64,000 nucleotides of DNA from Arthrobacter globiformis (GTDB lineage: Bacteria > Actinomycetota > Actinomycetes > Actinomycetales > Micrococcaceae): the NCBI RefSeq assembly GCF_030815865.1, contig NZ_JAUSXI010000001.1, positions 4,154,001 to 4,218,000 of the forward strand, read 5' to 3'. The translations under genes and the position numbers were made by a program. Positions 1 through 64,000 of this stretch are shown in pieces; positions within the stretch are counted from its first letter, which is position 1; each line of letters begins with the position of its first letter. The notes below the pieces were generated by a model, which did no database searches, was not told the origin of the DNA, and was given only the letters and a program-made list of their open reading frames with translations.

Positions 1-177
1 CTTCTGCGAGGGGTCCACGGCGTCTTCGATGTCCAAGATGATCGAGTCCGCGCGGGACACGGCGGACTGGTCGAAAAGCTCGGTTTTCATTGCGTTGACA
101 AGCAGCCACGAGCGGGCGATCTCGGCGGGGATATTGCGTTCTTGCCGGGTGATCTCGGCTGTGGAGGAAGACGTCAT
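1..177 (-). CDS. HpcH/HpaI aldolase / CitE-like CoA ester lyase, N-terminus only
   Basis: The first 59 residues of a minus-strand protein that runs off the window edge. It starts at the ATG whose complement lies at 175-177. The segment ending RADSIILDIEDAVDPSQK is the typical first strand of the CitE/malyl-CoA lyase TIM barrel; the acidic LDIEDAV block is characteristic. Family members cleave beta-hydroxyacyl-CoA esters such as citryl-CoA or malyl-CoA. The substrate cannot be told from this fragment. It is divergent from the binding-protein gene at 494. Confidence 0.7.
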   Translation of the reverse strand, partial: MTSSSTAEITRQERNIPAEIARSWLLVNAMKTELFDQSAVSRADSIILDIEDAVDPSQK

Positions 178-493
178 GGTTCTACCGTATCGGGCGCGCG
201 CCCGTGTGCGCGACGCAGATCGGCCCCGCAGGGCAGACCAATACGAACAAAAGCCACAGTGTACCGCCCGTCGCTGGGATCTTTGCTGCCGTCTGTCACG
301 GACACTCATGGACCGCAACGGGGCGCCGCATGTCCCGCTGTTGCGCCGTGTTTCCGCCGATTTCTAACGGTTTCCCGCCGTGACCCGGGCACTTTTCTGC
401 TTCGTCCGAGTGCGCTTACATCAATCCATCGGCCGTTGCAGCGGCCGGAGCGAATGTGGCGTACCAGCCGACCAAACCCCTGAAGGAACCCCC
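178..493. other. divergent intergenic region between CitE-like gene and binding-protein gene
   Basis: About 316 bases with no convincing gene. It must carry promoters for both flanking genes. A GC-rich hairpin with GGCCG/CGGCC arms lies around 431-446 in the likely leader of the binding-protein gene. I could not place a confident -35/-10 pair. The open frames here lack ribosome binding sites and coding character. Confidence 0.4.
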
Positions 494-1531
494 ATGAAAC
501 GACACCTGACCATACTGAGTGCTGCGGCCGCCGTCGTCATCGCCCTGACGGTGTCCGGCTGCGGCGGGAGCGCCGCCGGCGATGACACAGGCGGCACCGG
601 AACGCCCGGCGCCAACGAAGTGAAGGAGCTCCGCTACCAGGGCTGGGCCAACAGCGTGACCCTTCCCGAGCTGGCGGAGGACCTCGGCTACCTGGGCGAC
701 GTCAAGCTGAACTGGGTGGGCAACACCATCAGCGGCCCGCAGGACATCCAGTCCGCAGCGACGGGCCAGACCGACTTCGGCGGCGCGTTCGCCGGCGCCG
801 TGGTGAAGCTCGTGGAGGCCGGGGCTCCGGTGAAGGCCGTCATCAACTATTACGGTGAGGACAGCAAGACCTTCAACGGCTTTTACGTGAAGGAAGACAG
901 CACGATCAAGACGGCCCGGGACTTCATCGGCAAGAAGATCGCCGTGAACACCCTGGGCGCCCATTCCGAGGCGGTCATCAACACCTACCTCCGCAAGAAC
1001 GGCCTGAGCGCGGACGAGATCAAGCAGGTCCAGCTCGTGGTGGTTCCGCCGAACGACACGGAGGAAGCCATCCGCCGCGGCCAGGTGGATGCCGGCTCCC
1101 TCGGCAGCATTCTGCAGGACAAGGCCGTCGCCAACGGCGGGCTGCGGTCCGTCTTCAGCGACTTCGACCTGTTCGGCACGTTTGCCGGCGGACCCTACGT
1201 CTTCCGGGAAGACTTCATCGCGCAGAACCCCAACACGGTCCGGACCTTCACCACGGGCGTGGCGAAGGCCATCGAGTGGGAGCGGGCCACGCCCCGCAAG
1301 GACGTCATTGCCCGGCTCACCAAGATCCTGAAGGAACGCGGCCGCAACGAGAACCCCGCCGCCCTGCAGTACTGGAAGAGCGTCGGCGTCCCCGCCAAGG
1401 GCGAGATCAAGGACGAGGACTTCACCCGCTGGGAGGAGTACCTGAAGTCCGCCGGCATCATCAAGTCCGGTTTGGACGCCAAGAAGCTGTACACCAACGA
1501 GTTCAACGGTCTCCTGACCGCTTCAAAGTAA
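494..1531 (+). CDS. ABC transporter substrate-binding lipoprotein, NitT/TauT (SsuA/TauA-like) family
   Basis: A 345-residue exported binding protein. Residues 1-22 form a lipoprotein signal with a basic n-region (MKRH), a hydrophobic core and a VSGC lipobox, so the mature protein is anchored by a lipidated cysteine. The SsuA/TauA-like fold is suggested by ADIQSAATGQ-type and GAFAGAVVKL segments. I chose the ATG at 494 because a GAAGGAA ribosome binding site precedes it and the signal peptide starts there; a longer frame back to 380 is less likely. A TauD-type dioxygenase follows after 61 bases, suggesting uptake of a sulfonate or similar organic anion. No permease or ATPase gene accompanies it here. 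Confidence 0.8.
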   Translation: MKRHLTILSAAAAVVIALTVSGCGGSAAGDDTGGTGTPGANEVKELRYQGWANSVTLPELAEDLGYLGDVKLNWVGNTISGPQDIQSAATGQTDFGGAFAGAVVKLVEAGAPVKAVINYYGEDSKTFNGFYVKEDSTIKTARDFIGKKIAVNTLGAHSEAVINTYLRKNGLSADEIKQVQLVVVPPNDTEEAIRRGQVDAGSLGSILQDKAVANGGLRSVFSDFDLFGTFAGGPYVFREDFIAQNPNTVRTFTTGVAKAIEWERATPRKDVIARLTKILKERGRNENPAALQYWKSVGVPAKGEIKDEDFTRWEEYLKSAGIIKSGLDAKKLYTNEFNGLLTASK

Positions 1532-1592
1532 CGCCCGATCCAAACAACCGCCCGATTCAGAAGTATCCGCAGCACAAAGTGAGGAAAGAACG

Positions 1593-2513
1593 ATGACTGT
1601 CATTACCGAAACCAAGCTCGAATTCTCCAAGCTGGGCTCCCGCATCGGCGCCGAGATCCGCGGCCTGGATCTCAGCGGCGATCTGCCGGCAGAGACCGTT
1701 GCACAGATCCGTGCGGCCCTCAACGAGCACAAGGCCCTCGTGTTCCGTGAAGCCAGCATCCTCTCCGACGAGGCGCAGGTGAAGTTCGCCAGCCTCTTCG
1801 GACCGCTCACCAAGGCGCACCCCACCGTTGCGTCGGTTGAGGGCGAGGAGAACGTCCTGCCCGTGGACAGCGAGAACGGTTCAGCCAACAACTGGCACAC
1901 CGATGTTACGTTCGTGGTCAACCCGCCGCAGGCGTCCACCCTGCGCAGCATCGACCTGCCGGTCTACGGCGGCGAGACGCTGATCGCTTCCTCCGCCGGC
2001 GCCTACGCCGACCTTCCGGATGAGCTGCGGAACTTTGCCGACACGCTGTGGGCCATCCACACCAACGACTACGACTACTCGGTGCCCAAGAACCTGGAGC
2101 ACGCCAACGCCGAGGATCGCCGCAAGGAGTTCACCCGGCTCAAGTTCGAGACCGCCCATCCTGTGGTGCGCGTGCACCCGCTGACCGGCGAGCGCGGATT
2201 GTTCATCGGGGGCTTCGCGCAGCGCCTGCGGATCGTGGGTCTGTCCAACACCGAATCCAAGGACATCATCCGGCTGCTCCAGGCCTACGTGACCCGTCCC
2301 GAAAACGTGGTCCGCGTGAACTGGGAGCCGAACCAGCTGGTGCTCTTCGACAACCGGATCACGCAGCACTACGCCCCGGACAACTACGACGGCCAGCCGC
2401 GCAAGCTCAACCGCGTCACCATCGCCGGAGACATCCCGGTGGGCGTGGACGGCAAGCCGAGCCAGGCCCTGAAGGGTGATGCCTCCACGTACTCGGAGAT
2501 CGCCCCGCTCTAG
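1593..2513 (+). CDS. TauD/TfdA-family Fe(II)/2-oxoglutarate dioxygenase
   Basis: 306 residues, the usual length for the family. The iron ligands are visible: an HTD motif near residues 101-103 in NNWHTDVTF, and a distal His near 258 in RITQHYAPDNY. The basic stretch RKLNRVTIAGD probably binds 2-oxoglutarate. Family members hydroxylate taurine, alkylsulfonates, sulfate esters or phenoxyacetates, and release sulfite or an alcohol as the product decomposes. The start is set by GAGGAAAG just upstream. Pairing with the preceding TauT-type binding protein suggests sulfonate use, but the exact substrate is inference. Confidence 0.88.
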   Translation: MTVITETKLEFSKLGSRIGAEIRGLDLSGDLPAETVAQIRAALNEHKALVFREASILSDEAQVKFASLFGPLTKAHPTVASVEGEENVLPVDSENGSANNWHTDVTFVVNPPQASTLRSIDLPVYGGETLIASSAGAYADLPDELRNFADTLWAIHTNDYDYSVPKNLEHANAEDRRKEFTRLKFETAHPVVRVHPLTGERGLFIGGFAQRLRIVGLSNTESKDIIRLLQAYVTRPENVVRVNWEPNQLVLFDNRITQHYAPDNYDGQPRKLNRVTIAGDIPVGVDGKPSQALKGDASTYSEIAPL

Positions 2514-2520
2514 GGTTGTT

Positions 2521-2588
2521 ACCCAAGCAGGTCGCAGCAGATGGTGTTCTGAGCCCTCAAAACGCCGTCAGCTGCGACCTACTTGGGT
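2521..2588. repeat. long imperfect palindrome between convergent genes
   Basis: Arms at 2521-2538 and 2571-2588 are complementary at 17 of 18 positions. The spacer contains a second stem (GTTCTGAG opposite CTCAAAAC). It sits between the stop codons of the dioxygenase and the aldo/keto reductase, where it could act as a bidirectional terminator. It has no T run, and its size and architecture resemble the other dispersed palindromes in this window. Confidence 0.7.
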
Positions 2589-3554
2589 TTAAGGGATGTT
2601 GCTCCCGCGGGCCGTGACCCACAGCCGGTACCACTCGGCCCGGGTCATGCTCTGGGCCACGCGCGAGGCCCCCGCGCAGGCACGGATGCGGTCCGGGTTG
2701 GCTGTGCCGATGACCGGCGCGATCCCGGCCGGGTGCTTCATCAGCCACCCCAGCAGCACAGCCTCGACCGTCGTGGCGTTCTCCCGGGCCATCTCGGCCA
2801 GCAGCGAGGCCGTGGCGCTCTCGGCTGGCGTGGGCCGTTCGGGCGGGTTGCCGGTGTAGTGGCCGCGGGCCAGTGCACCGTAGGCCTGCAGGGTGATCCC
2901 CTGGCGTGCGCAGTACTCCAGCGTCCCGTGCGGAAAGCTGTAGCTGTGGGCATCGGGATGGTTCACCAGCACCGTGCTCTCCAGCCAGTCGCGCTTGAGC
3001 AGGCTGAGCTCCAGCTGGTTGGCCACCACCGGGGTTTCCAGGCTGTCCTGCAGGAACTCGATCTGCGCGGCGGACATGTTGGACACCCCCAGCGCCCGCA
3101 CCTTCCCTTCCGCCATCAGCTTCCCGACGGCGGCCGCCACCTCCGCAGGGTCCATCAGGGGATCCGGGCGGTGCAGCAGGAGGATATCCACGTAGTCGGT
3201 GCGCAGGCGCTCGAGGCTGCCATTCACGCGCTCGATGATGGCGTCCGGGCTCAGGTCGTAGTGGGTCTCCAGCCCCCGCTCGTTCAACCGGATCCCGCAC
3301 TTGGTCTGCAGCTGGATGCGCTCCCGCAGCCCGCTGCTGCCGGCAAGCACCTCGCCGAAGACGGCCTCTGCCTTTCCGTGGCGGTAGATGTCGGCGTGGT
3401 CGAAGAGCGTGACGCCGATGTCCAGTGCTGCCTCGATGGCCTCAGCCGCGGCTTCGACGTCGGTTATTTCGTGGGGGTCAGTCGACCAGTCCCCGCCCAG
3501 GCCCATACAGCCGTAAAGCAGCCGGCCGTTCGGGACTGCAGTCTGTTCAGTCAT
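2589..3554 (-). CDS. aldo/keto reductase (YdhF-type)
   Basis: 321 residues forming a complete aldo/keto reductase barrel. The catalytic Asp and Tyr sit in LFDHADIYRHGKAEAVFGE, the substrate-side His in the LLLHRPDPLMDP strand, and an NADPH-binding C-terminal segment is GWLMKHPAGIAPVIGTANPDRI. Members reduce aldehydes and ketones with NADPH in the cytoplasm. The E. coli YdhF-like subgroup is suggested by IGTANPDRI and CMGLGGDW. The physiological substrate is unknown. The ATG at 3554 has only a weak ribosome binding site. It is transcribed in the same direction as the sugar operon but is separated from it by a strong hairpin. Confidence 0.87.
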   Translation of the reverse strand: MTEQTAVPNGRLLYGCMGLGGDWSTDPHEITDVEAAAEAIEAALDIGVTLFDHADIYRHGKAEAVFGEVLAGSSGLRERIQLQTKCGIRLNERGLETHYDLSPDAIIERVNGSLERLRTDYVDILLLHRPDPLMDPAEVAAAVGKLMAEGKVRALGVSNMSAAQIEFLQDSLETPVVANQLELSLLKRDWLESTVLVNHPDAHSYSFPHGTLEYCARQGITLQAYGALARGHYTGNPPERPTPAESATASLLAEMARENATTVEAVLLGWLMKHPAGIAPVIGTANPDRIRACAGASRVAQSMTRAEWYRLWVTARGSNIP

Positions 3555-3636
3555 GGCATCACTCTTTCACTAGTTCCCTGCCCCGCCCAGAGGCAGGCCC
3601 TGCTCCAGCTGCTAGGGAGGGTGGCTAAACGGAGCG

Positions 3637-3676
3637 GCCGGCGGACCCCGGTCAGTCAAGACGGGGGTCCGCCGGC
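3637..3676 (-). terminator. hairpin terminator of the sugar-uptake operon
   Basis: Perfect 13-bp arms at 3637-3649 and 3664-3676 lie about 40 bases downstream of the alpha-glucosidase stop on the minus strand. A short T-rich segment follows. It separates the sugar operon from the aldo/keto reductase. Confidence 0.7.
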
Positions 3677-3716
3677 GGCGTGCTATTCAGTCAGCGGCCA
3701 GCGTAGCCAGACAGGA

Positions 3717-5426
3717 TCAGCGCAGCCAGGCCGTGGTGTTGGCCGGCAGCTTGCCACCTTCCAGCGGTGCGCTGCTCACCAGCACCGTGCCCGCGGGAAG
3801 GTCGACGGCGGTGTCCCCGAAATTGGTCACGGACTGCCAGCCGCCGGGACGGCTGAAGTGCAGGACGTCCGGGTTTCCGGTTTCGATCCATTCCAGCTCT
3901 TCGGCGGCCTGCAGCTCGCGGCGGAGCTTCAGCGCCGTGCGGTAGAGCTCGAGCGTGGAGCCCTGGGTGCCGTCCTGCGCCTCAACGGCGTAGCTGCTGA
4001 ACGAGTCGGGCTGCGGCAGGTGCGCGCCGCCGTCGCCGAACCCGAAGGACGTGCCCTCCACGGACCACGGCAGCGGCACGCGGCAGCCGTCGCGGCCCAC
4101 TTCCACTCCCCTGTTGCGGAAGAACGACGGGTCCTGGCGTTCGGCCTCCGGGATGTCCGCCACTTCCTGCAGGCCCAGTTCCTCGCCCTGGTAGAGGTAG
4201 GCGGACCCGGGAAGCGCGAGCATGAGCAGCGTGGCGGCGCGGGCGCGGCGCTGGCCGAGTTCGACGTCGAGTTCCTCCTCGGGTCCGCCGGCCAGCAGCC
4301 AGGCCTTGCCGTCCTGGCCCTTGGCGTGCTTGCCCTTGGAGCCCTTGGGCAGGCCGTAGCGGGTGGCGTGCCGGACGACGTCGTGGTTGGAGAAGACCCA
4401 GGTGGAGGAGGCGCCGGTGGCGGCCGCCTCTGCCAGGTTGCGGGTGATGATCTCGTGGAACTCCTCGGCGTCGAAGTCAGCCTGGAGGAGGTCGAAGTTG
4501 AACGCCTGGCCCAGGCCCTCGGGGCTGGCGTAGCGGGCACGGCGGGTGGCATGCACCCAGGCCTCGGCGACGGCGGTGCGCGGCGGGTTGTACTCGTTGA
4601 AGACCTCGCGCCACTCGGCGTAGACCTCGTGCACCTCGTCGCGGTCCCAGAACGGGTGCGACCCGTCGTCGAATCCGTCCGTACCGGAATTTGCGGCGCT
4701 CAGCTCAAGCTTGGACAGCAGCGGTTCGGTGAGGTCCTTGGTCAGGGCGTGCGCCACGTCAACGCGGAAGCCATCCACGCCCCGGTCCGACCAAAAGCGC
4801 AAAGTCTTGAGGAAGTCATCGCGGATTTCCCGGTTGGCCCAGTTCAGGTCCGGCTGCTCCTTGGCGAAGATGTGCATGTACCACTGGCCGGGGGTGCCGT
4901 CCGGTTCGGTGATGCGCTCCCAGGCAGGGCCGCCGAAGACGGAATCCCAGTCCGACGGCGGGAACTCGCCGTTGGGGCCCTTGCCGTCCCGGAAGATGTA
5001 GCGGTCGCGCGCCGGGGAACCCTTCGGGGAGGCGAGGGCTTCCCTGAACCATTCGTGCCGGTCGGACGAGTGGTTCGGGACAATGTCCGCGATCAGCCTG
5101 ATGCCGGCGGCATGGAGGGCGTTGGCCATCTCGTCGAAGTCCTCGAGGGTGCCGAGCTTCGGGTCCACGTTGCGGTAGTCATCCACATCGTAGCCGCCAT
5201 CGGCGAGCGCCGAGGGGTAGAACGGGCTGAGCCAGACGGCGTCGATTCCCAGCGTCTTCAGGTACGGGACCTTGGCCGTTATGCCCTTGATGTCGCCCAG
5301 GCCGTCACCGTTGGAGTCGGAAAAGCTGCGCGGGTAGATCTGGTAGACGGACGCCTGGCGCCACCAGTTCGGATCGGCCATGTGGTCGGAATCGGACAGG
5401 GTTGCCAGCGTGGCGGTGGTGGACAA
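3717..5426 (-). CDS. GH13 alpha-glucosidase / oligo-1,6-glucosidase
   Basis: 569 residues. The four GH13 signature regions are present: QIYPRSF near residue 30; GFRVDVAH near 217-224, with the nucleophile Asp; VAEAW near 285, with the acid/base Glu; and FSNHDVV near 347, with the transition-state Asp. Such enzymes hydrolyse terminal alpha-glucosidic bonds of short maltose-, isomaltose- or sucrose-type sugars in the cytoplasm. There is no signal peptide. Translation likely begins at TTG 5426, seven bases after AAAAGGA. It is the last gene of the binding-protein/permease operon, so it probably hydrolyses the imported sugar. Exact linkage specificity is not visible. Confidence 0.9.
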   Translation of the reverse strand: MSTTATLATLSDSDHMADPNWWRQASVYQIYPRSFSDSNGDGLGDIKGITAKVPYLKTLGIDAVWLSPFYPSALADGGYDVDDYRNVDPKLGTLEDFDEMANALHAAGIRLIADIVPNHSSDRHEWFREALASPKGSPARDRYIFRDGKGPNGEFPPSDWDSVFGGPAWERITEPDGTPGQWYMHIFAKEQPDLNWANREIRDDFLKTLRFWSDRGVDGFRVDVAHALTKDLTEPLLSKLELSAANSGTDGFDDGSHPFWDRDEVHEVYAEWREVFNEYNPPRTAVAEAWVHATRRARYASPEGLGQAFNFDLLQADFDAEEFHEIITRNLAEAAATGASSTWVFSNHDVVRHATRYGLPKGSKGKHAKGQDGKAWLLAGGPEEELDVELGQRRARAATLLMLALPGSAYLYQGEELGLQEVADIPEAERQDPSFFRNRGVEVGRDGCRVPLPWSVEGTSFGFGDGGAHLPQPDSFSSYAVEAQDGTQGSTLELYRTALKLRRELQAAEELEWIETGNPDVLHFSRPGGWQSVTNFGDTAVDLPAGTVLVSSAPLEGGKLPANTTAWLR

Positions 5427-5478
5427 GGGGTGATCCTTTTCTTGTGGTTGGGGTTGTTGCTGGACTGGTTTGATGGGT

Positions 5479-6375
5479 CTACTTGACGGCCCCGCGCATG
5501 ACTCCGGACAGTACCCAACGCTGGGCCAGGATGTAAACCACCAATGTGGGGGCCATGGCCATCAGGTAGGACGCGAACGCGAGGCTGTAATTGGTGTTGA
5601 ACTCTCCCTGGAAGAGCATCTGCACCACGGGAAGGGTCTGCAGGGCGGGGTCGGCGATCATCATCTGCGGCAGCAGGAAGTCGTTCCAAGAGCCGAGGAA
5701 CGCGAAGATGCCCACGGTGGCGTTCATGGGGGCGAGCAGCGGGAAGATGATCTTGCGGAACACCTGCCAGGTGGTGGCACCGTCCATGCGGGCCGATTCC
5801 TCCAGCTCCGCCGGGATGGAGCGGACGAAGGCGATGTACAGCAGCGTGTTGAAGGAGATGCCGCCGAGCACGTGCAGGAACACGACGCCGCCCGGGTTGT
5901 CCAGGCCGAGGAGTGCCGTCTGCTTGATCAGCGGCAGGATGATCACCGGAAACGGAATGAACATGGCCGAGAGCAGGTACACGAAGGAACCCCGGAAGAA
6001 ATTCCGGTTCCAGTTACGAGCAATGGCGTAGGCCACGAGGGAGCTGCAGACCAGGGATCCCAGGACGCTAAAGACCGTGACAAAGGCGGTGGACAGAAAC
6101 GCCCGCGGGAAATTCGTTGCCACATAGGCGGCGGCGAAGTTCTCCCAGTTCATCGGGTTCGGCCAGGCCAAGCCTGTGCCCGTTCCGATCTGCTCCGGGG
6201 ACTTCAGCGCCATGGCCACCGTGAAGTACAGCGGCAGCAGGACGGTCAGGGACGCCACCAGCATCAGCGCGGTAAGCCACCAGTTGATCTTGTAGCCTTC
6301 ACGGCCGGACCTGCGGGACCTGCCGGCTGCCGGGGCCGTGCGGTTCACCGGCTTGGAGAGTGTGGATGCGGTCAT
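5479..6375 (-). CDS. carbohydrate ABC transporter permease, MalG-type
   Basis: 298 residues with six predicted membrane helices and the EAA loop ELEESARMDGATTWQVFRKIIFPLLAP near residues 190-215, which docks with the ATPase. A Lys/Arg-rich N-terminus lies in the cytoplasm. The start codon overlaps the stop of the upstream MalF-type gene by one base (TAATG), so translation is probably coupled. It forms the translocation channel with that partner. No ATP-binding subunit is encoded here; as in many actinobacteria a shared MsiK-type ATPase elsewhere is likely (inference). Confidence 0.93.
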   Translation of the reverse strand: MTASTLSKPVNRTAPAAGRSRRSGREGYKINWWLTALMLVASLTVLLPLYFTVAMALKSPEQIGTGTGLAWPNPMNWENFAAAYVATNFPRAFLSTAFVTVFSVLGSLVCSSLVAYAIARNWNRNFFRGSFVYLLSAMFIPFPVIILPLIKQTALLGLDNPGGVVFLHVLGGISFNTLLYIAFVRSIPAELEESARMDGATTWQVFRKIIFPLLAPMNATVGIFAFLGSWNDFLLPQMMIADPALQTLPVVQMLFQGEFNTNYSLAFASYLMAMAPTLVVYILAQRWVLSGVMRGAVK

Positions 6376-7322
6376 TAGAGAGAAACCCCCCGGCGCTGGA
6401 TTAGGCGCAGCTGGATAACGGAGATCAGCAAGGTGATCAGGAAGTAGATGACGGCGTTGGCCATCTGGTAGGAGTAGTCCCCGCCCGTGAAGCCGGAGAA
6501 GATGCGCATGGCCACCGACTGCGTCGCCATGCCGGGACCGCCGCCGGTGAGGCCCACGATGATTTCGTAGGTTCCCAGGAAACCCTTGAAACCGAGGATC
6601 ACGTTGATGACGAGGTAGCCGAGGATGAGCGGCAGCGTGAGGCTCAGGAACTGCCGGAAGCTGCCGGCGCCGTCCAGGTCTGCGGCTTCATACACCTCGG
6701 AGGGCACGCTCTGCAGGCCCGCCAGGTAAATGATGGTGGCACCGGGGGCCGCCTGCCACACCGTGACCAGCACAATGGCGATCCAGGCGAGGTTCTCATT
6801 GGCCAGGATGCTCGTGGCCAGTGGTGTGTAACCGAGCCGCTCCATCAGCACCGGCAGGGTGTTGGAGAAAAGGTAGTTGAAGACGAAGGACACTACCAGG
6901 GCGGAGAGCACCATGGGAATGAAGAACACGGTGCGGATCCCAGTACGCCATTTGATCTTGGCGTTCAGGCCCAGCGCGATGGCCAGCGCCACGACGTTCA
7001 CCACCACCGTGGTGGCCAGGGCGAAGACGAACGTGAAGATATAGGACTGCAGTACTGCCGGGTCTTTGAAGATGTTGACGTAGTTGGACAGTCCAATGAA
7101 CTTCCAGTCACCGTAGCCGGCGTAGTTCGTGAGGCTGAAGAACACGCCCACGAGCGCCGGCAGGGTGATGAAAAAGGCGAACAGTGCCAGGACCGGCACC
7201 ACCATCCAGTAGTACGTGGGGTCGATGCGGCCCTGGGCGCGGGCGGTGCTCAGTGGGGCCTTCGGGGGAACGGTCGACGCGGCGGCCGGGGTTGCCTGCG
7301 CCGTCTCTGCGGTTGTAGTCAT
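6375..7322 (-). CDS. carbohydrate ABC transporter permease, MalF-type
   Basis: 315 residues with about six membrane helices after a 35-residue cytoplasmic N-terminus. The EAA loop reads VPSEVYEAADLDGAGSFRQFLSLTLPLI near residues 205-232. It heterodimerises with the MalG-type protein. AGGAG lies six bases before the ATG at 7322. The gene follows the binding-protein gene by 24 bases, consistent with one transcript. Substrate type is inferred from the alpha-glucosidase at the operon end. Confidence 0.93.
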   Translation of the reverse strand: MTTTAETAQATPAAASTVPPKAPLSTARAQGRIDPTYYWMVVPVLALFAFFITLPALVGVFFSLTNYAGYGDWKFIGLSNYVNIFKDPAVLQSYIFTFVFALATTVVVNVVALAIALGLNAKIKWRTGIRTVFFIPMVLSALVVSFVFNYLFSNTLPVLMERLGYTPLATSILANENLAWIAIVLVTVWQAAPGATIIYLAGLQSVPSEVYEAADLDGAGSFRQFLSLTLPLILGYLVINVILGFKGFLGTYEIIVGLTGGGPGMATQSVAMRIFSGFTGGDYSYQMANAVIYFLITLLISVIQLRLIQRRGVSL

Positions 7323-7346
7323 TGGGGGCTCCTGGATTTTGGCGGG

Positions 7347-8636
7347 TCAGACCGCGGTGCGCTCGGCGACCCGGCGCCATTCGTCGTCGAGGGCGGAAAG
7401 GAACTGCTCGCCGTTCTTGCCGTACACAAAGGACTGGATGTAGTTGTACAGAGGTACCGACGGCGGGAAGTAGGTGGTGGCTCCCTGGTAGTACCGCCCC
7501 TCCCGCACAGAGGCGGCGAGGCCGGTGATCTGGGGATTTTCGACGGCGGGTGCGTTCTTGAGCGGCGAGAACGCCGCGTTCTTCTCGTTGTACGTGTTCA
7601 CCACCGAGGGGTCCAGCAGGTAGCTGACGAACCGCCGCGCTGCCGCCATGTTCGGGGTGTTGCGCGTGATGCACAGGGCCATGTCCACGTTCACCCGAAC
7701 CTTGGTGTCCGCGGGGTTGGTCGTGACGGGCAGCGGGAAGCTGCCGAGCCTGACGTTCTTGTTGGCGGCCACAAGCTGGGAAAGCGCCCACGGGCCCTGC
7801 AAGTACATCGCCGCTTGGCCCTTGGCGAACGCAGCATTGCCATCCGCATAGTTCTTGCTGGTGGCCCCCTTCTGCGAGAAGGAAGCCAGCTCCAGCATCT
7901 TGGGCAGGACCGGGCCGAAGTTGCTGGTGAACGACTCCGCGGCGTCCGCGCTGATGGCGGCGCCCTTGGCCGTGAGCCTGGCGAAGAAGTCCGCTATGTC
8001 CAGGCCGCCACCGGCCACGTAATCGAACATGCCCTGCCCGAGGGTCCAGTTGTCCTTGAACGTGCCGTAGATGGGGGTGATGCCTGCTGCCTTGAACTTC
8101 TCGCAGGCCGCGACGAACTCGTCCCACGTCGTGGGGACGGACACGCCCTGGGCTTCGAAGATGTCCCGGTGGTAGATGACCCCGGCAGCGGCCAGGGAGA
8201 ACGGAAGGGCGCTGGTTTCGTGCCCGTTGTACTGTCCCCACGAGCTGACCAGGTCCTGGACCTTGGGGTCGATCGTGGCCGCGGCGGGCAGGTCGGAGAG
8301 GTCCGCGAACACGCCCTTGCGGACGAAGTCGGCGGTGGCCTGGGCGAAGCCGCGGGTCACGACGTCAGGCGGGTCGTTGCGGACCAGACCCGGAACGAAG
8401 TTGCCCTCGTTGAAGTCCTGGATGACGCGGATGTCCGGGTTGAGCGCCTCGAACTCCTTGATCACCTGGTTGAAGTAGGCCACCACCTCGGGCTTGTTCT
8501 GCATGAAGCGCAGGGTGGTGACGCCGTTCTGGCTGCTGGGCACAGAACCGCAGCCTGCCAGCGGAAGGACGGCGGCCGCGCCGGCGAGCCCGGCCGCCTT
8601 GAAGAGCGCGCGGCGGCTGAGCGGGGTTGCGCTCAC
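7347..8636 (-). CDS. extracellular sugar-binding lipoprotein (Tat-type signal)
   Basis: About 429 residues, family 1 solute-binding protein. The N-terminus has a twin-arginine motif SRRALFK followed by a hydrophobic stretch and a PLAGC lipobox near residue 29, so export is probably by Tat with lipid anchoring. I place the start at GTG 8636, because it puts the signal peptide at the N-terminus. The reading frame extends upstream to a TTG at 8735, but no ribosome binding site supports that start. The GTG overlaps the stop of a 28-codon leader ORF (GTGA). It captures the sugar for the two permeases downstream. Confidence 0.85.
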   Translation of the reverse strand: MSATPLSRRALFKAAGLAGAAAVLPLAGCGSVPSSQNGVTTLRFMQNKPEVVAYFNQVIKEFEALNPDIRVIQDFNEGNFVPGLVRNDPPDVVTRGFAQATADFVRKGVFADLSDLPAAATIDPKVQDLVSSWGQYNGHETSALPFSLAAAGVIYHRDIFEAQGVSVPTTWDEFVAACEKFKAAGITPIYGTFKDNWTLGQGMFDYVAGGGLDIADFFARLTAKGAAISADAAESFTSNFGPVLPKMLELASFSQKGATSKNYADGNAAFAKGQAAMYLQGPWALSQLVAANKNVRLGSFPLPVTTNPADTKVRVNVDMALCITRNTPNMAAARRFVSYLLDPSVVNTYNEKNAAFSPLKNAPAVENPQITGLAASVREGRYYQGATTYFPPSVPLYNYIQSFVYGKNGEQFLSALDDEWRRVAERTAV

Positions 8637-8719
8637 AGTGCGGAGGCCGGTGCGGCGTGCTGGCAGGTGGCGCGCGGTTGCGGATTCCGGAATTGGGAGT
8701 ACTTCAAAGGGCTGTTCAC
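8633..8719 (-). CDS. putative 28-residue leader ORF coupled to the sugar-binding protein
   Basis: On the minus strand an AAAGGAG ribosome binding site stands five bases before GTG 8719. That GTG opens a 28-codon frame beginning MNSPLKYSQFRN and ending at TGA 8633-8635. The TGA overlaps the GTG start of the binding-protein gene (GTGA). The best ribosome binding site of the operon therefore belongs to this small ORF and not to the binding protein. No similarity is recognised. It may be a translational coupling leader or an artefact of an unusual start; conservation would decide. Confidence 0.45.
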   Translation of the reverse strand: MNSPLKYSQFRNPQPRATCQHAAPASAL

Positions 8720-8811
8720 AGTTGCTCCTTTGCAAAAGGCTGAGGCAAAAGCTGGAAGGAAATCCACTGGGCCGGCGGCCGTCCGGCCCAGGTGGTCTAT
8801 TTATATGGAGT

Positions 8812-8821
8812 CTAAATTTAG
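8812..8821. promoter_or_regulatory. candidate ROK regulator operator (AT-rich palindrome)
   Basis: CTAAATTTAG is a perfect 10-bp palindrome in an AT-rich island between the divergent sugar operon and the ROK gene. TATTAT at 8831-8836 could be a -10 element for the ROK gene. Known ROK repressors bind AT-rich palindromes between divergent sugar genes. Direct binding here is inference. Confidence 0.5.
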
Positions 8822-8865
8822 TTCCTCAAGTATTATGAGGGGCAGAGCACAAGGAGGTCAACACC

Positions 8866-10068
8866 ATGTCCGAAATGACGGCGGCCACACCCCAGCTGCT
8901 GCGGCGCGTGAGCGCCGGGGCGGTTCTGGACTTCATGCGTGCCTCGGGGGCGGTGACAGTTACCGAGGTCATCCAGGCCACCGGACTGACCCGGGCCACG
9001 GCCATCTCTGTGTGCGAGGACCTCATGCAGCGGGGGTGGATCACCGAGCTGGAGAACCAGCGCGCCTTTGGCGGCTACCAGAAGGGGCGGCCTGCCCGGC
9101 GGTTCGAACTCAACGAGCGGGCAGGCTACGTCCTGGGAATGGACGTGGGTTTCTCGAAGGCGACGGTGGTGGTGTCCGATCTCCGCGGAAAGGCGCTGGG
9201 ACGGGCCAGCCAGCCGTTTGAGATTGAGGACATTTCCGCCGAGGAACGGGTGGCGGTCATTGACCGGGCCGCCATGATGGCGCTGAACGGCGTCGGGGCC
9301 TCCCCCGACGCCGTGCTGGCCGTCAGTGCCGGCATCGCCGCCCCGGTGGACCGGAAAGGCAACGTCCTCGCATCCCAGCACTTCTGGGGGCTGTTCGACG
9401 TCGGCCTTGGGTCCGCGCTTCACAAACTCCGGGGATGGACGGTGCTGCTGGAGAACGACGCCAACCTGGCCGCCCTGGGCGACCGGTGGCGGGGCGCGGC
9501 GGCGGGTGTGGACGACGTCGTCGTGATCCTGGCGAGTGAGCGCTTCGGTTCCGGCGTTATCGAAGGCGGCCGCCTGCTCCATGGCAGCGGCGGCGGCGCG
9601 GGTGAACTCGCGTACCTGGACCTGGTGGAGGGCGTGGGCGACACGTTCGGCATAGCGACGCTGGCGCGGACCTGGGCCGCGGAGGCGCTGGAGAGCACCG
9701 CAGAGACGTCCCTCCGCGACCATGCGGCCACGGGGGCCGAGGCGGAGCACGTCTTTGCCGCGGCGGCTGACGGCGACTCGGAGGCTCTGAAAATCCTGGA
9801 CCGGCTGGCCGACAGGATGGCCCGGGTAATCGGCTCGGTGGCCACCATGATCAACCCCGAACTCGTGGTGATCGGCGGGGCCGTGGCCAACTCTGCGGGG
9901 GTCCTGCTCGAGCCCATTGCCGCCCGGCTGCCGGAGTTCACGGCCACCCCGCCGCGGGTGGCGGTCTCGCCGCTGGGCGATGCAATCGTGACAGTGGGCG
10001 CGGTCCGGCGGGCCCTGGACTACGTGGAGACGAACACTCTGGACCTGGAGCTCAACCTCCCGGCGTAA
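8866..10068 (+). CDS. ROK-family transcriptional regulator (NagC/XylR type)
   Basis: 400 residues. An N-terminal winged helix-turn-helix (about residues 15-65, VTEVIQATGLTRATAISVCEDL) is followed by a ROK sugar-kinase-like domain with LGMDVGFSKATVVVSDL near residue 90 and an ENDANLAALGD motif. The classical ROK zinc-binding CXCGXXGC motif is not seen, as in several regulator-only members. AAGGAGGT stands six bases before the ATG. Being divergent from the sugar operon, it most likely represses that operon and responds to the imported sugar or a phosphorylated product. Confidence 0.9.
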   Translation: MSEMTAATPQLLRRVSAGAVLDFMRASGAVTVTEVIQATGLTRATAISVCEDLMQRGWITELENQRAFGGYQKGRPARRFELNERAGYVLGMDVGFSKATVVVSDLRGKALGRASQPFEIEDISAEERVAVIDRAAMMALNGVGASPDAVLAVSAGIAAPVDRKGNVLASQHFWGLFDVGLGSALHKLRGWTVLLENDANLAALGDRWRGAAAGVDDVVVILASERFGSGVIEGGRLLHGSGGGAGELAYLDLVEGVGDTFGIATLARTWAAEALESTAETSLRDHAATGAEAEHVFAAAADGDSEALKILDRLADRMARVIGSVATMINPELVVIGGAVANSAGVLLEPIAARLPEFTATPPRVAVSPLGDAIVTVGAVRRALDYVETNTLDLELNLPA

Positions 10069-10077
10069 ACCAAGACA

Positions 10078-10142
10078 AGCGCGAACGTACACTTGGGGCC
10101 CCAAAGCCACGCACGTTGGGGGCCCCACTGTACGTTCGCGCT
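10078..10142. repeat. intergenic palindrome, GCGCGAACGTACA family (copy 1)
   Basis: AGCGCGAACGTACA at 10078-10091 pairs perfectly with 10129-10142. GGGGCCCC blocks inside extend the stem. It lies between the convergent stops of the ROK gene and the Na+/H+ antiporter. The same outer arm recurs at 11847 and, with changes, at 39835. Confidence 0.85.
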
Positions 10143-10162
10143 GTTCTACTCCGGCATGATCC

Positions 10163-11734
10163 CTACTCCGGCATAATCATGGTCCGCAGGTCGAGCTGGC
10201 GCAGCACCCTGTCAGCCACCTCGGGGTCCATGTCCGGCTCGCTACGGGCCGCAACCACTTCCTGCCGGGCGGCGTCCAGTGCGATGGTCTGGACCGTGAT
10301 GGCCAGCTCCCTGCCCCGCTCACGCTTCTCGGCAAGGCTCTCGTTGCGGAGGCTGCCGTCCAGCAGTTCGGCATGGAGCCGGGTCATTTTCTCCTTCACC
10401 AGCGCCACCTTCTCCGGCGGCAGCTCTTTCATGAGCTCGTTGTCCTTCAGTGCGGCCACGGCGGCCGCCTGGGCACGACGGGCCAGGAGCCGGGCGGCGT
10501 CGCGCTCCTCCGTGCCGTCCTGGGACGCGTCCAGGACCTTCATTAGCCACGGCAGGGTCAGCCCCGGCAGCACAAGCGTGGCCAGCAGCACCGCACAGGC
10601 CGTGACGAGGATTTGGTCACGCGCCGGGAACGGCGTGCCGTCGGCGAGCGCAACCGGGAGGGCCAGCGCCAGGGCCAGGGTGGCCAGCCCGCGCATGCCG
10701 CACCAGGTTAGTATCAGGACCTCCTTCGCGGAGGTCGGCTGCAGCAGGTTCTTCCGTTTGCGGGCGGAGACGGCCAGCAGCCCCAGCCAGCCGAACCGCA
10801 CTGCGAACACCAGGACGCAGACCACGACGGCGGTCCCAGCCATTCCGAAGATCGCGGAACCTTCCGCCCGGACCACATCCTGGATCTCGAGCCCCACGAG
10901 CCCGAAGGCAAGCCCCGTGACGAGCAGCTCCACCACGTCCCAGAAGGCCGTCCGGGTCACCCTCTCCGCGGCGTCCTGCGGGCGGGCGTGCCGCTGCATC
11001 TCCAGGGCGGTGACCACAACGGCGATGACGCCGGAGGCGTGGAATTCCTCCGCCAGGATGTAGGCGGCAAAGGGCACCACCAGGGTCACAGCACTGCGGG
11101 CTACCATCGAGGCAACGAGCCGCGTGATCAGCGACGTCAGCCAGCCCATGGCGATGCCGACCAAAACGGCAAGCGCAGCTCCCACGACGAACTTGAGGAC
11201 GACGTCGGGCCCTATCCGTGTACCGCCGACGGCGGCGGCAACAGCTGCCTGGAAAATGACGATGGCGGCGGCGTCGTTGAAGAGCCCTTCGCTCTGCAGC
11301 ACCGTGATCAGCCGCCGGGGCATGTGCACCCGGCCGGCAACGGACTCCACCGCGACAGGGTCAGGTGGGGCCACCATGGCTCCGAGCGCGATGGCGGCCG
11401 GGATGCCGATCCCCGGGATCATGAGCCAGGCGGCGCCGGCGACCACCGCGGTGGAGATGACCACCAGGGCCACGGCGAGCATGATGAGCGTGCGCCACCG
11501 GACCCGGAATACGGCCCAGGAGCTCCGCTGCGCCGTCGCGAACAGCAGAGGCGGGAGGAAGATCGGCAGGATCAGCTCGGGCGGGATCTCGATGTCCGGG
11601 AAGCCCGGGATGAAAGTCAGCGCCACGGCCAGGAGCAGCATCAGGACCGGATAGGGCAGCCGCAGCCGGTCCCCGAGGCCCACGGCCACCACGGTGGCGA
11701 GCAGGAGCCCGATGATGAGTGCCAACTGGTCCAT
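10163..11734 (-). CDS. CPA1-type Na+/H+ antiporter
   Basis: 523 residues. About twelve membrane helices occupy residues 1-400, followed by a charged cytoplasmic tail of about 120 residues that is probably helical. The conserved ion-site region GAMVAPPDPVAVES near residue 120 and LFNDAAAIVIFQ near 160 mark the CPA1 family. These exchangers move Na+ or K+ outward against inward H+ for pH and salt balance. The ATG at 11734 opens the first membrane helix directly; an upstream extension would encode the palindromic repeat and is unlikely. Confidence 0.9.
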   Translation of the reverse strand: MDQLALIIGLLLATVVAVGLGDRLRLPYPVLMLLLAVALTFIPGFPDIEIPPELILPIFLPPLLFATAQRSSWAVFRVRWRTLIMLAVALVVISTAVVAGAAWLMIPGIGIPAAIALGAMVAPPDPVAVESVAGRVHMPRRLITVLQSEGLFNDAAAIVIFQAAVAAAVGGTRIGPDVVLKFVVGAALAVLVGIAMGWLTSLITRLVASMVARSAVTLVVPFAAYILAEEFHASGVIAVVVTALEMQRHARPQDAAERVTRTAFWDVVELLVTGLAFGLVGLEIQDVVRAEGSAIFGMAGTAVVVCVLVFAVRFGWLGLLAVSARKRKNLLQPTSAKEVLILTWCGMRGLATLALALALPVALADGTPFPARDQILVTACAVLLATLVLPGLTLPWLMKVLDASQDGTEERDAARLLARRAQAAAVAALKDNELMKELPPEKVALVKEKMTRLHAELLDGSLRNESLAEKRERGRELAITVQTIALDAARQEVVAARSEPDMDPEVADRVLRQLDLRTMIMPE

Positions 11735-11846
11735 GTGCCCACTTTCCCCGGAGTGCACCGCCCCTCGGACGGAAGGCGGCCGCACCTTCAACCCTACCGG
11801 GAACACTCCGGCCCAACGTCTGGCCAATTCTGCTGCGCCCGGAACG

Positions 11847-11909
11847 GCGCGAACGTACACTTGCGGCCCCCAGCCGACCCTCTCTGGGGGCCGCAACTGT
11901 ACGTTCGCG
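11847..11909. repeat. intergenic palindrome, GCGCGAACGTACA family (copy 2)
   Basis: GCGCGAACGTACA starts at 11847 and its complement ends at 11909. An inner stem of TTGCGGCCCCCAG against CTGGGGGCCGCAA is separated from the outer stem by a C-C mismatch. It lies upstream of the antiporter start and downstream of the NAD(P)-binding gene stop, so it is not confined to convergent junctions. Confidence 0.85.
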
Positions 11910-11956
11910 GTGTGCCCTGGCGCTGGCCCGCGTCAGCTGCGCTGCTCCCTGCCGGG

Positions 11957-12616
11957 CTACTCCAGCGCGCCGAGCGCGGCCGCGACCGGCTCCGTGCCGT
12001 CGCGGAATTCGATGGTCCGGCCGGCGGTTCCCGGCAGGTCCAGCACCGAGGCTGCAACGATAGCGACGTTGGCGCGGGAGGTCTGCGTGCCGGCGCCGGC
12101 GTCTTCGGGGTTCACGTCGATCAGCCCGTTACCCGGCCCCTCGGTCAGGGAGCCCGGCCCCAGAATGGTCCAGGCGAGTTTGGTGCCGCGGAGGTACTCG
12201 TCGGCGTCGGCCTTGGCCTCGGCGTACGCGTGGAAGCTGTGCCCCTCGGGAACCCCGTGGTCCGGGCCAGCACCAAAGTAGGACACCATCACGTACCGCC
12301 CGACGCCGGCCTCTGCGGCCGCGTCCATGGAACGGATGGCGGCGTCCCGGTCCACGGCATACGTGCGGGCCGGGTTCCCTCCCCCGGCGCCGGCTGACCA
12401 GACCACGGCGTCGTGGTTCCGGAGCACGGCAGCGATTTCCGCCGTCGTTGAGTTTTCAACGTCAAGGACCGACGGCGATGCACCGGTGGCGGCGACGTCT
12501 GCCGCATGGTCCGGGTTGCGGATAAAGGACGTGACGCTGTGCCCCTGTTCCGTGAGGAGGGCGGACAGCTGCAGGGCCACCTTGCCGTGGCCGCCGATGA
12601 TTGCGATATGGGTCAT
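11957..12616 (-). CDS. NAD(P)-binding SDR-a5 / NmrA-like protein
   Basis: 219 residues with an N-terminal Rossmann motif IAIIGGHGKVALQLSALL that diverges slightly from GXXGXXG. YVMVSYFGAG and FHAYAEAKADADEYLRGTKLAWTILGPGSLTEG resemble atypical SDRs of the NmrA/YwnB group. These are cytoplasmic NAD(P)-dependent proteins of largely unknown substrate. The start at 12616 was chosen because it opens the first beta strand and follows GGGGAC. It is likely independent of the dihydrofolate-reductase-like gene 69 bases upstream. Confidence 0.82.
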   Translation of the reverse strand: MTHIAIIGGHGKVALQLSALLTEQGHSVTSFIRNPDHAADVAATGASPSVLDVENSTTAEIAAVLRNHDAVVWSAGAGGGNPARTYAVDRDAAIRSMDAAAEAGVGRYVMVSYFGAGPDHGVPEGHSFHAYAEAKADADEYLRGTKLAWTILGPGSLTEGPGNGLIDVNPEDAGAGTQTSRANVAIVAASVLDLPGTAGRTIEFRDGTEPVAAALGALE

Positions 12617-12685
12617 GTCCCCATTGTGTCCCAACCCTGTGTCACAGGCGCTGCACCCGCCGCAGGCCATCAGCCCGCCCGCGGG

Positions 12686-13258
12686 TCATTCCGTCCGGTC
12701 GGCGTAGCGGAGGAACACCGTGCCGTTGCCGAACCGCCGCTCCTCGAGCAGCTCAAGCCGTAGGCGGACGTCGTCCGGGAGGAAGCGCTTGCCGCCGCCC
12801 ACTGCCACGGGCGAGAGGAACATCTGGAACTCGTCCACCAGCCCGGCCCGAATGGCCGCCGCGGCGAGCTCCGCGCCGCCCACTGCCAGGTCCCGGCTGG
12901 CGTCTGCCTTCAGCCGTCCGACGGCGTCGGCGCTGAACTCCGGCTCGATCCTGGTCCGGGCGGTGGTCACGTCCTGCAGGGTGCGGGAGAAAACCACCTT
13001 GTCCGCAGCCTTCCAGAGGTCGGCGAAGTCGCGGATGTAGGCGGGCAGGTCGGCGATCTCGCCGGAGTCCTCCGGATGCTCCCAGGCGGCCATCACCTCG
13101 TACATCCGGCGGCCCAGCAGGTGAGTTCCCGCCGGCCGCATCAGCGCGTTGACGAAGGAATGCACCTCGGCGTCCGGCTCGGCCCAGTCGAAGTTGCCGT
13201 CCCGGTCCGCGATGTACCCGTCGAGAGACATGAGTCCGGAGTAGATCAGTCTGGCCAT
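12686..13258 (-). CDS. dihydrofolate reductase-like protein (RibD C-terminal domain)
   Basis: 190 residues, a single RibD C-terminal domain beginning MARLIYSGLMSLDGYIADRDGNFDW. This opening is diagnostic of the stand-alone family that shares the dihydrofolate reductase fold. The THLLGRRMYEVMAAWE and VVFSRTL segments match the NADPH-binding core. Members probably reduce a pteridine- or pyrimidine-like substrate, but none is assigned with confidence. It is unlikely to be the housekeeping dihydrofolate reductase. Confidence 0.85.
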   Translation of the reverse strand: MARLIYSGLMSLDGYIADRDGNFDWAEPDAEVHSFVNALMRPAGTHLLGRRMYEVMAAWEHPEDSGEIADLPAYIRDFADLWKAADKVVFSRTLQDVTTARTRIEPEFSADAVGRLKADASRDLAVGGAELAAAAIRAGLVDEFQMFLSPVAVGGGKRFLPDDVRLRLELLEERRFGNGTVFLRYADRTE

Positions 13259-13487
13259 GCCGGTTCCTGTCGTCCGCCTGCCTGCGTGTTTGCCTCCTGC
13301 AGCAGTCCGACCTTAGGTTCATGTCGCCCGAAAGACAACGGTTGCGCTGTTTCCGGCGGCAGTCGCAGCGTTCCCACAGGATTGCCTCAAGACCTGATCA
13401 AGGATCCGGTTCTCCCGTATTCAGGCTGCCATGCTGGTTGATGCATCAAGCAATTCATACCGTTCCAAGAATCATCATGGGGGAATC

Positions 13488-14231
13488 ATGCCGCTCGGCA
13501 CGTTCAATCACACAGGCCCGTTCAAACAGGCCCGACGCCGGGCGGTTGCCATCACGGCGTCCATCACGTCCGGCCTTTGGGTCTGGTCGCTGTCCGCTAC
13601 CGCCGTGGCCGCCGGCCTGCTGCTCACCGGGCTGGCTATCCCCGCCGAGGCTGCCACGTACTATTCCGCGCCGCTGCGCACCGCCGCCCGTGCCCTCGCG
13701 GTGGGCGCGGAGAACAACGTCGGCTACGACCGGACCCGCTACTTCGGCACCTGGCTGGACACCAACCGTGACTGCCAGAACACCCGCGCGGAGGTCCTGC
13801 TGCAGGAGGCAAAAGTCGCCGCGACGTACACCACCACGCGCCACTGCACCGTGCGCAGTGCCCGCTGGGTCACCAGGTGGGACAACCGCACGCACACCGT
13901 GGCGTCGGCCGTGGAGATCGACCACACCGTTCCCGTTCACGAGGCGTGGGGCTCAGGTGCCCGCTACTGGTCGCAGGCGCGCCGGGTGGCGTTCTACAAC
14001 GACCTCGGCGACGGACGGTCGCTGAACGCGCAGACGGCTGCGCTGAACTCCGCCAAGCAGGCGAAGGGGCCTGAAGCCTGGATGCCGCCAGCCAACCGCT
14101 GCGAGTACGTCGGCAACTGGATCGCGGTGAAGATCCGGTGGGGCCTGCGCGTGGACAGCGCCGAGAAGGCAGCCCTGATCCGCTACGCCGACTCCTGCCC
14201 GAACGTACGCATCAGCGTCACCAAGGCTTAG
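13488..14231 (+). CDS. secreted HNH endonuclease-family protein (DUF1524-like)
   Basis: 247 residues. The N-terminus carries a basic region and a long hydrophobic segment (about residues 20-50, ending IPAEAA), typical of a Sec signal. The mature part contains ASAVEIDHTVPVHEAWGSGA, the DHxxP core of DUF1524/HNH-type nucleases, followed by LNAQTAALNSAKQAKGPEAW, whose Asn and Lys residues match the family. The protein is probably an extracellular or wall-associated nuclease, or a nuclease-fold protein. ATG 13488 was chosen after GGGGGAATC; a longer frame from 13431 lacks support. Confidence 0.82.
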   Translation: MPLGTFNHTGPFKQARRRAVAITASITSGLWVWSLSATAVAAGLLLTGLAIPAEAATYYSAPLRTAARALAVGAENNVGYDRTRYFGTWLDTNRDCQNTRAEVLLQEAKVAATYTTTRHCTVRSARWVTRWDNRTHTVASAVEIDHTVPVHEAWGSGARYWSQARRVAFYNDLGDGRSLNAQTAALNSAKQAKGPEAWMPPANRCEYVGNWIAVKIRWGLRVDSAEKAALIRYADSCPNVRISVTKA

Positions 14232-14242
14232 GCCTGCGCGGG

Positions 14243-14295
14243 AGCCCCGCACCGCCAAACTGAGCAGTTCAGAATGGCGGTGCGGGGCTTTTTTC
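14243..14295 (+). terminator. rho-independent terminator
   Basis: Perfect 15-bp arms at 14243-14257 and 14275-14289 are followed directly by a run of T. It ends the HNH nuclease transcript and protects the tRNA genes downstream. Confidence 0.92.
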
Positions 14296-14487
14296 GTGCT
14301 TTGGGCGTGGGGCCGGTCCAAGACGGGGCACTTCGACTCGGGACACCCCGGCCGCCGTCGTTATCTACGACGCCGGTTCCCCCAAACTGCCCCACGACGG
14401 CTCAGGGTGGGCGCCGGGCCCAAAACCAGAACATGCCCAAAAACAAAAGCAGGCCAGGGGCTGAATGCCTCTGGCCTGCAGTCTCTG

Positions 14488-14561
14488 TAGCGGTGGGGAG
14501 GCTCGATCTCCCGACCTCACGATTATGAGTCGTGCGCTCTAACCAACTGAGCTACACCGCC
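14488..14561 (-). tRNA. tRNA-Met (anticodon CAT)
   Basis: A 74-nt cloverleaf on the minus strand with acceptor GGCGGTG pairing CACCGCT, a D-stem GCTC/GAGC, and an anticodon stem around CT-CAT-AA. The TpsiC arm pairs GGGAG with CTCCC. The anticodon complement is at 14525-14527. The overall sequence suits an elongator tRNA-Met; a lysidine-modified tRNA-Ile2 also has CAT and cannot be formally excluded. No CCA is encoded. Confidence 0.93.
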
Positions 14562-14622
14562 ATGAATGAGAAAAACCCGCGCCAAGCCGGTCAAGACCGC
14601 CTTGACACAGGCCCTCATTCAG

Positions 14623-14694
14623 AGCCCCCCACCGGAATCGATCCGGTGACCTCGTTCTTACCAAGAACGCGCTCTACCACTGAGCTAGGGGGGC
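14623..14694 (-). tRNA. tRNA-Thr (anticodon GGT)
   Basis: A 72-nt cloverleaf on the minus strand with acceptor GCCCCCC pairing GGGGGGC. The anticodon loop is TTGGTAA within a CGTTC/GAACG stem, giving GGT. It reads ACC and ACT codons. It lies 61 bases upstream of tRNA-Met in the same orientation, so both may come from one precursor. Confidence 0.95.
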
Positions 14695-14874
14695 AACGAG
14701 TAAATACTCTACCGGAAGATTTCACACTCAACAAATCGGCGGCAGAACAGGGTCCGCAGGGCCGAAAATCCACGTAAATACCGGCCCGGAAGGGGCTGTG
14801 GGCGACCTCCGGGCACTCCTCCAGGACCGTTCAGGACGCGGATGTGACGAAGCAAACACAGCGGCGGACTTAAA

Positions 14875-14910
14875 TAGAAACGGGCCGGCTGTTCAGCCGG
14901 CCCGTTTCTA
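14875..14910 (-). terminator. terminator of the DEAD-box helicase gene
   Basis: A perfect 16-bp inverted repeat with a 4-base loop lies about 30 bases beyond the helicase stop. On the minus strand it is followed by a T-rich stretch (TTTCTATTT), fitting intrinsic termination. Confidence 0.85.
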
Positions 14911-14941
14911 TTCGGATGCGTTGTTCACGCCGATGGCGTGG

Positions 14942-17101
14942 TTACCACTTGCCCTTGCGGTTGAAGTCGCGGTGACCACCCTCGTTGCCGTGGCGGGGCT
15001 TGCGTGCACCATCACCGTGGCCACCGAAGCGGGAATCGCTGGACTGGCCGCGGTTGGCACCGGAGTCACCGCTTACACTGCGCTCCGAACGGTCGCTGTA
15101 GGAGCGTCCACCACGGTCCGCGGAGGAACGCTCGCCGTCGTTCTTGCGGAATTCCCTCTTGAACCCGCCGTTGCCCTTGAAGTTGCCGCCACGGTCTCCG
15201 CCGCCGGAGTAACCGCCGCGGTCGCCGCCACGGTTGCCCTGGTAGCTGCCGCGGTCACCGGACGGCTTGCGGCCGTTGTCCAGCTCGAGGTGGATCAGCT
15301 CGCCGCCGATCCGCGTGCGGGACAGGGCCTTCAGCTGATCGGGGCTGAGGTCGGCCGGGAGCTCCACGAGCGAGTGGTCCGAGCGGATGTCAATGCCGCC
15401 GATCTGCGACGACGAAATGCCGCCTTCGTTGGCGATGGCGCCCACGATGGAACCCGGCATGACGCGCTGGCGGCGTCCGACGGCGATCCGGTACGTGGCG
15501 TTGCCCTCGGTCAGCGTGCGGGTCGGGCCGCGGGAGCCGAAGCCGTCCTTGGACCGTTCGCGCTTCTGGTACTCCGGAGCAGCAGGCAGTTCCTTGACCA
15601 GCAGCGGCTGGCCGCCCTGCGCCATGACCGCAAGTGCCGCAGCGATTTCTGCTGCCGGCACGTTGTGCTCTTCCTCGTAGGACGCGATCAGGTCACGGAA
15701 TGCCGCCACGTCTTCGGACTCGAGCGTCTCGGTGATGCGCTCGGCGAACTTGCCCAGACGCAGCGTGTTGACGGTCTCAGCGGTGGGCAGGTGCATCTGC
15801 TCCACAGGCTGGCGCGTGGCCTTCTCAATGGAACGCAGCAGGTACTTCTCGCGCGGAGTCATGAACAGGATCGCGTCGCCGGATCGGCCGGCACGGCCGG
15901 TGCGGCCGATGCGGTGCACGTAAGACTCGGTGTCGTGCGGGATGTCGTAGTTGACCACGTGGCTGATGCGCTCGACGTCCAGGCCGCGGGCGGCGACATC
16001 GGTGGCAACCAGGATGTCGATGCGGCCTTCCTTGAGCGCTTCCACGGTGCGTTCGCGCTGCTGCTGCGGGATGTCGCCGTTGATGGCGGCAGCCTGGAAG
16101 CCGCGGGCGCGCAGCTTGTCGGCGAGGTCCTCGGTGGCCATCTTGGTGCGGACGAACGCGATGACGCCGTCAAACTCTTCGACCTCGAGGATGCGGGTCA
16201 TGGCATCGAGCTTGTGCGGGCCCATGACCTGCAGGTAGCGCTGACGGGTGTTCGCGCCCGTGGTGGTCTTGGACTTCACCGAGATCTCGGCCGGGTTGTT
16301 CAGGTACTGCTTGGACATCCGGCGGATCTGGCTCGGCATGGTGGCGGAGAACAGTGCCACCTGGCGGTCCGACGGGGTCTGCTGGAAGATCTGCTCCACG
16401 TCTTCGGCGAAGCCCATGCGGAGCATTTCGTCGGCCTCGTCCAGCACCAGGTACTGGAGTTCGGACAGGTCCAGGGAGCCCTTGGCAATGTGGTCGATCA
16501 CTCGGCCGGGAGTACCGACGACAACCTGTGCACCGCGGCGCAGGCCGGCGAGCTGGGGGCCGTAGGCGGAGCCGCCGTAGACGGGGAGGACCGTGAAGTC
16601 ATCGATGTGTTTGGCGTACGAGGTGAAGGCCTCGGCAACCTGGAGCGCGAGCTCGCGGGTCGGGGCGAGTACCAGGGCCTGCGTCTTGCGGGACGGGCCG
16701 TTGAGGTCGTGGAGCTCGGCCAGGCGGGACAGTGCCGGTACTGCGAATGCTGCAGTCTTACCGGTGCCGGTCTGGGCGAGGCCCACGACGTCGCGGCCTT
16801 CAAGCAGCAGCGGGATGGTTGCTGCCTGGATCGGGGAAGGCTTTTCGTAGCCGACGTCCCGCAGGGCGGCCAGCACGCGGCCGTCGATGCCGAGATCGGC
16901 GAACTTCACGCCTTCTTCATCGTCCTCATCGGCCTTGGCAGCGGGGGCCTCAGCGGCAGGGGCTGCGGCCTCGACGGGCTCGGCTGCGGGGACAGCAGCC
17001 TCGGTGAATTCAACGTTGGCGGTTTCGGCGGTCGCCTCTGTGGCTTCGGTGATCTGGGCGTCGTCGTGATTTTCGGGCATAGGGAAATATTCCTCATCCA
17101 T
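14942..17101 (-). CDS. deaD: DEAD-box ATP-dependent RNA helicase (DeaD/CsdA-like)
   Basis: 719 residues. An acidic, Ala/Glu-rich N-terminal extension (residues 1-63) precedes the core with AQTGTGKT near 109-116, PTRELALQV, TPGRVIDH, LDEADEML, SATMP and YVHRIGRTGRAG. A DbpA/CsdA-type RNA-binding domain follows (about residues 500-590), then a disordered Gly/Arg/Asp/Ser-rich tail with repeated RGG-like units. It unwinds RNA in ribosome assembly, mRNA decay and cold adaptation. The ATG at 17101 begins the acidic region. A long non-coding leader precedes it, as for many cold-inducible helicases. Confidence 0.93.
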   Translation of the reverse strand: MDEEYFPMPENHDDAQITEATEATAETANVEFTEAAVPAAEPVEAAAPAAEAPAAKADEDDEEGVKFADLGIDGRVLAALRDVGYEKPSPIQAATIPLLLEGRDVVGLAQTGTGKTAAFAVPALSRLAELHDLNGPSRKTQALVLAPTRELALQVAEAFTSYAKHIDDFTVLPVYGGSAYGPQLAGLRRGAQVVVGTPGRVIDHIAKGSLDLSELQYLVLDEADEMLRMGFAEDVEQIFQQTPSDRQVALFSATMPSQIRRMSKQYLNNPAEISVKSKTTTGANTRQRYLQVMGPHKLDAMTRILEVEEFDGVIAFVRTKMATEDLADKLRARGFQAAAINGDIPQQQRERTVEALKEGRIDILVATDVAARGLDVERISHVVNYDIPHDTESYVHRIGRTGRAGRSGDAILFMTPREKYLLRSIEKATRQPVEQMHLPTAETVNTLRLGKFAERITETLESEDVAAFRDLIASYEEEHNVPAAEIAAALAVMAQGGQPLLVKELPAAPEYQKRERSKDGFGSRGPTRTLTEGNATYRIAVGRRQRVMPGSIVGAIANEGGISSSQIGGIDIRSDHSLVELPADLSPDQLKALSRTRIGGELIHLELDNGRKPSGDRGSYQGNRGGDRGGYSGGGDRGGNFKGNGGFKREFRKNDGERSSADRGGRSYSDRSERSVSGDSGANRGQSSDSRFGGHGDGARKPRHGNEGGHRDFNRKGKW

Positions 17102-17538
17102 AGGGGGCCAGGCGGCACAACCCGAGGTGAGCGGAGCCGCAGTTCATGTGCCGTGGGCGCCGGGCATACATTGACCGGCCGGTCACGTAGAAGTCCGGCG
17201 CTTTCGCAATCCCGTGGCAGGACTTCACACTGCATCTCTTGGCTGCTATCCCAGCAGTCTGTACAGCGTTTTCTTCAGCCGGCTCTCCCTATGAAACTGC
17301 CCGCATCACATTTGCGGGCCCCAACACTTGCCAGTCCTGCCTCAAAAATTGGGCAGGAATAAGGGATTTCCGGAGTGGGGGATATTTCAAGTGTAGGGCA
17401 TGACCCCGCATACGGACGAACCGAGGGGCCGGCAGGGGCGGTGAGCTTGCGCACACGCGGCGTTTCTGCACCGCTTTCGGCGGCAACCGTACCCCGCGCC
17501 CACGCCAGTTCAGAGGCACTTCGGGCCAGCCCTGCGTG
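17102..17538 (-). other. long leader/promoter region of the DEAD-box helicase
   Basis: About 437 bases without a convincing gene between the helicase start and the MOSC gene stop. It contains the perfect 14-bp palindrome TGACCGGCCGGTCA at 17172-17185, about 70 bases before the helicase ATG, and several further short stems. It probably holds the helicase promoter and a structured 5' leader. I see no -10/-35 pair I would defend. Confidence 0.45.
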
Positions 17539-18192
17539 CTAGCGGCCCACGCGGCGGAGCATCTTCTCGAACCGGTCGTGGTACTCGGGCTGCAGCCGGA
17601 TTTCACCGTCGGCCTCGGCGTCGCGCAGGGCCTCGATGGCATCGACGTCGGGCTCGCTGAACCAGCGGCCGACGGTCACGCCATGCTTCGGAACGAAGAG
17701 ACGGTGAACGTGGTCGCCTGCCTGCACAGAGCCGGTCTTGGTGACGCGCAGGTAGGCGCCCACCCGGCCTGCCTGCGTGAAGCGCTTGACCCACTGGGCC
17801 TCGTCCATGCGCCGCTGGAAGGTCGCGCATGGAACGCGCGGCGAGGTGACCTCAACTTCAACATCCAGCCCGATCCGCCAACGTTCACCGATGACGGCGC
17901 CCGTGGTTTCAATTCCCGCGACGCGCAGGTTCTCACCGAAGATCCCCGGCGGCAGCTCGCGCTGCAGCTCTCCTATCCAGTAGTCCGCGTCAGCCTGGGA
18001 ATAGGCGTAGAGCGCCTGGTCCTCTCCCCCGTGGTCGATGCGGCTGGCCTGGATGTCACCGTGCAAACCAAGCTTGTGCACCTTCACCGGCCCGTCCACG
18101 GGCCGCTTGTCGATGGCGGTGACGCCCACGCTTCCCTCGTCCGGAAGGAGCTGGTGGACCCGGCAAACGGCAAGAAGAGTGGCTGTGTGCAT
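17539..18192 (-). CDS. MOSC domain-containing protein (YiiM-like)
   Basis: 217 residues. The N-terminal strand HTATLLAVCRVHQLL and the block IDKRPVDGPVKVHKLGLHGDIQASRIDHGGEDQALYAYS are typical of MOSC domains of the YiiM group. PGIFGENLRVAG follows. The conserved Cys that would bind sulfur is probably in SPRVPCATFQRRM, near residue 137. Members deliver sulfur to molybdenum cofactor or act in reduction of N-hydroxylated bases. The cofactor-related role here is inferred from the family. Confidence 0.88.
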   Translation of the reverse strand: MHTATLLAVCRVHQLLPDEGSVGVTAIDKRPVDGPVKVHKLGLHGDIQASRIDHGGEDQALYAYSQADADYWIGELQRELPPGIFGENLRVAGIETTGAVIGERWRIGLDVEVEVTSPRVPCATFQRRMDEAQWVKRFTQAGRVGAYLRVTKTGSVQAGDHVHRLFVPKHGVTVGRWFSEPDVDAIEALRDAEADGEIRLQPEYHDRFEKMLRRVGR

Positions 18193-18404
18193 GGCATTAG
18201 TCTAGGTTCTCGGGCTGACCAGCGCTTTTGGTGGTTCCAAGGGACCGCTGTGCGAGGAAATTTATTCACTGCAGCACCTTCCAGCCACTAGGCTTGCTGC
18301 AGTGTGAACCGGCTGGACGAACAGCCGGTTTCCGCCGGCCGTAGCCAAGCGTTCCGGCCGCCAACAGCACCCGCGTTCAGCAGCGTGGAGCAGCAGGGGG
18401 AACC

Positions 18405-19119
18405 ATGGACCCGGAAAAGGACCCGAGCAAGGACGCTCACGGGGGCCGGAGCGACCACGTGTCCGGCGGGGACGGCCCGTCTGGCGGCACGGCCAAGGCC
18501 GCCGCCATGGCAGGTGCCAAAGCCTGAGCTCCACCCCGAGCTGCTGACCCCCGGCACGCCTGGACAGGAAGGCCCGGGACAGGAAAGCCCTGGAAAGCCA
18601 GGCACGGGCAAGGCCCGCAAGGGAACCGCGGGCGCACAAAAGCAGGGCGAAGGAAACCAGAAGCAAACCGGCTTCCCCCAGCCCAGCCCCGTCTTCGACC
18701 CGTTCGCCCGTGACCGCGAGCGCGACGCCGCGGCGCGGAAGAAGCGGTCCCAGCGCCGCACGGTGGTGGTGGGCCTCGGCGTCACGGCGCTCCTGGCCGG
18801 CACCATCACGGCGATCGTGGCCAGCAACGAGCAGGACCCCGACTACGCCCAGGTCTGCTTCAACGACGAAACGGGTGAGCGCGTCGAGGACACCCAGTGC
18901 AACAGCTCGGCCGGACGCGGCGGGGCCCTCTATGCCTGGTACTTCTATGCGCGCGGCGCCAGCGTCCCGGGCCTTGGCCAGAACAGGACGGCCTATCCCA
19001 ACTTCACCAGGACGGTGCCGCAGGGGGCCAAGACGTCCACGGGCTACAGCAGCAAGGGCGGCACAGTCAGCCGGGGCGGCTTCGGCAGCAGCTCCAAGGG
19101 CGGAAGCACGGGAGGCTAG
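18405..19119 (+). CDS. YgiB-like (DUF1190) protein with apparent frameshift
   Basis: Translation starts well at ATG 18405 after AGGGGGAA, giving a hydrophilic segment MDPEKDPSKDAHGG that stops at 18525-18527. The same protein continues in the next frame from about 18522 to 19119. Dropping one A from the AAA at 18519-18521 joins them into 237 residues. Alternatively GTG 18514 starts the second part. The protein has a disordered N-terminal region, a helix RTVVVGLGVTALLAGTITAIV, a Cys-bearing extracytoplasmic part and a Gly/Ser tail with SRGGFG, like the end of E. coli YgiB. The YgiC-like gene follows after two bases. Confidence 0.6.
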
Positions 19120-19121
19120 GA

Positions 19122-20342
19122 GTGAAGCGGTTACTTTCGGAGCCCCGGCCGGACTGGAAGCAGAAGATTGAAGAGCAGGGCCTGGTGTTTTCCACCACCA
19201 CCCTGCCCGGCGGCAAGAAGATCGAGTACTGGAATGAGGCCGCCTACTACGAATTCACCATGGACGAGGTGGAGGCGCTCGAGGTCACAGCCGAGGACAT
19301 GCACAGGATGTGCCTGGAAGCCGCAAAGTTCCTGGCCACGGGCGCCATGGGCCCGATCGGCATCGGTCCGCAGGCGCTGGAACTGGCCGCCGAGTCGCTG
19401 CAGGCCGGGGACGTGGACATCTACGGCCGCTTCGATTTCATCTATGACGGCCAGGGCGGCGCCGCCAAGATGCTCGAGTACAACGCGGACACTCCCACCG
19501 GCCTCATCGAGGCGGCCGTGGCACAGTGGTTCTGGCTGCAGGACGTCTTCCCGGAGAAGGACCAGTGGAACGGGATCCACGAGGCACTGATCCGGCAGTG
19601 GAAGAAGCTGCAGTACCGCACGGGGATGAGCACGCTGCACGTGGCCCACTCCGAGGCCGAAGAATCTGGCGAGGACTGGATGACGGCCGCCTACATGCGG
19701 GACGTCGCCGGCCAGGCCGGGTGGACCACCATCGGCATCAACATGTCGGACATCGGCTGGGACCCGAACCTCAAGCGCTTCGTGGACATGGACAACTTCA
19801 TGATCAGCACGATCTTTAAGCTCTACCCCTGGGAGCTGATGATGAAGGAGCCCTTCGGCCACCGCCTGCTGCAGCGCTCGCACAATCCCCGCTGGGTGGA
19901 ACCGGCCTGGAAAATGCTGCTGTCCAACAAAGCCCTCCTGGCCGCCCTCTGGCACCTCTACCCGGACCACCCGAATCTGCTGCCCGCGTACCTCAATGAT
20001 CCGGGCCCGCTGCGGGAATGGGTGGCCAAGCCGCTGCACGGCCGCGAAGGCGACAACATCCGGATCCATGCGGAGGGCATCAGCCTGGAGAAGCCGGGCG
20101 GATACGGCCGCGAAGGCTGGTGCTACCAGCAGTACCACTCCCTCCCCGACTTCGACGGCAACCACCCGGTCCTGGGCCTGTGGGTGGTGGACGGTGAATC
20201 GGTGGGTTGCGGCATCCGCGAGTCCGACGGGCCGGTCACCGATTATTTCTGCCGCTTCGTCCCGAACACCATTGACGCGCCGGCGCCGCTGAGCGCCCAG
20301 GCGGCACAGGCCAACGCGAACAAGGCAGGTATTGCGCTATGA
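19122..20342 (+). CDS. glutathionylspermidine synthase-like ATP-grasp ligase (YgiC-like)
   Basis: About 406 residues, the length of the single-domain YgiC/YjfC group that lacks the amidase domain of Gsp. Key blocks are GRFDFIYDGQGGAAKMLEYNADTPTGLIEAA near residues 105-135, and the ATP-grasp C-terminal part running from GREGDNI through GYGREGWCYQQY to GCGIRESDGP and YFCRFVPN. It should form an amide bond between a carboxyl and an amine using ATP. GGAGG lies six bases before GTG 19122. Actinobacteria of this group use mycothiol and not glutathione, so the real substrates are probably not glutathione and spermidine. It is coupled to the YgiB-like gene and an amino-acid/polyamine permease. Confidence 0.85.
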   Translation: MKRLLSEPRPDWKQKIEEQGLVFSTTTLPGGKKIEYWNEAAYYEFTMDEVEALEVTAEDMHRMCLEAAKFLATGAMGPIGIGPQALELAAESLQAGDVDIYGRFDFIYDGQGGAAKMLEYNADTPTGLIEAAVAQWFWLQDVFPEKDQWNGIHEALIRQWKKLQYRTGMSTLHVAHSEAEESGEDWMTAAYMRDVAGQAGWTTIGINMSDIGWDPNLKRFVDMDNFMISTIFKLYPWELMMKEPFGHRLLQRSHNPRWVEPAWKMLLSNKALLAALWHLYPDHPNLLPAYLNDPGPLREWVAKPLHGREGDNIRIHAEGISLEKPGGYGREGWCYQQYHSLPDFDGNHPVLGLWVVDGESVGCGIRESDGPVTDYFCRFVPNTIDAPAPLSAQAAQANANKAGIAL

Positions 20343-20355
20343 AAACAGGTGCCAA

Positions 20356-21879
20356 ATGAGAACCCGAACGACAACGACGGCCGGCGGCGCCGGGGGCCAG
20401 CCTGGCGGTGCCGTCCCCGGCAAGGGGCTCCGCGCCGGGATCCTGGACCTCGGTGACTCCGTGATGCTGGGCCTCGCCTCCACCGCCCCGGTGTACTCGC
20501 TGGCCGCGACGCTGGGGCTGATCGTGGCCGTCAACGGTAATTACACGCCACTGATCCTGGTCCTGGGATTCATTCCCGTGCTGTTCATCGCCTACGCCTT
20601 CCGCGAGCTCAACAGTGCCATGCCGGACTGCGGCACCACCTTCATCTGGGCCCGCCGCGCTTTCGGCCCCTGGGCCGGGTGGCTGGGCGGCTGGGGCGTG
20701 GCCCTGGCCGGCGTCGTGGTCCTGGCCAACCTGGCCCAGGTGGCGGGCCAGTACCTTTGGCTCCTCATCGGCGACGGGTCGCTGGCGGGAAACAAGGCGG
20801 TGGTGACGGCCACCGGCGTCGTTTTCATCGCTTTCATGTCCATGGTCAACTACCGCGGGATCCGGCTGGGTGAGCACGTCCAGCGCACCCTGACGTACGT
20901 GCAGTACATTGCGCTGGGCATCTTTGCCGTGGCCATAATCCTTCGCATCGCCGGCCTGACCGGCGGGGCGCCGGCGGGCCAGCCGTTCGACATCGAATGG
21001 TTTAACCCGGCCGGGGCGTTCGCCGATCCCGGCGCAGTGGTCCACGGCATCCTGCTGGCCCTCTTCATCTACTGGGGCTGGGACACCTGCCTGGCGGTGA
21101 ACGAGGAAACCGAAAACCCTGCCACCACACCGGGCCGCGGGGCGGTGATCTCGGCTTTCGTGCTGGTGGCCATCTACGTCTCGGTGGCGTTGCTGGTAAT
21201 GATGTACGCGTCCGTGGGAACAGAGGGAATCGGGCTTGCCAACGCTGAAAACCAGGACGACGTGTTCCTTGCGATGAAGGACGTGGTGCTGGGTCCTTGG
21301 GGCTGGCTGATTGTGGTGGCAGTGCTCGCGTCCGTGCTGTCCTCCACCCAGACAACCATTCTGCCCACCGCCCGCGGCACCCTGTCCATGGGTGTACACC
21401 GGGCCCTGCCGCCGAAGTTCGGGGAGGTCCACGAGCGGAACCAAACCCCCGGCTTCTCCACTCAGGTGATGGGCGCGGCCGCGGTCGTGTATTACGTGGC
21501 CATGAGTTTCCTCAGCGAGAACCTGCTGTCCGATTCCATCAGCTCCATCAGCTTGTTCATCGCTTTCTACTACGCCCTCACCGGCTTTGCCTGCGCCTGG
21601 TACTTCCGGGACACTCTCCGGGCATCGGGCCGCAACCTGTGGTTCCGCGGCATCCTTCCGCTGCTCGGGGCCCTGCTGCTGACCGCGGCGTTCTTTATCT
21701 CTGCGGCGCAGATGTGGGATCCGGCCTACGGGAACACGCAGATATTCGGCGTGGGCGGGGCCTTTGTCAGCGGCGTGGTGCTGCTGGCCTTGGGCTTGGT
21801 GCTGGCCGCGGTCTGCCGGTTCCTGCCGTCAACCCGCGGATACTTCATGGGCGGGACGCGGGTTCCTGCGGACCGGTAG
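20356..21879 (+). CDS. APC-superfamily amino acid/polyamine permease
   Basis: 507 residues with about twelve membrane helices after a 30-residue Thr/Gly-rich cytoplasmic tail. LDLGDSVMLGLASTAPVYSLAATLG resembles the first APC helix, and WGWDTCLAVNEETENPATTPGRGAVIS the conserved loop after helix 6. It imports an amino acid, amine or related solute by proton symport or exchange. ATG 20356 lies 13 bases after the ligase stop; a six-codon frame spans the gap with ATGA at both ends. Its place in the operon suggests that it supplies a substrate of the YgiC-like ligase or exchanges its product. Confidence 0.88.
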   Translation: MRTRTTTTAGGAGGQPGGAVPGKGLRAGILDLGDSVMLGLASTAPVYSLAATLGLIVAVNGNYTPLILVLGFIPVLFIAYAFRELNSAMPDCGTTFIWARRAFGPWAGWLGGWGVALAGVVVLANLAQVAGQYLWLLIGDGSLAGNKAVVTATGVVFIAFMSMVNYRGIRLGEHVQRTLTYVQYIALGIFAVAIILRIAGLTGGAPAGQPFDIEWFNPAGAFADPGAVVHGILLALFIYWGWDTCLAVNEETENPATTPGRGAVISAFVLVAIYVSVALLVMMYASVGTEGIGLANAENQDDVFLAMKDVVLGPWGWLIVVAVLASVLSSTQTTILPTARGTLSMGVHRALPPKFGEVHERNQTPGFSTQVMGAAAVVYYVAMSFLSENLLSDSISSISLFIAFYYALTGFACAWYFRDTLRASGRNLWFRGILPLLGALLLTAAFFISAAQMWDPAYGNTQIFGVGGAFVSGVVLLALGLVLAAVCRFLPSTRGYFMGGTRVPADR

Positions 21880-21917
21880 ACCGCGGCACGGGATCCTGCG
21901 ACACGTAGGATGCTGCA

Positions 21918-23138
21918 ATGAGCAATGACGCCCTTGATCCTGTGGAAGCCCCGGCCGAGTACGGGCTCCCGGACCCTTCGGATGTGCTGGCGCTGGACTC
22001 CCTGCTGTCCTCCGATGAACTGGCCCTCCGGCAGCGGATCAGGGACTTCACCGACCAGCAGATCCGGCCCGACATCGCGGACTGGTACGAGCAGGGTGTC
22101 TTCCCCCTGCACCTGCCCGCTCAACTGGGCGAGCTGGGCCTCCTGGGCATGCATCTGGAGGGCTACGGCTGCCCCGGCCGGTCCGCCGTCGAGTACGGCC
22201 TGGCCGCCATGGAGCTGGAGGCCGGCGATTCCGGAATCCGGACGTTCGTCTCGGTCCAGGGGTCGCTGGCGATGAGCGCCATCCACAAATGGGGCTCGGA
22301 GGACCAGAAACAGGAGTGGCTCCCCCGGATGGCCGCCGGCGAGGTGATCGGCTGTTTCGCACTGACCGAGCCGACGGCGGGCTCGGACCCGTCGTCGATG
22401 ACCACTACTGCGCGGCGGGACGGGTCCGGCGAGGACGCCGGCTGGGTCCTGGACGGCGCCAAGCGGTGGATCGGGCTTGCCTCCGTGGCCGACATACTGG
22501 TGGTCTGGGCGAAAACCGACGACGGCGTCCGCGGCTTCCTCGTGCCCGCCGGCACGGCCGGCGTCACGGCCACGCCAATCGGGCGGAAACTGTCCATGCG
22601 CGCCTCGATCCAGTGCGATGTGGCGTTCGACGGCGTCCGGCTGGGTCCGGAGGCGCAGTTGCCGGGCGCCCTGGGACTGAGTGGCCCGTTCAGCTGCCTC
22701 AACGAGGCCCGATACGGCATCGCCTGGGGTGCCATGGGCGCAGCCAGGGACTCCTATGAGGCGGCGCTGCGGTATTCGATGGAGCGCCTGCAGTTCGGCA
22801 AGCCGCTGGCCGGCTACCAGCTGACGCAGGAGAAGCTCGTGAACATGCTCCTCGAGATCCAGAAGGGCACCATGCTAGCCCTGCACCTGGGCCGGCTCAA
22901 GGATTCCGGGCGGCTCCGGCCCGAACAGATCTCGCTGGCCAAGCTGAACAACGTCCGCGAGGCCATCAAGGTGGCGCGGGAAGCCCGGACCATCCTGGGC
23001 GGCAACGGCATCACGCTCGACTATTCGCCTCTGCGGCACGCCGCCAACCTCGAATCGGTGCGCACTTACGAAGGAACGGACGAGGTGCACACACTCATTC
23101 TGGGCCAGCACATCACGGGGCTCCCGGCGTTCCGCTGA
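21918..23138 (+). CDS. acyl-CoA dehydrogenase, glutaryl-CoA dehydrogenase-like
   Basis: 406 residues with the three acyl-CoA dehydrogenase regions in order. CFALTEPTAGSDPSSMTTTARR is the flavin/substrate signature near residue 150. EARYGIAWGAMGAARDSYEAALRYSMERLQFGKPLAGYQLTQ and ILGGNGITLDYSPLRHAANLESVRTYEGTDEVH follow. The Glu of TYEGTDE near residue 385 is placed like the catalytic base of glutaryl-CoA dehydrogenase. That enzyme oxidises and decarboxylates glutaryl-CoA in lysine or tryptophan breakdown. Function is inferred from motifs; isovaleryl-type activity is less likely. Confidence 0.87.
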   Translation: MSNDALDPVEAPAEYGLPDPSDVLALDSLLSSDELALRQRIRDFTDQQIRPDIADWYEQGVFPLHLPAQLGELGLLGMHLEGYGCPGRSAVEYGLAAMELEAGDSGIRTFVSVQGSLAMSAIHKWGSEDQKQEWLPRMAAGEVIGCFALTEPTAGSDPSSMTTTARRDGSGEDAGWVLDGAKRWIGLASVADILVVWAKTDDGVRGFLVPAGTAGVTATPIGRKLSMRASIQCDVAFDGVRLGPEAQLPGALGLSGPFSCLNEARYGIAWGAMGAARDSYEAALRYSMERLQFGKPLAGYQLTQEKLVNMLLEIQKGTMLALHLGRLKDSGRLRPEQISLAKLNNVREAIKVAREARTILGGNGITLDYSPLRHAANLESVRTYEGTDEVHTLILGQHITGLPAFR

Positions 23139-23161
23139 GAGACTGGCTGAGACTGTTGTGA

Positions 23162-23278
23162 CCGCTGGTTGAGCTTGTCGAAACCCGGCTAGTCGAGCGC
23201 CGAAACCCGGTTTCGACAAGCTCAACCAGCGGGAGTGCCCAAGCTCAACCAGCGGGAGTGCCCAAGCTCAACCAGCGG
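23162..23278. repeat. CCGCTGGTTGAGCTTGTCGA palindrome with a 23-bp tandem repeat at one arm
   Basis: A 24-bp arm at 23162-23185 pairs with 23209-23232. The right arm then continues as a tandem repeat. A 23-bp unit AAGCTCAACCAGCGGGAGTGCCC at 23218-23240 repeats at 23241-23263 and partially at 23264-23278. A related palindrome is at 36204-36253. This looks like a dispersed REP-type element whose half-arm expanded. Confidence 0.88.
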
Positions 23279-23324
23279 CGGCCGCCCCTTGCCGTCGCCC
23301 AAATCGCGGTCCAGAGTAGGGAAC

Positions 23325-23852
23325 ATGACGCACCCGCCAGACACGAGCCGTGAGAGGAAACGGGCGGCCGTTGGCACAGCGGTGTTCGCTTTGGCTCCGG
23401 GGGCGGTCGCCGGCCTGGTCCCGTGGCTGCTGACCCGTTGGGAGGTGCAGCATCCGGTACCCGGCGGTGCCGTGGCCCAGGTGGCCGGCACCCTCCTAGT
23501 GGGCGCGGGCGCGTCTGTGATTGCAAACTCGTTCGTGCGGTTCGCCACCGAGGGCGTCGGAACGCCGGCCCCGTTCGCGCCGCCGAAGCATCTGGTGGTC
23601 AGCGGGCTGTACCGCCATGTCCGGAATCCCATGTACGTGTCCATTGCCGCTGCCGTGGTTGGCCAGGGCCTGCTGCTGGGCCAGCCGAAACTGTTCGGCT
23701 ACGCCGCGCTGGCGGCGGTGCCGGTCGCGGCCTTCGTCAGGTTCTACGAGGAGCCCGCGCTCGCGCGCAAGTTCGGGGCTGAGTATGAGGAGTACCGAAA
23801 GAACGTTCCGCGCTGGCTGCCTCGGCTGACGCCGTGGCGGCCGGACCACTGA
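23325..23852 (+). CDS. isoprenylcysteine carboxyl methyltransferase (ICMT)-family membrane protein
   Basis: 175 residues with about four membrane helices. The conserved C-terminal block LVVSGLYRHVRNPMYVSIAAAVVGQGLLLGQ, followed by FVRFYEEPALARKFGAEYEEYRKNVPRWLPR, is the hallmark of the ICMT/phospholipid-methyltransferase (PEMT) group. Members use S-adenosylmethionine at the membrane. Bacterial members often have unknown substrates. ATG 23325 follows AGTAGGGAA. The longer frame upstream encodes the tandem repeat and is rejected. Confidence 0.85.
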   Translation: MTHPPDTSRERKRAAVGTAVFALAPGAVAGLVPWLLTRWEVQHPVPGGAVAQVAGTLLVGAGASVIANSFVRFATEGVGTPAPFAPPKHLVVSGLYRHVRNPMYVSIAAAVVGQGLLLGQPKLFGYAALAAVPVAAFVRFYEEPALARKFGAEYEEYRKNVPRWLPRLTPWRPDH

Positions 23853-23927
23853 CTACGTGCCGGGCGTGCCGGCGGACCAAGGCCTACGTGAACAAACGCA
23901 CCGGCGAAGGCGCGCATGCTTCCGAAC

Positions 23928-24626
23928 TCACCACCGTGGTTCTTCCTTTAAGTCATCGCGGTTTCCGGGGTCGCGAGCTGGTCCCTCATGTGGGCGCCCG
24001 ATCGTCCGGGAAGCTGCCTCTGCTGGGCGGCTCCTGAGCATCCAGAGGGCGAGCCAGATGACTGAGGCGCCCAATAGCGCGAGGGCTGTATCGAGTGCGA
24101 GCTCCGGGACGAGGTTGCGCAGCGCGATTGGAACGGCAGCGATGGCGTAGGCGATTGTTGGGATCCGGGGTGCGTTGCCGTCCCGCAGCAGCGCCAAACA
24201 GTACAGGATTGATCCGAGCAGGAAGATCATGGAGGCTGCCACAAAGGCTGTTCCGAGCGGACCACCCCGCAACGCAGCGATCTGGGAGGGATCGAGTCGG
24301 ACAAACACCAGGTTGATCACCCATTCCGCGCCGGTCGCGGCGCTGAGCCCAATGACATTCAGCGCGAGGGCGACCGAGGAAAACTTTGATGATCGGCGCA
24401 GGGCAACCCGGGCGAGGCCGACGACCAGGATGATCGCGAGTGCCTGTGCCAGGGGCGCAGCTAGCTGCGTCGCTGAGCTGACCGGAATCAGTTCGGCACG
24501 CTTGGCCGCATTGACGAACAAGACGGCGGCTGCGGCCAGGCCCGTAACTGCTGCGAGGCGGGCCGGAAACAAGGTAGGGGATTGGTTGTCCAGGGATGGG
24601 CTGGCGAGCGTGAGCATGGCGTTCAT
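23928..24626 (-). CDS. membrane protein of unknown function
   Basis: 232 residues with about six predicted helices, beginning LAAVTGLAAAAVLFVNAAKRAEL. The basic cytoplasmic tail ends RDDLKEEPRW. I do not recognise a family with confidence. Topology resembles the DUF4386 protein encoded 57 bases upstream, and both may share a transcript under the LuxR-type regulator next door. The ribosome binding site is weak; an in-frame ATG three codons later is possible. Confidence 0.7.
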   Translation of the reverse strand: MNAMLTLASPSLDNQSPTLFPARLAAVTGLAAAAVLFVNAAKRAELIPVSSATQLAAPLAQALAIILVVGLARVALRRSSKFSSVALALNVIGLSAATGAEWVINLVFVRLDPSQIAALRGGPLGTAFVAASMIFLLGSILYCLALLRDGNAPRIPTIAYAIAAVPIALRNLVPELALDTALALLGASVIWLALWMLRSRPAEAASRTIGRPHEGPARDPGNRDDLKEEPRW

Positions 24627-24683
24627 CTTTCGCGAGGGTGCAGTGGGTGTGTTTGGAATTTCAGGATGCCGGTGTGCGGTGAT

Positions 24684-25739
24684 TTAGGCGCGGATGTCTC
24701 TAGGGGTGGGTGCTGAGACGGCAGCCGTCATTCCTTTCGTGATGGGACTGGGGCTGAAGCCTTTGGTGACCAGCCAAACGCCCAGCGAAAACTCCCAAAG
24801 CGCGATCGGGGCAGTTGCGAGCACCGACCATACGGAGAGCGTGTCGTTGATGCCGAAATAGGTTGCCGTGGTGGAAGCGAGGAGCAACGGGGCGCCGATG
24901 AGTCCCAGCAGCGGAAAAACCCGGGGCACCAGACGGGACCTGTACAAAAGGGAACCCAGAAGCAGGGCGTTCACGGCCGGCATGAGGGTTTGTCCGAGGA
25001 GGAACGTCCAGCCATACATGGCAGCTAGCGCCTGGCCCGTGGGCAAAGCGTCTGCTCCGGCTCCGGCCTGCCGCAGGGTCACGACCGATAGAAGGCAAAC
25101 GACGCCGGTGACAATGGCGGCGGCTTCTAGGACACGTGCGCCGACGAAGCCGAGCGCGACCGCTTCGTTTTGCCTCTTAACGACCGGGTACAGTGCGACC
25201 GCGGTTCCGATGCAGGCAAGGGCTACGACCATTTCCAGGGCTCCGCCCCAGAGCGTGGCGGTGTCCGGGCCGGGGCCGGTGATGTAGTTTGGGTCCGTTC
25301 GCACCGGACCATAGAGGGCGAGTGTCGGGATTGAGCTAAAGGTGATCAGGTAGAGCACGCCCGCGGCCAGCGCGGTCTTCCTTGGAGAGTCCATCGGGAC
25401 TCGTTTCGTTGCTGCTTCTGGTCGGATGCTGGTCATGGCGTGGTTCTCCTTCGTGGACGCCGGTGGAGTATGAGGTTTGGGGTTCTGTGGTGGAGTGGGG
25501 CTTGTCGGTTCAACCTGAGTTACAGATAGCAGGGGCAGGCCGATGTCGCGGACTTTCTGGAGCAGACCATGCAGCGCGGCCTGGTCTGCCACCTGACTCT
25601 GGATGACTGTGGTGCCGTCGCTCGCGTTCGTCAGGCTCGGCGCATCGAACCAGGCAGCCCACCGGGAATCCAGGTGGCCTTCGAGGCGGATCTCGTACCA
25701 TCCGGAGTCGTGGTGATGGCCGACCGGTACGTCGCTCAC
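24684..25739 (-). CDS. fusion of a small hypothetical domain with a DUF4386 membrane protein
   Basis: 351 residues. Residues 1-78 match a small soluble actinobacterial family recognisable from GWYEIRLEGHLDSRWAAWFD and ALHGLLQKVRDIGLPLLSV. A Pro-rich linker leads to a DUF4386 membrane domain starting MTSIRPEAATKRVPMDSPRKT at residue 102. An AAGGAG element lies about nine bases before the internal ATG at 25436, so the membrane protein may also be made alone. The first start is GTG 25739 after AGGAGG. This looks like two adjacent genes that lost the stop between them. Confidence 0.75.
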   Translation of the reverse strand: MSDVPVGHHHDSGWYEIRLEGHLDSRWAAWFDAPSLTNASDGTTVIQSQVADQAALHGLLQKVRDIGLPLLSVTQVEPTSPTPPQNPKPHTPPASTKENHAMTSIRPEAATKRVPMDSPRKTALAAGVLYLITFSSIPTLALYGPVRTDPNYITGPGPDTATLWGGALEMVVALACIGTAVALYPVVKRQNEAVALGFVGARVLEAAAIVTGVVCLLSVVTLRQAGAGADALPTGQALAAMYGWTFLLGQTLMPAVNALLLGSLLYRSRLVPRVFPLLGLIGAPLLLASTTATYFGINDTLSVWSVLATAPIALWEFSLGVWLVTKGFSPSPITKGMTAAVSAPTPRDIRA

Positions 25740-25848
25740 GTGCCCTCCTGTTGCTTTATCCGGCCGGATGGACCTCGGCTGGCGCTGCGTCTGTTCGTTG
25801 TCCTGATCGAACAGTAGAAGGAGACCTAATGACCGCGCCTCATCACAT

Positions 25849-25870
25849 GTGGTGATTAGCGTGGTGATTA
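25849..25870. promoter_or_regulatory. 10-bp direct repeat upstream of the DUF4386 fusion gene
   Basis: GTGGTGATTA occurs exactly at 25849-25858 and again at 25861-25870, offset by 12 bp, in the intergenic region that must hold the promoter of the minus-strand DUF4386 gene. Direct half-sites about one helical turn apart suit an activator. The neighbouring LuxR/MalT-type regulator is the obvious candidate, but this is inference. Confidence 0.45.
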
Positions 25871-25921
25871 ATTCACAGGCCTTTGGCGGCGTTTCCCGGC
25901 CGTCCGCGGCATCGGCTTGGG

Positions 25922-28664
25922 CTAGTAGCGGTCGCTGGCTCGGGAGAACAGGTCGAGTTCCTGGGCCTGACGGACTGCTGCCCGACGGTTGTTCACGCCG
26001 AGCTTGGCGTAGATGTGACTGGTGTGCGTGCGCACCGTGTTCAAGGACACCATGAGCACGCGAGCGATGTCTGGGCCGTCGAGGTCCGTTACTAGCAGCC
26101 GGAGAACGTCTAGCTCGCGTTCACTCAGGGGCGCGATCAGACCCTGCCTGACGGGCGCGGTGTCCTCGGTGTTGTTCATGGCCGCCACGAGCCGGCGGAG
26201 GTGGCCCGGGGCCATCCGTTGTTTCACAGCCGCTCTCAGCAGGGAACCCATCGGTGCGCCCTCATCAGCGAAGATGCGAACGTAGCCCTCCGGCTCCGCC
26301 AGCGCCACTGCTCGATGCAGTGAGGCAAGCGCCGCGGGGATGTCACCCCGCGTCTGGTCGGCGAGCGCCTGAAGCACGAGGATCTCGATGACGCTTCCCG
26401 TTCTTCCGCCATCCTCTGCCGCTCGCAGCAGGCGACCCAGCAGCCGGATGGCCTCCTGGAGGGAGGAGGCTGAGCGCTCGTTCGCGGACCTGGCCAGGAG
26501 CACCCTGGCAAGAGTGATGTGCTCGAACTCCCGAAAGTAGCTCAGGTCATCTTCAGCCGACAGAGCTCGCTCCCGCACCCAGCCGAGCGCTTCACCCAAC
26601 CTCCCTTGCGCCACCAGGATCCGGGCCTTCAAAGCCGGCACCGGACGTATGTTGGGGAAGTAATCGCCCGTATAGAGCCGCTCCGCCTCAGCCAGGAGGT
26701 CGAGTGCACCGGCTAAATCGCCTTCTGCCTCAAGGATCCGCGCCATGGCAACCCGCCAGCGATACAGGTTTTGAGGCAGCTCACCAACGGGACCCAACTC
26801 CTGGCTGCGCAGCAGGAGCCGGGTGGCTTCCTGCAGGTCGCCGCGCTCCCGGCAGACCCCACTCATCCCCACATGCATGTCCGCTGTCCCCCGCAGAACC
26901 GATCCGCGCTTCCCGGAAGCACGCTCCAGGGCCTGTTCGTAGGTGCGCATGGCATCGCTGAGACGCCCCTGCGCAAGGCGTATGTCCGCCAAGGCGATCG
27001 CGCACCCGAAGGTGTCCGCGAGGTGCCCGGCACGGTGCAGGCCGGACATGCATTGGGCATAGGCCCGATGGGCTGCCTCGAGCTCCCCGTCCCCCCAATA
27101 GGCGAGTCCCAGCAGACCACACGCCGCGGCACGGCCGAGATGGTCGTCCTCAGGTGCAAGATCAAGTGCACGCTGGGCGTGACTCACCGTACCGGATCCA
27201 TCGCCCCGGCCAAGAGCCAGCGCGGCCCGATAGACTTCAATCGTTTCGGGAAGGCGGCGAAATTCTTCATCGTCGGCTACGACCATTTCCGTTGATCGGC
27301 CGTGGATTGCCTTACTCATACCCGTCGGTGGATCCAGCCACCGTTCCACGTCCCGCAGCCGGGCCTCGACTCCCTCCACGTCGCCAGTCACAACCAACGC
27401 GCCGACCAGCCCCACCCCGAGCACCGGCCTCACACGGACCACATCGTCGGGGAGAACTTTCAACCAGGCGCGCAGCACGGCCTCCTGCCGGTTCCGCCGA
27501 ATGTCGGGAACCGCCAGCTCGACAAGGTCCGCCGCCCGTTCGAAATCCTCCCCAGCCAAGGCATGGCGGATGGCATCGAACGCCTCACCGTTCTGTTCGT
27601 ACCAAATGCTCGCCCGCCGATGCAGATCCGGGACCTCGTCGCCGCGCTCCTCCACCAAGCGCGCCTGCAGAACATCCGCAAAAAGCTGGTGATAGCGATA
27701 CCACTCACGGCGGTCATCCAAGGGAACCAGAAACAAGTTCGCCCGCTCCAACGCCGCCAGCCTGAGCTTGCCATTGTCCTGTCCCGTAACGGCATCGCAC
27801 AGAGGGCCGGTAAGCCGGTCAAGGACGGAAGTCTGGAGCAGGAAGTGTTGAACATCCTCCGGTTGACGCTGCAGAACCTCCTCGACCAAATAGTCCACGA
27901 TGTATCGGTCGTTCCCGGCAAAGCCCGCGATGAACGCGGCGATGTCTTCCCGGCCCTGCATTGAAAGCACAGCGAGCTGGAGCGCCGCGATCCACCCCCT
28001 CGGTGCGCCCCTCCAGCACTGCCACATCCCGGGCCGGCAACGCTGTACCCAGGATGCCGTTGAGATACTCCGCCGCCTCGTCCGTAGTGAATCGCAGATC
28101 AGCGGCACGAATCTCGACGAGCTCTCCCCGGGCCCGCAACCGCGCCAGCGGCAACACCGGGTCAGCCCGGCCGGCAATCACCAGGTGCACCTGCGGCGGC
28201 AGATGCTCCAGCAGGAAAGCGATCCCGTCCTGTATGTCACGCGCGTCAATGACGTGATAGTCATCGAGAACCAGGACGACATTGTTCGAAACAGCATGGA
28301 GGTCATTGAGAAGAGTGGCGAGGAGCGCTTCGATTGGAGGCTGCACCGACTGCAGGAGCGAGAGCGCAGCCGCACCGGCGCCGTTGGTCACCCTCTCCAG
28401 CGCCGTGACGAAGTACGTCCAAAACAGCGCGGAATCGTTGTCACGCTTGTCGAGCGAGAGCCACGCCGCCGACCGCCCATCAGCAGAAACAGTTGCCAGC
28501 CACTCAGTCAGCAGCGTCGTCTTACCGAACCCGGCCGGAGCCGACACGAGCGTCAGCGCGGAATCGGCTCCACGGTTCAGGCCCTCGAGCAACCTCGGAC
28601 GCGTGGTCAGGCCGGGTCGCCGCCTAGGGACGTGGAACTTGGTCTCGAGAAGTGGGCCCACCAT
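25922..28664 (-). pseudogene. LuxR-family MalT-like ATPase regulator, single-base frameshift
   Basis: Starts at 28664 with KFHVPRRRPGL and a Walker A motif APAGFGKTT near residues 42-50, then VLVLDDYHVID as Walker B. The frame breaks at the G5 run (27995-27999 on the plus strand); reading four G joins EGRTEG to WIAALQLAVLS and the protein continues to 25922. Helical repeats follow, ending in a LuxR helix-turn-helix (LSERELDVLRLLVTDLDGPDIARVLMVSLNTVRTHTSHIYAKLGVNNR). The joined length of about 913 residues is normal for this class. Both halves look well preserved, so a recent mutation or a sequencing error are both possible. Confidence 0.85.
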
Positions 28665-28809
28665 GACCGCCTCCCCTCACAGACAGTGTACGGCTGCCGT
28701 GACTGAGGTCTCCACCAACAGGCGTTGTCGCATGGAGTTCGACCCGCCACCCATTGCCAGTGCAAGGAACCCGAAGTTAACATTGGTTTCCGGCCCGAGG
28801 AGGTTAGCG

Positions 28810-29217
28810 ATGCTCGATGAGGCGGACCTCCTGCAGGCGTTGCGGCGTCACTGGGAGTACTCCAGCAAGGAGGAGGACGTCTCCCACGAGATCTACCACG
28901 ACGACGCTGTGCTTGAGTTCCCTCTGTCGGGCGAACGGTTCGAAGGCGTCGAGAACTTCCGCGAATGGCGACGGCAGTACCCGGCGAGGCTCAAGTTCCA
29001 CACTCGACGAATAACTCATCGTGCCAACTTGGTGGTTGTAGAGAACCTGATCAGCTACGACGGCGCACCATGGATGTATACCGTCAGTCTGATGGAGTTC
29101 AGGGGCGACCGGGTTGCTCACGAGCGGCTCTACATCATGGATGGCTGGGAAGCTGCAGAATGGCGCATCCCATGGCGTGCCGAGCGTTCTGCAGACCCGC
29201 CCCCACCACCTCCCTAG
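28810..29217 (+). CDS. SnoaL-like / NTF2-fold protein
   Basis: 135 residues. LLQALRRHWEYSSKEEDVSHEIYHDDAVLEFPLSGERFEGVENFREWRRQYP has the NTF2-like fold pattern used by polyketide cyclases, limonene epoxide hydrolases and many small-molecule binders. GAGGAGG lies six bases before ATG 28810. It is divergent from the LuxR-type regulator, with 145 bases between, so it may be a target. The Pro-rich C-terminus (six prolines) is unusual. The reaction is unknown. Confidence 0.8.
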   Translation: MLDEADLLQALRRHWEYSSKEEDVSHEIYHDDAVLEFPLSGERFEGVENFREWRRQYPARLKFHTRRITHRANLVVVENLISYDGAPWMYTVSLMEFRGDRVAHERLYIMDGWEAAEWRIPWRAERSADPPPPPP

Positions 29218-29361
29218 CTCGGCAGTTGTAGTCGCTCCCCGCACCCACACCGCTGACGAGGCCGACGGCGTCCGTGACCCTCACTCACCTCGACCAAGGT
29301 GTGCCCTAGCCATGTTCGATTTGGCGCCTACAGGAACATCGTCGAAGGAGGGCCGACAGCG

Positions 29362-30105
29362 TCAGGCCGAGAACCCTCCGTCGGCCTTAATGAGCTGACC
29401 GGAAACCCAGCGGCCTGCCGGGGACAGCAGGAAAGCCGCGGTTCCCGCCACGTCGGCGGGGGTGCCCAGGCGGCCGCCCGGCTGGTGCCGGACCAGCGCT
29501 TCGCGGGTCTGGTCATCCATCCAGCCGGTGTCCACGGGCCCGGGATTGAGCACATTGGCGCTGATGCCGAGCGGCCCAAGTTCACGCGCGGAGGCGATCA
29601 CGATCCGGTCCAGCGCACCTTTAGACGCACCGTACGGCAGATTGAACGCTGTGTGGTCGCTGGTCAGCGCGACGATCGCGCCGCCGTCGTCCGCTGCCTG
29701 CTGCGCGAAGGCGCGAATCAGCTGCCAGCTGGCCCTGGTGTTCACGGCAAAGTGCCGTTCGAAGCTTTCGAGGGTGGTGTCCAGGATGCCCGAGTCGACG
29801 GATTCGGCGTGACTGAGGACCATTCCGTGCAGGGTTCCTGCCTGCGCGGCCACGTCCGCCATCAGCCGGTCGACGGCGCCCGGGTCCTGAAAGTTGGCGG
29901 GCAGGGCTACCACCTTGGAGCCGATGGCCGCCAGTTCGGCGGCGAGCCGGCCGACGTCGTCCGGCTGGATGCCCCAGGGCATGCGGGCGTCGTAGTCCTG
30001 CCAGTAGGTCAGCACCAGGTCCCAGCCGTCGGCGGCCAGCTGGCGGGCAATCCCTGCGCCGATTCCGGCGAGCCGACCGACGCCGGTCACCAGTGCGGTG
30101 CTCAT
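29362..30105 (-). CDS. short-chain dehydrogenase/reductase
   Basis: 247 residues. The cofactor motif is variant (TGVGRLAGIGAGIARQL), as in FabI-like or GlcDH-like SDRs. The active-site block is TSDHTAFNLPYGASKGALDRI with Tyr-x-x-x-Lys, and the C-terminal SGQLIKADGGFSA is typical. It probably uses NAD(P)H; the substrate is unknown. The start at 30105 overlaps the stop of the upstream GT87 gene in an ATGA, so translation is coupled. Confidence 0.88.
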   Translation of the reverse strand: MSTALVTGVGRLAGIGAGIARQLAADGWDLVLTYWQDYDARMPWGIQPDDVGRLAAELAAIGSKVVALPANFQDPGAVDRLMADVAAQAGTLHGMVLSHAESVDSGILDTTLESFERHFAVNTRASWQLIRAFAQQAADDGGAIVALTSDHTAFNLPYGASKGALDRIVIASARELGPLGISANVLNPGPVDTGWMDDQTREALVRHQPGGRLGTPADVAGTAAFLLSPAGRWVSGQLIKADGGFSA

Positions 30106-31484
30106 TCCGGCAGCTCCGCCACGGCGTCTCGCCGAAGGACCACGAGCCAGCACGCCATGATGGCCAGCGCGCAGAAAACTCCGGTGCTGGATGCCATGAT
30201 CCACAGGACCGGCGTCTGGAGGTCAAGGTTTTCGGCGCCGAGGGCCGTGCCGATGGTTTTCGGCGAGAACAGGAACACAATGGTGGACACGCCCAGGACG
30301 GCGCCCATCACCCCGCGCTGCAGCCGGTACCGCTGGGGAGTTTGGCGCAGGGTCCAGGCGAACGCCGGAAGCACCGCGGCCATCCAGACCCAGTGGTGCG
30401 ACCACGAGACGGGGCTGATCAGGAGCATGGTGAGAGCCGTGGCGGAAATGGCCACCACCCTGGCGCCCTGGCTGCTGGCGGTCCTGATGAGTGCGGCGCC
30501 CAGACCCACCACGAGCAGGCTCAGGAGCAGCCACGGCACGTTCACTGCGTTCGCCGGAACCCCGAAGTGGAGCAGCGCACCCTTGATGGAGAGGTTGTCC
30601 ACGTAGCCTGCGCCGCCGATCCGGGACGTGTCGGGAAGGATCTCCAGCCAGAAGCTGAGGGATTCGGCCGGGCGGAGCAGCCAGCCCAGCAGCACGGTGA
30701 AGGCGAAGCCGGCGCACATGTTCAGCAGTCCGCGCCAGTCCTTGCGCACCAGGAAATACAGGCCGAAGACCAGGGGTGTCAGCTTGATCCCGGCGGCAAC
30801 GCCCACCAGGAAACCGCTGCCGGGCAGACCATTCCGCCAGCGCGGGCTGCGGGCCAACAGGTCCGCCGTCATCAGCCCCAGCAGCAGGATGTTGATCTGG
30901 CCGAAGGCCAGGGTTTCGCGCCACGGCCCCAGACTCAGGACGGCCAGGAACAGCACCACCGCGCCGAGCCGGTTGAGTGCGGACCGGACGGTCGGCGAGG
31001 AAAAGGTGCTGCGCCAGCTGGGCTTGCTGTTCCAGTAGCGGACGCCTAGCGCCGCCACCCAGCCGGCCACCGCCACGCCGGCGGCGTTGAACAGCAGCAG
31101 CGCGGTGGCCTGTGGCAGTTTCGCGAGCAGGCTGAAGAGCAGCGCCGCGAACGGCGGATAAGTGAAGGGCAGTTCCGGGCCGCCGGCCCAATTGACCGTG
31201 GGCAGGTAGAGGCCCGACGGCGCCACGCCGGCGTCGTTGAGGATCTTGCCGCCGTACCAGTAGACGCTGAAGTCCAGGCCCTTCTCGCCCCACACGTCCA
31301 GCCTGGAGGTCACAAAGAAGGCTGCGGCGAGCACCGTCAAAAGGACCACCAGTTCGACGGCGGCCAGTGCGGGCCAGCGCCGGCGGAGCCCCGGTTCGGA
31401 GGACATCCGGAGATCCGCGGTCTGATCGGGTCCCCCGGGCCCGCCAGGTCTGTCGTTCTTCGTTCGGGCAGTAAGCAGTGCCAT
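30102..31484 (-). CDS. GT87-family polyprenyl-phosphate-mannose-dependent mannosyltransferase-like protein
   Basis: 460 residues, a multi-spanning GT-C membrane enzyme. A short Gly/Pro-rich cytoplasmic N-terminus precedes about ten helices. The first extracellular loop contains LDFSVYWYGGKILNDAG with the acidic residue expected for catalysis, and PFTYPPFAALLFSLLA is a family signature. SWSHHWVW occurs near residue 355. Family members such as mycobacterial PimE add alpha-1,2-mannose from a lipid donor. GGGGGA precedes ATG 31484. A paralogue is at 33676. Confidence 0.87.
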   Translation of the reverse strand: MALLTARTKNDRPGGPGGPDQTADLRMSSEPGLRRRWPALAAVELVVLLTVLAAAFFVTSRLDVWGEKGLDFSVYWYGGKILNDAGVAPSGLYLPTVNWAGGPELPFTYPPFAALLFSLLAKLPQATALLLFNAAGVAVAGWVAALGVRYWNSKPSWRSTFSSPTVRSALNRLGAVVLFLAVLSLGPWRETLAFGQINILLLGLMTADLLARSPRWRNGLPGSGFLVGVAAGIKLTPLVFGLYFLVRKDWRGLLNMCAGFAFTVLLGWLLRPAESLSFWLEILPDTSRIGGAGYVDNLSIKGALLHFGVPANAVNVPWLLLSLLVVGLGAALIRTASSQGARVVAISATALTMLLISPVSWSHHWVWMAAVLPAFAWTLRQTPQRYRLQRGVMGAVLGVSTIVFLFSPKTIGTALGAENLDLQTPVLWIMASSTGVFCALAIMACWLVVLRRDAVAELPE

Positions 31485-31577
31485 TCAGTGTCCCCCAGCT
31501 GTAGTCCGGCAGTGTGCGCCTCCGGGACGCGTAGCGCGTTCAGCCGCAAGAGCGGGGCGCCGCTACGGGCGCCCCGC

Positions 31578-33005
31578 TTAGTCTACTGAAGCCGTGGCCA
31601 CCGCTGCGGGCTTCCGTCGCCCGGCGTCTTTGCGGATGGTGGCGCTGATGACTGCGGCGATGGTGCACATCGCGGCGGCACCGAACCACGCGTAGTTGTA
31701 GTGGCCGGTGGCGTCCCGGATGGCTCCGGCGGCCAGGGCGGCCGCGGCGGCACCCAGCTGGTGCGCCGCGAACACCCAGCCGAACACCACGCTGCCGTCC
31801 GCACCGAACACCTGGCGGCAGATCGCGGCAGTCGGCGGAACCGTGGCCACCCAGTCCAGGCCGTAGATCACAACGAACACGATCATGCTGGGCTGGACCG
31901 AGGAGCCCAGCAGCAGCGGGAGCACCAGGAGTCCAATCCCGCGGAACTGGTAGTACACGGCCAGCAGGATCCGCGGGTTGAACCGGTCGGTCAGCCAGCC
32001 GGAGGCGATAGTGCCCAGGATGTCGAAGATCCCGACGACGGCGAGCAGGCCGGCCGCCGTCGTCTCCGGCATGCCGTGGTCATGCGCGGACGGGATGAAG
32101 TGCGTGCCGATCAGCCCGTTCGTCGTGGCGCCACAGATGGCGAACCCGGCAGCGAGCGCCCAGAACGTGCGGTTCCTGCTGGCGCTCCGCAGCACCAGCA
32201 GTGCCCGGACGGCTGCGTTGCGGCGGGGTTCCGCAGACTCCGGGGCAGCAGTCGCAACTGAAGGGGCGCCCGACGGTTCCTCGGCACCATAAGGCAACGC
32301 CCCGACGTCGGCCGGTGAGTTTTTCAGGAACTTCAGCACCAGCGGAACCACGGCCAGGGCACCGGCGGCGATGAGCAGCGAGGCCTGGCGCCAGCCCGGG
32401 TCCTGGGCGAGCATCGCGATGAACGGCAGGAAGACCAGCTGCCCGGCGGCGCTGCCGGCGGTCAGGATGCCGATCACCAGGCCCCGGCTCCTGGCGAACC
32501 AGGTGTTGGCGATGGTCGCCGCGAACACCAGCGCCATGGATCCGGTGCCCAGGCCGATCAGCAGGCCCCAGGTGAGGAGGATCTGCCAGGACTGGTTGAC
32601 CAGCACGGTCAGGGCGCTGCCAGCGCCAATCAGTCCGAGGGCGACGGCGGTAACGGCGCGGATGCCGAACCGTTCCATGAGGGCCGCGGCGAAGGGGGCC
32701 GTGAGTCCGAACAGCACCAGGTTGATGCTGACCGCGGCCGATAGCACGGTGGTGGACCAGCCGAACTCCTGCTGCAGCGGCACCATGAGAACGCCGGGCG
32801 CGGCACGGAAGCCGGCGGCCCCGACGAGCGCCAGGAACGCCACTGCAGCCACGGTCCACGCCGGATGCAGGCGGCGCCGTTTCTTCGGCCCCTCCTCTGA
32901 ATTCTTCAACCCCTCCTCTGGAGTTTTTGTACAGATATTGTCCTCTAATGGGCCTTCAGGTCGCGATATCTGTACAAAAACTCCGGGGTCCACAGAGTTG
33001 CTCAT
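31578..33005 (-). CDS. MFS transporter (OFA/monocarboxylate-like)
   Basis: 475 residues with twelve predicted helices after a 47-residue charged N-terminus. GFRAAPGVLMVPLQQEFGWSTTVLSAAVSINLVLFGL and GTGSMALVFAATIANTWFARSRGLVIGILTAGSAAGQL resemble the oxalate/formate antiporter group. The ATG at 33005 overlaps the HxlR stop (ATGA). The N-terminal coding region includes a perfect 19-bp inverted repeat and a repeated EEG segment, which is odd for a membrane-protein terminus. The cargo is unknown; the upstream regulator probably controls it. Confidence 0.87.
   Translation of the reverse strand: MSNSVDPGVFVQISRPEGPLEDNICTKTPEEGLKNSEEGPKKRRRLHPAWTVAAVAFLALVGAAGFRAAPGVLMVPLQQEFGWSTTVLSAAVSINLVLFGLTAPFAAALMERFGIRAVTAVALGLIGAGSALTVLVNQSWQILLTWGLLIGLGTGSMALVFAATIANTWFARSRGLVIGILTAGSAAGQLVFLPFIAMLAQDPGWRQASLLIAAGALAVVPLVLKFLKNSPADVGALPYGAEEPSGAPSVATAAPESAEPRRNAAVRALLVLRSASRNRTFWALAAGFAICGATTNGLIGTHFIPSAHDHGMPETTAAGLLAVVGIFDILGTIASGWLTDRFNPRILLAVYYQFRGIGLLVLPLLLGSSVQPSMIVFVVIYGLDWVATVPPTAAICRQVFGADGSVVFGWVFAAHQLGAAAAALAAGAIRDATGHYNYAWFGAAAMCTIAAVISATIRKDAGRRKPAAVATASVD
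32921..32985 (-). repeat. 19-bp perfect inverted repeat inside the 5' end of the MFS gene
   Basis: Arms at 32921-32939 and 32967-32985 are exactly complementary, with a 27-base spacer. They lie within codons 7-28 of the MFS gene. In mRNA they would form a very stable hairpin soon after the start codon; in DNA they contain TGTACAGATAT half-sites. It may be an operator, attenuator or inserted repeat. Confidence 0.8.
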
Positions 33006-33550
33006 GCGGCTGTTCCTTCTTCTCCGCGGCCTTGTGTGCGGTTGGTCGGTGTGTCTGTTGGCTGGGGCGCCGTCGCCAGCGGGAGCGGTTCTTCGCTTCG
33101 GGTCAGGCTGTGCCAGCTGGTGTTTTCCGCGGTGAGCCGTTGCCCGCATTCGGTGCAGGTGTCAGCAGAGCCCGTGCGCTGCCCGCAGGTTGCGTGGACC
33201 ACGTACATGTGGGCCTGCTCCGACGGTGCCTGCAGATGCTTTTCGGACCAGATGACGACGGCGTTGAGCACCGGCAGGGCGTCCTCGCCTTTAGTGGTGA
33301 GGACGTATTCCTGGCGGGTGCGACCGCCGTCGTCGTAGGGCTGTTTTGCCAGCAGACCGGACTCCACGAGGGAGGCGAGCCGCCGGGTGAGGACCGAGTC
33401 AGCCACCTGGAGGCGCGTTTTCATCGCGTCGAAGCGGCCGTTGCCGAAGAAGACCTCGCGGAGGACCAGCATGCCCCAGGGGTCGCCGAAAATGTCCAGG
33501 CCGCGGGCCATGCTGCAGTTGCGCTGGGACCAGTCGGAGCGGAGAGCCAT
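33002..33550 (-). CDS. HxlR-family transcriptional regulator
   Basis: 182 residues. The winged-helix core runs from SMARGLDIFGDPWGMLVLREVFFG to TRLQVADSVLTRRLASLVESGLL and YDDGGRTRQEYVLTTKGEDALPVL. After the usual HxlR domain a Cys-rich tail (HATCGQRTGSADTCTECGQRL) looks like a small zinc ribbon. HxlR proteins sense electrophiles, aldehydes or other ligands and bind palindromes. It lies first in a two-gene unit with the MFS exporter and has a palindrome just upstream of its start. Confidence 0.9.
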   Translation of the reverse strand: MALRSDWSQRNCSMARGLDIFGDPWGMLVLREVFFGNGRFDAMKTRLQVADSVLTRRLASLVESGLLAKQPYDDGGRTRQEYVLTTKGEDALPVLNAVVIWSEKHLQAPSEQAHMYVVHATCGQRTGSADTCTECGQRLTAENTSWHSLTRSEEPLPLATAPQPTDTPTNRTQGRGEEGTAA

Positions 33551-33567
33551 GCTGCGACCCTAGCTGA

Positions 33568-33582
33568 CTTTCTTGAAGAAAG
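33568..33582. promoter_or_regulatory. candidate autoregulatory operator of the HxlR-MFS unit
   Basis: CTTTCTTGAAGAAAG is a perfect 15-bp palindrome around a central G, 18 bases upstream of the HxlR start codon. Flanking TAGCT and CTAGC add weaker symmetry. Position at the promoter of a regulator gene suggests autoregulation; the binder is inferred. Confidence 0.6.
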
Positions 33583-33620
33583 CTAGCACTGGGGCGGTGG
33601 CCTAAATCGAAGTGACAGAA

Positions 33621-33651
33621 CACGGCAATGTTTCTCGGAAACACTGCCGTG
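33621..33651 (-). terminator. hairpin downstream of the metB-GT87 unit
   Basis: CACGGCAATGTTTC pairs with GAAACACTGCCGTG with one mismatch and a loop of three bases. It lies 25 bases beyond the GT87 stop on the minus strand and is followed by a moderately T-rich segment. Confidence 0.6.
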
Positions 33652-33675
33652 AACTGCCATCTCGAGGAGACCTGG

Positions 33676-35001
33676 CTAGGGTTGCCGGCCGATCCCTTTC
33701 CGCGAGGGCCGGTATGCGGCGGCCCAGTACAACAAAAGCGCCACGCCGCACAGCACGCCCAGGCTGGAGACCATGAGCGGCCATTGCGCCTGCGGGTTTA
33801 CGCCCCACAGTTCTGCGCCGGCCATCATGGCGAGGTCCTTCGGAGTGAGGTAAAACGCCGCTCCGGCCGCTGCCACGAGGATCCAGCCGGCCACCCGCAT
33901 CCGGCCTTGCCTGGAGGGGACGCGGTGCATCGCAAACGCCATGGAAGGCAGCGCCACAGCCATCCATACCCAGTGGTGCGACCACGAGATCGGGCTAATG
34001 AGAAGCATGAGAACCGCCGTCGCAGACACGGCCACGAAGTTTTCGTCAGCGGCAACGGTCCATTTGATCACCAGCGAGGCCACCACCACGAGCGCGAGGG
34101 AGAGCACCAGCCACAGCAGGCTGGTAACCCCTGAGTCCGGCAGTCCGAGGTGCAGCAGCAGCCCCTTGACGGAAAGGTTGTCCACGTAGCCGGGATCGCC
34201 GATGCGGCCGGTGTCGGGAAGGACTTTGGTCCAGAACGTGACAGAGGCGTTGGGCAGCGCGGCCCAGGCCACGGCGATGGATCCGAAGAATCCGGCGGCC
34301 ATCCATCCCAGCGCCTTGAAGTCGCGGCGCATCAGGAAGTACAGCCCGAACACCAGGGGCGTGAGCTTGATCCCTGCCGCGATCCCGATCAGCAGCCCGG
34401 CCGGCCAGCGGATCTCACCCGCGCGGGATTTCCCGTGCAGCGCGAAGTCGGCGAGGATCAGGCCCATCAGGATGATGTTGACCTGCCCGAACACGAAGGT
34501 GTCCCGCCACGGCCCCAGCAGCACGATGGCTCCGGTTCCGGCCAGGGCCACGGTGCGGAACCGCCAGTCCGCAAAGGCGTCCCGCCAGCGGGTTATGCCG
34601 AAGTAGTGCCGGGCGAGCCAGGCGGATACCACCGCGGCTCCAGACAGCGCAGCGCCAATGAAGAGCACGCTGCTCTGGCCGAGGCTCAGGGTGGCGAGGC
34701 CGGCGAACAGCAGCGCGGCGAACGGCGGATACGTGAAGGGCAGGCCGTCCCGGACCGCGTAAAGTTCGCTGACGCCGCTTTCACCGGTCTGCAGCACCTT
34801 GGTTCCGCCGTAGTAGTAGACCTCGAAGTCGTTCATCATCGGGGCGTAGTGGGAGTACAGCACCGCGAGGGAGGCGGCGACGGCGAGCGCACCCGCCGCC
34901 GTCGTCAACCATCCGCGCGCGGTCGGCCGCCCTGTGGCCGGCGCTGGTGCCGACGGCGCCGGCGCCTGTGTCCGGTCGGGGGTCTCCGGAGCCGCCGTCA
35001 C
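33676..35001 (-). CDS. GT87-family mannosyltransferase-like membrane protein (second copy)
   Basis: 441 residues, clearly related to the protein at 30102-31484. It shares DFEVYYYGGTKVLQTGESG, GLPFTYPPFAALLFAGLA, FGQVNIILMGLILADF and ISWSHHWVWMAVALPSMAF. About ten helices follow an Ala/Pro-rich N-terminus. It probably transfers mannose from a polyprenyl-phosphate donor to a lipid or glycan outside the membrane. The GTG start at 35001 overlaps the metB stop (GTGA), an unexpected link between a methionine gene and a glycosyltransferase. Confidence 0.87.
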   Translation of the reverse strand: MTAAPETPDRTQAPAPSAPAPATGRPTARGWLTTAAGALAVAASLAVLYSHYAPMMNDFEVYYYGGTKVLQTGESGVSELYAVRDGLPFTYPPFAALLFAGLATLSLGQSSVLFIGAALSGAAVVSAWLARHYFGITRWRDAFADWRFRTVALAGTGAIVLLGPWRDTFVFGQVNIILMGLILADFALHGKSRAGEIRWPAGLLIGIAAGIKLTPLVFGLYFLMRRDFKALGWMAAGFFGSIAVAWAALPNASVTFWTKVLPDTGRIGDPGYVDNLSVKGLLLHLGLPDSGVTSLLWLVLSLALVVVASLVIKWTVAADENFVAVSATAVLMLLISPISWSHHWVWMAVALPSMAFAMHRVPSRQGRMRVAGWILVAAAGAAFYLTPKDLAMMAGAELWGVNPQAQWPLMVSSLGVLCGVALLLYWAAAYRPSRKGIGRQP

Positions 35002-36161
35002 TGGATGAACGTGAAGGCTTGCTCGAGGTCCGCGATGAGGTCCTCGACGTCCTCGATGCCGCAGGAAAGCCGGATGAGGTTGACGGGGACGGCAAGTTCC
35101 GTGCCCTTCACGGAGGCGTGGGTCATCTCAGACGGGTAGTTCATGAGCGACTCAATGCCGCCAAGCGACTCGGCCAGGGTGAAGACCGACGTGGATTCAG
35201 CCACCTTCCGCGCGGCTGCTTCGCCGCCCTTGAACTGGACGGAGATCATGCCGCCGAACTTCTTCATCTGCTTCTTGGCGAGGTCATGACCGGGGTGCGA
35301 GGGCAGGCCGGGGTACAGCACCGCCTCCACCTCCGGGCGCTCCAGGAGCCATTCGGCCACGGCCTGGGCGTTGTCGCTGTGCCGGTCCATGCGCACGCCC
35401 AAGGTCTTGAGCCCGCGCGTGGTGAGGAACGCGTCCATCGGGCCGGAGACTGCGCCCACGGCGAACTGTACGAAGCCGATCTTCTCGGCCAGCTCAGCGT
35501 CCTTGACCACGATCGCGCCGCCCACCACGTCGGAGTGGCCGCCGATGTACTTGGTGGTGGAGTGAACCACCACGTCGGCACCGAGGTCGAGCGGGGTCTG
35601 CAGGTAGGGCGATGCGAAGGTGTTGTCGACGATCAGGAGGGCGCCGGCGTCGTGCGCCAGCTTGGCGAGCGCCTCGATGTCGGTGATCTTCATCAGCGGA
35701 TTGGAGGGGGTTTCCACCCACACGAAGCGCGTCTTGTTGGCGGCGACGGCGGCCGCCACGGCGCCGAGATCCGCCATGTCCACGGGGGTGTTGCCGATTC
35801 CCCAGTCGCCGAGGACGCGGCTGATCAGGCGGTACGTGCCGCCGTAGGCGTCATTGCCCAGCACGATGTGGTCGCCCGGACGGCTCAGGGCACGGATGAG
35901 CGAGTCCTCGGCGGCCAGGCCGGAGCTGAAGGAATAGGCGTGGGTGCCGCCCTCGAGCGCCGCGAGCTGCTCCTGCAGGGCGTCGCGGGTGGGGTTGCCG
36001 CCGCGGCCGTATTCGTAGCCGTCCCGCAGATTTCCGATGCCGTCCTGGGCATATGTCGAGCTGAAGTGCAGGGGCGGAACGACGGCGCCGGTGCGCGGCT
36101 CGAAGGCTTGGCCGGCGTGCACGGCGCGGGTGTTGAATCCTTGGTTCTCAGAGACAGACAT
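34998..36161 (-). CDS. metB: cystathionine gamma-synthase (or gamma-lyase-like)
   Basis: 387 residues of the Cys/Met-metabolism PLP family. YEYGRGGNPTRDALQEQLAALEGG, SSGLAAEDS and the PLP lysine K204 in HSTTKYIGGHSDVVGG are present. TFTLAESLGGIESL-type and RLSCGIEDVEDLIADL segments complete the C-terminal domain. It condenses an O-acyl-homoserine with cysteine to cystathionine, or cleaves cystathionine; the two activities cannot be separated by motif alone. The neighbouring cbs gene on the same strand suggests a transsulfuration pair, so gamma-lyase activity is also plausible. Confidence 0.9.
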   Translation of the reverse strand: MSVSENQGFNTRAVHAGQAFEPRTGAVVPPLHFSSTYAQDGIGNLRDGYEYGRGGNPTRDALQEQLAALEGGTHAYSFSSGLAAEDSLIRALSRPGDHIVLGNDAYGGTYRLISRVLGDWGIGNTPVDMADLGAVAAAVAANKTRFVWVETPSNPLMKITDIEALAKLAHDAGALLIVDNTFASPYLQTPLDLGADVVVHSTTKYIGGHSDVVGGAIVVKDAELAEKIGFVQFAVGAVSGPMDAFLTTRGLKTLGVRMDRHSDNAQAVAEWLLERPEVEAVLYPGLPSHPGHDLAKKQMKKFGGMISVQFKGGEAAARKVAESTSVFTLAESLGGIESLMNYPSEMTHASVKGTELAVPVNLIRLSCGIEDVEDLIADLEQAFTFIQ

Positions 36162-36203
36162 GGGGATTTCCTTTCGGCTTGTTACCGCTGAGCGAGCCTG
36201 AAA

Positions 36204-36253
36204 CCGCTGATCGAGCTTGTCGAGATCCGGGTTTCGACAAGCTCAGCCAGCGG
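36204..36253. repeat. GAGCTTGTCGA palindrome between metB and cbs
   Basis: CCGCTGATCGAGCTTGTCGA and its near-complement TCGACAAGCTCAGCCAGCGG form long imperfect arms. The element is related to that at 23162. It sits between two minus-strand genes, just after the cbs stop. Confidence 0.85.
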
Positions 36254-36254
36254 G

Positions 36255-37640
36255 TCAGTTGCTGAGGTAGGCGAGGAGGTCGTGGCGGGTCAGGATGCCT
36301 ATGGGCGCGCCGACGAATGTCACCATCACGGTGTCGACGTCGGAGAGCAGTTCGCGGGCGGCGGAGATGGTTTCGAGCGAGCCGATCACCGGCAGCTTCT
36401 CCCCCATGTGCTCGGCGATCTTGTCCGTCAGCTTGGCCTCGCCGCGGAACAGCTTGGCGGTCAGGGTACGTTCATCCACGGCCCCGAGGACTTCGCCCAT
36501 CACCACGGGCGGCTCCGCTGAGAGGACCGGGATGTGGCTGACGCCGAACTCGTTCATGATGTTGATGACGTCGCGGACGGTTTCGTTGGGGTGGATGTGC
36601 ACCAGGTCCGGCAGTTCGCCCGTCTTGAATTTGATGACCTCGCCAACGGATGCCTCCTCGCCGCCGGATAGGAAGCCGTAGGAGCGCATCCACTGGTCGT
36701 TGAAGATCTTGGCGAGGTAGCCGCGGCCGGAGTCGGGCAGGATCACCACCACCACCGCGTCCTCGGGGAGGTCCCGGGCGGTGCGCAGGGCGGCCACGAC
36801 GGCCATGCCGGAGGAGCCGCCCACCAGCAGGCCCTCCTCGCGGGCAAGGCGCCGGGTCATCTCGAAGGAGTCGGCGTCGCTGACCGCTAGGACCTCGTCC
36901 GGGACCGACTTGTCGTAGTTGCCGGGCCACATGTCCTCGCCCACGCCCTCGACGAAGTACGGGCGACCGGTGCCGCCCGAGTAGACAGAACCTTCGGGAT
37001 CGGCCCCGATGATCCTGACCCGGCCGCCGTCGGACTCCGGACGGTCCGCCGACACCTCCTTGAGGTAGCGGCCGGTGCCGGTGATGGTTCCGCCGGTGCC
37101 GGCGCCGATGATGCAGTGCGTCACCTTGCCGTCGGTGTCCCGCCAGATCTCGGGGCCAGTGGTCTCGTAGTGGCTCAGCGGCGCCGCGGGGTTGGAGAAC
37201 TGGTCCGGCTTGTACGCTCCGGGGATCTCGGTGACCAGGCGGTCGGACACGCCGTAGTAGCTCTGCGGGCTGTCAGGCTCGACGGCGGTGGGCGTCACCA
37301 CCACTTCGGCGCCGTAGGCCTGAAGGACCGCGCGCTTGTCCTCGCCCACCTTGTCCGGAACCACGAAGATGCACTTGTAGCCCTTTTGCTGCGCCACCAG
37401 AGCCAGGCCGACGCCGGTGTTCCCGGAGGTGGGCTCGATGATGGTGCCGCCTGGCTTGAGCTTGCCGTCACGCTCGGCTTCCTCGACCATCTTCGCCGCG
37501 ATGCGGTCCTTGATGGAGCCGCCGGGGTTCACGTATTCCAGCTTCACGAGGACGGTGGCCTTGATGCCCTCGGTGACGTGGTTGAGCTTGATGAGCGGGG
37601 TGTTGCCGATGAGGTCCAGGACAGACTGGGCGTACTTCAT
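36255..37640 (-). CDS. cbs: cystathionine beta-synthase
   Basis: 461 residues. The catalytic domain begins MKYAQSVLDLIGNTPLIKLN, with the PLP lysine K44 in NPGGSIKDRIA, the substrate loop TSGNTGVGLA and the phosphate-binding GAGTGGTITGTGRYL. A C-terminal pair of CBS motifs (about residues 335-461) could bind adenosyl ligands. It joins serine, or a related acceptor, with homocysteine to cystathionine. There is no N-terminal heme domain. The ATG at 37640 was chosen from the family start. It is upstream of metB on the same strand, 93 bases apart. Confidence 0.93.
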   Translation of the reverse strand: MKYAQSVLDLIGNTPLIKLNHVTEGIKATVLVKLEYVNPGGSIKDRIAAKMVEEAERDGKLKPGGTIIEPTSGNTGVGLALVAQQKGYKCIFVVPDKVGEDKRAVLQAYGAEVVVTPTAVEPDSPQSYYGVSDRLVTEIPGAYKPDQFSNPAAPLSHYETTGPEIWRDTDGKVTHCIIGAGTGGTITGTGRYLKEVSADRPESDGGRVRIIGADPEGSVYSGGTGRPYFVEGVGEDMWPGNYDKSVPDEVLAVSDADSFEMTRRLAREEGLLVGGSSGMAVVAALRTARDLPEDAVVVVILPDSGRGYLAKIFNDQWMRSYGFLSGGEEASVGEVIKFKTGELPDLVHIHPNETVRDVINIMNEFGVSHIPVLSAEPPVVMGEVLGAVDERTLTAKLFRGEAKLTDKIAEHMGEKLPVIGSLETISAARELLSDVDTVMVTFVGAPIGILTRHDLLAYLSN

Positions 37641-37847
37641 GGGTACCAACTTACCGTCTTGGACTGCGGGACCCGCGCCGGCCCGGGCGGCGGGCCGCGC
37701 GGGCCCGGGCGGCGGGGCCCGATGGCCATGCGTAGCCGCCATGCCTAACCACGCTATGCCTAGCCAAGGAGCGTGCCGGCAGGGCAAGCTGGCTACGGCA
37801 CCCGCGGCCGGGTGCCACTCATCAGTGCCGTCGAAAGGAACCGTGCC

Positions 37848-38279
37848 GTGGACTGGACCCTCGAAGTGGTTGTGCTGCCCGTGAGCGATATCGGCCGGGC
37901 CGTGGAGTTCTACCGGGACAAGGTCGGCTTCCACCTGGACCACGACACGCAGAATGAGCACATGCACGTGGTCCAGCTGACGCCTCCCGGTTCGGGGTGC
38001 TCGATCGTGATCGGCGACCTGCCGTCGCAGAACGAGATGGCGCCGGGCTCCATGCGGGGCCTGCAGCTGGTGGTCGCGGATGCCCGGGCGGCGCGCGACG
38101 AACTGCTCAGCCGCGGCGTGGAGGCGAGCGAAATCACCGTCTTCGATGAGCGCGACGGCGGAACGTTCTTCGGGTTCAGCGACCCGGACGGGAACACCTG
38201 GGCGGTGCAGGAGCTCCGGATCCGCGCCCAGCAGCCGCTGATCCCGGTGGAGGCCCGCGGCCGCTTCGGCGAGGAGTAG
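37848..38279 (+). CDS. VOC-family glyoxalase-like protein
   Basis: 143 residues. One vicinal-oxygen-chelate module is seen: VVVLPVSDIGRAVEFYRDKVGFHLDHDTQ and SMRGLQLVVADARAARDELLSRGVEASEI, ending FFGFSDPDGNTWAVQEL. The Glu in QEL and a His near residue 34 fit metal-binding positions. The function may be a dioxygenase, a lyase or antibiotic-binding. AAAGGAA stands seven bases before GTG 37848; no ATG is available at the proper site. The stop is one base from that of the next, convergent VOC gene. Confidence 0.85.
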   Translation: MDWTLEVVVLPVSDIGRAVEFYRDKVGFHLDHDTQNEHMHVVQLTPPGSGCSIVIGDLPSQNEMAPGSMRGLQLVVADARAARDELLSRGVEASEITVFDERDGGTFFGFSDPDGNTWAVQELRIRAQQPLIPVEARGRFGEE

Positions 38280-38280
38280 G

Positions 38281-38691
38281 TCAGCCGGAAGCACCGCCGG
38301 CATCGGCCGGGAGGTTCTCCCAGAGCCCTAGGATGTTGCCCTCGGTGTCCTTGAAGTAGGCGTAATGGCCCATCCCCGGGATGGTCTCCTTGGGCTTCAC
38401 CACGGAACCGCCCAGCTGCTCAACCGTGCGCAGCGTCGCGTCAATATCCTCAACGTCCACGGTGATGACCGGTGTGGTCAGTTCCCCCTCCCGGGCCATC
38501 ATGCCGCCGTTGATGGCGCCCGGCTCGGTGGGCCTGCCGGTCTTCTCGTCCATCGGCGTGGTGATCACCACGTTGTAGTCCATCTCCGGCATGGGGTCGA
38601 TCCGCCAGCCGAGGGCCTGATTGTAGAAGTTTCTCGCCCGGTCCTGGTCGTCCGCGGGGATTTCGAAATGCACCACGCCACCCATTGCCAT
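38281..38691 (-). CDS. VOC-family protein (glyoxalase-like)
   Basis: 136 residues from ATG 38691; an ATG two codons later at 38685 fits the AGGTG ribosome binding site better. GGVVHFEIPADDQDRARNFYNQALGWRIDPMPEMDY and MGHYAYFKDTEGNILGLWENL show a VOC fold close to the YkcA-type sub-family. There is a His in VHFEI and a Glu in LWENL at likely metal ligands. Convergent with the VOC gene above. The substrate is unknown. Confidence 0.85.
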   Translation of the reverse strand: MAMGGVVHFEIPADDQDRARNFYNQALGWRIDPMPEMDYNVVITTPMDEKTGRPTEPGAINGGMMAREGELTTPVITVDVEDIDATLRTVEQLGGSVVKPKETIPGMGHYAYFKDTEGNILGLWENLPADAGGASG

Positions 38692-38837
38692 CACCTACAA
38701 GTTGAAGGAAGGGACACGGCCGACCCGCGCCACACAGGGGATTGTAGTCCTGGCACCGTCTATGGTTAAGGGCCTGGAAAAACCCGGCCGGCGGCCCCGG
38801 CCGGAAGTTTGTCGGTCCGGCGTGGGACGATGTTTGC

Positions 38838-39818
38838 ATGACCATTGCTGACGTTCCCGCCCGGCTGGCAGCCGCGGCGGATGCGTCCCTCAGGTGGCAT
38901 CCGGGTGCCCCGTATGACTTACACCGCACCTTGGGCATCCTGATGCGCGGTAACGGTGATCCCTCCTTCGCCTCGCGGCCGGACGGGCTGTGGATGGCGT
39001 TCACGACGCCGGATGGTCCGGTGACGCTGCGGCTCACCGTGGCTGGCACGGGCCCGGAGCCGTACATCGATGCCCAAACCTGGGGTCCCGGTTCCGGCGC
39101 TGCCCTCGCCGGCGTTCCCCGGCTCCTCGGCGCCGGTGACGACTGGACTGCTTTCGACGAGCCTTCATTCACCGCGACACTCCCCCACATGGTGCGTGAT
39201 GCCCGACGCCGGAATCCCGACGTCCGCCTCCCGTCTACCGGGCGGATGGTTGACTCGCTCGTGCCCACCATTCTGGAGCAGAAGGTCACGGTAATTGAGG
39301 CGCGGCGGGGTTTCCGCTACCTCATGTACCGGCACGGCACGCCCGCGCCCGGCGCCGGTACCGTTGCGCCGGTCGGGTTGCTGGTGCGGCCCACCGCCGA
39401 GGGATGGCTCCGCATTCCGTCCTGGGAGTGGCACAAGGCGGGAGTCGGCCCGCAGCGGTCGGCGACCGTCATGCGCGCCCTGCGATCCGCCGTCGCCCTT
39501 GAACGTCTGGCGTCCCTCCCGGCGGCGGAGGCAGCCGCCAGGATGCAGACCATCCCGGGAATCGGCGTGTGGACAGCAGCCGAGGTGGTGCAGCGGACGC
39601 ACGGCTGCCCAGACTCCATCGCGGTGGGCGATTACCACCTCGCCGCGTATGTCGGCGCGGCGCTGACCGGACAGCGGACTGACGACGCCGGCATGCTGGC
39701 CCTGCTGGAACCGTGGACGGGACACCGGCAGCGGGTGGTCCGCATGCTCGGCCTGAGTGGCTTCCGGAAACCCACCTTCGGCCCGCGGATGACCATCCAG
39801 GACCACCGCAGCCACTGA
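38838..39818 (+). CDS. DNA-3-methyladenine glycosylase II-like (AlkA-type) DNA repair protein
   Basis: 326 residues. The helix-hairpin-helix and following strand are IPGIGVWTAAEVVQRTHGCPDSIAVGDYHLAAYVG, with the catalytic Asp near residue 265 in VGDYHL. LVPTILEQKVTVIEARRGFRYL is the HhH-GPD entry helix. AlkA-type enzymes remove alkylated bases from DNA. The N-terminal TBP-like half (residues 1-120) is divergent. It ends 70 bases before the convergent acyl-CoA ligase, with a palindromic repeat between. Confidence 0.87.
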   Translation: MTIADVPARLAAAADASLRWHPGAPYDLHRTLGILMRGNGDPSFASRPDGLWMAFTTPDGPVTLRLTVAGTGPEPYIDAQTWGPGSGAALAGVPRLLGAGDDWTAFDEPSFTATLPHMVRDARRRNPDVRLPSTGRMVDSLVPTILEQKVTVIEARRGFRYLMYRHGTPAPGAGTVAPVGLLVRPTAEGWLRIPSWEWHKAGVGPQRSATVMRALRSAVALERLASLPAAEAAARMQTIPGIGVWTAAEVVQRTHGCPDSIAVGDYHLAAYVGAALTGQRTDDAGMLALLEPWTGHRQRVVRMLGLSGFRKPTFGPRMTIQDHRSH

Positions 39819-39834
39819 CCCGCCCCCACAGACC

Positions 39835-39889
39835 AGCGCGAACAGACACTTAAGCCCCCGTTCCAGGGCCACAAGTGTCCGTTCGCGCT
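39835..39889. repeat. intergenic palindrome, GCGCGAAC family (divergent copy 3)
   Basis: Arms AGCGCGAACAGACACTT (39835-39851) and AAGTGTCCGTTCGCGCT (39873-39889) differ at one pair. The outer GCGCGAAC matches the elements at 10078 and 11847. The right arm reaches the stop codon of the acyl-CoA ligase gene. Confidence 0.8.
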
Positions 39890-41562
39890 CAGAGGCCAAG
39901 CCGGGCGACGGCTTCCTCGCGCATCTCCACCTTGCGGACCTTCCCGGACACCGTCATGGGGAAGCTGTCGCGCACATCGACGTAGCGGGGCACCTTGTAG
40001 TGCGCCAGCTTCCCGCGGCAGAACTCGGCCACCGCCGCCGCGTCCAATGGTGCCGCCCCGGGCTTGAGGATGATGCAGGCCATGAGCTCCTCGCCGTACC
40101 TGGCATCCGGCACCCCGATCACCTGTACGTCCTGGATGGACGGATGGGTGTAGAGAAACTCCTCGATCTCGCGCGGGTAGATGTTCTCGCCGCCGCGGAT
40201 CACCATGTCCTTCTTCCGGCCCTCGATCACCACGTACCCGTCGTCGTCCATGCGTGCCAAGTCGCCGGTGTGCATCCAGCCGTCACCGTCGATGGCCTCC
40301 GCTGTCTTGTCGGGCTGGTTCCAGTACCCCTGCATGACGGCGTAACCGCGGGTGCACAGTTCGCCGATTTCGCCGCGCTCCACCACCTCTCCGAGCGCGT
40401 CCACGATCTTGCTTTCAAGCCGCGGCATGGTCCGCCCCACGGTTTCCGTCCGCTGCTTGAGCGTGTCACCGTCGCGGGTCATAGTGGACACCGGCGATGT
40501 CTCGGTCATGCCGTAGCAGATGGCCACGTCCAACATGTTCATCTCGGACATCACGCGGTTCATCACCTCGATGGGGCACAGCGAGCCGGCCATCACCCCG
40601 GTGCGGAGCGCGGAGAGGTCGTACGAGGCGAAGTCGGGCAGCGCGAGTTCGGCGATGAACATGGTGGGAACCCCGTACAGGGACGTGCCGCCGAAATCCT
40701 GCACGGCCTCCAACGCGGCGGCCGGCGTGAACCCGCGTCCCGGGATGATCGTCGCGGCGCCGTGGCTCAGCGCGTTCAGGTTGCCGATCACCATCCCGAA
40801 GCAGTGGTAGAACGGCACCGGAATCACCACCCGGTCGTGCTCGGTGTAGTTGAGCAGCTCGCCGATGGAATACCCGTTGTTGAGGATGTTGTGGTGCGTC
40901 AGCGTGGCGCCCTTGGGGAAGCCCGTGGTTCCGGACGTGTACTGCAGGTTGATGGGATCGTGCGGATTGAGGCCCGCCATGCGGGCCAACAGCACCGAAT
41001 GCCCGACGGCGTCCGCCCGCTTGAGCAGCTCGGCGTACGTGAGCTCCTGCTCACCCAGGGGGACACCGGCGTCGAGCCCTTCTAATTCGAAGTCCGGCAG
41101 GAACACGAGCTCCCGGAGGTCCGGGCATCCCGTGAGCGCGTGGCGCGCCATCCCCACGTAGTCGCTGGTCCGGTCCGACGGCGCCGTGACCAGCATCCGC
41201 ATGCCGTTCTGCTTCACCACGAACTCCAGCTCGTGGCTGCGGTAGGAAGGATTCACGTTGACCAGGACCGCCCCGATCTTCGCCGTCGCGTACTGCAGGA
41301 TGGTCCATTCCGCGCAGTTCGGGCTCCAGATGCCGATCCGCTCCCCCTTGGCGACGCCAAGGGCGAGGAGCGCACGGGCCAGCCGGTCGACGTCGTCGTT
41401 CAGTTTGGTGTAACTCCAGCGGCGGGCGTCCGCCCCGGGCACCGCAGCGGCCTCGATCAGCGCGTCGTGCAGGGGGAACTGCCCCACCACGCGCTCAAAG
41501 TTCTCGCCGATGGTTTCCTCGAGCAGGGGGACGTCCGCGTCCCCGGCGGTGTAAGCGCGCAT
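39889..41562 (-). CDS. acyl-CoA synthetase (AMP-binding, FadD-like)
   Basis: 557 residues of the ANL family. The P-loop-like LQYTSGTTGFPKGATLTHHN is near residue 190, YGMTETSPVS near 350, GYWNQPDKTAEAIDGDGWMHTGDLARMDDDGYVVIEGRKKDMVIRGGENIYPREIEE is the hinge region, and the catalytic lysine lies in PMTVSGKVRK near the C-terminus. It activates a fatty or related acid with ATP and CoA. The motif set fits medium- to long-chain acyl-CoA synthetases better than acetyl-CoA synthetase. No operon partner. Confidence 0.92.
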   Translation of the reverse strand: MRAYTAGDADVPLLEETIGENFERVVGQFPLHDALIEAAAVPGADARRWSYTKLNDDVDRLARALLALGVAKGERIGIWSPNCAEWTILQYATAKIGAVLVNVNPSYRSHELEFVVKQNGMRMLVTAPSDRTSDYVGMARHALTGCPDLRELVFLPDFELEGLDAGVPLGEQELTYAELLKRADAVGHSVLLARMAGLNPHDPINLQYTSGTTGFPKGATLTHHNILNNGYSIGELLNYTEHDRVVIPVPFYHCFGMVIGNLNALSHGAATIIPGRGFTPAAALEAVQDFGGTSLYGVPTMFIAELALPDFASYDLSALRTGVMAGSLCPIEVMNRVMSEMNMLDVAICYGMTETSPVSTMTRDGDTLKQRTETVGRTMPRLESKIVDALGEVVERGEIGELCTRGYAVMQGYWNQPDKTAEAIDGDGWMHTGDLARMDDDGYVVIEGRKKDMVIRGGENIYPREIEEFLYTHPSIQDVQVIGVPDARYGEELMACIILKPGAAPLDAAAVAEFCRGKLAHYKVPRYVDVRDSFPMTVSGKVRKVEMREEAVARLGL

Positions 41563-41665
41563 GATGGCACGCTATCAAGCAGCCCGGTGCTAGAGAAGCA
41601 GTACGGGCCGCCCGTTCTGTGTAACAGGTCCGGGCGCACCGGTGAGGGCCGGTATTGTGAAATCC

Positions 41666-41944
41666 ATGAGTGCACCCATCGACCTGCAGGCCACCTTCAT
41701 CCCCAACGACGGCGAGTTCTTCCGCGTTAAGCTCGCCCTGGAAATCGCCATTGACGAGGTAGTCAACGAACCTGGCTGCATCCGCTACGAGCTCACGGAG
41801 GCGACGGAGGAGAAGCTGGTCCTGACCGAACGCTGGGAGTCGGAAGAGGCCCTCGACGCGCACTCCAAGGGCATTGCCCTGCAGGACCTGAACGAATCCC
41901 TCAGCGCCCTCCTGGCCGAACCTGCCCAGGTGGAACGCCTCTAA
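41666..41944 (+). CDS. putative quinol monooxygenase / ABM-domain protein
   Basis: 92 residues. DLQATFIPNDGEFFRVKLALEIAIDEVVNEPGCIRYELTEATEEKLVLTERWESEEALDAHSKG is a typical antibiotic-biosynthesis monooxygenase (YgiN-like) fold. Members are small dimers that oxidise quinols or similar aromatics without cofactor, or act in stress response. No ribosome binding site precedes ATG 41666; TATTGT lies about 10 bases upstream, so a leaderless transcript is possible. The IS110 element begins just after its stop. Confidence 0.85.
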   Translation: MSAPIDLQATFIPNDGEFFRVKLALEIAIDEVVNEPGCIRYELTEATEEKLVLTERWESEEALDAHSKGIALQDLNESLSALLAEPAQVERL

Positions 41945-42259
41945 CTTCTTTAACAAAAAACAACTGTGAGTCTTTACGTGGCTGGTCTGGGACTAGCTGG
42001 CAGTGTTGATGCCGGTCGTTCTGCTTGGTGCGTGACTCGAAAAAACAATTGCCCCTCGAGGGTGCGTTTCCCCCGATTTGTCCACGCTGGGTGGAGCGGC
42101 CGGCGCTGACCTGTCCCACGTCGGTGGCTTGATTAGAAGCTTGTCCAGCCTCTGAGGTTGTGGCTCATCACAGTTTTGCCTCGGGGTGACTCTTCCCAGG
42201 TCCGGCGCCGGTCGTGCTGCGGCCATTCTTGCCCGTTCGAAAGGAAGGAGGGTCGTGCG
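41945..42259 (+). ncRNA. noncoding left end of IS110-family element, probable bridge RNA region
   Basis: About 315 bases between the ABM gene and the transposase start with no gene. In IS110-group elements the noncoding end upstream of the recombinase gene is transcribed as a bridge RNA that pairs with target and donor DNA. This region has the right position and length and several potential stems, for example around 42080-42150. I cannot fold it here, and the exact element boundary is not visible because this family lacks terminal inverted repeats. Confidence 0.5.
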
Positions 42260-43400
42260 TTGACTATCGTTTCGCAGACCCGCCCGTTCGTCATCGGCGT
42301 GGACTGTCACGCCCGCACCCACACATACGCCATCATCGAGGCCAGCGCTAAGCAACAGGTCGCGTGCGAGCAGTTCCCGACCACCTCGGCAGGGATTTCA
42401 CGCGCACTCGCCTGGGTAGGCCGAAGGACAGACGGCGATATGGGGTGTCTGTGGGCTGTAGAGGGTATCGGCTCATATGGGGCCCGTCTGGCCAAGGCAG
42501 TAACGGACGCCGGTTACGACGTCGCCGAAGCTCCACGGATGAACGCCCGAGGCCGTCGGGGGCTGGGCAAATCGGACCCGTTGGACGCCACCGCCATCGG
42601 AGCCGCTGTCCTGGGCTTGGAGGAGTCCCAACTCCGGGTTCCGCGACGGGATGAAGGAACCCGTGCCGGGCTCAGGATCCTGAGTGCGGCACGGGATCAG
42701 CTGACTCGGGAACGAACAATGAACGTAAATGCACTCATCGCCCTCCTCCGGGCACATGACCTTGGAGTCGACGCCCGTAAGCCTCTTGTTCCCGCGCAGA
42801 TCGCTGCGATCACTAGATGGCGGGAACGGCAGGAGCAGATGGAATTAGCGATTGCGCGGGAGGAAGCGGTTCGCTTGGCGCGCCGCGCTCTCGAAGTGAC
42901 CACTCAACTGGCGGCTAATCAGAAGCGCATGACTGAGCTAATTCAGCAAAGTCCCGCCGCCCCGCCCCGCTGCTGGAGATGGTGGGCGCTGGCGCCGTTT
43001 CAGTCGCTGCCGTCCTGACTGCTTGGTCGCATCCAGGAAGGGTTCGCAGCGAAGCTGCTTTCGCGTCACTGGCAGGGGTAAATCCCTTACCGGCCTCAAG
43101 CGGTAATACTGTCCGTCACCGGCTCAACAGGGGCGGTGATAGGCGCCTCAATCGTGCCTTGCACACCATCACCATGACCTGGATGATTCACCATCCCGGA
43201 ACGCGGGAGTACGTCGCCAAACGCACCCAAGAAGGCCGCAGCTACCGCGAAATCCGAAGATCCCTCAAGCGCTACCTTGCCCGAACCCTCTACCGTCAGC
43301 TCAACACCCTTTACGCCTCTATGGATCCAGCCCGCCCAAGTGTTGCAGGGGCAGAGCCCAGCCAACTCGTCGGAGCGCGTCGCGATTCCGCGCCACGCCT
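41945..43400 (+). mobile_element. IS110-family insertion sequence (approximate limits)
   Basis: The unit consists of the noncoding left end and a frameshifted DEDD transposase gene. It lies between the ABM monooxygenase gene and a HxlR regulator whose stop overlaps the end of the transposase frame. No inverted repeats or target duplication are expected for this family, so both ends are estimates. It marks one edge of the accessory region. Confidence 0.75.
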
Positions 43401-43428
43401 AGGCCTCATCGCTGCCCCAGCGTCCTAG
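42260..43428 (+). pseudogene. IS110-family transposase, frameshifted
   Basis: The N-terminal RuvC-like domain starts at TTG 42260 after GAAGGAGG. It reads FVIGVDCHARTH (first Asp, residue 15), WAVEGIGSYGARLA and GKSDPLDATAIGAA, giving the DEDD set. The C-terminal transposase_20 domain appears in another frame from 42979: EMVGAGAVSVAAVLTAWSHPGRVRSEAAFASLAGVNPLPASSGNT, with the conserved Ser. The break lies at GCCGCCCCGCCCCGCTG near 42960-42975, where a 5-base GCCCC duplication would explain the shift. Joined length is about 387 residues, normal for IS110. It is probably inactive unless recoded. Confidence 0.85.
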
Positions 43429-43680
43429 TGCGATGATCGCCTCACGCAAGGCAAGCCCGCGATCGGTCAGCGCATAGGCCCGGGTGTTGTGCCGGAGGGG
43501 CAGACGGGACAGTATCCCGGCCGCTTCGAGCTCGCGCAGGCGGGTCGCGAGAATGTTCGTCGGCACTCCGAGGTCGCGCTGCAGATCGCCGTAGCGCTGC
43601 GGCCCGTCGAGCAGCCGCTCCACGATGAGCAAGGCCCACCGTGCTCCAACGATATCGAGGGCCGCGGCGAGGTCGCTCAC
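43399..43680 (-). CDS. HxlR-type winged-helix regulator
   Basis: 93 residues from GTG 43680, which overlaps the stop of the VOC gene (GTGA). An ATG at 43710 would add ten residues. LAAALDIVGARWALLIVERLLDGPQRYGDLQRDLGVPTNILATRLRELEAAGILSRLPLRHNTRAYALTDRGLALREAI is a full HxlR winged helix. It is short at the C-terminus and ends right at the IS110 boundary, so a tail may have been lost. It probably regulates the VOC gene with which it is coupled. Confidence 0.82.
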   Translation of the reverse strand: MSDLAAALDIVGARWALLIVERLLDGPQRYGDLQRDLGVPTNILATRLRELEAAGILSRLPLRHNTRAYALTDRGLALREAIIALGRWGSDEA

Positions 43681-44081
43681 TCGGTCGGATCGGCGTCCGG
43701 TTTCATCCAAAACGGCGAGTAGTGGTAGCCGTCAGGGTCGTCGAACTGGCGCTGGTACATGAAGGGGTAGTCGTCGATATCACCGATCCGGCCGCCGGCG
43801 GCACCGGCGCGCTCGACGAGCTCATCGACTGCCTGACGGCTGCCGAGGTCGAAAGAGACCGTGACCTTCGAGGGTGTATCGGGTCCGCCGACCAGCTCCT
43901 CGGCGCCGCCGACGCTCGCATACATCTCGCGGCTGCCGAGCATGACGTACTGCTCGGGCGCGATCGCGAAGCATGACACGTTGTGATCGGATATTTCTGG
44001 GTTGAGGGTCCAGCCCAGGGCGGTGTAGAAGGCGGTCGCGCGCTCGACGCTCTCGACCGGGCAAGTGATGAAGAGGCTCAT
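43677..44081 (-). CDS. VOC-family protein coupled to HxlR regulator
   Basis: About 134 residues. SLFITCPVESVERATAFYTALGWTLNPEISDHNVSCFAIAPEQYVMLGSREMYASVGG and MYQRQFDDPDGYHYSPFWMKP are a glyoxalase/bleomycin-resistance type fold, close to the PhnB/YaeR-like group. A promoter with TTGACG and AAGTAT 17 bases apart would start transcription at about this ATG, so the mRNA may be leaderless. An ATG nine bases upstream lies inside the operator palindrome. It forms a two-gene unit with the HxlR gene. Confidence 0.85.
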   Translation of the reverse strand: MSLFITCPVESVERATAFYTALGWTLNPEISDHNVSCFAIAPEQYVMLGSREMYASVGGAEELVGGPDTPSKVTVSFDLGSRQAVDELVERAGAAGGRIGDIDDYPFMYQRQFDDPDGYHYSPFWMKPDADPTE

Positions 44082-44087
44082 GCGCCC

Positions 44088-44110
44088 CATACTTGCAAAA
44101 TGCAAGTATG
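44088..44110. promoter_or_regulatory. operator palindrome of the VOC-HxlR unit
   Basis: CATACTTGCA and TGCAAGTATG are perfect 10-bp arms around AAA. The site overlaps the presumed -10 region of the VOC gene on the minus strand, so a bound repressor would block transcription. The TACTTgcAAAatGCAAGTA shape resembles sites of HxlR/YodB-type repressors, and the coupled HxlR protein is the likely ligand-sensing repressor. Confidence 0.78.
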
Positions 44111-44356
44111 ACGTCAAGATCACGGCCGCGCAGTCCGCAACTTGCAGGCGTGTAGGAGCACGTTCAGAGGTACGGCCGAGAATAGGGACCAGACCGTGCG
44201 TTGGGCATTGGAGCAGAGATTTGTCGCGCTCCCATGGGTCAGCTAAAAATTTTCTCGAAACCTTAGCGTTTTGAGACGGGAAGGTTTCGAGTGGGGAACC
44301 CATGTATACATGACCGTTCGCGCGATAGCTGGCATACGGGGGAGTCAGCGGCACGT

Positions 44357-45286
44357 TCAGCTTCGTTCGGTGTTCTCGGCGGCTGAAGTTGTTGGGTTTG
44401 CCTCGGGTGTTTGGTGCTGGGTTGTTTGATTGTTGGTTGCAGCCCAGTGAGCGAGTAGTTGGAGGCTGTCGTGGGAGGTGGAGCCGGGCTCGGCCGTGTA
44501 GGCGAGGATGGACAGTCCTTTGTCAGTGGCGACTTCCAGTCCTTCGAAGGTCAGGTCCAGGTCCCCGACAATGGGGTGATGAACTTGTTTTGATCCGGAG
44601 TGATGGAGCCGTACGTCGTGGGCTGCCCAAAGGGTGCGGAAGTCGTCGCTGCGGGTGGCCAGTTCTCCGATGAGGTCGCTGAGGTCCCGGTCGTAGGGTG
44701 CCCGTCCTGCGGCGCTGCGCAGGAGCGCCACCGTCTGCCGGGCCGCGTCGCCCCAGTTCCGGTAAAAATCCCTGGAGCGGGGGTCCAGGAAGAGGAAACG
44801 GCCGAAGTTCGCCGGTCTCTGCGGCTGGACGTACATCTCTGAGTAGAACGCCCTCCCGAGCTGGTTCGAGGCGACGATGTCCAGCCGTTCGTTCTGCACG
44901 ACGGTGGGCAGAGCGGTCATCGCGTCGATCATCCTTTGCACCCCCGGACGTACCTGCTGTGCCCGGGCTGGACCGCGCCGGCGTGCCGGGTGCGTGCCTT
45001 CGTTGGCGGCGCGCACCAGGTCGTAAAGGTGGACCCGCTCGGCGTCATCAAGCTTCAACGCCTGGCTGATGCCCTCCAGGACCGATTCCGAGACGCCCTT
45101 GGCGTTCCCCCGCTCGAGCCGGATGTAGTACTCGGTACTCATCCCCGCCAGCAGGGCAACCTCTTCGCGGCGCAAGCCATTGACGCGGCGCCGGCGGTAA
45201 CCGAAGACGGGGAGGCCCGCCTGTTCCGGGGTGATCCTGGCCCGCCGGGTCATCAGGAACTCACGAATCTCGTTGGCGCTGTCCAT
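44357..45286 (-). CDS. XRE-family regulator with MmyB-like ligand-binding domain
   Basis: 309 residues. The N-terminal helix-turn-helix (FLMTRRARITPEQAGLPVFGYRRRRVNGLRREEVALLAGMSTEYYIRLERGNAKGVSESVLEGISQAL) is followed by a MmyB domain (about residues 110-275: NERLDIVASNQLGRAFYSEMYV, RFLFLDPRSRDFYRNWGDAARQTVALLRSAAGR, LHHSGSKQVHHPIVGDLDLTFEGLEVATDKGLSILAYTAEPGSTSHDSLQLLAHWA). MmyB domains are PAS-like and may bind fatty-acid-like ligands. The Thr/Gln/Asn-rich tail is low complexity. It is divergent from an SDR gene. Confidence 0.9.
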   Translation of the reverse strand: MDSANEIREFLMTRRARITPEQAGLPVFGYRRRRVNGLRREEVALLAGMSTEYYIRLERGNAKGVSESVLEGISQALKLDDAERVHLYDLVRAANEGTHPARRRGPARAQQVRPGVQRMIDAMTALPTVVQNERLDIVASNQLGRAFYSEMYVQPQRPANFGRFLFLDPRSRDFYRNWGDAARQTVALLRSAAGRAPYDRDLSDLIGELATRSDDFRTLWAAHDVRLHHSGSKQVHHPIVGDLDLTFEGLEVATDKGLSILAYTAEPGSTSHDSLQLLAHWAATNNQTTQHQTPEANPTTSAAENTERS

Positions 45287-45375
45287 CCTTCGACGCTACG
45301 CCCCAAACCCGGCGTTAGGGGGTTACTGCCATTAACCGGGTAGGCAGGGACTCCCTAGCCCGTTGCAGGCGATAT

Positions 45376-45391
45376 TGACTGAAGACAGTCA
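45376..45391. promoter_or_regulatory. candidate operator upstream of the SDR gene
   Basis: TGACTG and CAGTCA are a perfect 6-bp inverted repeat around AAGA, 22 bases before the SDR start and next to GATATT, a possible -10 element. Divergent MmyB-type regulators commonly repress such SDR genes; binding here is inference. Confidence 0.5.
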
Positions 45392-45412
45392 CCTACACGA
45401 AAAGGAAACACC

Positions 45413-46270
45413 ATGACTGATCAGGAAGTTTGGTTCATCACCGGCGCCGCCCGCGGAATGGGCATCGATATCGCCCGCGCGGCACTCAACGCCGGCCACG
45501 CAGTGGTCGGCACCGCACGCGACGCACACCGCGTCACCGAGGCTCTGGGTGAGCACGAGAACCTGCTCGCCGTGTCACTGGACATCACCGACGAAACCGA
45601 GGCCAGCACCGCGGTCAAAGCGGCCGTGGAACGGTTCGGCCGTATCGACAGGCTCGTGAACAACGCCGGGAACTTCTACGCCGGGTTCTTCGAAGTCATC
45701 AGCCCGGCCCAGTTCCGCCAGCAGATGGAAACGAACTTCTTCGGGCCCCTGAACGTCACCCGGGCTGTGCTGCCGGTCATGCGCGCCCAGCGCAGCGGCC
45801 ACGTCATCACCTTCAGCTCCACCGCCGGGCTCACCGGCCAGGAGTTCGTCGCCGCGTACTGCGCCTCGAAGTTCGCGACCGAGGGCTGGATGGAATCCCT
45901 CCGCTTCGATCTGGAGCCCTACGGCATCAACACCACCATCGTCGAACCGGGCTTCTTCCGCACCGAACTGCTCGTCGAAGGTGCCTCCACGATCTGGCCC
46001 GAACTCTCCATCGATGACTACGACCAGCGCACCCAAGGCACCATCGAGGCCTGGAAGGGCATGAACGGCAAGCAGGGCGGAGACCCGGCCAAACTCGCCA
46101 CCGCCCTCATCACGATCACCGCCCAGGACCAGCCACCGCTGCGCTTCCTCGCCGGTGCCGACGCCGTCCAGACCGCAGAAGACAAGGCACACCTGCTCCT
46201 CGAGCAGGCCAACGCCTACCGCGAACTGTCTTCCTCCCTCGCCCACGACGACGTCCTGACCGGCCAGTAG
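45413..46270 (+). CDS. SDR-family oxidoreductase (MmyB-associated)
   Basis: 285 residues. The cofactor motif is TGAARGMGIDIA near residues 11-22, NNAG is in RLVNNAGNFYAGFF, and the active site is FSSTAGLTGQEFVAAYCASKFATEG with Tyr and Lys near residues 145 and 149. It is a classical NAD(P)-dependent SDR; AAAAGGAAA precedes the ATG. It faces a MmyB-type regulator, a pair commonly seen in actinobacterial redox or xenobiotic clusters. The substrate is unknown. Confidence 0.9.
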   Translation: MTDQEVWFITGAARGMGIDIARAALNAGHAVVGTARDAHRVTEALGEHENLLAVSLDITDETEASTAVKAAVERFGRIDRLVNNAGNFYAGFFEVISPAQFRQQMETNFFGPLNVTRAVLPVMRAQRSGHVITFSSTAGLTGQEFVAAYCASKFATEGWMESLRFDLEPYGINTTIVEPGFFRTELLVEGASTIWPELSIDDYDQRTQGTIEAWKGMNGKQGGDPAKLATALITITAQDQPPLRFLAGADAVQTAEDKAHLLLEQANAYRELSSSLAHDDVLTGQ

Positions 46271-46359
46271 TAACTGCCTGCCCGGGCAGCACGCCACCGG
46301 GACAGGGGCTTAGAACCTCGCAAAAGCACTACGAGGAAAGACACACGACAACGCCCCTT

Positions 46360-46395
46360 GGATACGCGCGGCACCGAACCGTGCCGCGCGTATCC
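46360..46395 (+). terminator. hairpin after the first SDR gene
   Basis: Perfect 15-bp arms GGATACGCGCGGCAC (46360-46374) and GTGCCGCGCGTATCC (46381-46395) with a 6-base loop lie 90 bases after the SDR stop. There is no T run, so it may be a rho-dependent or regulatory stem. The segment 46271-46556 otherwise shows no gene. Confidence 0.6.
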
Positions 46396-46556
46396 ACTGC
46401 TGGGCTGGCCGACAGCATGTCCTGGCCTGCGAGGGCGGGACAGGCTCGGGTCGTTCAACAGCTACTCCTCGAATCAAACTCCCGCGTCACCCCTGCTGAA
46501 TTCGTTCTGAACCAGCTCCAGGCCGGTATCGGCCTTTGTATGAAAAGGACACTGCT

Positions 46557-47318
46557 ATGACTTCCAGACTTACCGGAACTGTCGCGATCATTACCGGTGC
46601 CAGCAGCGGCATCGGCCACGCCACTGCCCTTGAACTCGCTGGCCGGGGCGCTTCCGTCGCTCTTGTCGCCCGCCGTCAGGACCGCCTCGATGAACTCGTC
46701 GAAGAAATCGAAAAGGCCGGCGGGACAGCGCTGGCGGTACCAACAGACATCTCCAACCGCGCCCAGGCAGAAGCCGCCGTCACCAAGACCATCGAGGCAT
46801 TCGGCCGGCTGGACATTCTTGTCAATAATGCCGGGCTGATGATCCTCGGGCCCTTCGCCGAAGCCGACGTGAATGACTTCGAACGGATGATCGCCATCAA
46901 CCAGCAAGGGCTGCTGTACATGACGAAGGCGGCCCTGCCCTACCTGCAAAAAGCAGCGGGCGATGACCTTCGCCAAGTGGCCGACATCATCAACATCTCC
47001 TCGGTTGCGGGGCGCACCGCTTACCCCATCATGGGCGTCTACAACATGACGAAATTCGGGGTCAACGGCTTCAGTGAAGCCCTCCGTCAGGAACTGGCCC
47101 AAACCCACGTCCGCGTCGGTGTCCTCGAACCGGGCAAGGTCGCAACCGAACTCGACTCCCACAACACGGACGAAGTACGCGCCGACATCGAAGCCAACTT
47201 CGGCGGGTTCCGCATCCTGGACCCACAGGACATCGCCGACGGCATCGCCTACATGGTCACCCGCCCCTGGCACACCGCGATCGGTGAACTCTGGATCATG
47301 CCCACCGAACAGGGCTGA
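46557..47318 (+). CDS. SDR-family oxidoreductase (YdfG/clavulanate dehydrogenase-like)
   Basis: 253 residues. VAIITGASSGIGHATALELAGRGASVALVARRQDRLDELV is the cofactor-binding start; NNAGLM follows, and the active site is ISSVAGRTAYPIMGVYNMTKFGVNGFSEALRQEL. The YNMTK motif and RVGVLEPGKVATEL match the YdfG subgroup acting on small hydroxy acids or ketones. AAAAGGAC stands eight bases before ATG 46557. It probably shares control with the SDR 287 bases upstream. Confidence 0.9.
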   Translation: MTSRLTGTVAIITGASSGIGHATALELAGRGASVALVARRQDRLDELVEEIEKAGGTALAVPTDISNRAQAEAAVTKTIEAFGRLDILVNNAGLMILGPFAEADVNDFERMIAINQQGLLYMTKAALPYLQKAAGDDLRQVADIINISSVAGRTAYPIMGVYNMTKFGVNGFSEALRQELAQTHVRVGVLEPGKVATELDSHNTDEVRADIEANFGGFRILDPQDIADGIAYMVTRPWHTAIGELWIMPTEQG

Positions 47319-47364
47319 CACCCATCCCGCCCTCCGGGCAGGCTATTGCTCCGATGGCGCCGGC

Positions 47365-47398
47365 AGACGTCTCGTAACCCTTGGGATACGAGACGTCT
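47365..47398 (+). terminator. hairpin terminator after the second SDR gene
   Basis: AGACGTCTCGTA (47365-47376) pairs perfectly with TACGAGACGTCT (47387-47398). TTATGCTT follows. It lies about 45 bases after the SDR stop. Confidence 0.7.
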
Positions 47399-47466
47399 TA
47401 TGCTTCTGTTCGGAAAAATCACGATTCCCGTGAAATGACGCAACTTTCTCAGCGTCCAGAGATTCT

Positions 47467-47521
47467 CATAACTATGTCCCGAAACTTGCCGGTGGAATCG
47501 GCATAGTGATCTTTAGTTATG
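47467..47521. promoter_or_regulatory. possible res/recombination site upstream of the serine resolvase
   Basis: CATAACTATG at 47467-47476 is matched in inverted order by CATAGT at 47502-47507 and AGTTATG at 47515-47521, next to the resolvase start. Resolvases of this class usually act on paired 12-bp half sites upstream of their gene. The number and order of subsites cannot be confirmed here. Confidence 0.45.
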
Positions 47522-47541
47522 CGACACATCGGAGGCAGGCC

Positions 47542-48189
47542 ATGACGAAACTTATCGGCTACGCACGAGTTTCGACACGGCAGCAGTCAACCGACCGGCA
47601 GCGGGCAGATCTACTGGCCGCCGGCGTTCGACGCGATGACCTCTACATCGACCATGGGGTCTCCGGAGCACGCGCGTCACGACCACAGTTTGATCGAGCA
47701 CTCGACGCACTGATCGAGGGGGACACCCTCGTCATCACGACTTTGGACAGGCTCGGGCGATCCACCCAGAACATGCTGACCTTCGCCGATGAACTCCGTA
47801 GCAGGCGCGCCGGCCTGCGCGTACTGAACCTGGGCGGGGGCGACGTCGACACAGCAACACCGATGGGGTCAATGTTGTTCACGATCATGGCCGCCCTTGC
47901 CCAGATGGAACACGAGATCAAGCGCGAACGCGTCACGGATTCCATCAACAAACGAAGAGAAGCTGGCCGGGACCTTGGCGGCCGGCCGCGCCGGGTTACC
48001 GATAGCCAGATCCGAAGCGCCGTTCAACTGGTCAAAGGCGGCGAGCCCGCAGCGCAGGTTGCCCGGGACCTGGGAATGTCCCGAGCAACCTTTACAGGCG
48101 GTCACGAGCGCTTGCCGACCAGAAGGCTGCCATTTAGCGCCCACACCCTCCCTGCTACACGCCGGTCCGTCCTGCCGGTTCCGGCGTGA
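47542..48189 (+). CDS. serine recombinase (resolvase/invertase), C-terminus frameshifted
   Basis: LIGYARVSTRQQSTDRQRADL carries the nucleophile Ser11. DHGVSGARASRPQFDRAL, TLDRLGRSTQNML and MGSMLFTIMAALAQMEHEIKRERV are the catalytic and helix-E regions. GGRPRRVTDSQIRSAVQLVKGGEPAAQVARDLGMSRATF begins the DNA-binding domain. After this the frame gives an unrelated tail to 48189. One extra T in the TTT at 48091-48093 restores YRRSRALADQKAAI ending at TAG 48135-48137, for 198 residues. The present form likely has a damaged recognition helix. GGAGG-like sequence precedes ATG 47542. Confidence 0.82.
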   Translation: MTKLIGYARVSTRQQSTDRQRADLLAAGVRRDDLYIDHGVSGARASRPQFDRALDALIEGDTLVITTLDRLGRSTQNMLTFADELRSRRAGLRVLNLGGGDVDTATPMGSMLFTIMAALAQMEHEIKRERVTDSINKRREAGRDLGGRPRRVTDSQIRSAVQLVKGGEPAAQVARDLGMSRATFTGGHERLPTRRLPFSAHTLPATRRSVLPVPA

Positions 48190-48526
48190 ACCCTTGTGCG
48201 TGGTGGGGTGCTGGGGAAGCGGCTCGCTGGGGCGAACCGGGAGTCGGGCGTCCACTCCGCTTCGCGCCGTGGCCGGCTGTTGGGTGCTGCCGGTCATCAC
48301 CAGGTGTGTCTACGACGTTTTGGCTGCTGTCCTGACGGATTGTACGTGCCCGCTCCGGCCCGTCTAGCCCCTCCGTAAACTCCGGGGCCTGCGGACCAGG
48401 AAATGCCCTGCGACGCTCCTTCGTCGCTGATTTCCTCCGGGAATTTCAGGTCTTGGGGGATGGAGGGGTCTTCGGCCCGACGTGCTGCTGCGGCAAGACG
48501 ATGGACAAGATCGAGTGATCCGAGGA
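48190..48526. other. gene-poor stretch holding the first 147-bp direct repeat
   Basis: Lies between the resolvase and the flavoprotein gene. I see no credible gene. The notable content is the direct repeat at 48272-48442; the rest is GC-rich and unassigned. Confidence 0.5.
48272..48442 (+). repeat. direct repeat copy A flanking the flavoprotein-TetR cassette
   Basis: A 24-base block (GCCGGCTGTTGGGTGCTGCC followed by GGTC, 48272-48295) is followed by 147 bases (48296-48442) that reappear at 50763-50909 with three differences, all in the same orientation. Copy B carries a 22-base insertion between the two blocks. Together they bracket the genes at 48527-50249. The element is unrecognised; it may be a remnant of a transposon or an integration site. 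Confidence 0.85.
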
Positions 48527-49474
48527 TCAGTTGGCTGGTACTGGCTCGGTGTGGCCGTTGAGAGCCTTCTCGACGTCGGCGGCGACCAGATAGTGGTTGT
48601 TGAGCGCGATGGCGGCGGCGGACCCGGCGGCCGCGGCGTTGATCAGCTGGGCGGTGGGGTCCACGACGTTGCCGGGTGCCCACACGCCGTCGATGCTGGT
48701 GCGACCGGTGCGATCGGTGGCGACCCAGCCCTCGTCATTGACTTCGCAGCCCAGGGCGGTCAGGATTTCGTCGGACGGTACGAAGCGTGGGCCGACGAAC
48801 AGCCCCGTGCGTCTGACCATCGGACCCTCGGCGAGTTCGACACCGCGGACGCCGGTCTCGTCGGACACGATCCGCGTCACTTCGCCATCGACGATCCGCA
48901 CGCCGCGAGCGGCCAACAGCTCCCGCTCGTGGGCCTCCAGTTCGATCCGGTGGGGAAAGAACACCATATCGTCGGACCACTGCCGGATCAGCTGCGCCTG
49001 GCGCAGGCTGAACGCACGGTCCTCCCCTCCGATCACCCCGAGCGCGCTGTCCCGTACCTCGTAGCCGTGGCAGTACGGGCAAAAATGCACATCCTGGCCC
49101 CACCGCTGGCGCAGGCCCGGGATCTCGGGGAGCTCATCGCGGAGCCCCGTGGCTACCACCACCGCGCGTGTGTCCAGCCGCCCGCCCCCGGCCAGGCGCA
49201 CGGCGAACCGCTCCCCTTCGAGGCGGTCGATGCCGACCGCTCGGCCCGACAGCAGCTCCCCGCCGTAGCTGGCGACCTCTCGCCTGCCCGTGGACAACAG
49301 CTCGGCCGGGTCCATGCCGTCGCGGGACAAGAAGCCGTGCAGGTGCGACGCCGGGGCATTGCGCGGTTCGCCGGCATCGACCACCACCACCCGGCGTCGG
49401 GACCGACCCAACATCAACGCCGCGGACAACCCAGCCACCCCGCCACCGACCACAACCACGTCGTACTCCGCCAT
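48527..49474 (-). CDS. thioredoxin reductase-like FAD/NAD(P) oxidoreductase
   Basis: 315 residues. The FAD motif VVVVGGGVAGLSAALMLGR is at the N-terminus. The NAD(P) domain has VIGGEDRAFSLRQAQL, with a modified Gly motif. Redox cysteines C132 and C135 are in CPYCHGYE, and the C-terminal IDGVWAPGNVVDP contains a changed GD motif (GN for GD). Low-molecular-weight thioredoxin reductases or bacillithiol/dithiol oxidases are similar. It is divergent from a TetR gene that probably controls it. A partner disulfide substrate is not evident. Confidence 0.87.
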   Translation of the reverse strand: MAEYDVVVVGGGVAGLSAALMLGRSRRRVVVVDAGEPRNAPASHLHGFLSRDGMDPAELLSTGRREVASYGGELLSGRAVGIDRLEGERFAVRLAGGGRLDTRAVVVATGLRDELPEIPGLRQRWGQDVHFCPYCHGYEVRDSALGVIGGEDRAFSLRQAQLIRQWSDDMVFFPHRIELEAHERELLAARGVRIVDGEVTRIVSDETGVRGVELAEGPMVRRTGLFVGPRFVPSDEILTALGCEVNDEGWVATDRTGRTSIDGVWAPGNVVDPTAQLINAAAAGSAAAIALNNHYLVAADVEKALNGHTEPVPAN

Positions 49475-49504
49475 AACACTCACCCTTCCGGACCATCAGA
49501 TAAA

Positions 49505-49559
49505 ACCTCTAGAGGAAAGTTCTAGCATAGATACCGAGGATTGTTCTACTCCGGGGTAG
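49505..49559. promoter_or_regulatory. operator region between flavoprotein and TetR genes
   Basis: Two palindromes lie in the 94-base divergent intergenic region. CCTCTAGAGG at 49505-49514 is perfect, and CTACTCCGGGGTAG at 49546-49559 matches at 12 of 14 positions. Either could be bound by the TetR protein. Confidence 0.55.
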
Positions 49560-49568
49560 GATGGACCA

Positions 49569-50249
49569 ATGACCAGGACCCCCACTCCCAGCACGGGCCA
49601 CCGGGCCAGGCCCGGCTCGCGCCGGGAGGACATCGCGGCCGCCGCGATCGAGCTGTTCCTCTCTCGGGGTGTCGCGGCGACCCGGGTGGACGACATCCTG
49701 GCCGCGGCCGGCGGCGTGAGCGTGGGAAGCTTCTACCACCACTTCCGCGACAAGCTCAGCCTGGCCGCCACGGTCTATCTGGAACACCTGCAGCGCTTCC
49801 AGCGCGACCTGCTCGTCGAGCTTGACCGCCACGCTCGCACCGAGGACGCCGTCCGCGGGGTGGTGGTGGCCTACCTACGGTGGGCCGGGGCTGATCCGCG
49901 GGCTATGGGCTACCTGCATCAGTGCCGCGAGCCCAACGTCGTCGAGATCTCCGAAGGCGAAGAAGCCCGGCTCAAGCAAGGCTTTTACGATCGGCTCGCC
50001 GGCTGGCTCGGCGAACGCGCCGCGACCGGGGAGCTACGAGCGCTGCCGCACGAGCACAGCCTTGCGCTATGGCTCGGGCCCGCCGAACAGCTCGTTCGGG
50101 CCGCCATCGAACCCTCCGGGCATTCCACCGCACCGGAGCCCGACGCCCTGGCCGCACACCTCGCCCACGCCGAACGAGTCCTCGCCGACGCCGCCTGGCA
50201 AGCCCTTCGACGCCCCGCCCCGGGCGACACTGCCGACCAAGCGCGCTAG
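49569..50249 (+). CDS. TetR/AcrR-family regulator
   Basis: 226 residues. The N-terminal helix-turn-helix is SRREDIAAAAIELFLSRGVAATRVDDILAAAGGVSVGSFYHHFRDKLSLAATVYLEHL (about residues 17-74). The C-terminal effector domain is less recognisable but has the helical pattern of the family. It is divergent from the flavoprotein, so it likely represses both genes and is relieved by a small toxic or redox-active ligand. Confidence 0.9.
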   Translation: MTRTPTPSTGHRARPGSRREDIAAAAIELFLSRGVAATRVDDILAAAGGVSVGSFYHHFRDKLSLAATVYLEHLQRFQRDLLVELDRHARTEDAVRGVVVAYLRWAGADPRAMGYLHQCREPNVVEISEGEEARLKQGFYDRLAGWLGERAATGELRALPHEHSLALWLGPAEQLVRAAIEPSGHSTAPEPDALAAHLAHAERVLADAAWQALRRPAPGDTADQAR

Positions 50250-50302
50250 TAACGGCCAGCGGCAGCGCCGCAGCAACCACAATCGCCACTCACATCCGAG
50301 GC

Positions 50303-50440
50303 ATGGCCGACGTCGTGAGCACCGAAGCACACGTGAACCCTGGAGTGCTGGAGAACACCCGGCAGTACGCCGCACTGGACTGGCACAATGAAATCGTGGC
50401 CGTCCTGTTCGCGCGCGAGCATCGGGCGGCAATGAATTAG
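50303..50440 (+). CDS. short hypothetical ORF
   Basis: 45 codons (ADVVSTEAHVNPGVLENT onward) with codon use like neighbouring genes, after a CCGAGG element close to the ATG. I recognise no domain. It lies between TetR and a 12-bp inverted repeat inside the accessory region, and may be a remnant of a longer gene. Confidence 0.35.
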   Translation: MADVVSTEAHVNPGVLENTRQYAALDWHNEIVAVLFAREHRAAMN

Positions 50441-50447
50441 CCAGCAT

Positions 50448-50491
50448 GGGTGCCCATTTCGTCAATTACTCAAATGAGTAAATGGGCACCC
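50448..50491. repeat. 12-bp inverted repeat with inner stem
   Basis: GGGTGCCCATTT (50448-50459) pairs exactly with AAATGGGCACCC (50480-50491). The spacer contains ACTC and GAGT, a second stem. No T run follows. It lies at the edge of the flavoprotein-TetR cassette and could be a terminator, attachment site or element end. Confidence 0.65.
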
Positions 50492-50716
50492 GCCTGATCG
50501 CCCAATCTGCGCCAGAGTGCGCGGGTGGTCCGACGCATGTGGCAGCCGGCGCCTGTGGTCACCAGCGACGGACCGCCGTTCCCGGTTGGTTCCAGTGTGC
50601 CCACCAGGTGCGCCGGCCCCGCCCAAGATCCGAGAACCCACGAGCGGTTCCGGTGGAAGCCTGGGAAAAGGAATCATGCTCGCAGGGCTCACACCCTTTG
50701 GGCGTCCGCTGGCGCA

Positions 50717-50909
50717 GCCGGCTGTTGGGTGCTGCCGGTCCGTCGCAGGGCTCCTGCCCGTCATCACCAGATGTGTCTACGACGTTTTGGCTGCTGTCCT
50801 GACGGATTGTACGTGCCCGCTCCGGCCCGTCTAGCCCCTCCGTAAACTCCGAGGCCTGCGGACCAGGAAATGCCCTGCGGCGCTCCTTCGTCGCTGATTT
50901 CCTCCGGGA
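50717..50909 (+). repeat. direct repeat copy B flanking the flavoprotein-TetR cassette
   Basis: Contains the 24-base block at 50717-50740, a 22-base insertion at 50741-50762 and the 147-base block at 50763-50909 that matches 48296-48442 with three substitutions. Confidence 0.85.
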
Positions 50910-51054
50910 TTTCCTGCCCCTTGCCCTGCGGGTAGACAGGCCTCCGTCGGGCACAGCTCCGCAAGCTTCGCCAGCAGCCAAAACAACGGGGGAGAGGGGA
51001 AGCTGACCGCTCACCACGAGCGCCCCACCCACCGCTTGACAGACATAGAAGCAT

Positions 51055-51106
51055 CGGGGTCACCCCGCACCCAAACCGAAAGGTTACTGGGCGCGGGGTG
51101 ACCCCG
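51055..51106 (-). terminator. terminator of the thioredoxin gene
   Basis: Perfect 14-bp arms CGGGGTCACCCCGC (51055-51068) and GCGGGGTGACCCCG (51093-51106) lie 37 bases beyond the thioredoxin stop. Each arm is itself a palindrome, so several foldings are possible. Confidence 0.65.
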
Positions 51107-51142
51107 TTGCTGTTTTAACGAGCGCTTAGGGCCCGGGATCCT

Positions 51143-51580
51143 TTAGAATTCGGGGATCTGCGAGCCATCCTGGGGCCCGGCGCTCTTGCCGGCGCTGTTG
51201 CCCGCGGCTGCAGCTGCCTCGGCCTGGGAGCGGGCCACATGGGCGTGGACTTCCTCCATGTCGAGCGCCTTGACGGCGTCAATGACCTGCTCGAGCTGCG
51301 GGGCGGCCAGCGCACCGGGCTGTGAGAAGACCAGCACCTTCTCGCGGAATGCCATCAGCGTGGGGATCGAGGAAATGCCCGCCTCCGCTGCCAGCTGCTG
51401 CTCGGCTTCGGTGTCCACTTTCGCGAAAACGACGTCCGGGTGCTTTTCCGAAACCGCGGAGTACGTGGGGGCGAACTGGCGGCAGGGGCCACACCATTCA
51501 GCCCAGAAGTCCACCAGGACAATGTCGTTGCCCTCGATGGTCGATGCGAACTGTTCACCTGTGATGTCAACGGTAGCCAT
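51143..51580 (-). CDS. trxA: thioredoxin
   Basis: 145 residues. VLVDFWAEWCGPCRQFAP contains the redox pair C30-C33, and the cis-proline is in GISSIPTLMAF. A normal thioredoxin ends near residue 105; this one has an additional Ala/Gln/Ser-rich tail of about 40 residues ending DGSQIPEF, which is likely disordered. It reduces disulfides in cytoplasmic proteins using electrons from thioredoxin reductase. A flavoprotein of that family lies 1.7 kb away but in the accessory region. Confidence 0.92.
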   Translation of the reverse strand: MATVDITGEQFASTIEGNDIVLVDFWAEWCGPCRQFAPTYSAVSEKHPDVVFAKVDTEAEQQLAAEAGISSIPTLMAFREKVLVFSQPGALAAPQLEQVIDAVKALDMEEVHAHVARSQAEAAAAAGNSAGKSAGPQDGSQIPEF

Positions 51581-51981
51581 GGTTCAACCGTACGCGAGCC
51601 GTGTCCGTAAGTCCCGCGGCCCGGTGGCTTGTTCGCTCCCCGCGTCACCGGGAATATTCTGCGCCCGCCATTTGCCGCTCAGCCCCCCCGGCACGCGTGG
51701 GCGGCCTCGGCGCACGGGCAACGGCGGATACTGCGGGAAACAAGTGCCCGGGTCCCGGAAAAACAAGTATTCCCTACTCGTGCGGTGCCTGTGCGCTGGT
51801 TCCTACACTCGAATCAGGCTGGGGCCGGCACGTTAGCGAGCAGCGTGCACCACTCATGAATAGCGGTCATGCGCCCCATATGCCGTGCTTCCGCCCCATG
51901 GGCCCGAGCGCCTCCTGTGTCTGCGCGTCACCGTCCGCCGCGCACCCGGACATCCGCCTGCGCACGAGGCAAAGGCCCGCC
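51581..51981. other. divergent region between thioredoxin and LysM protein
   Basis: About 400 bases. An open frame continues through it into the LysM gene but has poor coding character, many Cys/Pro/Arg codons and no signal for a start. It probably contains promoters and a long leader for the LysM gene. TACACT near 51813 could be a -10 element. No known riboswitch could be recognised by eye. Confidence 0.4.
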
Positions 51982-53067
51982 ATGAACAAGCAGGAGACGC
52001 CAGATCCCCAGAGCACGCCCGGCCACGAGAACGATCCGCAGCGCCTGACATCCGCGCCCCCGAGCTTCGTCAGGCCAGCCCCGGTGCGGCATGTACCGCT
52101 GGCGGGCAGGCCCGGGGCCCGGGTGCTGCTCATCTCGGCAGCGGTGGCCGCTGCCCTGCTGGCGGCGTCGGCGGGCGTCAACGCGCTTGTGGCATCCGAC
52201 GCCGGGAGCCCGGCTGCCGCCGTCGGCCAACCGGCCGCGGTCGAACAGTCGCCCGCCCCCACTCCGCCGGCAGCAGAGGCAGCAGCGGCGGCACCTGCCA
52301 CCAGCACGCCAGCCGCGGCGCCCGCCGCGGCGCCTGCCGTGGCGCCAGTTGCCAAAGCACCCGCGAAAGTACCCGTCAAGGCGACGGTCAAGGCACCGAC
52401 CGGCGCCAAGGCTCCGGCACAGAAACCCGCAACGGCACCGAAAACCACAACGGTCCGCAAGGTTGCGCCGGCCCCTGCGCCCAAGCCCACCACGTACCGG
52501 GTGGTTGCCGGCGACACGGTCAGTTCCATTGCGGCGCGCTTCAGTGTCAGCACCGGCGGTGTGCTCACAGCCAACGGCCTTGCACCCAGCTCCGTCATTT
52601 TCCCAGGCCAGAGGCTCAAGCTCAGCGGACCCGCGGTGGCCATAGCGGCACCGGCAGCGGCTCCCGCTCCGGCCCCAGCGCCCGCACCGGCACCGGCACC
52701 AGATCCCGCTCCGGCACCTGCACCGGCTCCGGCTCCTGCGGTGCGGACCATCTACGTGGCTGGCGCCGGTGGCCAGGCGATGGTGGACAGCTGCATCGGT
52801 CCCATCCACTTCACGCCCACCGACGGATACTCGCTCTTCATCACGGAGCACGACTTCTGCGGCGGCTGGGCGCGGTTCTCAGGAATCAGCGTCGGCGAAC
52901 GCGTTGACATCCCGGGGTACGGCTCGTACCGTGTCTCGGCGCGTAGCCAGGTGCCGAACCCCGGCACCACCAACGACGTCGCCGCGGTGTTCGGCGGATT
53001 CCCCCGCGCGGTCCTGCAGACGTGCATTCCGGGCACCACCCAGATGCTCGTCATCGCGCTGAACTGA
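51982..53067 (+). CDS. secreted/membrane-anchored LysM domain protein
   Basis: 361 residues from ATG 51982, after AAAGG. The N-terminal 45 residues are hydrophilic, followed by a membrane segment (VLLISAAVAAALLAASAGVNALVA). A long Ala/Pro/Lys-rich spacer leads to a LysM domain near residues 170-215 (TTYRVVAGDTVSSIAARFSVSTGGVLTANGL). A second Ala/Pro repeat follows, then a C-terminal domain of about 105 residues (VRTIYVAGAGGQAMVDSC, ITEHDFCGGWARFSGIS) with three Cys. It likely binds peptidoglycan outside the cell; the C-terminal domain is unidentified. Confidence 0.85.
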   Translation: MNKQETPDPQSTPGHENDPQRLTSAPPSFVRPAPVRHVPLAGRPGARVLLISAAVAAALLAASAGVNALVASDAGSPAAAVGQPAAVEQSPAPTPPAAEAAAAAPATSTPAAAPAAAPAVAPVAKAPAKVPVKATVKAPTGAKAPAQKPATAPKTTTVRKVAPAPAPKPTTYRVVAGDTVSSIAARFSVSTGGVLTANGLAPSSVIFPGQRLKLSGPAVAIAAPAAAPAPAPAPAPAPAPDPAPAPAPAPAPAVRTIYVAGAGGQAMVDSCIGPIHFTPTDGYSLFITEHDFCGGWARFSGISVGERVDIPGYGSYRVSARSQVPNPGTTNDVAAVFGGFPRAVLQTCIPGTTQMLVIALN

Positions 53068-53149
53068 CCGGTCGGCCGAAACGGGGCCCTAGTTAGTCGT
53101 AGCCCAGTAACCCGGCGCTCCTCAGCCCCGATCCCAGAACCGGAAAGCA

Positions 53150-53185
53150 AAAGACCCCCGGAACCAGTAGGTTCCGGGGGTCTTT
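53150..53185. terminator. bidirectional terminator between LysM gene and tRNA-Tyr
   Basis: Perfect 16-bp arms at 53150-53165 and 53170-53185 with an AGTA loop. AAA and TTT flanks make it effective in both directions, ending tRNA-Tyr on the minus strand and the LysM gene on the plus strand. Confidence 0.9.
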
Positions 53186-53191
53186 CCAATG

Positions 53192-53273
53192 TGGCAGATG
53201 AGGGATTCGAACCCCCGTAGGCGTTGCCAGCTGATTTACAGTCAGCCCCCTTTGGCCGCTCGGGTAATCTGCC
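53192..53273 (-). tRNA. tRNA-Tyr (anticodon GTA)
   Basis: An 82-nt class II tRNA. The acceptor pairs GGCAGAT with ATCTGCC, and the discriminator is A. The anticodon loop CTGTAAA lies within a CTGA/TCAG stem, so the anticodon is GTA. A long variable arm is present, as expected for bacterial tRNA-Tyr. TTCGAATC marks the T-loop. Confidence 0.96.
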
Positions 53274-53390
53274 GAACTTCGAAAGAAGATCACCCCGGCC
53301 GGTGTTTCCATCAACCGCGGGCAAGACAACCTTACAGAACTTCTGCCGAAGAATAAAATCGGGGATCAGCGGGCCGAATATCCCCTGAAA

Positions 53391-53645
53391 TCAGGCTTCG
53401 CCGAGGATCCGCCCGGCCAGCTTTGCCTCGAACCGCAGGGCCTGCTCCTCGGTGATCTGGTTGAGCTGCACCGCCCGCTGGAGATCCGCCTGCACTCCCT
53501 CCAGCCGGGTTGAGGCATCGGCCACGGGGCTGAGGATGATGGATGCGGCCACGGCAGCGGCGGCCACGGAGGAGGCGGCGGTGGCGATGGTTCCGGCGGC
53601 TGCGGCCGTGGACCTGGTGACGTAGCGGACGGCCTTATGGGACAT
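53391..53645 (-). CDS. small exported or membrane protein of unknown function
   Basis: 84 residues from ATG 53645; GGAAGGA stands seven bases upstream. Residues 1-45 are an Ala-rich hydrophobic segment after MSHKAVRYVTR, and residues 50-84 form an amphipathic charged helix (RLEGVQADLQRAVQLNQITEEQALRFEAKLAG). That C-terminal motif resembles short helical bundle domains. No function is recognised. Confidence 0.72.
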   Translation of the reverse strand: MSHKAVRYVTRSTAAAAGTIATAASSVAAAAVAASIILSPVADASTRLEGVQADLQRAVQLNQITEEQALRFEAKLAGRILGEA

Positions 53646-53844
53646 TGCTTTCCTTCCGAGCGGCTTCCAACTGCTACAACTCTGGGCTCCTAAACTTCGT
53701 TCCCGCCATGACTTGGCTTTGAGTGAACTGTGAATTCCGCCCACCTTCACTTCCCCGCCATCCGTACTACGCTGGAAGCCAGATATCCGCACCCTGCCCG
53801 GAGCCTCACCGCCCGGGCGACGCAGGCACCAGCAAAGGAGAGTC

Positions 53845-54336
53845 ATGGCAGGCGAGTCCACGTTCGACGTCGTAAGCAAGGTAGACAAGCAGGAGGTGGC
53901 CAACGCGCTGAACCAGGCGCAGAAGGAACTCGCCCAGCGGTATGACTTCAAGGGCGTCGGCGCCGAGGTCGATTTCAGCGGCGAGAAGATCCTGATGAAG
54001 GCGAACTCCGAGGAGCGCGTCCTGGCCGTGCTGGACGTGCTGCAGTCCAAGCTCATCCGCCGCGGCATCTCGCTCAAGTCCCTGGACACCGGCGAACCAT
54101 ACGCGTCCGGCAAGGAATACCGGCTGGAGTCCTCCATCAAGGAAGGCATCGCGCAGGACCTCGCCAAGAAGATCAACAAGCTCATCCGCGATGAGGCCCC
54201 GAAGTCCGTCAAGTCCCAGATCCAGGGCGATGAGCTCCGTGTCACCTCCAAGTCCCGGGACGACCTCCAGGCCACTATGGCCCTCCTGAAGGACTTCGAC
54301 GAGGCCGACCTTCAGTTCGTGAACTTCCGCAGCTAA
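53845..54336 (+). CDS. yajQ: YajQ-family nucleotide-binding protein
   Basis: 163 residues, the full family length. STFDVVSKVDKQEVANALNQAQKELAQRYDFKGVGAEVDF and KSVKSQIQGDELRVTSKSRDDLQATMALLKDFD are diagnostic blocks of the two ferredoxin-like halves. Some homologues bind cyclic di-GMP and partner with transcription regulators. It may alternatively act in nucleotide or RNA binding. AAAGGAG precedes the ATG. No operon partner. Confidence 0.95.
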   Translation: MAGESTFDVVSKVDKQEVANALNQAQKELAQRYDFKGVGAEVDFSGEKILMKANSEERVLAVLDVLQSKLIRRGISLKSLDTGEPYASGKEYRLESSIKEGIAQDLAKKINKLIRDEAPKSVKSQIQGDELRVTSKSRDDLQATMALLKDFDEADLQFVNFRS

Positions 54337-54393
54337 GGAACTTCCGCAGCCGGACCCGCCAACGGCCCCGGACCCCTGAAGGGCCCGGACGCG

Positions 54394-54439
54394 GAACCGG
54401 GCCGGGGACACGCCCATCCGGATGCCCCCGGCCCGTTTG
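54394..54439 (+). terminator. probable terminator after yajQ
   Basis: GC-rich arms ACCGGGCCGGGGAC and GCCCCCGGCCCGT pair with a small bulge and are followed by TTT. It lies about 60 bases past the yajQ stop. Confidence 0.5.
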
Positions 54440-54486
54440 CGCATCCTGTGACAACGGACGTGGGCCGAGCCCCGAAAGGACAGGAC

Positions 54487-54945
54487 ATGAATTTCGCGGT
54501 CAATCCCGAGCCGTGGGACGCCGAGGACGGGGTCAGGCTCCGCGGCATGCAGCGGGCCGAACTGGATGCCCGCTACGGCAGCGACGACCACGAGCCGGGT
54601 TCCGCGCCCGGCGCCGGGAACATCACCCTGTTCCTGGTGGCCAGGAACCACGAGGGGACGGCCGTTGCCTGCGGCGCACTGCGCCGGCTTGACGCCGGGT
54701 CCGCGGAGATCAAGAGGATGTTCGTCCTGCCCAACCATCGAGGAAGCGGCGCCGCCACAGCGGTTTTGCGAAGCCTGGAGGCCGAGGCCGCCCGCCTGGG
54801 CCTGACGGAGCTCAAGCTGGAAACCGGCACAGCCCAGCCCGATGCCATCCGCTTCTATGAGCGTGAGGGCTACCGCCTGATCGACAACTTCGGGCCGTAC
54901 GCGGGCGAGCCGCTGTCCGTCTGCTACGCCCGCCCGCTGGCCTGA
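54487..54945 (+). CDS. GNAT-family N-acetyltransferase
   Basis: 152 residues. ITLFLVARNHEGTAVACGALRRLDAGSAEIKRMFVLPNHRGSGAATAVLRSLEAEAARLGLTELKLETGTAQPDAIRFYEREGYRLI shows the acetyl-CoA-binding R/Q-x-x-G-x-G/A motif (HRGSGAA) and the C-terminal FYEREGYR. It transfers an acetyl group to an amine; the substrate is unknown. ATG 54487 has GAAAGGAC upstream and was preferred to the longer frame from 54448. Confidence 0.88.
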   Translation: MNFAVNPEPWDAEDGVRLRGMQRAELDARYGSDDHEPGSAPGAGNITLFLVARNHEGTAVACGALRRLDAGSAEIKRMFVLPNHRGSGAATAVLRSLEAEAARLGLTELKLETGTAQPDAIRFYEREGYRLIDNFGPYAGEPLSVCYARPLA

Positions 54946-55086
54946 CGACGCGCACATATCAGGCGACGCGCAAATTTCCGCTCGCTACAGGTATTCCGCC
55001 CGCGCCAGGCATTGTGCGCGTTGCGGGTCCGGTGCGCGTCGCAGGGTGGGGTGCGTGTCGCGGAGCAGGGCTTACGACGGCGGCCC

Positions 55087-55956
55087 TCAGCTGAGCGGCC
55101 GGCTTGCCATCCGCTCCAGGCGGCTGATGCGGTCCTGCATCGGCGGGTGCGTAGCGAAAAGCTTGCTGAGCCCGCCGCCGCGGAACGGGTTGGCGATCAT
55201 CAGGTGCGAGGCGTTGACCAGCCGCTGGTCCTGCGGCAGCGGTGCGGCCTGGACGCCCTGGTGGATCTTGCGCAGGGCGGAGGCGAGCGCCAGCGGGTCG
55301 CCGGTGAGCTGCGAGCCGTCCTCGTCGGCGTCGTACTCCCTGGTCCGGGAGATGGCAACCTGGATCAGCGACGCGGCCAGCGGCGCCAGTAGCGCCATCG
55401 CGATGAGGGCCAGCGGGTTCGAATTGCGCCTGTCCCCGCCGCCGAAGAACAGCAGCATCTGCCCCACCGAGGTGATGACGCCGGCCACCGCCGCCGCCAC
55501 GGACGAGGTCAGGATGTCGCGGTTGTAGACGTGCATGAGCTCGTGTCCAAGGACGCCGCGCAGTTCCCGCGGCGTGAGGAGCTGCAGGATCCCCTCCGTG
55601 CAGCAGACCGCCGCGTTTTGCGGGTTCCGCCCCGTGGCGAAGGCGTTGGGCGCCATGGTGGGCGAGACGTAGATCCGAGGCACAGGCTGGTTGGCGCGGG
55701 CGGAGAGCTCCCGGACCATCTGGTACAGCTGCGGCGCCTCGGCTTCGGAGACGGGGTAGGCCTGCATGGACCGTAGCGCGATCTTGTCGCTGTTCCAGTA
55801 GCCGTAGGCCGTGGTCCCGACGCCGATCAGCGCCATGATCAGGATCGGGGCGGAGCTGCGGGTGTTGGCGGCAATGAGGGCGCCCAATCCCAGCAGGATC
55901 GCCCACAGCACGCCAAACAGTGCCGCGGTTTTCAGCCCGTTGTTGTGATTGTGCAC
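55087..55956 (-). CDS. htpX: HtpX membrane zinc metalloprotease
   Basis: 289 residues. Two N-terminal helices (about residues 10-52) are followed by HELMH (H138, E139, H142), and a third zinc ligand Glu lies in RTREYDADEDGSQLTG. Additional helices occur at about residues 155-175 and 185-200. HtpX degrades misfolded membrane proteins in the cytoplasmic membrane. The start is GTG 55956 with GGAGG four bases upstream. It follows the frameshifted MFS gene by 39 bases and may share its transcript. Confidence 0.94.
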   Translation of the reverse strand: MHNHNNGLKTAALFGVLWAILLGLGALIAANTRSSAPILIMALIGVGTTAYGYWNSDKIALRSMQAYPVSEAEAPQLYQMVRELSARANQPVPRIYVSPTMAPNAFATGRNPQNAAVCCTEGILQLLTPRELRGVLGHELMHVYNRDILTSSVAAAVAGVITSVGQMLLFFGGGDRRNSNPLALIAMALLAPLAASLIQVAISRTREYDADEDGSQLTGDPLALASALRKIHQGVQAAPLPQDQRLVNASHLMIANPFRGGGLSKLFATHPPMQDRISRLERMASRPLS

Positions 55957-55995
55957 TTTGCCTCCACAGCTCGGAAGTCGGAACCGGCTTCGCCG

Positions 55996-57247
55996 TTACG
56001 GAACGGGATTCCGCGCGTCGTACTTGAGGAAGCCGGATTGCCACCGCGCCACCATCCACGCCACCACCCAGTAGAACCCAGCCCTCACTAAGAATTTTAG
56101 TGCCGCCGCCAGCCAGCATGTCGCCCAACCGCGGACCGCCGGCGACCACCACAATGAAGACGCCCTGCAGCCGGCCGCGAAGGTGGTCCGGGGTCGCCGC
56201 CTGCAGGATGGTGGTGCGGAAGACGGCACTCACCGAGTCGGCAATTCCCGCGAGGGCGCAGCATATCGCCGCCGGAACCAGCCAGAAGGTCACGCCGCCG
56301 GAACCGGACCGCCCGGCCAGCACCACCACGACGCCGAACGCCGCAATAGAAGCGCCCCAGCCCATGACCGACCACACCACAGCACTCCCCTGCCGCTGTA
56401 CCGCGCCGAGCGGCCCGGAAAAGAGGCCGGCGAGGAAGGCGCCCACTGCGACGGACGCCAGCAGGATGCCCACCGTGGTTTCCCCGCCGCCGATCATGAG
56501 GGCGCCGATGGCCGGCAGCAGTGCACGCGGCTGGGCGAGGATCATCGCGATGAGGTCGAGGATGAACGTCATCCGCAGGTTGGGCCGCGTGCCCAGGAAC
56601 CGGAAGCCCTCCACGACGGACCGCATCCCGGCCCGGCCCGCCTCCTCGCCGGGCGGCATGGGCGGAAGTTTCAGCAGGGCCCAGAAAGCAAAGACGAAGC
56701 TGACAACGTCCAGCGTGTACGTCCAGCCAAAGCCGACGCTGGCCACCAGGACACCGGCGAGCAGCGGCCCCGCCGTCATGGACAGTCCGAAAGTCACCAT
56801 GTTCAGTGCGTTGGCGGCCGGCAGGAGCTCTCTCCGCAACAGCGCGGGAATGATGGCGCTGCGGGCGGGCTGGTTGATCGCCTGGGCACCGCTTTGCACC
56901 GCCACCAGAGCGTACAGCAGCCACACATTACCCACATGCAGCCATGCCTGGAGCGCGAGCCCGCCGGTTGTCAGCCACAGCACCGCGGACGACAGAAGTG
57001 CCACCGCGCGTCGGTCGTGGGAGTCGGCGATGGATCCGCCCAGCAGGCCGCCCAGCACCAACGGGACCAGGGCAAAGATGCTCAGCAGCCCCACGTAAAG
57101 GCTGTCCTGGGTCAGCCGGTACACCTCAAGGCCCACCGCCACCAGGGTGAGCTGGCTGCCCACATTGGAGACGGCCGACCCCAGCCAAAGCCGCCGGAAA
57201 TCAGCGCTCTCGCGCAGCGGAGTGATATCGGCCAGAAGCTTTCCCAC
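55996..57247 (-). pseudogene. MFS exporter (enterobactin-exporter-like), C-terminal frameshift
   Basis: The gene starts at 57247 and encodes an MFS protein of the EntS/multidrug type: FRRLWLGSAVSNVGSQLTLVAVGLEVYRLTQDSLYVGLLS and QPARSAIIPALLRRELLPAANAL. The frame changes near 56095. Dropping one base from the TTTT run at 56095-56098 gives TKFLVRAGFYWVVAWMVARWQSGFLKYDARNPVP, ending at TAA 55996-55998, the expected C-terminus, for 416 residues. Without correction the frame runs on without a stop as far as 54959, through htpX in another frame. It could export siderophores or drugs. It is divergent from the Fur-catalase operon and shares its regulatory palindrome. Confidence 0.83.
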
Positions 57248-57283
57248 CCGGCAACTCTAGCCTCAGCAGAAACTTAGCCTCGC

Positions 57284-57308
57284 CTTATTGTGATCTAGTC
57301 AGAATAAG
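57284..57308. promoter_or_regulatory. Fur/PerR-type box between MFS and fur-catalase genes
   Basis: CTTATTGTGA-TCTAG-TCAGAATAAG is a 25-bp inverted repeat with nine of ten arm positions paired. It lies 16 bases upstream of the Fur-family gene and 36 bases from the divergent MFS start. Size, AT-rich arms and position fit an autoregulatory metal- or peroxide-responsive operator. Confidence 0.82.
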
Positions 57309-57323
57309 TGTTTCAATGGAGTC

Positions 57324-57797
57324 ATGACCGATCACCCGGAAAGCCACGAAGCATGGGCCGGAGCCCTGCGCGCCCACGGCCGCCGGGTGACCAAGCAGCG
57401 GCTGGCGGTCCTGGCCGCCGTCGAGCATCACCCGCACTCCCCGGCGGAAAACATCCTGGCGGCCGCCCGCGAGGAACTGCCGGATCTGACGGCGCAGTCC
57501 GTGTACGTGGTGCTGGGTGATCTGACGGACCTGCAGATGCTACGCAGGTTCGAGCCTCCGCATTCCCCGGCGCTGTATGAGACGCGGGTGGGCGACAACC
57601 ACCACCACGCGATCTGCATCAGCTGCGGACGGGTGGAGGACGTCGACTGCGCTGTCGGCCATGCCCCGTGCCTGACACCGCACTGGAGCGAGGATTCCCA
57701 CCCCATGACCATCCAGATTGCGGATGTCATGTACCAGGGGATCTGCGGAGAGTGCCAGCGGGCCCAAAAACTTCCTTCAAACGTAACTGACAAGTAA
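57324..57797 (+). CDS. Fur-family regulator, PerR/CatR-like
   Basis: 157 residues. The winged helix is LRAHGRRVTKQRLAVLAAVEHHPHSPAENILAAAREELPDLTAQSVYVVLGDLTDLQMLRRFEPPHSPALYETRVGDNHHHAICISCGRVEDVDC. The DNHHHAIC metal site and the Cys pairs CISCG and GICGEC (structural zinc) are present. It is followed by a catalase gene after 18 bases, the same arrangement as FurA/CatR controls, so it is probably peroxide-responsive and represses the operon until oxidised. An upstream palindrome is the likely site. Confidence 0.92.
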   Translation: MTDHPESHEAWAGALRAHGRRVTKQRLAVLAAVEHHPHSPAENILAAAREELPDLTAQSVYVVLGDLTDLQMLRRFEPPHSPALYETRVGDNHHHAICISCGRVEDVDCAVGHAPCLTPHWSEDSHPMTIQIADVMYQGICGECQRAQKLPSNVTDK

Positions 57798-57815
57798 TCA
57801 AGAAATAGGAGAAAG

Positions 57816-59315
57816 ATGACTTCGAACATCTCTGCGCCTGCCGTGTCCACCACGCAGTCCGGCGCCCCGGTAACGTCCGATGCCCATTCCAAGGCTGTCG
57901 GCGCTGACGGCGCAATCATCCTCACGGACCACTACCTGGTAGAAAAGCTCGCCCAGTTCAACCGCGAGCGCGTCCCGGAGCGTGTGGTGCACGCCAAGGG
58001 CGGCGGCGCGTTCGGCACGTTCAAGACCACCGAGGACATCTCCAAGTACACCAAGGCCGCGTTCCTGCAGCCGGGTGTGGAGACCGAGATGCTGATCCGT
58101 TTCTCCTCCGTCGCCGGCGAGAACGGCTCCCCGGACACCTGGCGCGACCCCCGCGGCTTTGCGGTGAAGTTCTACACCTCCGAGGGCAACTACGACCTCG
58201 TGGGCAACAACACCCCGGTGTTCTTCATCCGCGACGGCATCAAGTTCCCGGACTTCATCCACTCCCAGAAGCGCCTGCCCGGCTCACACCTGCGCGACGC
58301 CGACATGCAGTGGGACTTCTGGACCCTCTCCCCCGAGTCCGCACACCAGGTCACCTGGCTGATGGGTGACCGCGGCCTGCCCGCCTCCTGGCGCGAAATG
58401 CAGGGCTACGGTTCGCACACCTACCAGTGGATCAACGCCGAGGGTGAGCGGTTCTGGGTCAAGTACCACTTCAAGTCCAACCAGGGCGTCAACTCCATCA
58501 CGGGGGAGGAAGCCGAAGCCCTCGCCGGCTCCGATGCGGACTTCTACATTCGCGACCTGCACGAGAACATCGAAGCCGGCAACCTGCCCTCCTGGGACCT
58601 GCACGTGCAGGTCATGCCGTACGAGGACGCCAAGACCTACCGCTTCAACCCGTTCGACCTGACCAAGGTCTGGCCGCACGCGGACTACCCGCTGATCAAG
58701 GTCGGCACCATGGAGCTGAACCGGAACCCGGAGAACTACTTCGCGCAGATCGAGCAGGCTACCTTCGCGCCGTCGAACTTCGTGCCCGGCATCGCCGCGT
58801 CCCCGGACAAGATGCTCCAGGCCCGGATCTTCTCCTACGCGGACGCACACCGCTACCGCGTGGGCACCAACCACGCCCAGATCCCGGTGAACCAGCCCAA
58901 GAGCCAGGTCAACAACTACAGCCAGGACGGCGCGGGACGCTTCCTGTTCAACGCTCCTTCGGTTCCGGTCTACGCACCGAACACGTTCGGCGGCCCGGCC
59001 GCCGTTGAGCCGCAGAGCCCTGCCGGCGGCTGGGAGAACGACGGCGAGCTGACGCACGCTGCGCACTCCCTGCACGCCGAGGACAGCGACTTCGTCCAGG
59101 CCGGCGCGCTGTACCGCGAGGTTTACAACGAGGCCGAAAAGGCCCGCTTCCTGGACACCATCACCGGTGCCGTGGGCGGCGTGAAGAGCCCCGGCATCAA
59201 GGAACGCGCCATTCAGTACTGGACCAACGTTGACGCCGAACTCGGCGCCAAGCTCCGCGCCAACCTCGGCGCAGCACCCCTCTCCGATGCCGAAGCCGCC
59301 AACAAGATCGGCTAA
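57816..59315 (+). CDS. katA: monofunctional heme catalase
   Basis: 499 residues, the small-subunit clade length. The distal His is in [13 protein letters not shown], Asn is in [16 protein letters not shown], and the proximal heme Tyr is in [28 protein letters not shown]-binding sequence features are compatible. It converts hydrogen peroxide to oxygen and water in the cytoplasm. AGGAGAAAG precedes the ATG. It is downstream of the Fur-family repressor and probably controlled with it. Confidence 0.96.
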
Positions 59316-59333
59316 CAGCACCAGATAGCAACA

Positions 59334-59381
59334 GGAACCCCGCCCGGCACAGTGACCCGTTCACAGCCGCGGCGGGGTTCC
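59334..59381 (+). terminator. hairpin after the catalase gene
   Basis: GGAACCCCGCC (59334-59344) pairs with GGCGGGGTTCC (59371-59381) across a 26-base loop. It lies 19 bases after the catalase stop. There is no T run, so efficiency is uncertain. Confidence 0.6.
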
Positions 59382-59511
59382 CTGCGTCCGGAGATGTTCC
59401 CCGAGGCATGCCCTCCGTTACGCCGTGTCGCTGCCGGAACTTCGGCAGAACCGGACGGCATGGCAAAATCGGCAAGGCATCTTCCGCCTCACCGTCGTCC
59501 AAAAGGAACTC

Positions 59512-61635
59512 ATGAGCATCGTCCAGCAGGCGCCGGGTGGGGCTGCGGCCGGGACAAACGCGGGCGCAGGACTCCGGCGCAGACCGTCGTTCCGGCCCGA
59601 CATCCAGGCGCTGCGCGCCCTGGCAGTGTCCCTGGTCGTCCTGAACCACCTGTGGCCAAAGGAACTGACCGGAGGCTACGTCGGGGTTGACATCTTCTTC
59701 GTGATCTCCGGGTTCCTGATCACCTCGCATCTGCTGAAGGAACTCCTGGGAACTGGGCGGATCCGCCTGGCTTCGTTTTATGCCCGCAGGATCCGGCGAC
59801 TGCTTCCGGCGGCCTTCCTGGTCCTGACCGTGTCGCTCATCGCCGCTATGGTGTGGCTACCTTTTTCGCGCTGGGAAGACACAGCACACGAAACCCTCGC
59901 CAGCGCCCTTTACGCGGAAAACTGGGTGCTGGCGGCCAAGTCCGTCGATTACTCGGCGTCAACGTCATCGGCAACGGTGGCCCAGCACTTCTGGTCGCTC
60001 TCCGTCGAGGAGCAGTTCTACCTCATCTGGCCGCTTCTGCTCATTGCGCTGTTCTGGTGGGCCGGCCGCCGCAACAGGCCTGGAATCCCCGTAGTGTTCG
60101 CCGGGGTAGCCGCCGTGACGGCACTCGGGCTCGTGGCCTCTGTGCTCACGACGGAGTTCTCGCCGAACCAGGCGTATTTCGTGACCCCGGTCCGGGCCTG
60201 GGAGTTCGGCGCGGGTGCGTTAACCGCCCTGGCGCTCGGGCGGCACGGGCTGCCGTCGCCGGCCTTGAAGGGGGTCGGCCCCGCCGGGTTCATACTGATC
60301 GTGGGCTCTGCCCTTGCCTTCAACGACGGGACCGCCTTCCCCGGCTTCCTCGCTCTTGTCCCAGTCCTGGGCACTGTGATGGTCATCTATGCAGGGAACG
60401 ATAACCGCCGGCCTGCCTTCAAGCCACTGATCAGCATGCTTCCGCTGCAGTACCTCGGCAACATCTCGTACTCCCTGTACCTCTGGCACTGGCCGCTCAT
60501 CGTCATTGCCCCGTTCGCCTTGGGGCGCGCCCTGGGCCACTTCGACAGGATCGGGATAATCCTGCTCGCCGTTGTCCTGGCAGGCCTCACGAAGGCGTAT
60601 GTCGAGGACCGCGGCCAGTCATCCCTGTATCTCACCGCGTCAGCGCGGCGGACGTTCGCGGCGATGGCCGTCGGCATGGCCCTTGTTGCCGGGCTTGCCG
60701 GCCTTCAGCTGCAGGTCAAGGAGATCCGTCAGGAGGCAGCGGAACAGGCGGCGGCAGCGGCCGCCCGGCAGCCTTGCCACGGTCCGCTGGCCCTGCTCCC
60801 CGGCGCCGACTGCACCGATCCGTTCGGACCGTCCGCTGCCCCCGTGATGTCGGCTGCCAATGAGTACTGGAAAACGCCTCCTTCATGCGACCGCCCTGAC
60901 GACGAGCTGAAGGCCGCGGAGACCAGGACGCACCAGCGCTGTGACTTCTCGGGCGGGAGGCCGGAAGCCAAAACTGTGTGGCTGGTGGGCGACTCCCACG
61001 CACAGCAGTGGCAGGCGGCGGTCTTCGCGGCGGCCAAGCAACGAGGCTGGATCGTCAGGACGGCCGTACTGGGAGGCTGTCCTGTGGCGGACGTCAAATT
61101 CACGGGCTACGCAGACAGCGCCGACCAGAACTCCACCCGGACCTGCATGGACTGGGCGAACAGGGTGACCGACGCCGTGGCGGCAGACCGACCCGCGGCG
61201 GTTTTCACGTCCATGTTCGCGCGGAGGCAGTCCGTTGACGACGGCTCCGGCCGTCCGGTCTCCGAACAGTTCTCCACGGGCCTGCAGAAGACCTGGCAGC
61301 GGTGGACCGACGCAGGGTCAAAGGTGTATGTCCTGGCCGATCCGCCGCTCAACCAGGCGGTGCGGCAGCCTGACTGTACCAATCTGCATATCCAGGATCC
61401 GGCGTCCTGCGCTGTGGACCGCGCCCTTGCGCAGCCAGAAGACCCGCTCATCACGGCAGCCAAGTCTACGTACAACCGCGACGTCCAGCTGGTCGACCTG
61501 ACCGATTACTTCTGCGATCCGCGCAAGTGCTACACGGTTGTTGGCGGAGTCAATGTCTACTTCGACGCCAACCACCTCAACCGGGAGTATAGCGAGCTCC
61601 TGGCACCGCTGCTGCTGGGCAGATTGGCGAAGTGA
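59512..61635 (+). CDS. acyltransferase 3 (OafA/YrhL-like) with C-terminal SGNH domain
   Basis: 707 residues. The membrane part (about residues 25-400) begins FRPDIQALRALAVSLVVLNHLWP and includes the GVDIFFVISGFLITSHLL and FWSLSVEEQFYLIWPLLL signatures of acyltransferase 3, with about ten to eleven helices. The C-terminal 250 residues hold an SGNH-hydrolase-like domain (VWLVGDSHAQQWQAAVF and YFDANHLNREYSELLAPLL, with the Ser and Asp-x-x-His elements). Such fusions add acetyl groups to cell-wall or exported glycans. AAAAGGAACTC precedes ATG 59512. Confidence 0.92.
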   Translation: MSIVQQAPGGAAAGTNAGAGLRRRPSFRPDIQALRALAVSLVVLNHLWPKELTGGYVGVDIFFVISGFLITSHLLKELLGTGRIRLASFYARRIRRLLPAAFLVLTVSLIAAMVWLPFSRWEDTAHETLASALYAENWVLAAKSVDYSASTSSATVAQHFWSLSVEEQFYLIWPLLLIALFWWAGRRNRPGIPVVFAGVAAVTALGLVASVLTTEFSPNQAYFVTPVRAWEFGAGALTALALGRHGLPSPALKGVGPAGFILIVGSALAFNDGTAFPGFLALVPVLGTVMVIYAGNDNRRPAFKPLISMLPLQYLGNISYSLYLWHWPLIVIAPFALGRALGHFDRIGIILLAVVLAGLTKAYVEDRGQSSLYLTASARRTFAAMAVGMALVAGLAGLQLQVKEIRQEAAEQAAAAAARQPCHGPLALLPGADCTDPFGPSAAPVMSAANEYWKTPPSCDRPDDELKAAETRTHQRCDFSGGRPEAKTVWLVGDSHAQQWQAAVFAAAKQRGWIVRTAVLGGCPVADVKFTGYADSADQNSTRTCMDWANRVTDAVAADRPAAVFTSMFARRQSVDDGSGRPVSEQFSTGLQKTWQRWTDAGSKVYVLADPPLNQAVRQPDCTNLHIQDPASCAVDRALAQPEDPLITAAKSTYNRDVQLVDLTDYFCDPRKCYTVVGGVNVYFDANHLNREYSELLAPLLLGRLAK

Positions 61636-61721
61636 GCCAGGTGGTGCCGGTCCGCGCGCATGTTTTCCACATGGGCGAGGTGCCCGTGGCCTAGCGGGGT
61701 CAGCGTCCCTAGGCTTCATTC

Positions 61722-62357
61722 ATGAGCACATTCGAGGGCATTCCCGCAGCAGCAACGGAGTTCTATGCTGAGCTGGAAGAAAACAACAGCCGGGAGTGGT
61801 GGCAGACCCACTCAGGGGTGTACCGCGAGTCCGTGAAAGGGCCCCTGGCCGCACTGCTCGCCACTCTTGAGCCCCGCTTTGGACCGGGGAAAATCTTCCG
61901 GCCCAACCGTGACGTCCGCTTCTCGCAGGATAGATCCCCGTACAAGACGGCCCAGGGCGCTTTCGCCTCGTACCAGGAAGGCGTGGGGTTCTACCTTCAG
62001 ATCAGCGCGGACGGCCTGCTGGTCGGCGGCGGTTACCACTCACATTCTCCCGCGCAACTGGTCCGCTACCGGAACTCCGTGGACGCAGCAGGCAGCGGCG
62101 GACAGCTGCAGCGCATCGTGGACGCCGTCGCAGCAGCAGGCTTCGCCATTGAAGGCGAAAAGCTAAAGACGGTGCCGCGCGGCTTCCCGAAGGACCACCC
62201 GCGCGCCGAGTTGCTCAAGCACAAGTCGCTGTCCGCGGCTGTTACCCTGGGCGAGCCAGACTGGCTCAGGTCGTCGGAAGCGGAACGGGAGATCGCCGCC
62301 CGGTGGGAACAGCTCCGGCCTCTAGTGGACTGGGTGGGGCGGCACGCCGCCCCCTGA
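61722..62357 (+). CDS. DUF2461 family protein
   Basis: 211 residues. FEGIPAAATEFYAELEENNSREWWQTHSGVYRESVKGPLAALLATLEPRFG and FRPNRDVRFSQDRSPYKTAQGAF are characteristic of DUF2461 (TIGR02453), a soluble cytoplasmic protein. KTVPRGFPKDHPRAELLKHKSLSA is the second conserved block. No reaction is established. It starts 86 bases after the acyltransferase. Confidence 0.92.
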   Translation: MSTFEGIPAAATEFYAELEENNSREWWQTHSGVYRESVKGPLAALLATLEPRFGPGKIFRPNRDVRFSQDRSPYKTAQGAFASYQEGVGFYLQISADGLLVGGGYHSHSPAQLVRYRNSVDAAGSGGQLQRIVDAVAAAGFAIEGEKLKTVPRGFPKDHPRAELLKHKSLSAAVTLGEPDWLRSSEAEREIAARWEQLRPLVDWVGRHAAP

Positions 62358-62414
62358 CGGCATGAGGGGGCGGCGGTTCAGCGGAACCCGGGACGGCCCG
62401 GGCCCGGGGTCGCG

Positions 62415-63962
62415 CTAAACCTTGCTCAGCTCGTCGCCGTCCCGGTCGCCGAGCTCGCTTGCAGGGCCGTCCACGGCTGCTTTGGCGCCGGCGAACTTCT
62501 CGTTGAGCCGGGAGTGACGCTGGCCGTAGGCGAAGTAGATGGCAATGCCCACCACCAGCCAGATTCCGAAGAAGATCCAGGTCTCCACGGCGAGGTTGGT
62601 CATCAGATACAGGCACAGCACCGCGGATACGACAGGAAGCACCTTGCCGAACGGGACCCGGAAAGCCGGCTTCAGGTCGGGGCGCTTCTTGCGAAGCACC
62701 AGGATGCCCAGGCTGACCATCACGAACGCGGACAGCGTGCCGATGTTGATCATTTCCTCGAGCAGGTCCACGTTGGTGAGCCCGGCGACCAGGGCAACGG
62801 CGGCGCCGCAGATGATCTGCAGGCGGGCCGGCGTCGAACGTTTTTCGCTGGTCTTGGACAGGGAGCGCGGCAGCAGGCCGTCCCGGCTCATGGCCAGCAC
62901 CACGCGGGCCAGGCCCATAAGCAGCACCATGATCACAGTGGTCAGGCCCACGAGGGAACCGAAGGCGATCACCTTCGCGGCGTCGGTGTTGCCGACCGCC
63001 TCGAAGGCCGTGGTGAGTGTGGGGCTTTCCGCCTCGGCGAGCTGCGTGTAGGAGACCATGCCGGTCAGGGCAAGGGATACGAGGATGTACAGCAGCGTCA
63101 CCAGTGCCAGGCCGCCGAAGATGCCGCGGGGCAGCGTCTTCTGCGGGTTCTTGACCTCTTCTGCGGAGGTGGCCACCACATCGAAGCCGATGAAGGCGAA
63201 GAACACCAGCGCGGCACCGGCGAAGATGCCCATGGTGCCGTACTGCGCGGGGGCGGCTCCGGTGAGGAAGCCGAAGAACGACTGCTTTAGAACGTCGGCC
63301 GCGCCGGCGTTAGCCGTCGGCTCAGAGGCCGGGACGAAGGGGGTGTAGTTGGAGAACTTCAGGTAGCTGAAGCCCACGATGATCACGAACACCACCACGG
63401 CGATCTTGATCAGCGTGAAGATGTTGCCCACGCGGGCGGACAGCTTGGTTCCGAGCACCAGCAGCACGGTGAAGACTGCCACGATGAGGAATGCGCCCCA
63501 GTACAGGTCAACGCCCCCGAGCGAGATGGCAGCCGGTATTTCGACGCCCATGAGGGCGAAGACCTTGCTGAGATAGATGCCCCAGTACTTGGCGATCACC
63601 GCAGCCGCCGTGAAGAGCTCCAGGATGAGGTTCCAGCCGATGATCCAGGCCAGCACTTCGCCCATGGTGGCGTAGGTGAAAACGTAGGCGGAGCCTGCCA
63701 CCGGGATGGCGGTGGCGAACTCGGCGTAGCACATGATCGCCAGGGCACAGGTGATGGCGGCGACCAGGAAGGAGACGGTGACAGCGGGGCCGGCGAAGTT
63801 TGCAGCGGCCTTGGCCCCCACAGAGAAGATGCCGGCGCCGACGGCAACGGCGACGCCCATGATCATGAGGTCCCAGCTGCTCAGGGAGCGCTTCAGCTTG
63901 CGTCCGGGCTCATCGGCGTCGGCTATTGACTGCTCGATGGATTTGGTCCGGAAAAGGTTCAT
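62415..63962 (-). CDS. APC-family amino acid permease (cationic amino acid transporter-like)
   Basis: 515 residues with about twelve membrane helices. A short cytoplasmic head MNLFRTKSIEQSIADADEPGRKLKRSLSSWDLMIMGVAVAVGAGIF leads into the classic APC first helix (GAGIF). FFAFIGFDVVATSAEEVKNPQKTLPRGI is the family loop after helix 6, and FVMVSLGILVLRKKRPDLKPAFRVPFGKVLPVVSAVLCLYLM the C-terminal pair. It imports amino acids, probably cationic ones. The C-terminal tail is charged and likely disordered. Confidence 0.93.
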   Translation of the reverse strand: MNLFRTKSIEQSIADADEPGRKLKRSLSSWDLMIMGVAVAVGAGIFSVGAKAAANFAGPAVTVSFLVAAITCALAIMCYAEFATAIPVAGSAYVFTYATMGEVLAWIIGWNLILELFTAAAVIAKYWGIYLSKVFALMGVEIPAAISLGGVDLYWGAFLIVAVFTVLLVLGTKLSARVGNIFTLIKIAVVVFVIIVGFSYLKFSNYTPFVPASEPTANAGAADVLKQSFFGFLTGAAPAQYGTMGIFAGAALVFFAFIGFDVVATSAEEVKNPQKTLPRGIFGGLALVTLLYILVSLALTGMVSYTQLAEAESPTLTTAFEAVGNTDAAKVIAFGSLVGLTTVIMVLLMGLARVVLAMSRDGLLPRSLSKTSEKRSTPARLQIICGAAVALVAGLTNVDLLEEMINIGTLSAFVMVSLGILVLRKKRPDLKPAFRVPFGKVLPVVSAVLCLYLMTNLAVETWIFFGIWLVVGIAIYFAYGQRHSRLNEKFAGAKAAVDGPASELGDRDGDELSKV

Positions 63963-64000
63963 TGGAAGTCCACAGTCCTGATAGGGGATGGAAACAGACC

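What the first reader, a model, noticed from the sequence alone, without database searches (positions are those of the whole stretch)
18405..21879. YgiB-YgiC-APC permease operon likely makes an unknown amide conjugate
A DUF1190-like membrane protein, a glutathionylspermidine-synthase-fold ATP-grasp ligase and an amino-acid/polyamine permease are packed within 2-14 bases of each other. The ligase lacks the amidase half of Gsp. Actinobacteria of this kind are known to use mycothiol, so glutathione is an improbable substrate. The trio suggests import of an amine or amino acid and its ligation to an unidentified acid or peptide, perhaps at the membrane. That is a plausible undescribed pathway in this organism (inference).
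Basis: partly seen in the sequence, partly recalled or inferred. Interest (0 to 1): 0.75.

Follow-up and report, generated by a model that had tools for sequence, protein, structure and literature searches.

The report
Amide ligase, glycine-tailed partner, amine permease
A soil actinobacterium carries a three-gene operon that probably takes up an amine of the polyamine type and joins it by an amide bond to an acid, possibly the conserved glycine tail of the small membrane protein encoded next door, which would be a new kind of protein modification if true.

Summary
The trio is real: YgiB-like membrane protein (18514-19119, start uncertain), YgiC-type ATP-grasp ligase (19122-20342), APC permease (20356-21879). 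The ligase's best solved relative is E. coli YgiC, annotated peptide--spermidine ligase, so the chemistry has precedent. Glutathione is unlikely: MshC is present and no GSH-S_ATP match was found. No spermidine-synthase match either, which fits amine import. In 118 actinobacterial ligase loci the YgiB-like partner is in 116 by HMM, the other two by eye; an APC permease is near 38 and DUF350 near 28. New observation: 116 of 116 partners end in Gly or Ser, 110 in GG/GS. The 13 proteobacterial partners read end in Gly or Ser and 5 of 5 phage DUF1190 proteins in GG. The ligase's ribosome-binding site does not explain this. As the ligase family activates peptide C-termini, this tail may be the acid substrate. 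Against: the partner is probably exported while the ligase is cytoplasmic, and 10 of 47 viral partners end in Ala or Glu.

The parts
18405..18527 (+). 40-codon reading frame from ATG; in the nearest relative this peptide is the N-terminus of the YgiB-like protein
   Evidence: no Pfam hit
18514..19119 (+). YgiB-like membrane protein, 201 aa from GTG 18514 (in-frame GTG 18304 and 18385 are alternatives)
   Evidence: partner of 116 of 118 ligases by HMM; DUF1190 only at E 0.22
18760..18825 (+). hydrophobic membrane anchor after a basic stretch; no lipobox Cys here, although a lipobox-like motif matched in 66 of 96 less similar relatives
   Evidence: sequence
18856..18900 (+). two cysteines (C115, C129), invariant in the 24-sequence alignment A2
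19072..19086 (+). RGGFG tail motif
   Evidence: shared with E. coli YgiB/YjfM
19111..19116 (+). C-terminal Gly-Gly, the proposed acid (acceptor) end
19122..20342 (+). YgiC-type ATP-grasp amide ligase, 406 aa; R103, D105, E119, N121, D123, K303, R366 invariant in A1; DTPT signature (residues 123-126) as in YgiC/YjfC
20356..21879 (+). APC-family permease, 507 aa, proposed amine importer

Best explanation
The operon encodes a YgiBC-type amide-forming module. The ligase uses ATP to make an acyl phosphate on a C-terminal carboxylate and lets an amine of the polyamine type attack it. The APC permease brings that amine in. The partner found beside the ligase in nearly every locus, the YgiB-like protein, carries the most likely carboxylate on its conserved C-terminal Gly-(Gly/Ser), so the product would be a membrane-anchored protein with a polyamine-capped tail, made before the tail crosses the membrane. 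Shown here: the gene trio, the ligase family, the intact family-conserved residues, the near-constant pairing with the YgiB-like protein, and the constraint on its C-terminus. Inferred: enzymatic activity, amine identity, transport direction, and the tail as substrate.
For: Best solved match of the ligase is E. coli YgiC (7uk8, E 8.3e-79), with the DTPT signature of YgiC/YjfC rather than the DSAS of GspS/TryS. E. coli ygiB-ygiC and yjfM-yjfC have the same gene pair and RefSeq names both ligases peptide--spermidine ligase. GspS phosphorylates the C-terminus of glutathione before amine attack (passage in PMC6272389). Partner beside 116 of 118 ligases by HMM, two more by eye. C-termini: 116 of 116 end Gly/Ser (GG 84, GS 26, SS 3, FG 3). 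In 57 representatives position -2 is Gly in 53 and position -1 is Gly/Ser in 57, while position -3 is Gly in 11; of 1429 other predicted genes in the same loci 2.4% end GG/GS. With no gene starting within 20 bases downstream, 12 of 14 representatives still end GG/GS, with GGC/GGT codons. 13 of 13 proteobacterial partners read end in Gly or Ser; 5 of 5 phage DUF1190 proteins end GG. Amine side: no Spermine_synth match; homologous permeases stand beside carboxynorspermidine-synthase-like genes in 13 of 19 loci read (3 scanned), and a paralogue in this genome stands beside agmatine-deiminase- and N-carbamoylputrescine-amidase-like genes.
Against: The partner's tail should end up outside the membrane (basic residues before the anchor; lipobox in many relatives), while YgiC is listed as cytoplasmic. 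Partner tails are rich in Gly and Ser anyway (0.42 and 0.29). In viral loci 10 of 47 representatives end in Ala or Glu, 4 of them Glu. All polyamine-gene matches beside permeases are below the curated cut-offs. 6 of 19 non-operon permease homologues have no such neighbour. The window's own YgiB-like gene has a frame difference in its N-terminal part. No enzymatic data for any actinobacterial member were seen.
Confidence: 0.45

Rival explanations
1. The ligase makes soluble peptide- or amino-acid-polyamine conjugates, as reported for E. coli YgiC/YjfC in vitro. The YgiB-like protein is a membrane sensor or scaffold whose Gly-rich tail docks to the ligase without being modified. The permease imports the amine.
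For: RefSeq names of the E. coli enzymes. The partner's exported topology and Gly/Ser-rich tail. Ala or Glu at the end of 10 of 47 viral partners.
Against: Docking alone does not explain why the last two residues are more constrained than the third-last, nor why 12 of 14 tails keep GG/GS when nothing follows.
Confidence: 0.35
2. The permease is an exporter or exchanger, or only a neighbour, and has no metabolic tie to the ligase.
For: It is near 38 of 118 ligases only. 21 of the 40 closest homologues in 197 family genomes lie away from a ligase (places compared by eye). One recruitment is not rejected (p-AU 0.49), so repeated independent recruitment is not shown.
Against: It is adjacent in Micrococcaceae, Actinomyces timonensis and, in the order permease-ygiB-ygiC, in a Curtobacterium, although the permeases differ down to about 28-30% identity. 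On two annotated plasmids ligase and permease genes overlap by 4 bases. APC and DUF350 do not occur together, apart from one short fragment hit.
Confidence: 0.15
3. Ordinary glutathionylspermidine chemistry.
For: The Pfam family is named for it.
Against: No amidase half, no GSH-S_ATP match, no Spermine_synth match, MshC present; the table of PMC12506659 cites Sui et al. 2012 that YgiC lacks GspS activity (passage).
Confidence: 0.03

Closest known systems
E. coli ygiB-ygiC and yjfL-yjfM-yjfC (peptide--spermidine ligases YgiC/YjfC with DUF1190 proteins YgiB/YjfM)
   Same: Ligase homologous over its whole length, DUF1190-type partner immediately upstream, partner ends in GG with an RGG[FY]G motif.
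   Different: The E. coli yjf operon has DUF350, PspA-family, DUF2170 and DUF2491 genes; here an APC permease follows the ligase, and no DUF350 match was found in the genome. The partner here is not recognised by Pfam DUF1190.
PspA / CesT-Tir / GspS-like ATP-grasp operons (Ravi et al. 2024, PMC11237479; passages and section 19 read)
   Same: GspS-like ATP-grasp with DUF1190 lipoprotein and DUF350; polyamine link already proposed there.
   Different: The section read names no APC permease and no C-terminal Gly constraint on DUF1190; none of the PSP genes it lists is in the trio.
Bifunctional glutathionylspermidine synthetase/amidase GspSA and trypanothione synthetase
   Same: Same ATP-grasp ligase fold family, detectable by profile.
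   Different: No amidase domain; DTPT instead of DSAS; no GSH-S_ATP match in the genome.

Membership tests
YgiC/YjfC-type peptide--polyamine ligase | full-length GSP_synth domain without amidase | tested here: met
YgiC/YjfC-type peptide--polyamine ligase | closest solved relatives YgiC then YjfC; DTPT motif; family-invariant residues kept | tested here: met
YgiC/YjfC-type peptide--polyamine ligase | ligation of a peptide to spermidine or another amine | not testable with these tools
   needs enzymology
DUF1190 (PF06693, YgiB/YjfM) | Pfam gathering score | tested here: not met
   12.3 bits against 22; none in own genome at E<=0.001
DUF1190 (PF06693, YgiB/YjfM) | gene next to the ligase, membrane anchor, RGGFG...GG tail | tested here: met
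DUF1190 (PF06693, YgiB/YjfM) | profile-profile similarity over the whole protein | tested here: inconclusive
   53% probability, tail only
GspSA (glutathionylspermidine synthetase/amidase) | amidase domain and a glutathione supply | tested here: not met
   NCBIfam PRK10507.1 97.5 bits against 882
PspA-linked yjf-type operon | DUF350 gene in the operon or genome | tested here: not met
PspA-linked yjf-type operon | PspA or band-7 partner in the genome | not tested
   not searched genome-wide
APC polyamine transporter | AA_permease_2 domain | tested here: met
APC polyamine transporter | transports a polyamine | not testable with these tools
   context only; no NCBIfam equivalog reached its cut-off

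The most novel reading that the evidence does not exclude
YgiC/YjfC-type ligases are protein-tail modifiers: they amidate the C-terminal Gly/Ser carboxylate of the DUF1190/YgiB-like protein encoded beside them with a polyamine, giving a polycation-tipped membrane protein, with ubiquitin-like use of a C-terminal GG but by ATP-grasp chemistry. In Micrococcaceae an APC permease supplies the amine; phages carry the tailed protein, the ligase, or both.
Probability: 0.35. Interest if true: 0.87.

Novelty: new variant of a known kind. Interest (0 to 1): 0.6.

Why it matters
YgiC/YjfC-type ligases and DUF1190 proteins are found in many bacteria and phages, but the acid substrate of the ligase is an open question. 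A tail constrained at its last two residues, encoded beside an enzyme family that activates peptide C-termini, makes the question directly testable by mass spectrometry in E. coli. If true it would be a polyamine modification of a bacterial protein's C-terminus and would tie polyamines to envelope proteins. The replacement of DUF350 by an amine-type permease also points to what the module needs.

Tried and rejected
Glutathionylspermidine: rejected. Shine-Dalgarno explanation of the GG tail: the ligase start is 2 bases downstream in the window, so the Gly codons could be a ribosome-binding site; one search splits by distance and 12 of 14 distant cases keep GG/GS without GGA/GGG codons. Limits: I entered the distances for the external proteins by hand, the Halomonas one as a guess, and L128 (FG) may have DUF350 close behind it. 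Independent recruitment of the permease: first suspected from the quick tree, not supported by the AU test (p 0.49), so not claimed. The fragment hit to the permease HMM in L164 was set aside as spurious. Carboxynorspermidine synthase was searched in the own genome and not found, but this model rang in only one control genome and below its cut-off, so the search is weak. One of the 15 plasmid loci, Azospirillum L265, showed no annotated partner, and phage DSS3_VP1 showed none in the stretch fetched. The whole-library lists show only the best 120 of 1002 and of 772 proteins; 117 GG, 2 GS and 1 other of 120, and 120 GG of 120, all close relatives.

Literature: searches. None of the listings showed a C-terminal modification of YgiB/DUF1190; Pederick 2023, Sui 2012, Li 2019 and Iyer 2009 are not held and were not read; what I know of their abstracts is recall.
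Full report
What is there. The window carries, on the + strand, a YgiB-like membrane protein ending at 19119, a ligase at 19122-20342 and an APC permease at 20356-21879. A MOSC-domain gene lies upstream on the other strand and an acyl-CoA dehydrogenase follows downstream. The genome is a single contig of 5.11 Mb; the nearest named relatives of the ligase are Arthrobacter and Pseudarthrobacter. The domain is read in another frame, and in the nearest relative L038 the two are continuous.

The ligase. It is a full-length GSP_synth protein without amidase. By sequence its closest solved structures are E. coli YgiC and YjfC, then trypanothione synthetase, then GspSA. It has DTPT where GspS and TryS have DSAS, as YgiC and YjfC do. 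In an alignment of 18 actinobacterial members R103, D105, E119, N121, D123, K303 and R366 do not vary; that some of these are the ATP- and metal-binding residues of GspS is recall. In E. coli both homologues are annotated peptide--spermidine ligase and follow a DUF1190 gene. PMC12568646 (passages) calls them peptidylpolyamine synthetases, citing Pederick et al. 2023, which I could not read.

The host. MshC matches over its cut-off and no GSH-S_ATP match was found, so glutathione is improbable. No Spermine_synth match was found; a carboxynorspermidine-synthase search was also negative but weak. If the amine is spermidine it would have to come from outside; putrescine could come from agmatine, since agmatine-deiminase-like and N-carbamoylputrescine-amidase-like genes are present (L249; both below their curated cut-offs).

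Neighbourhoods. GSP_synth occurs in 39 of 197 genomes of the family and 26 of 396 of the phylum. I surveyed 118 loci, 38 from unnamed family genomes (37 of the 39 hits outside the window's own, plus split hits fetched once each) and 80 named actinobacterial ones. By HMM the YgiB-like partner is in 116 (L062 and L063 have it by eye), an APC permease near 38 (39 with one spurious fragment), and DUF350 near 28; 52 have neither in range. DUF350 was confirmed by Pfam in 3 of 3 scanned. Permease and DUF350 do not occur together apart from the spurious fragment. In a Curtobacterium the order is permease-ygiB-ygiC. On plasmids of Pseudarthrobacter sp. BIM B-2242 and Arthrobacter caoxuetaonis the ligase and permease genes overlap by 4 bases. 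The permease is thus a real but accessory partner, at the place that DUF350 takes elsewhere.

The permease. It is one of 25 AA_permease_2 matches in the genome, and no NCBIfam equivalog reaches its cut-off. In 197 family genomes 40 close homologues stand apart from the rest (E 2e-139 or better); by comparing places, 19 lie beside a ligase and 21 do not. I read 19 of those 21 neighbourhoods: in 13 the next gene is of one family, of which three members scanned match carboxynorspermidine synthase over full length at 155-180 bits, far below the equivalog cut-off of 800. In 6 there is no such gene. A paralogue in this genome (42-45% identical) lies beside the agmatine genes. This points to polyamine-type amines but does not prove it. 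One origin of all operon permeases is not rejected (p-AU 0.49).

The tail. The YgiB-like proteins vary greatly (mean column identity 20% in A2) yet keep two cysteines, a GFG-type motif and the C-terminus. Of 116 complete partners 84 end GG, 26 GS, 3 SS and 3 FG. In 57 representatives, including bacterial DUF1190 proteins from other phyla, position -2 is Gly in 53, position -1 is Gly in 38 and Ser in 19, and position -3 is Gly in 11. Of 1429 other predicted genes in the same loci, 2.4% end GG/GS; this control still holds a few unrecognised partners. The Gly codons might be the ligase's ribosome-binding site, but where no gene starts within 20 bases 12 of 14 still end GG/GS with GGC/GGT codons. 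E. coli YgiB and YjfM and 14 plasmid-borne partners end GG (11), GS (4) or CG (1); one further plasmid locus showed no annotated partner. Five phage DUF1190 proteins end GG; beside four phage ligases the partner ends GG, GG and AG, and none was seen in the fourth. In 80 viral ligase loci 61 have a lipobox plus tail-motif gene on the ligase strand; 47 representatives end in Gly (22), Ser (15), Ala (6) or Glu (4). So the rule is strict in the bacteria sampled and looser in viral contigs.

Mechanism. GspS first phosphorylates the C-terminus of glutathione and then lets spermidine attack (passage). A ligase of this family whose near-constant neighbour carries a constrained C-terminal Gly/Ser suggests that this tail is the acid. 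The difficulty is topology: the tail should be outside. Modification before export would solve it; NCBI names for Arthrobacter homologues ('Tat pathway signal protein') are at least compatible, since Tat exports folded proteins (recall). The rival is that the tail only docks to the ligase. I give the tail-substrate reading 0.35 and the broader module reading, with the tail as the most likely acid, 0.45.

Verdict. A YgiBC-type module with an APC permease in place of DUF350: a new variant of a known kind. The C-terminal constraint is, as far as the searches listed go, not described, and makes the open question of the ligase's acid substrate testable.

Noticed in passing
window 18405-18527 / 18514-19119: The YgiB-like gene shows a frame difference from its nearest relative in the Pro-rich N-terminal part; real frameshift or sequencing error cannot be told. 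Intact copies exist in relatives.
   Followed up: partly
window 21918-23138: An acyl-CoA dehydrogenase follows the permease here and a related gene is downstream in 13 of the surveyed loci; in E. coli an acyl-CoA-dehydrogenase-family gene, aidB, follows yjfC. Possibly coincidence.
   Followed up: no
phage records: 142 phage-collection records match YgiB (E<=0.1) and 136 match YgiC; the listed host genera differ: Klebsiella, Erwinia and Cronobacter lead for the first, Acinetobacter, Aeromonas and Pseudomonas for the second, so some phages may rely on the host ligase.
   Followed up: partly
L261:3396-3893, L262:3271-3774: YgiB-like partners are annotated 'tRNA-dihydrouridine synthase' in RefSeq-derived plasmid records, and 'Tat pathway signal protein' elsewhere; the first looks like a misannotation.
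   Followed up: no
L261:6700-7527: A potassium-channel-family gene follows the permease on the Pseudarthrobacter plasmid, as an ion channel does in the Rhizobium operon.
   Followed up: no
L129, L131, L132, L136, L140, L147, L151, L153 upstream of the ligase: Micromonospora partners are very short lipoprotein-like proteins whose tails end Cys-Gly-Gly, resembling the end of glutathione.
   Followed up: partly
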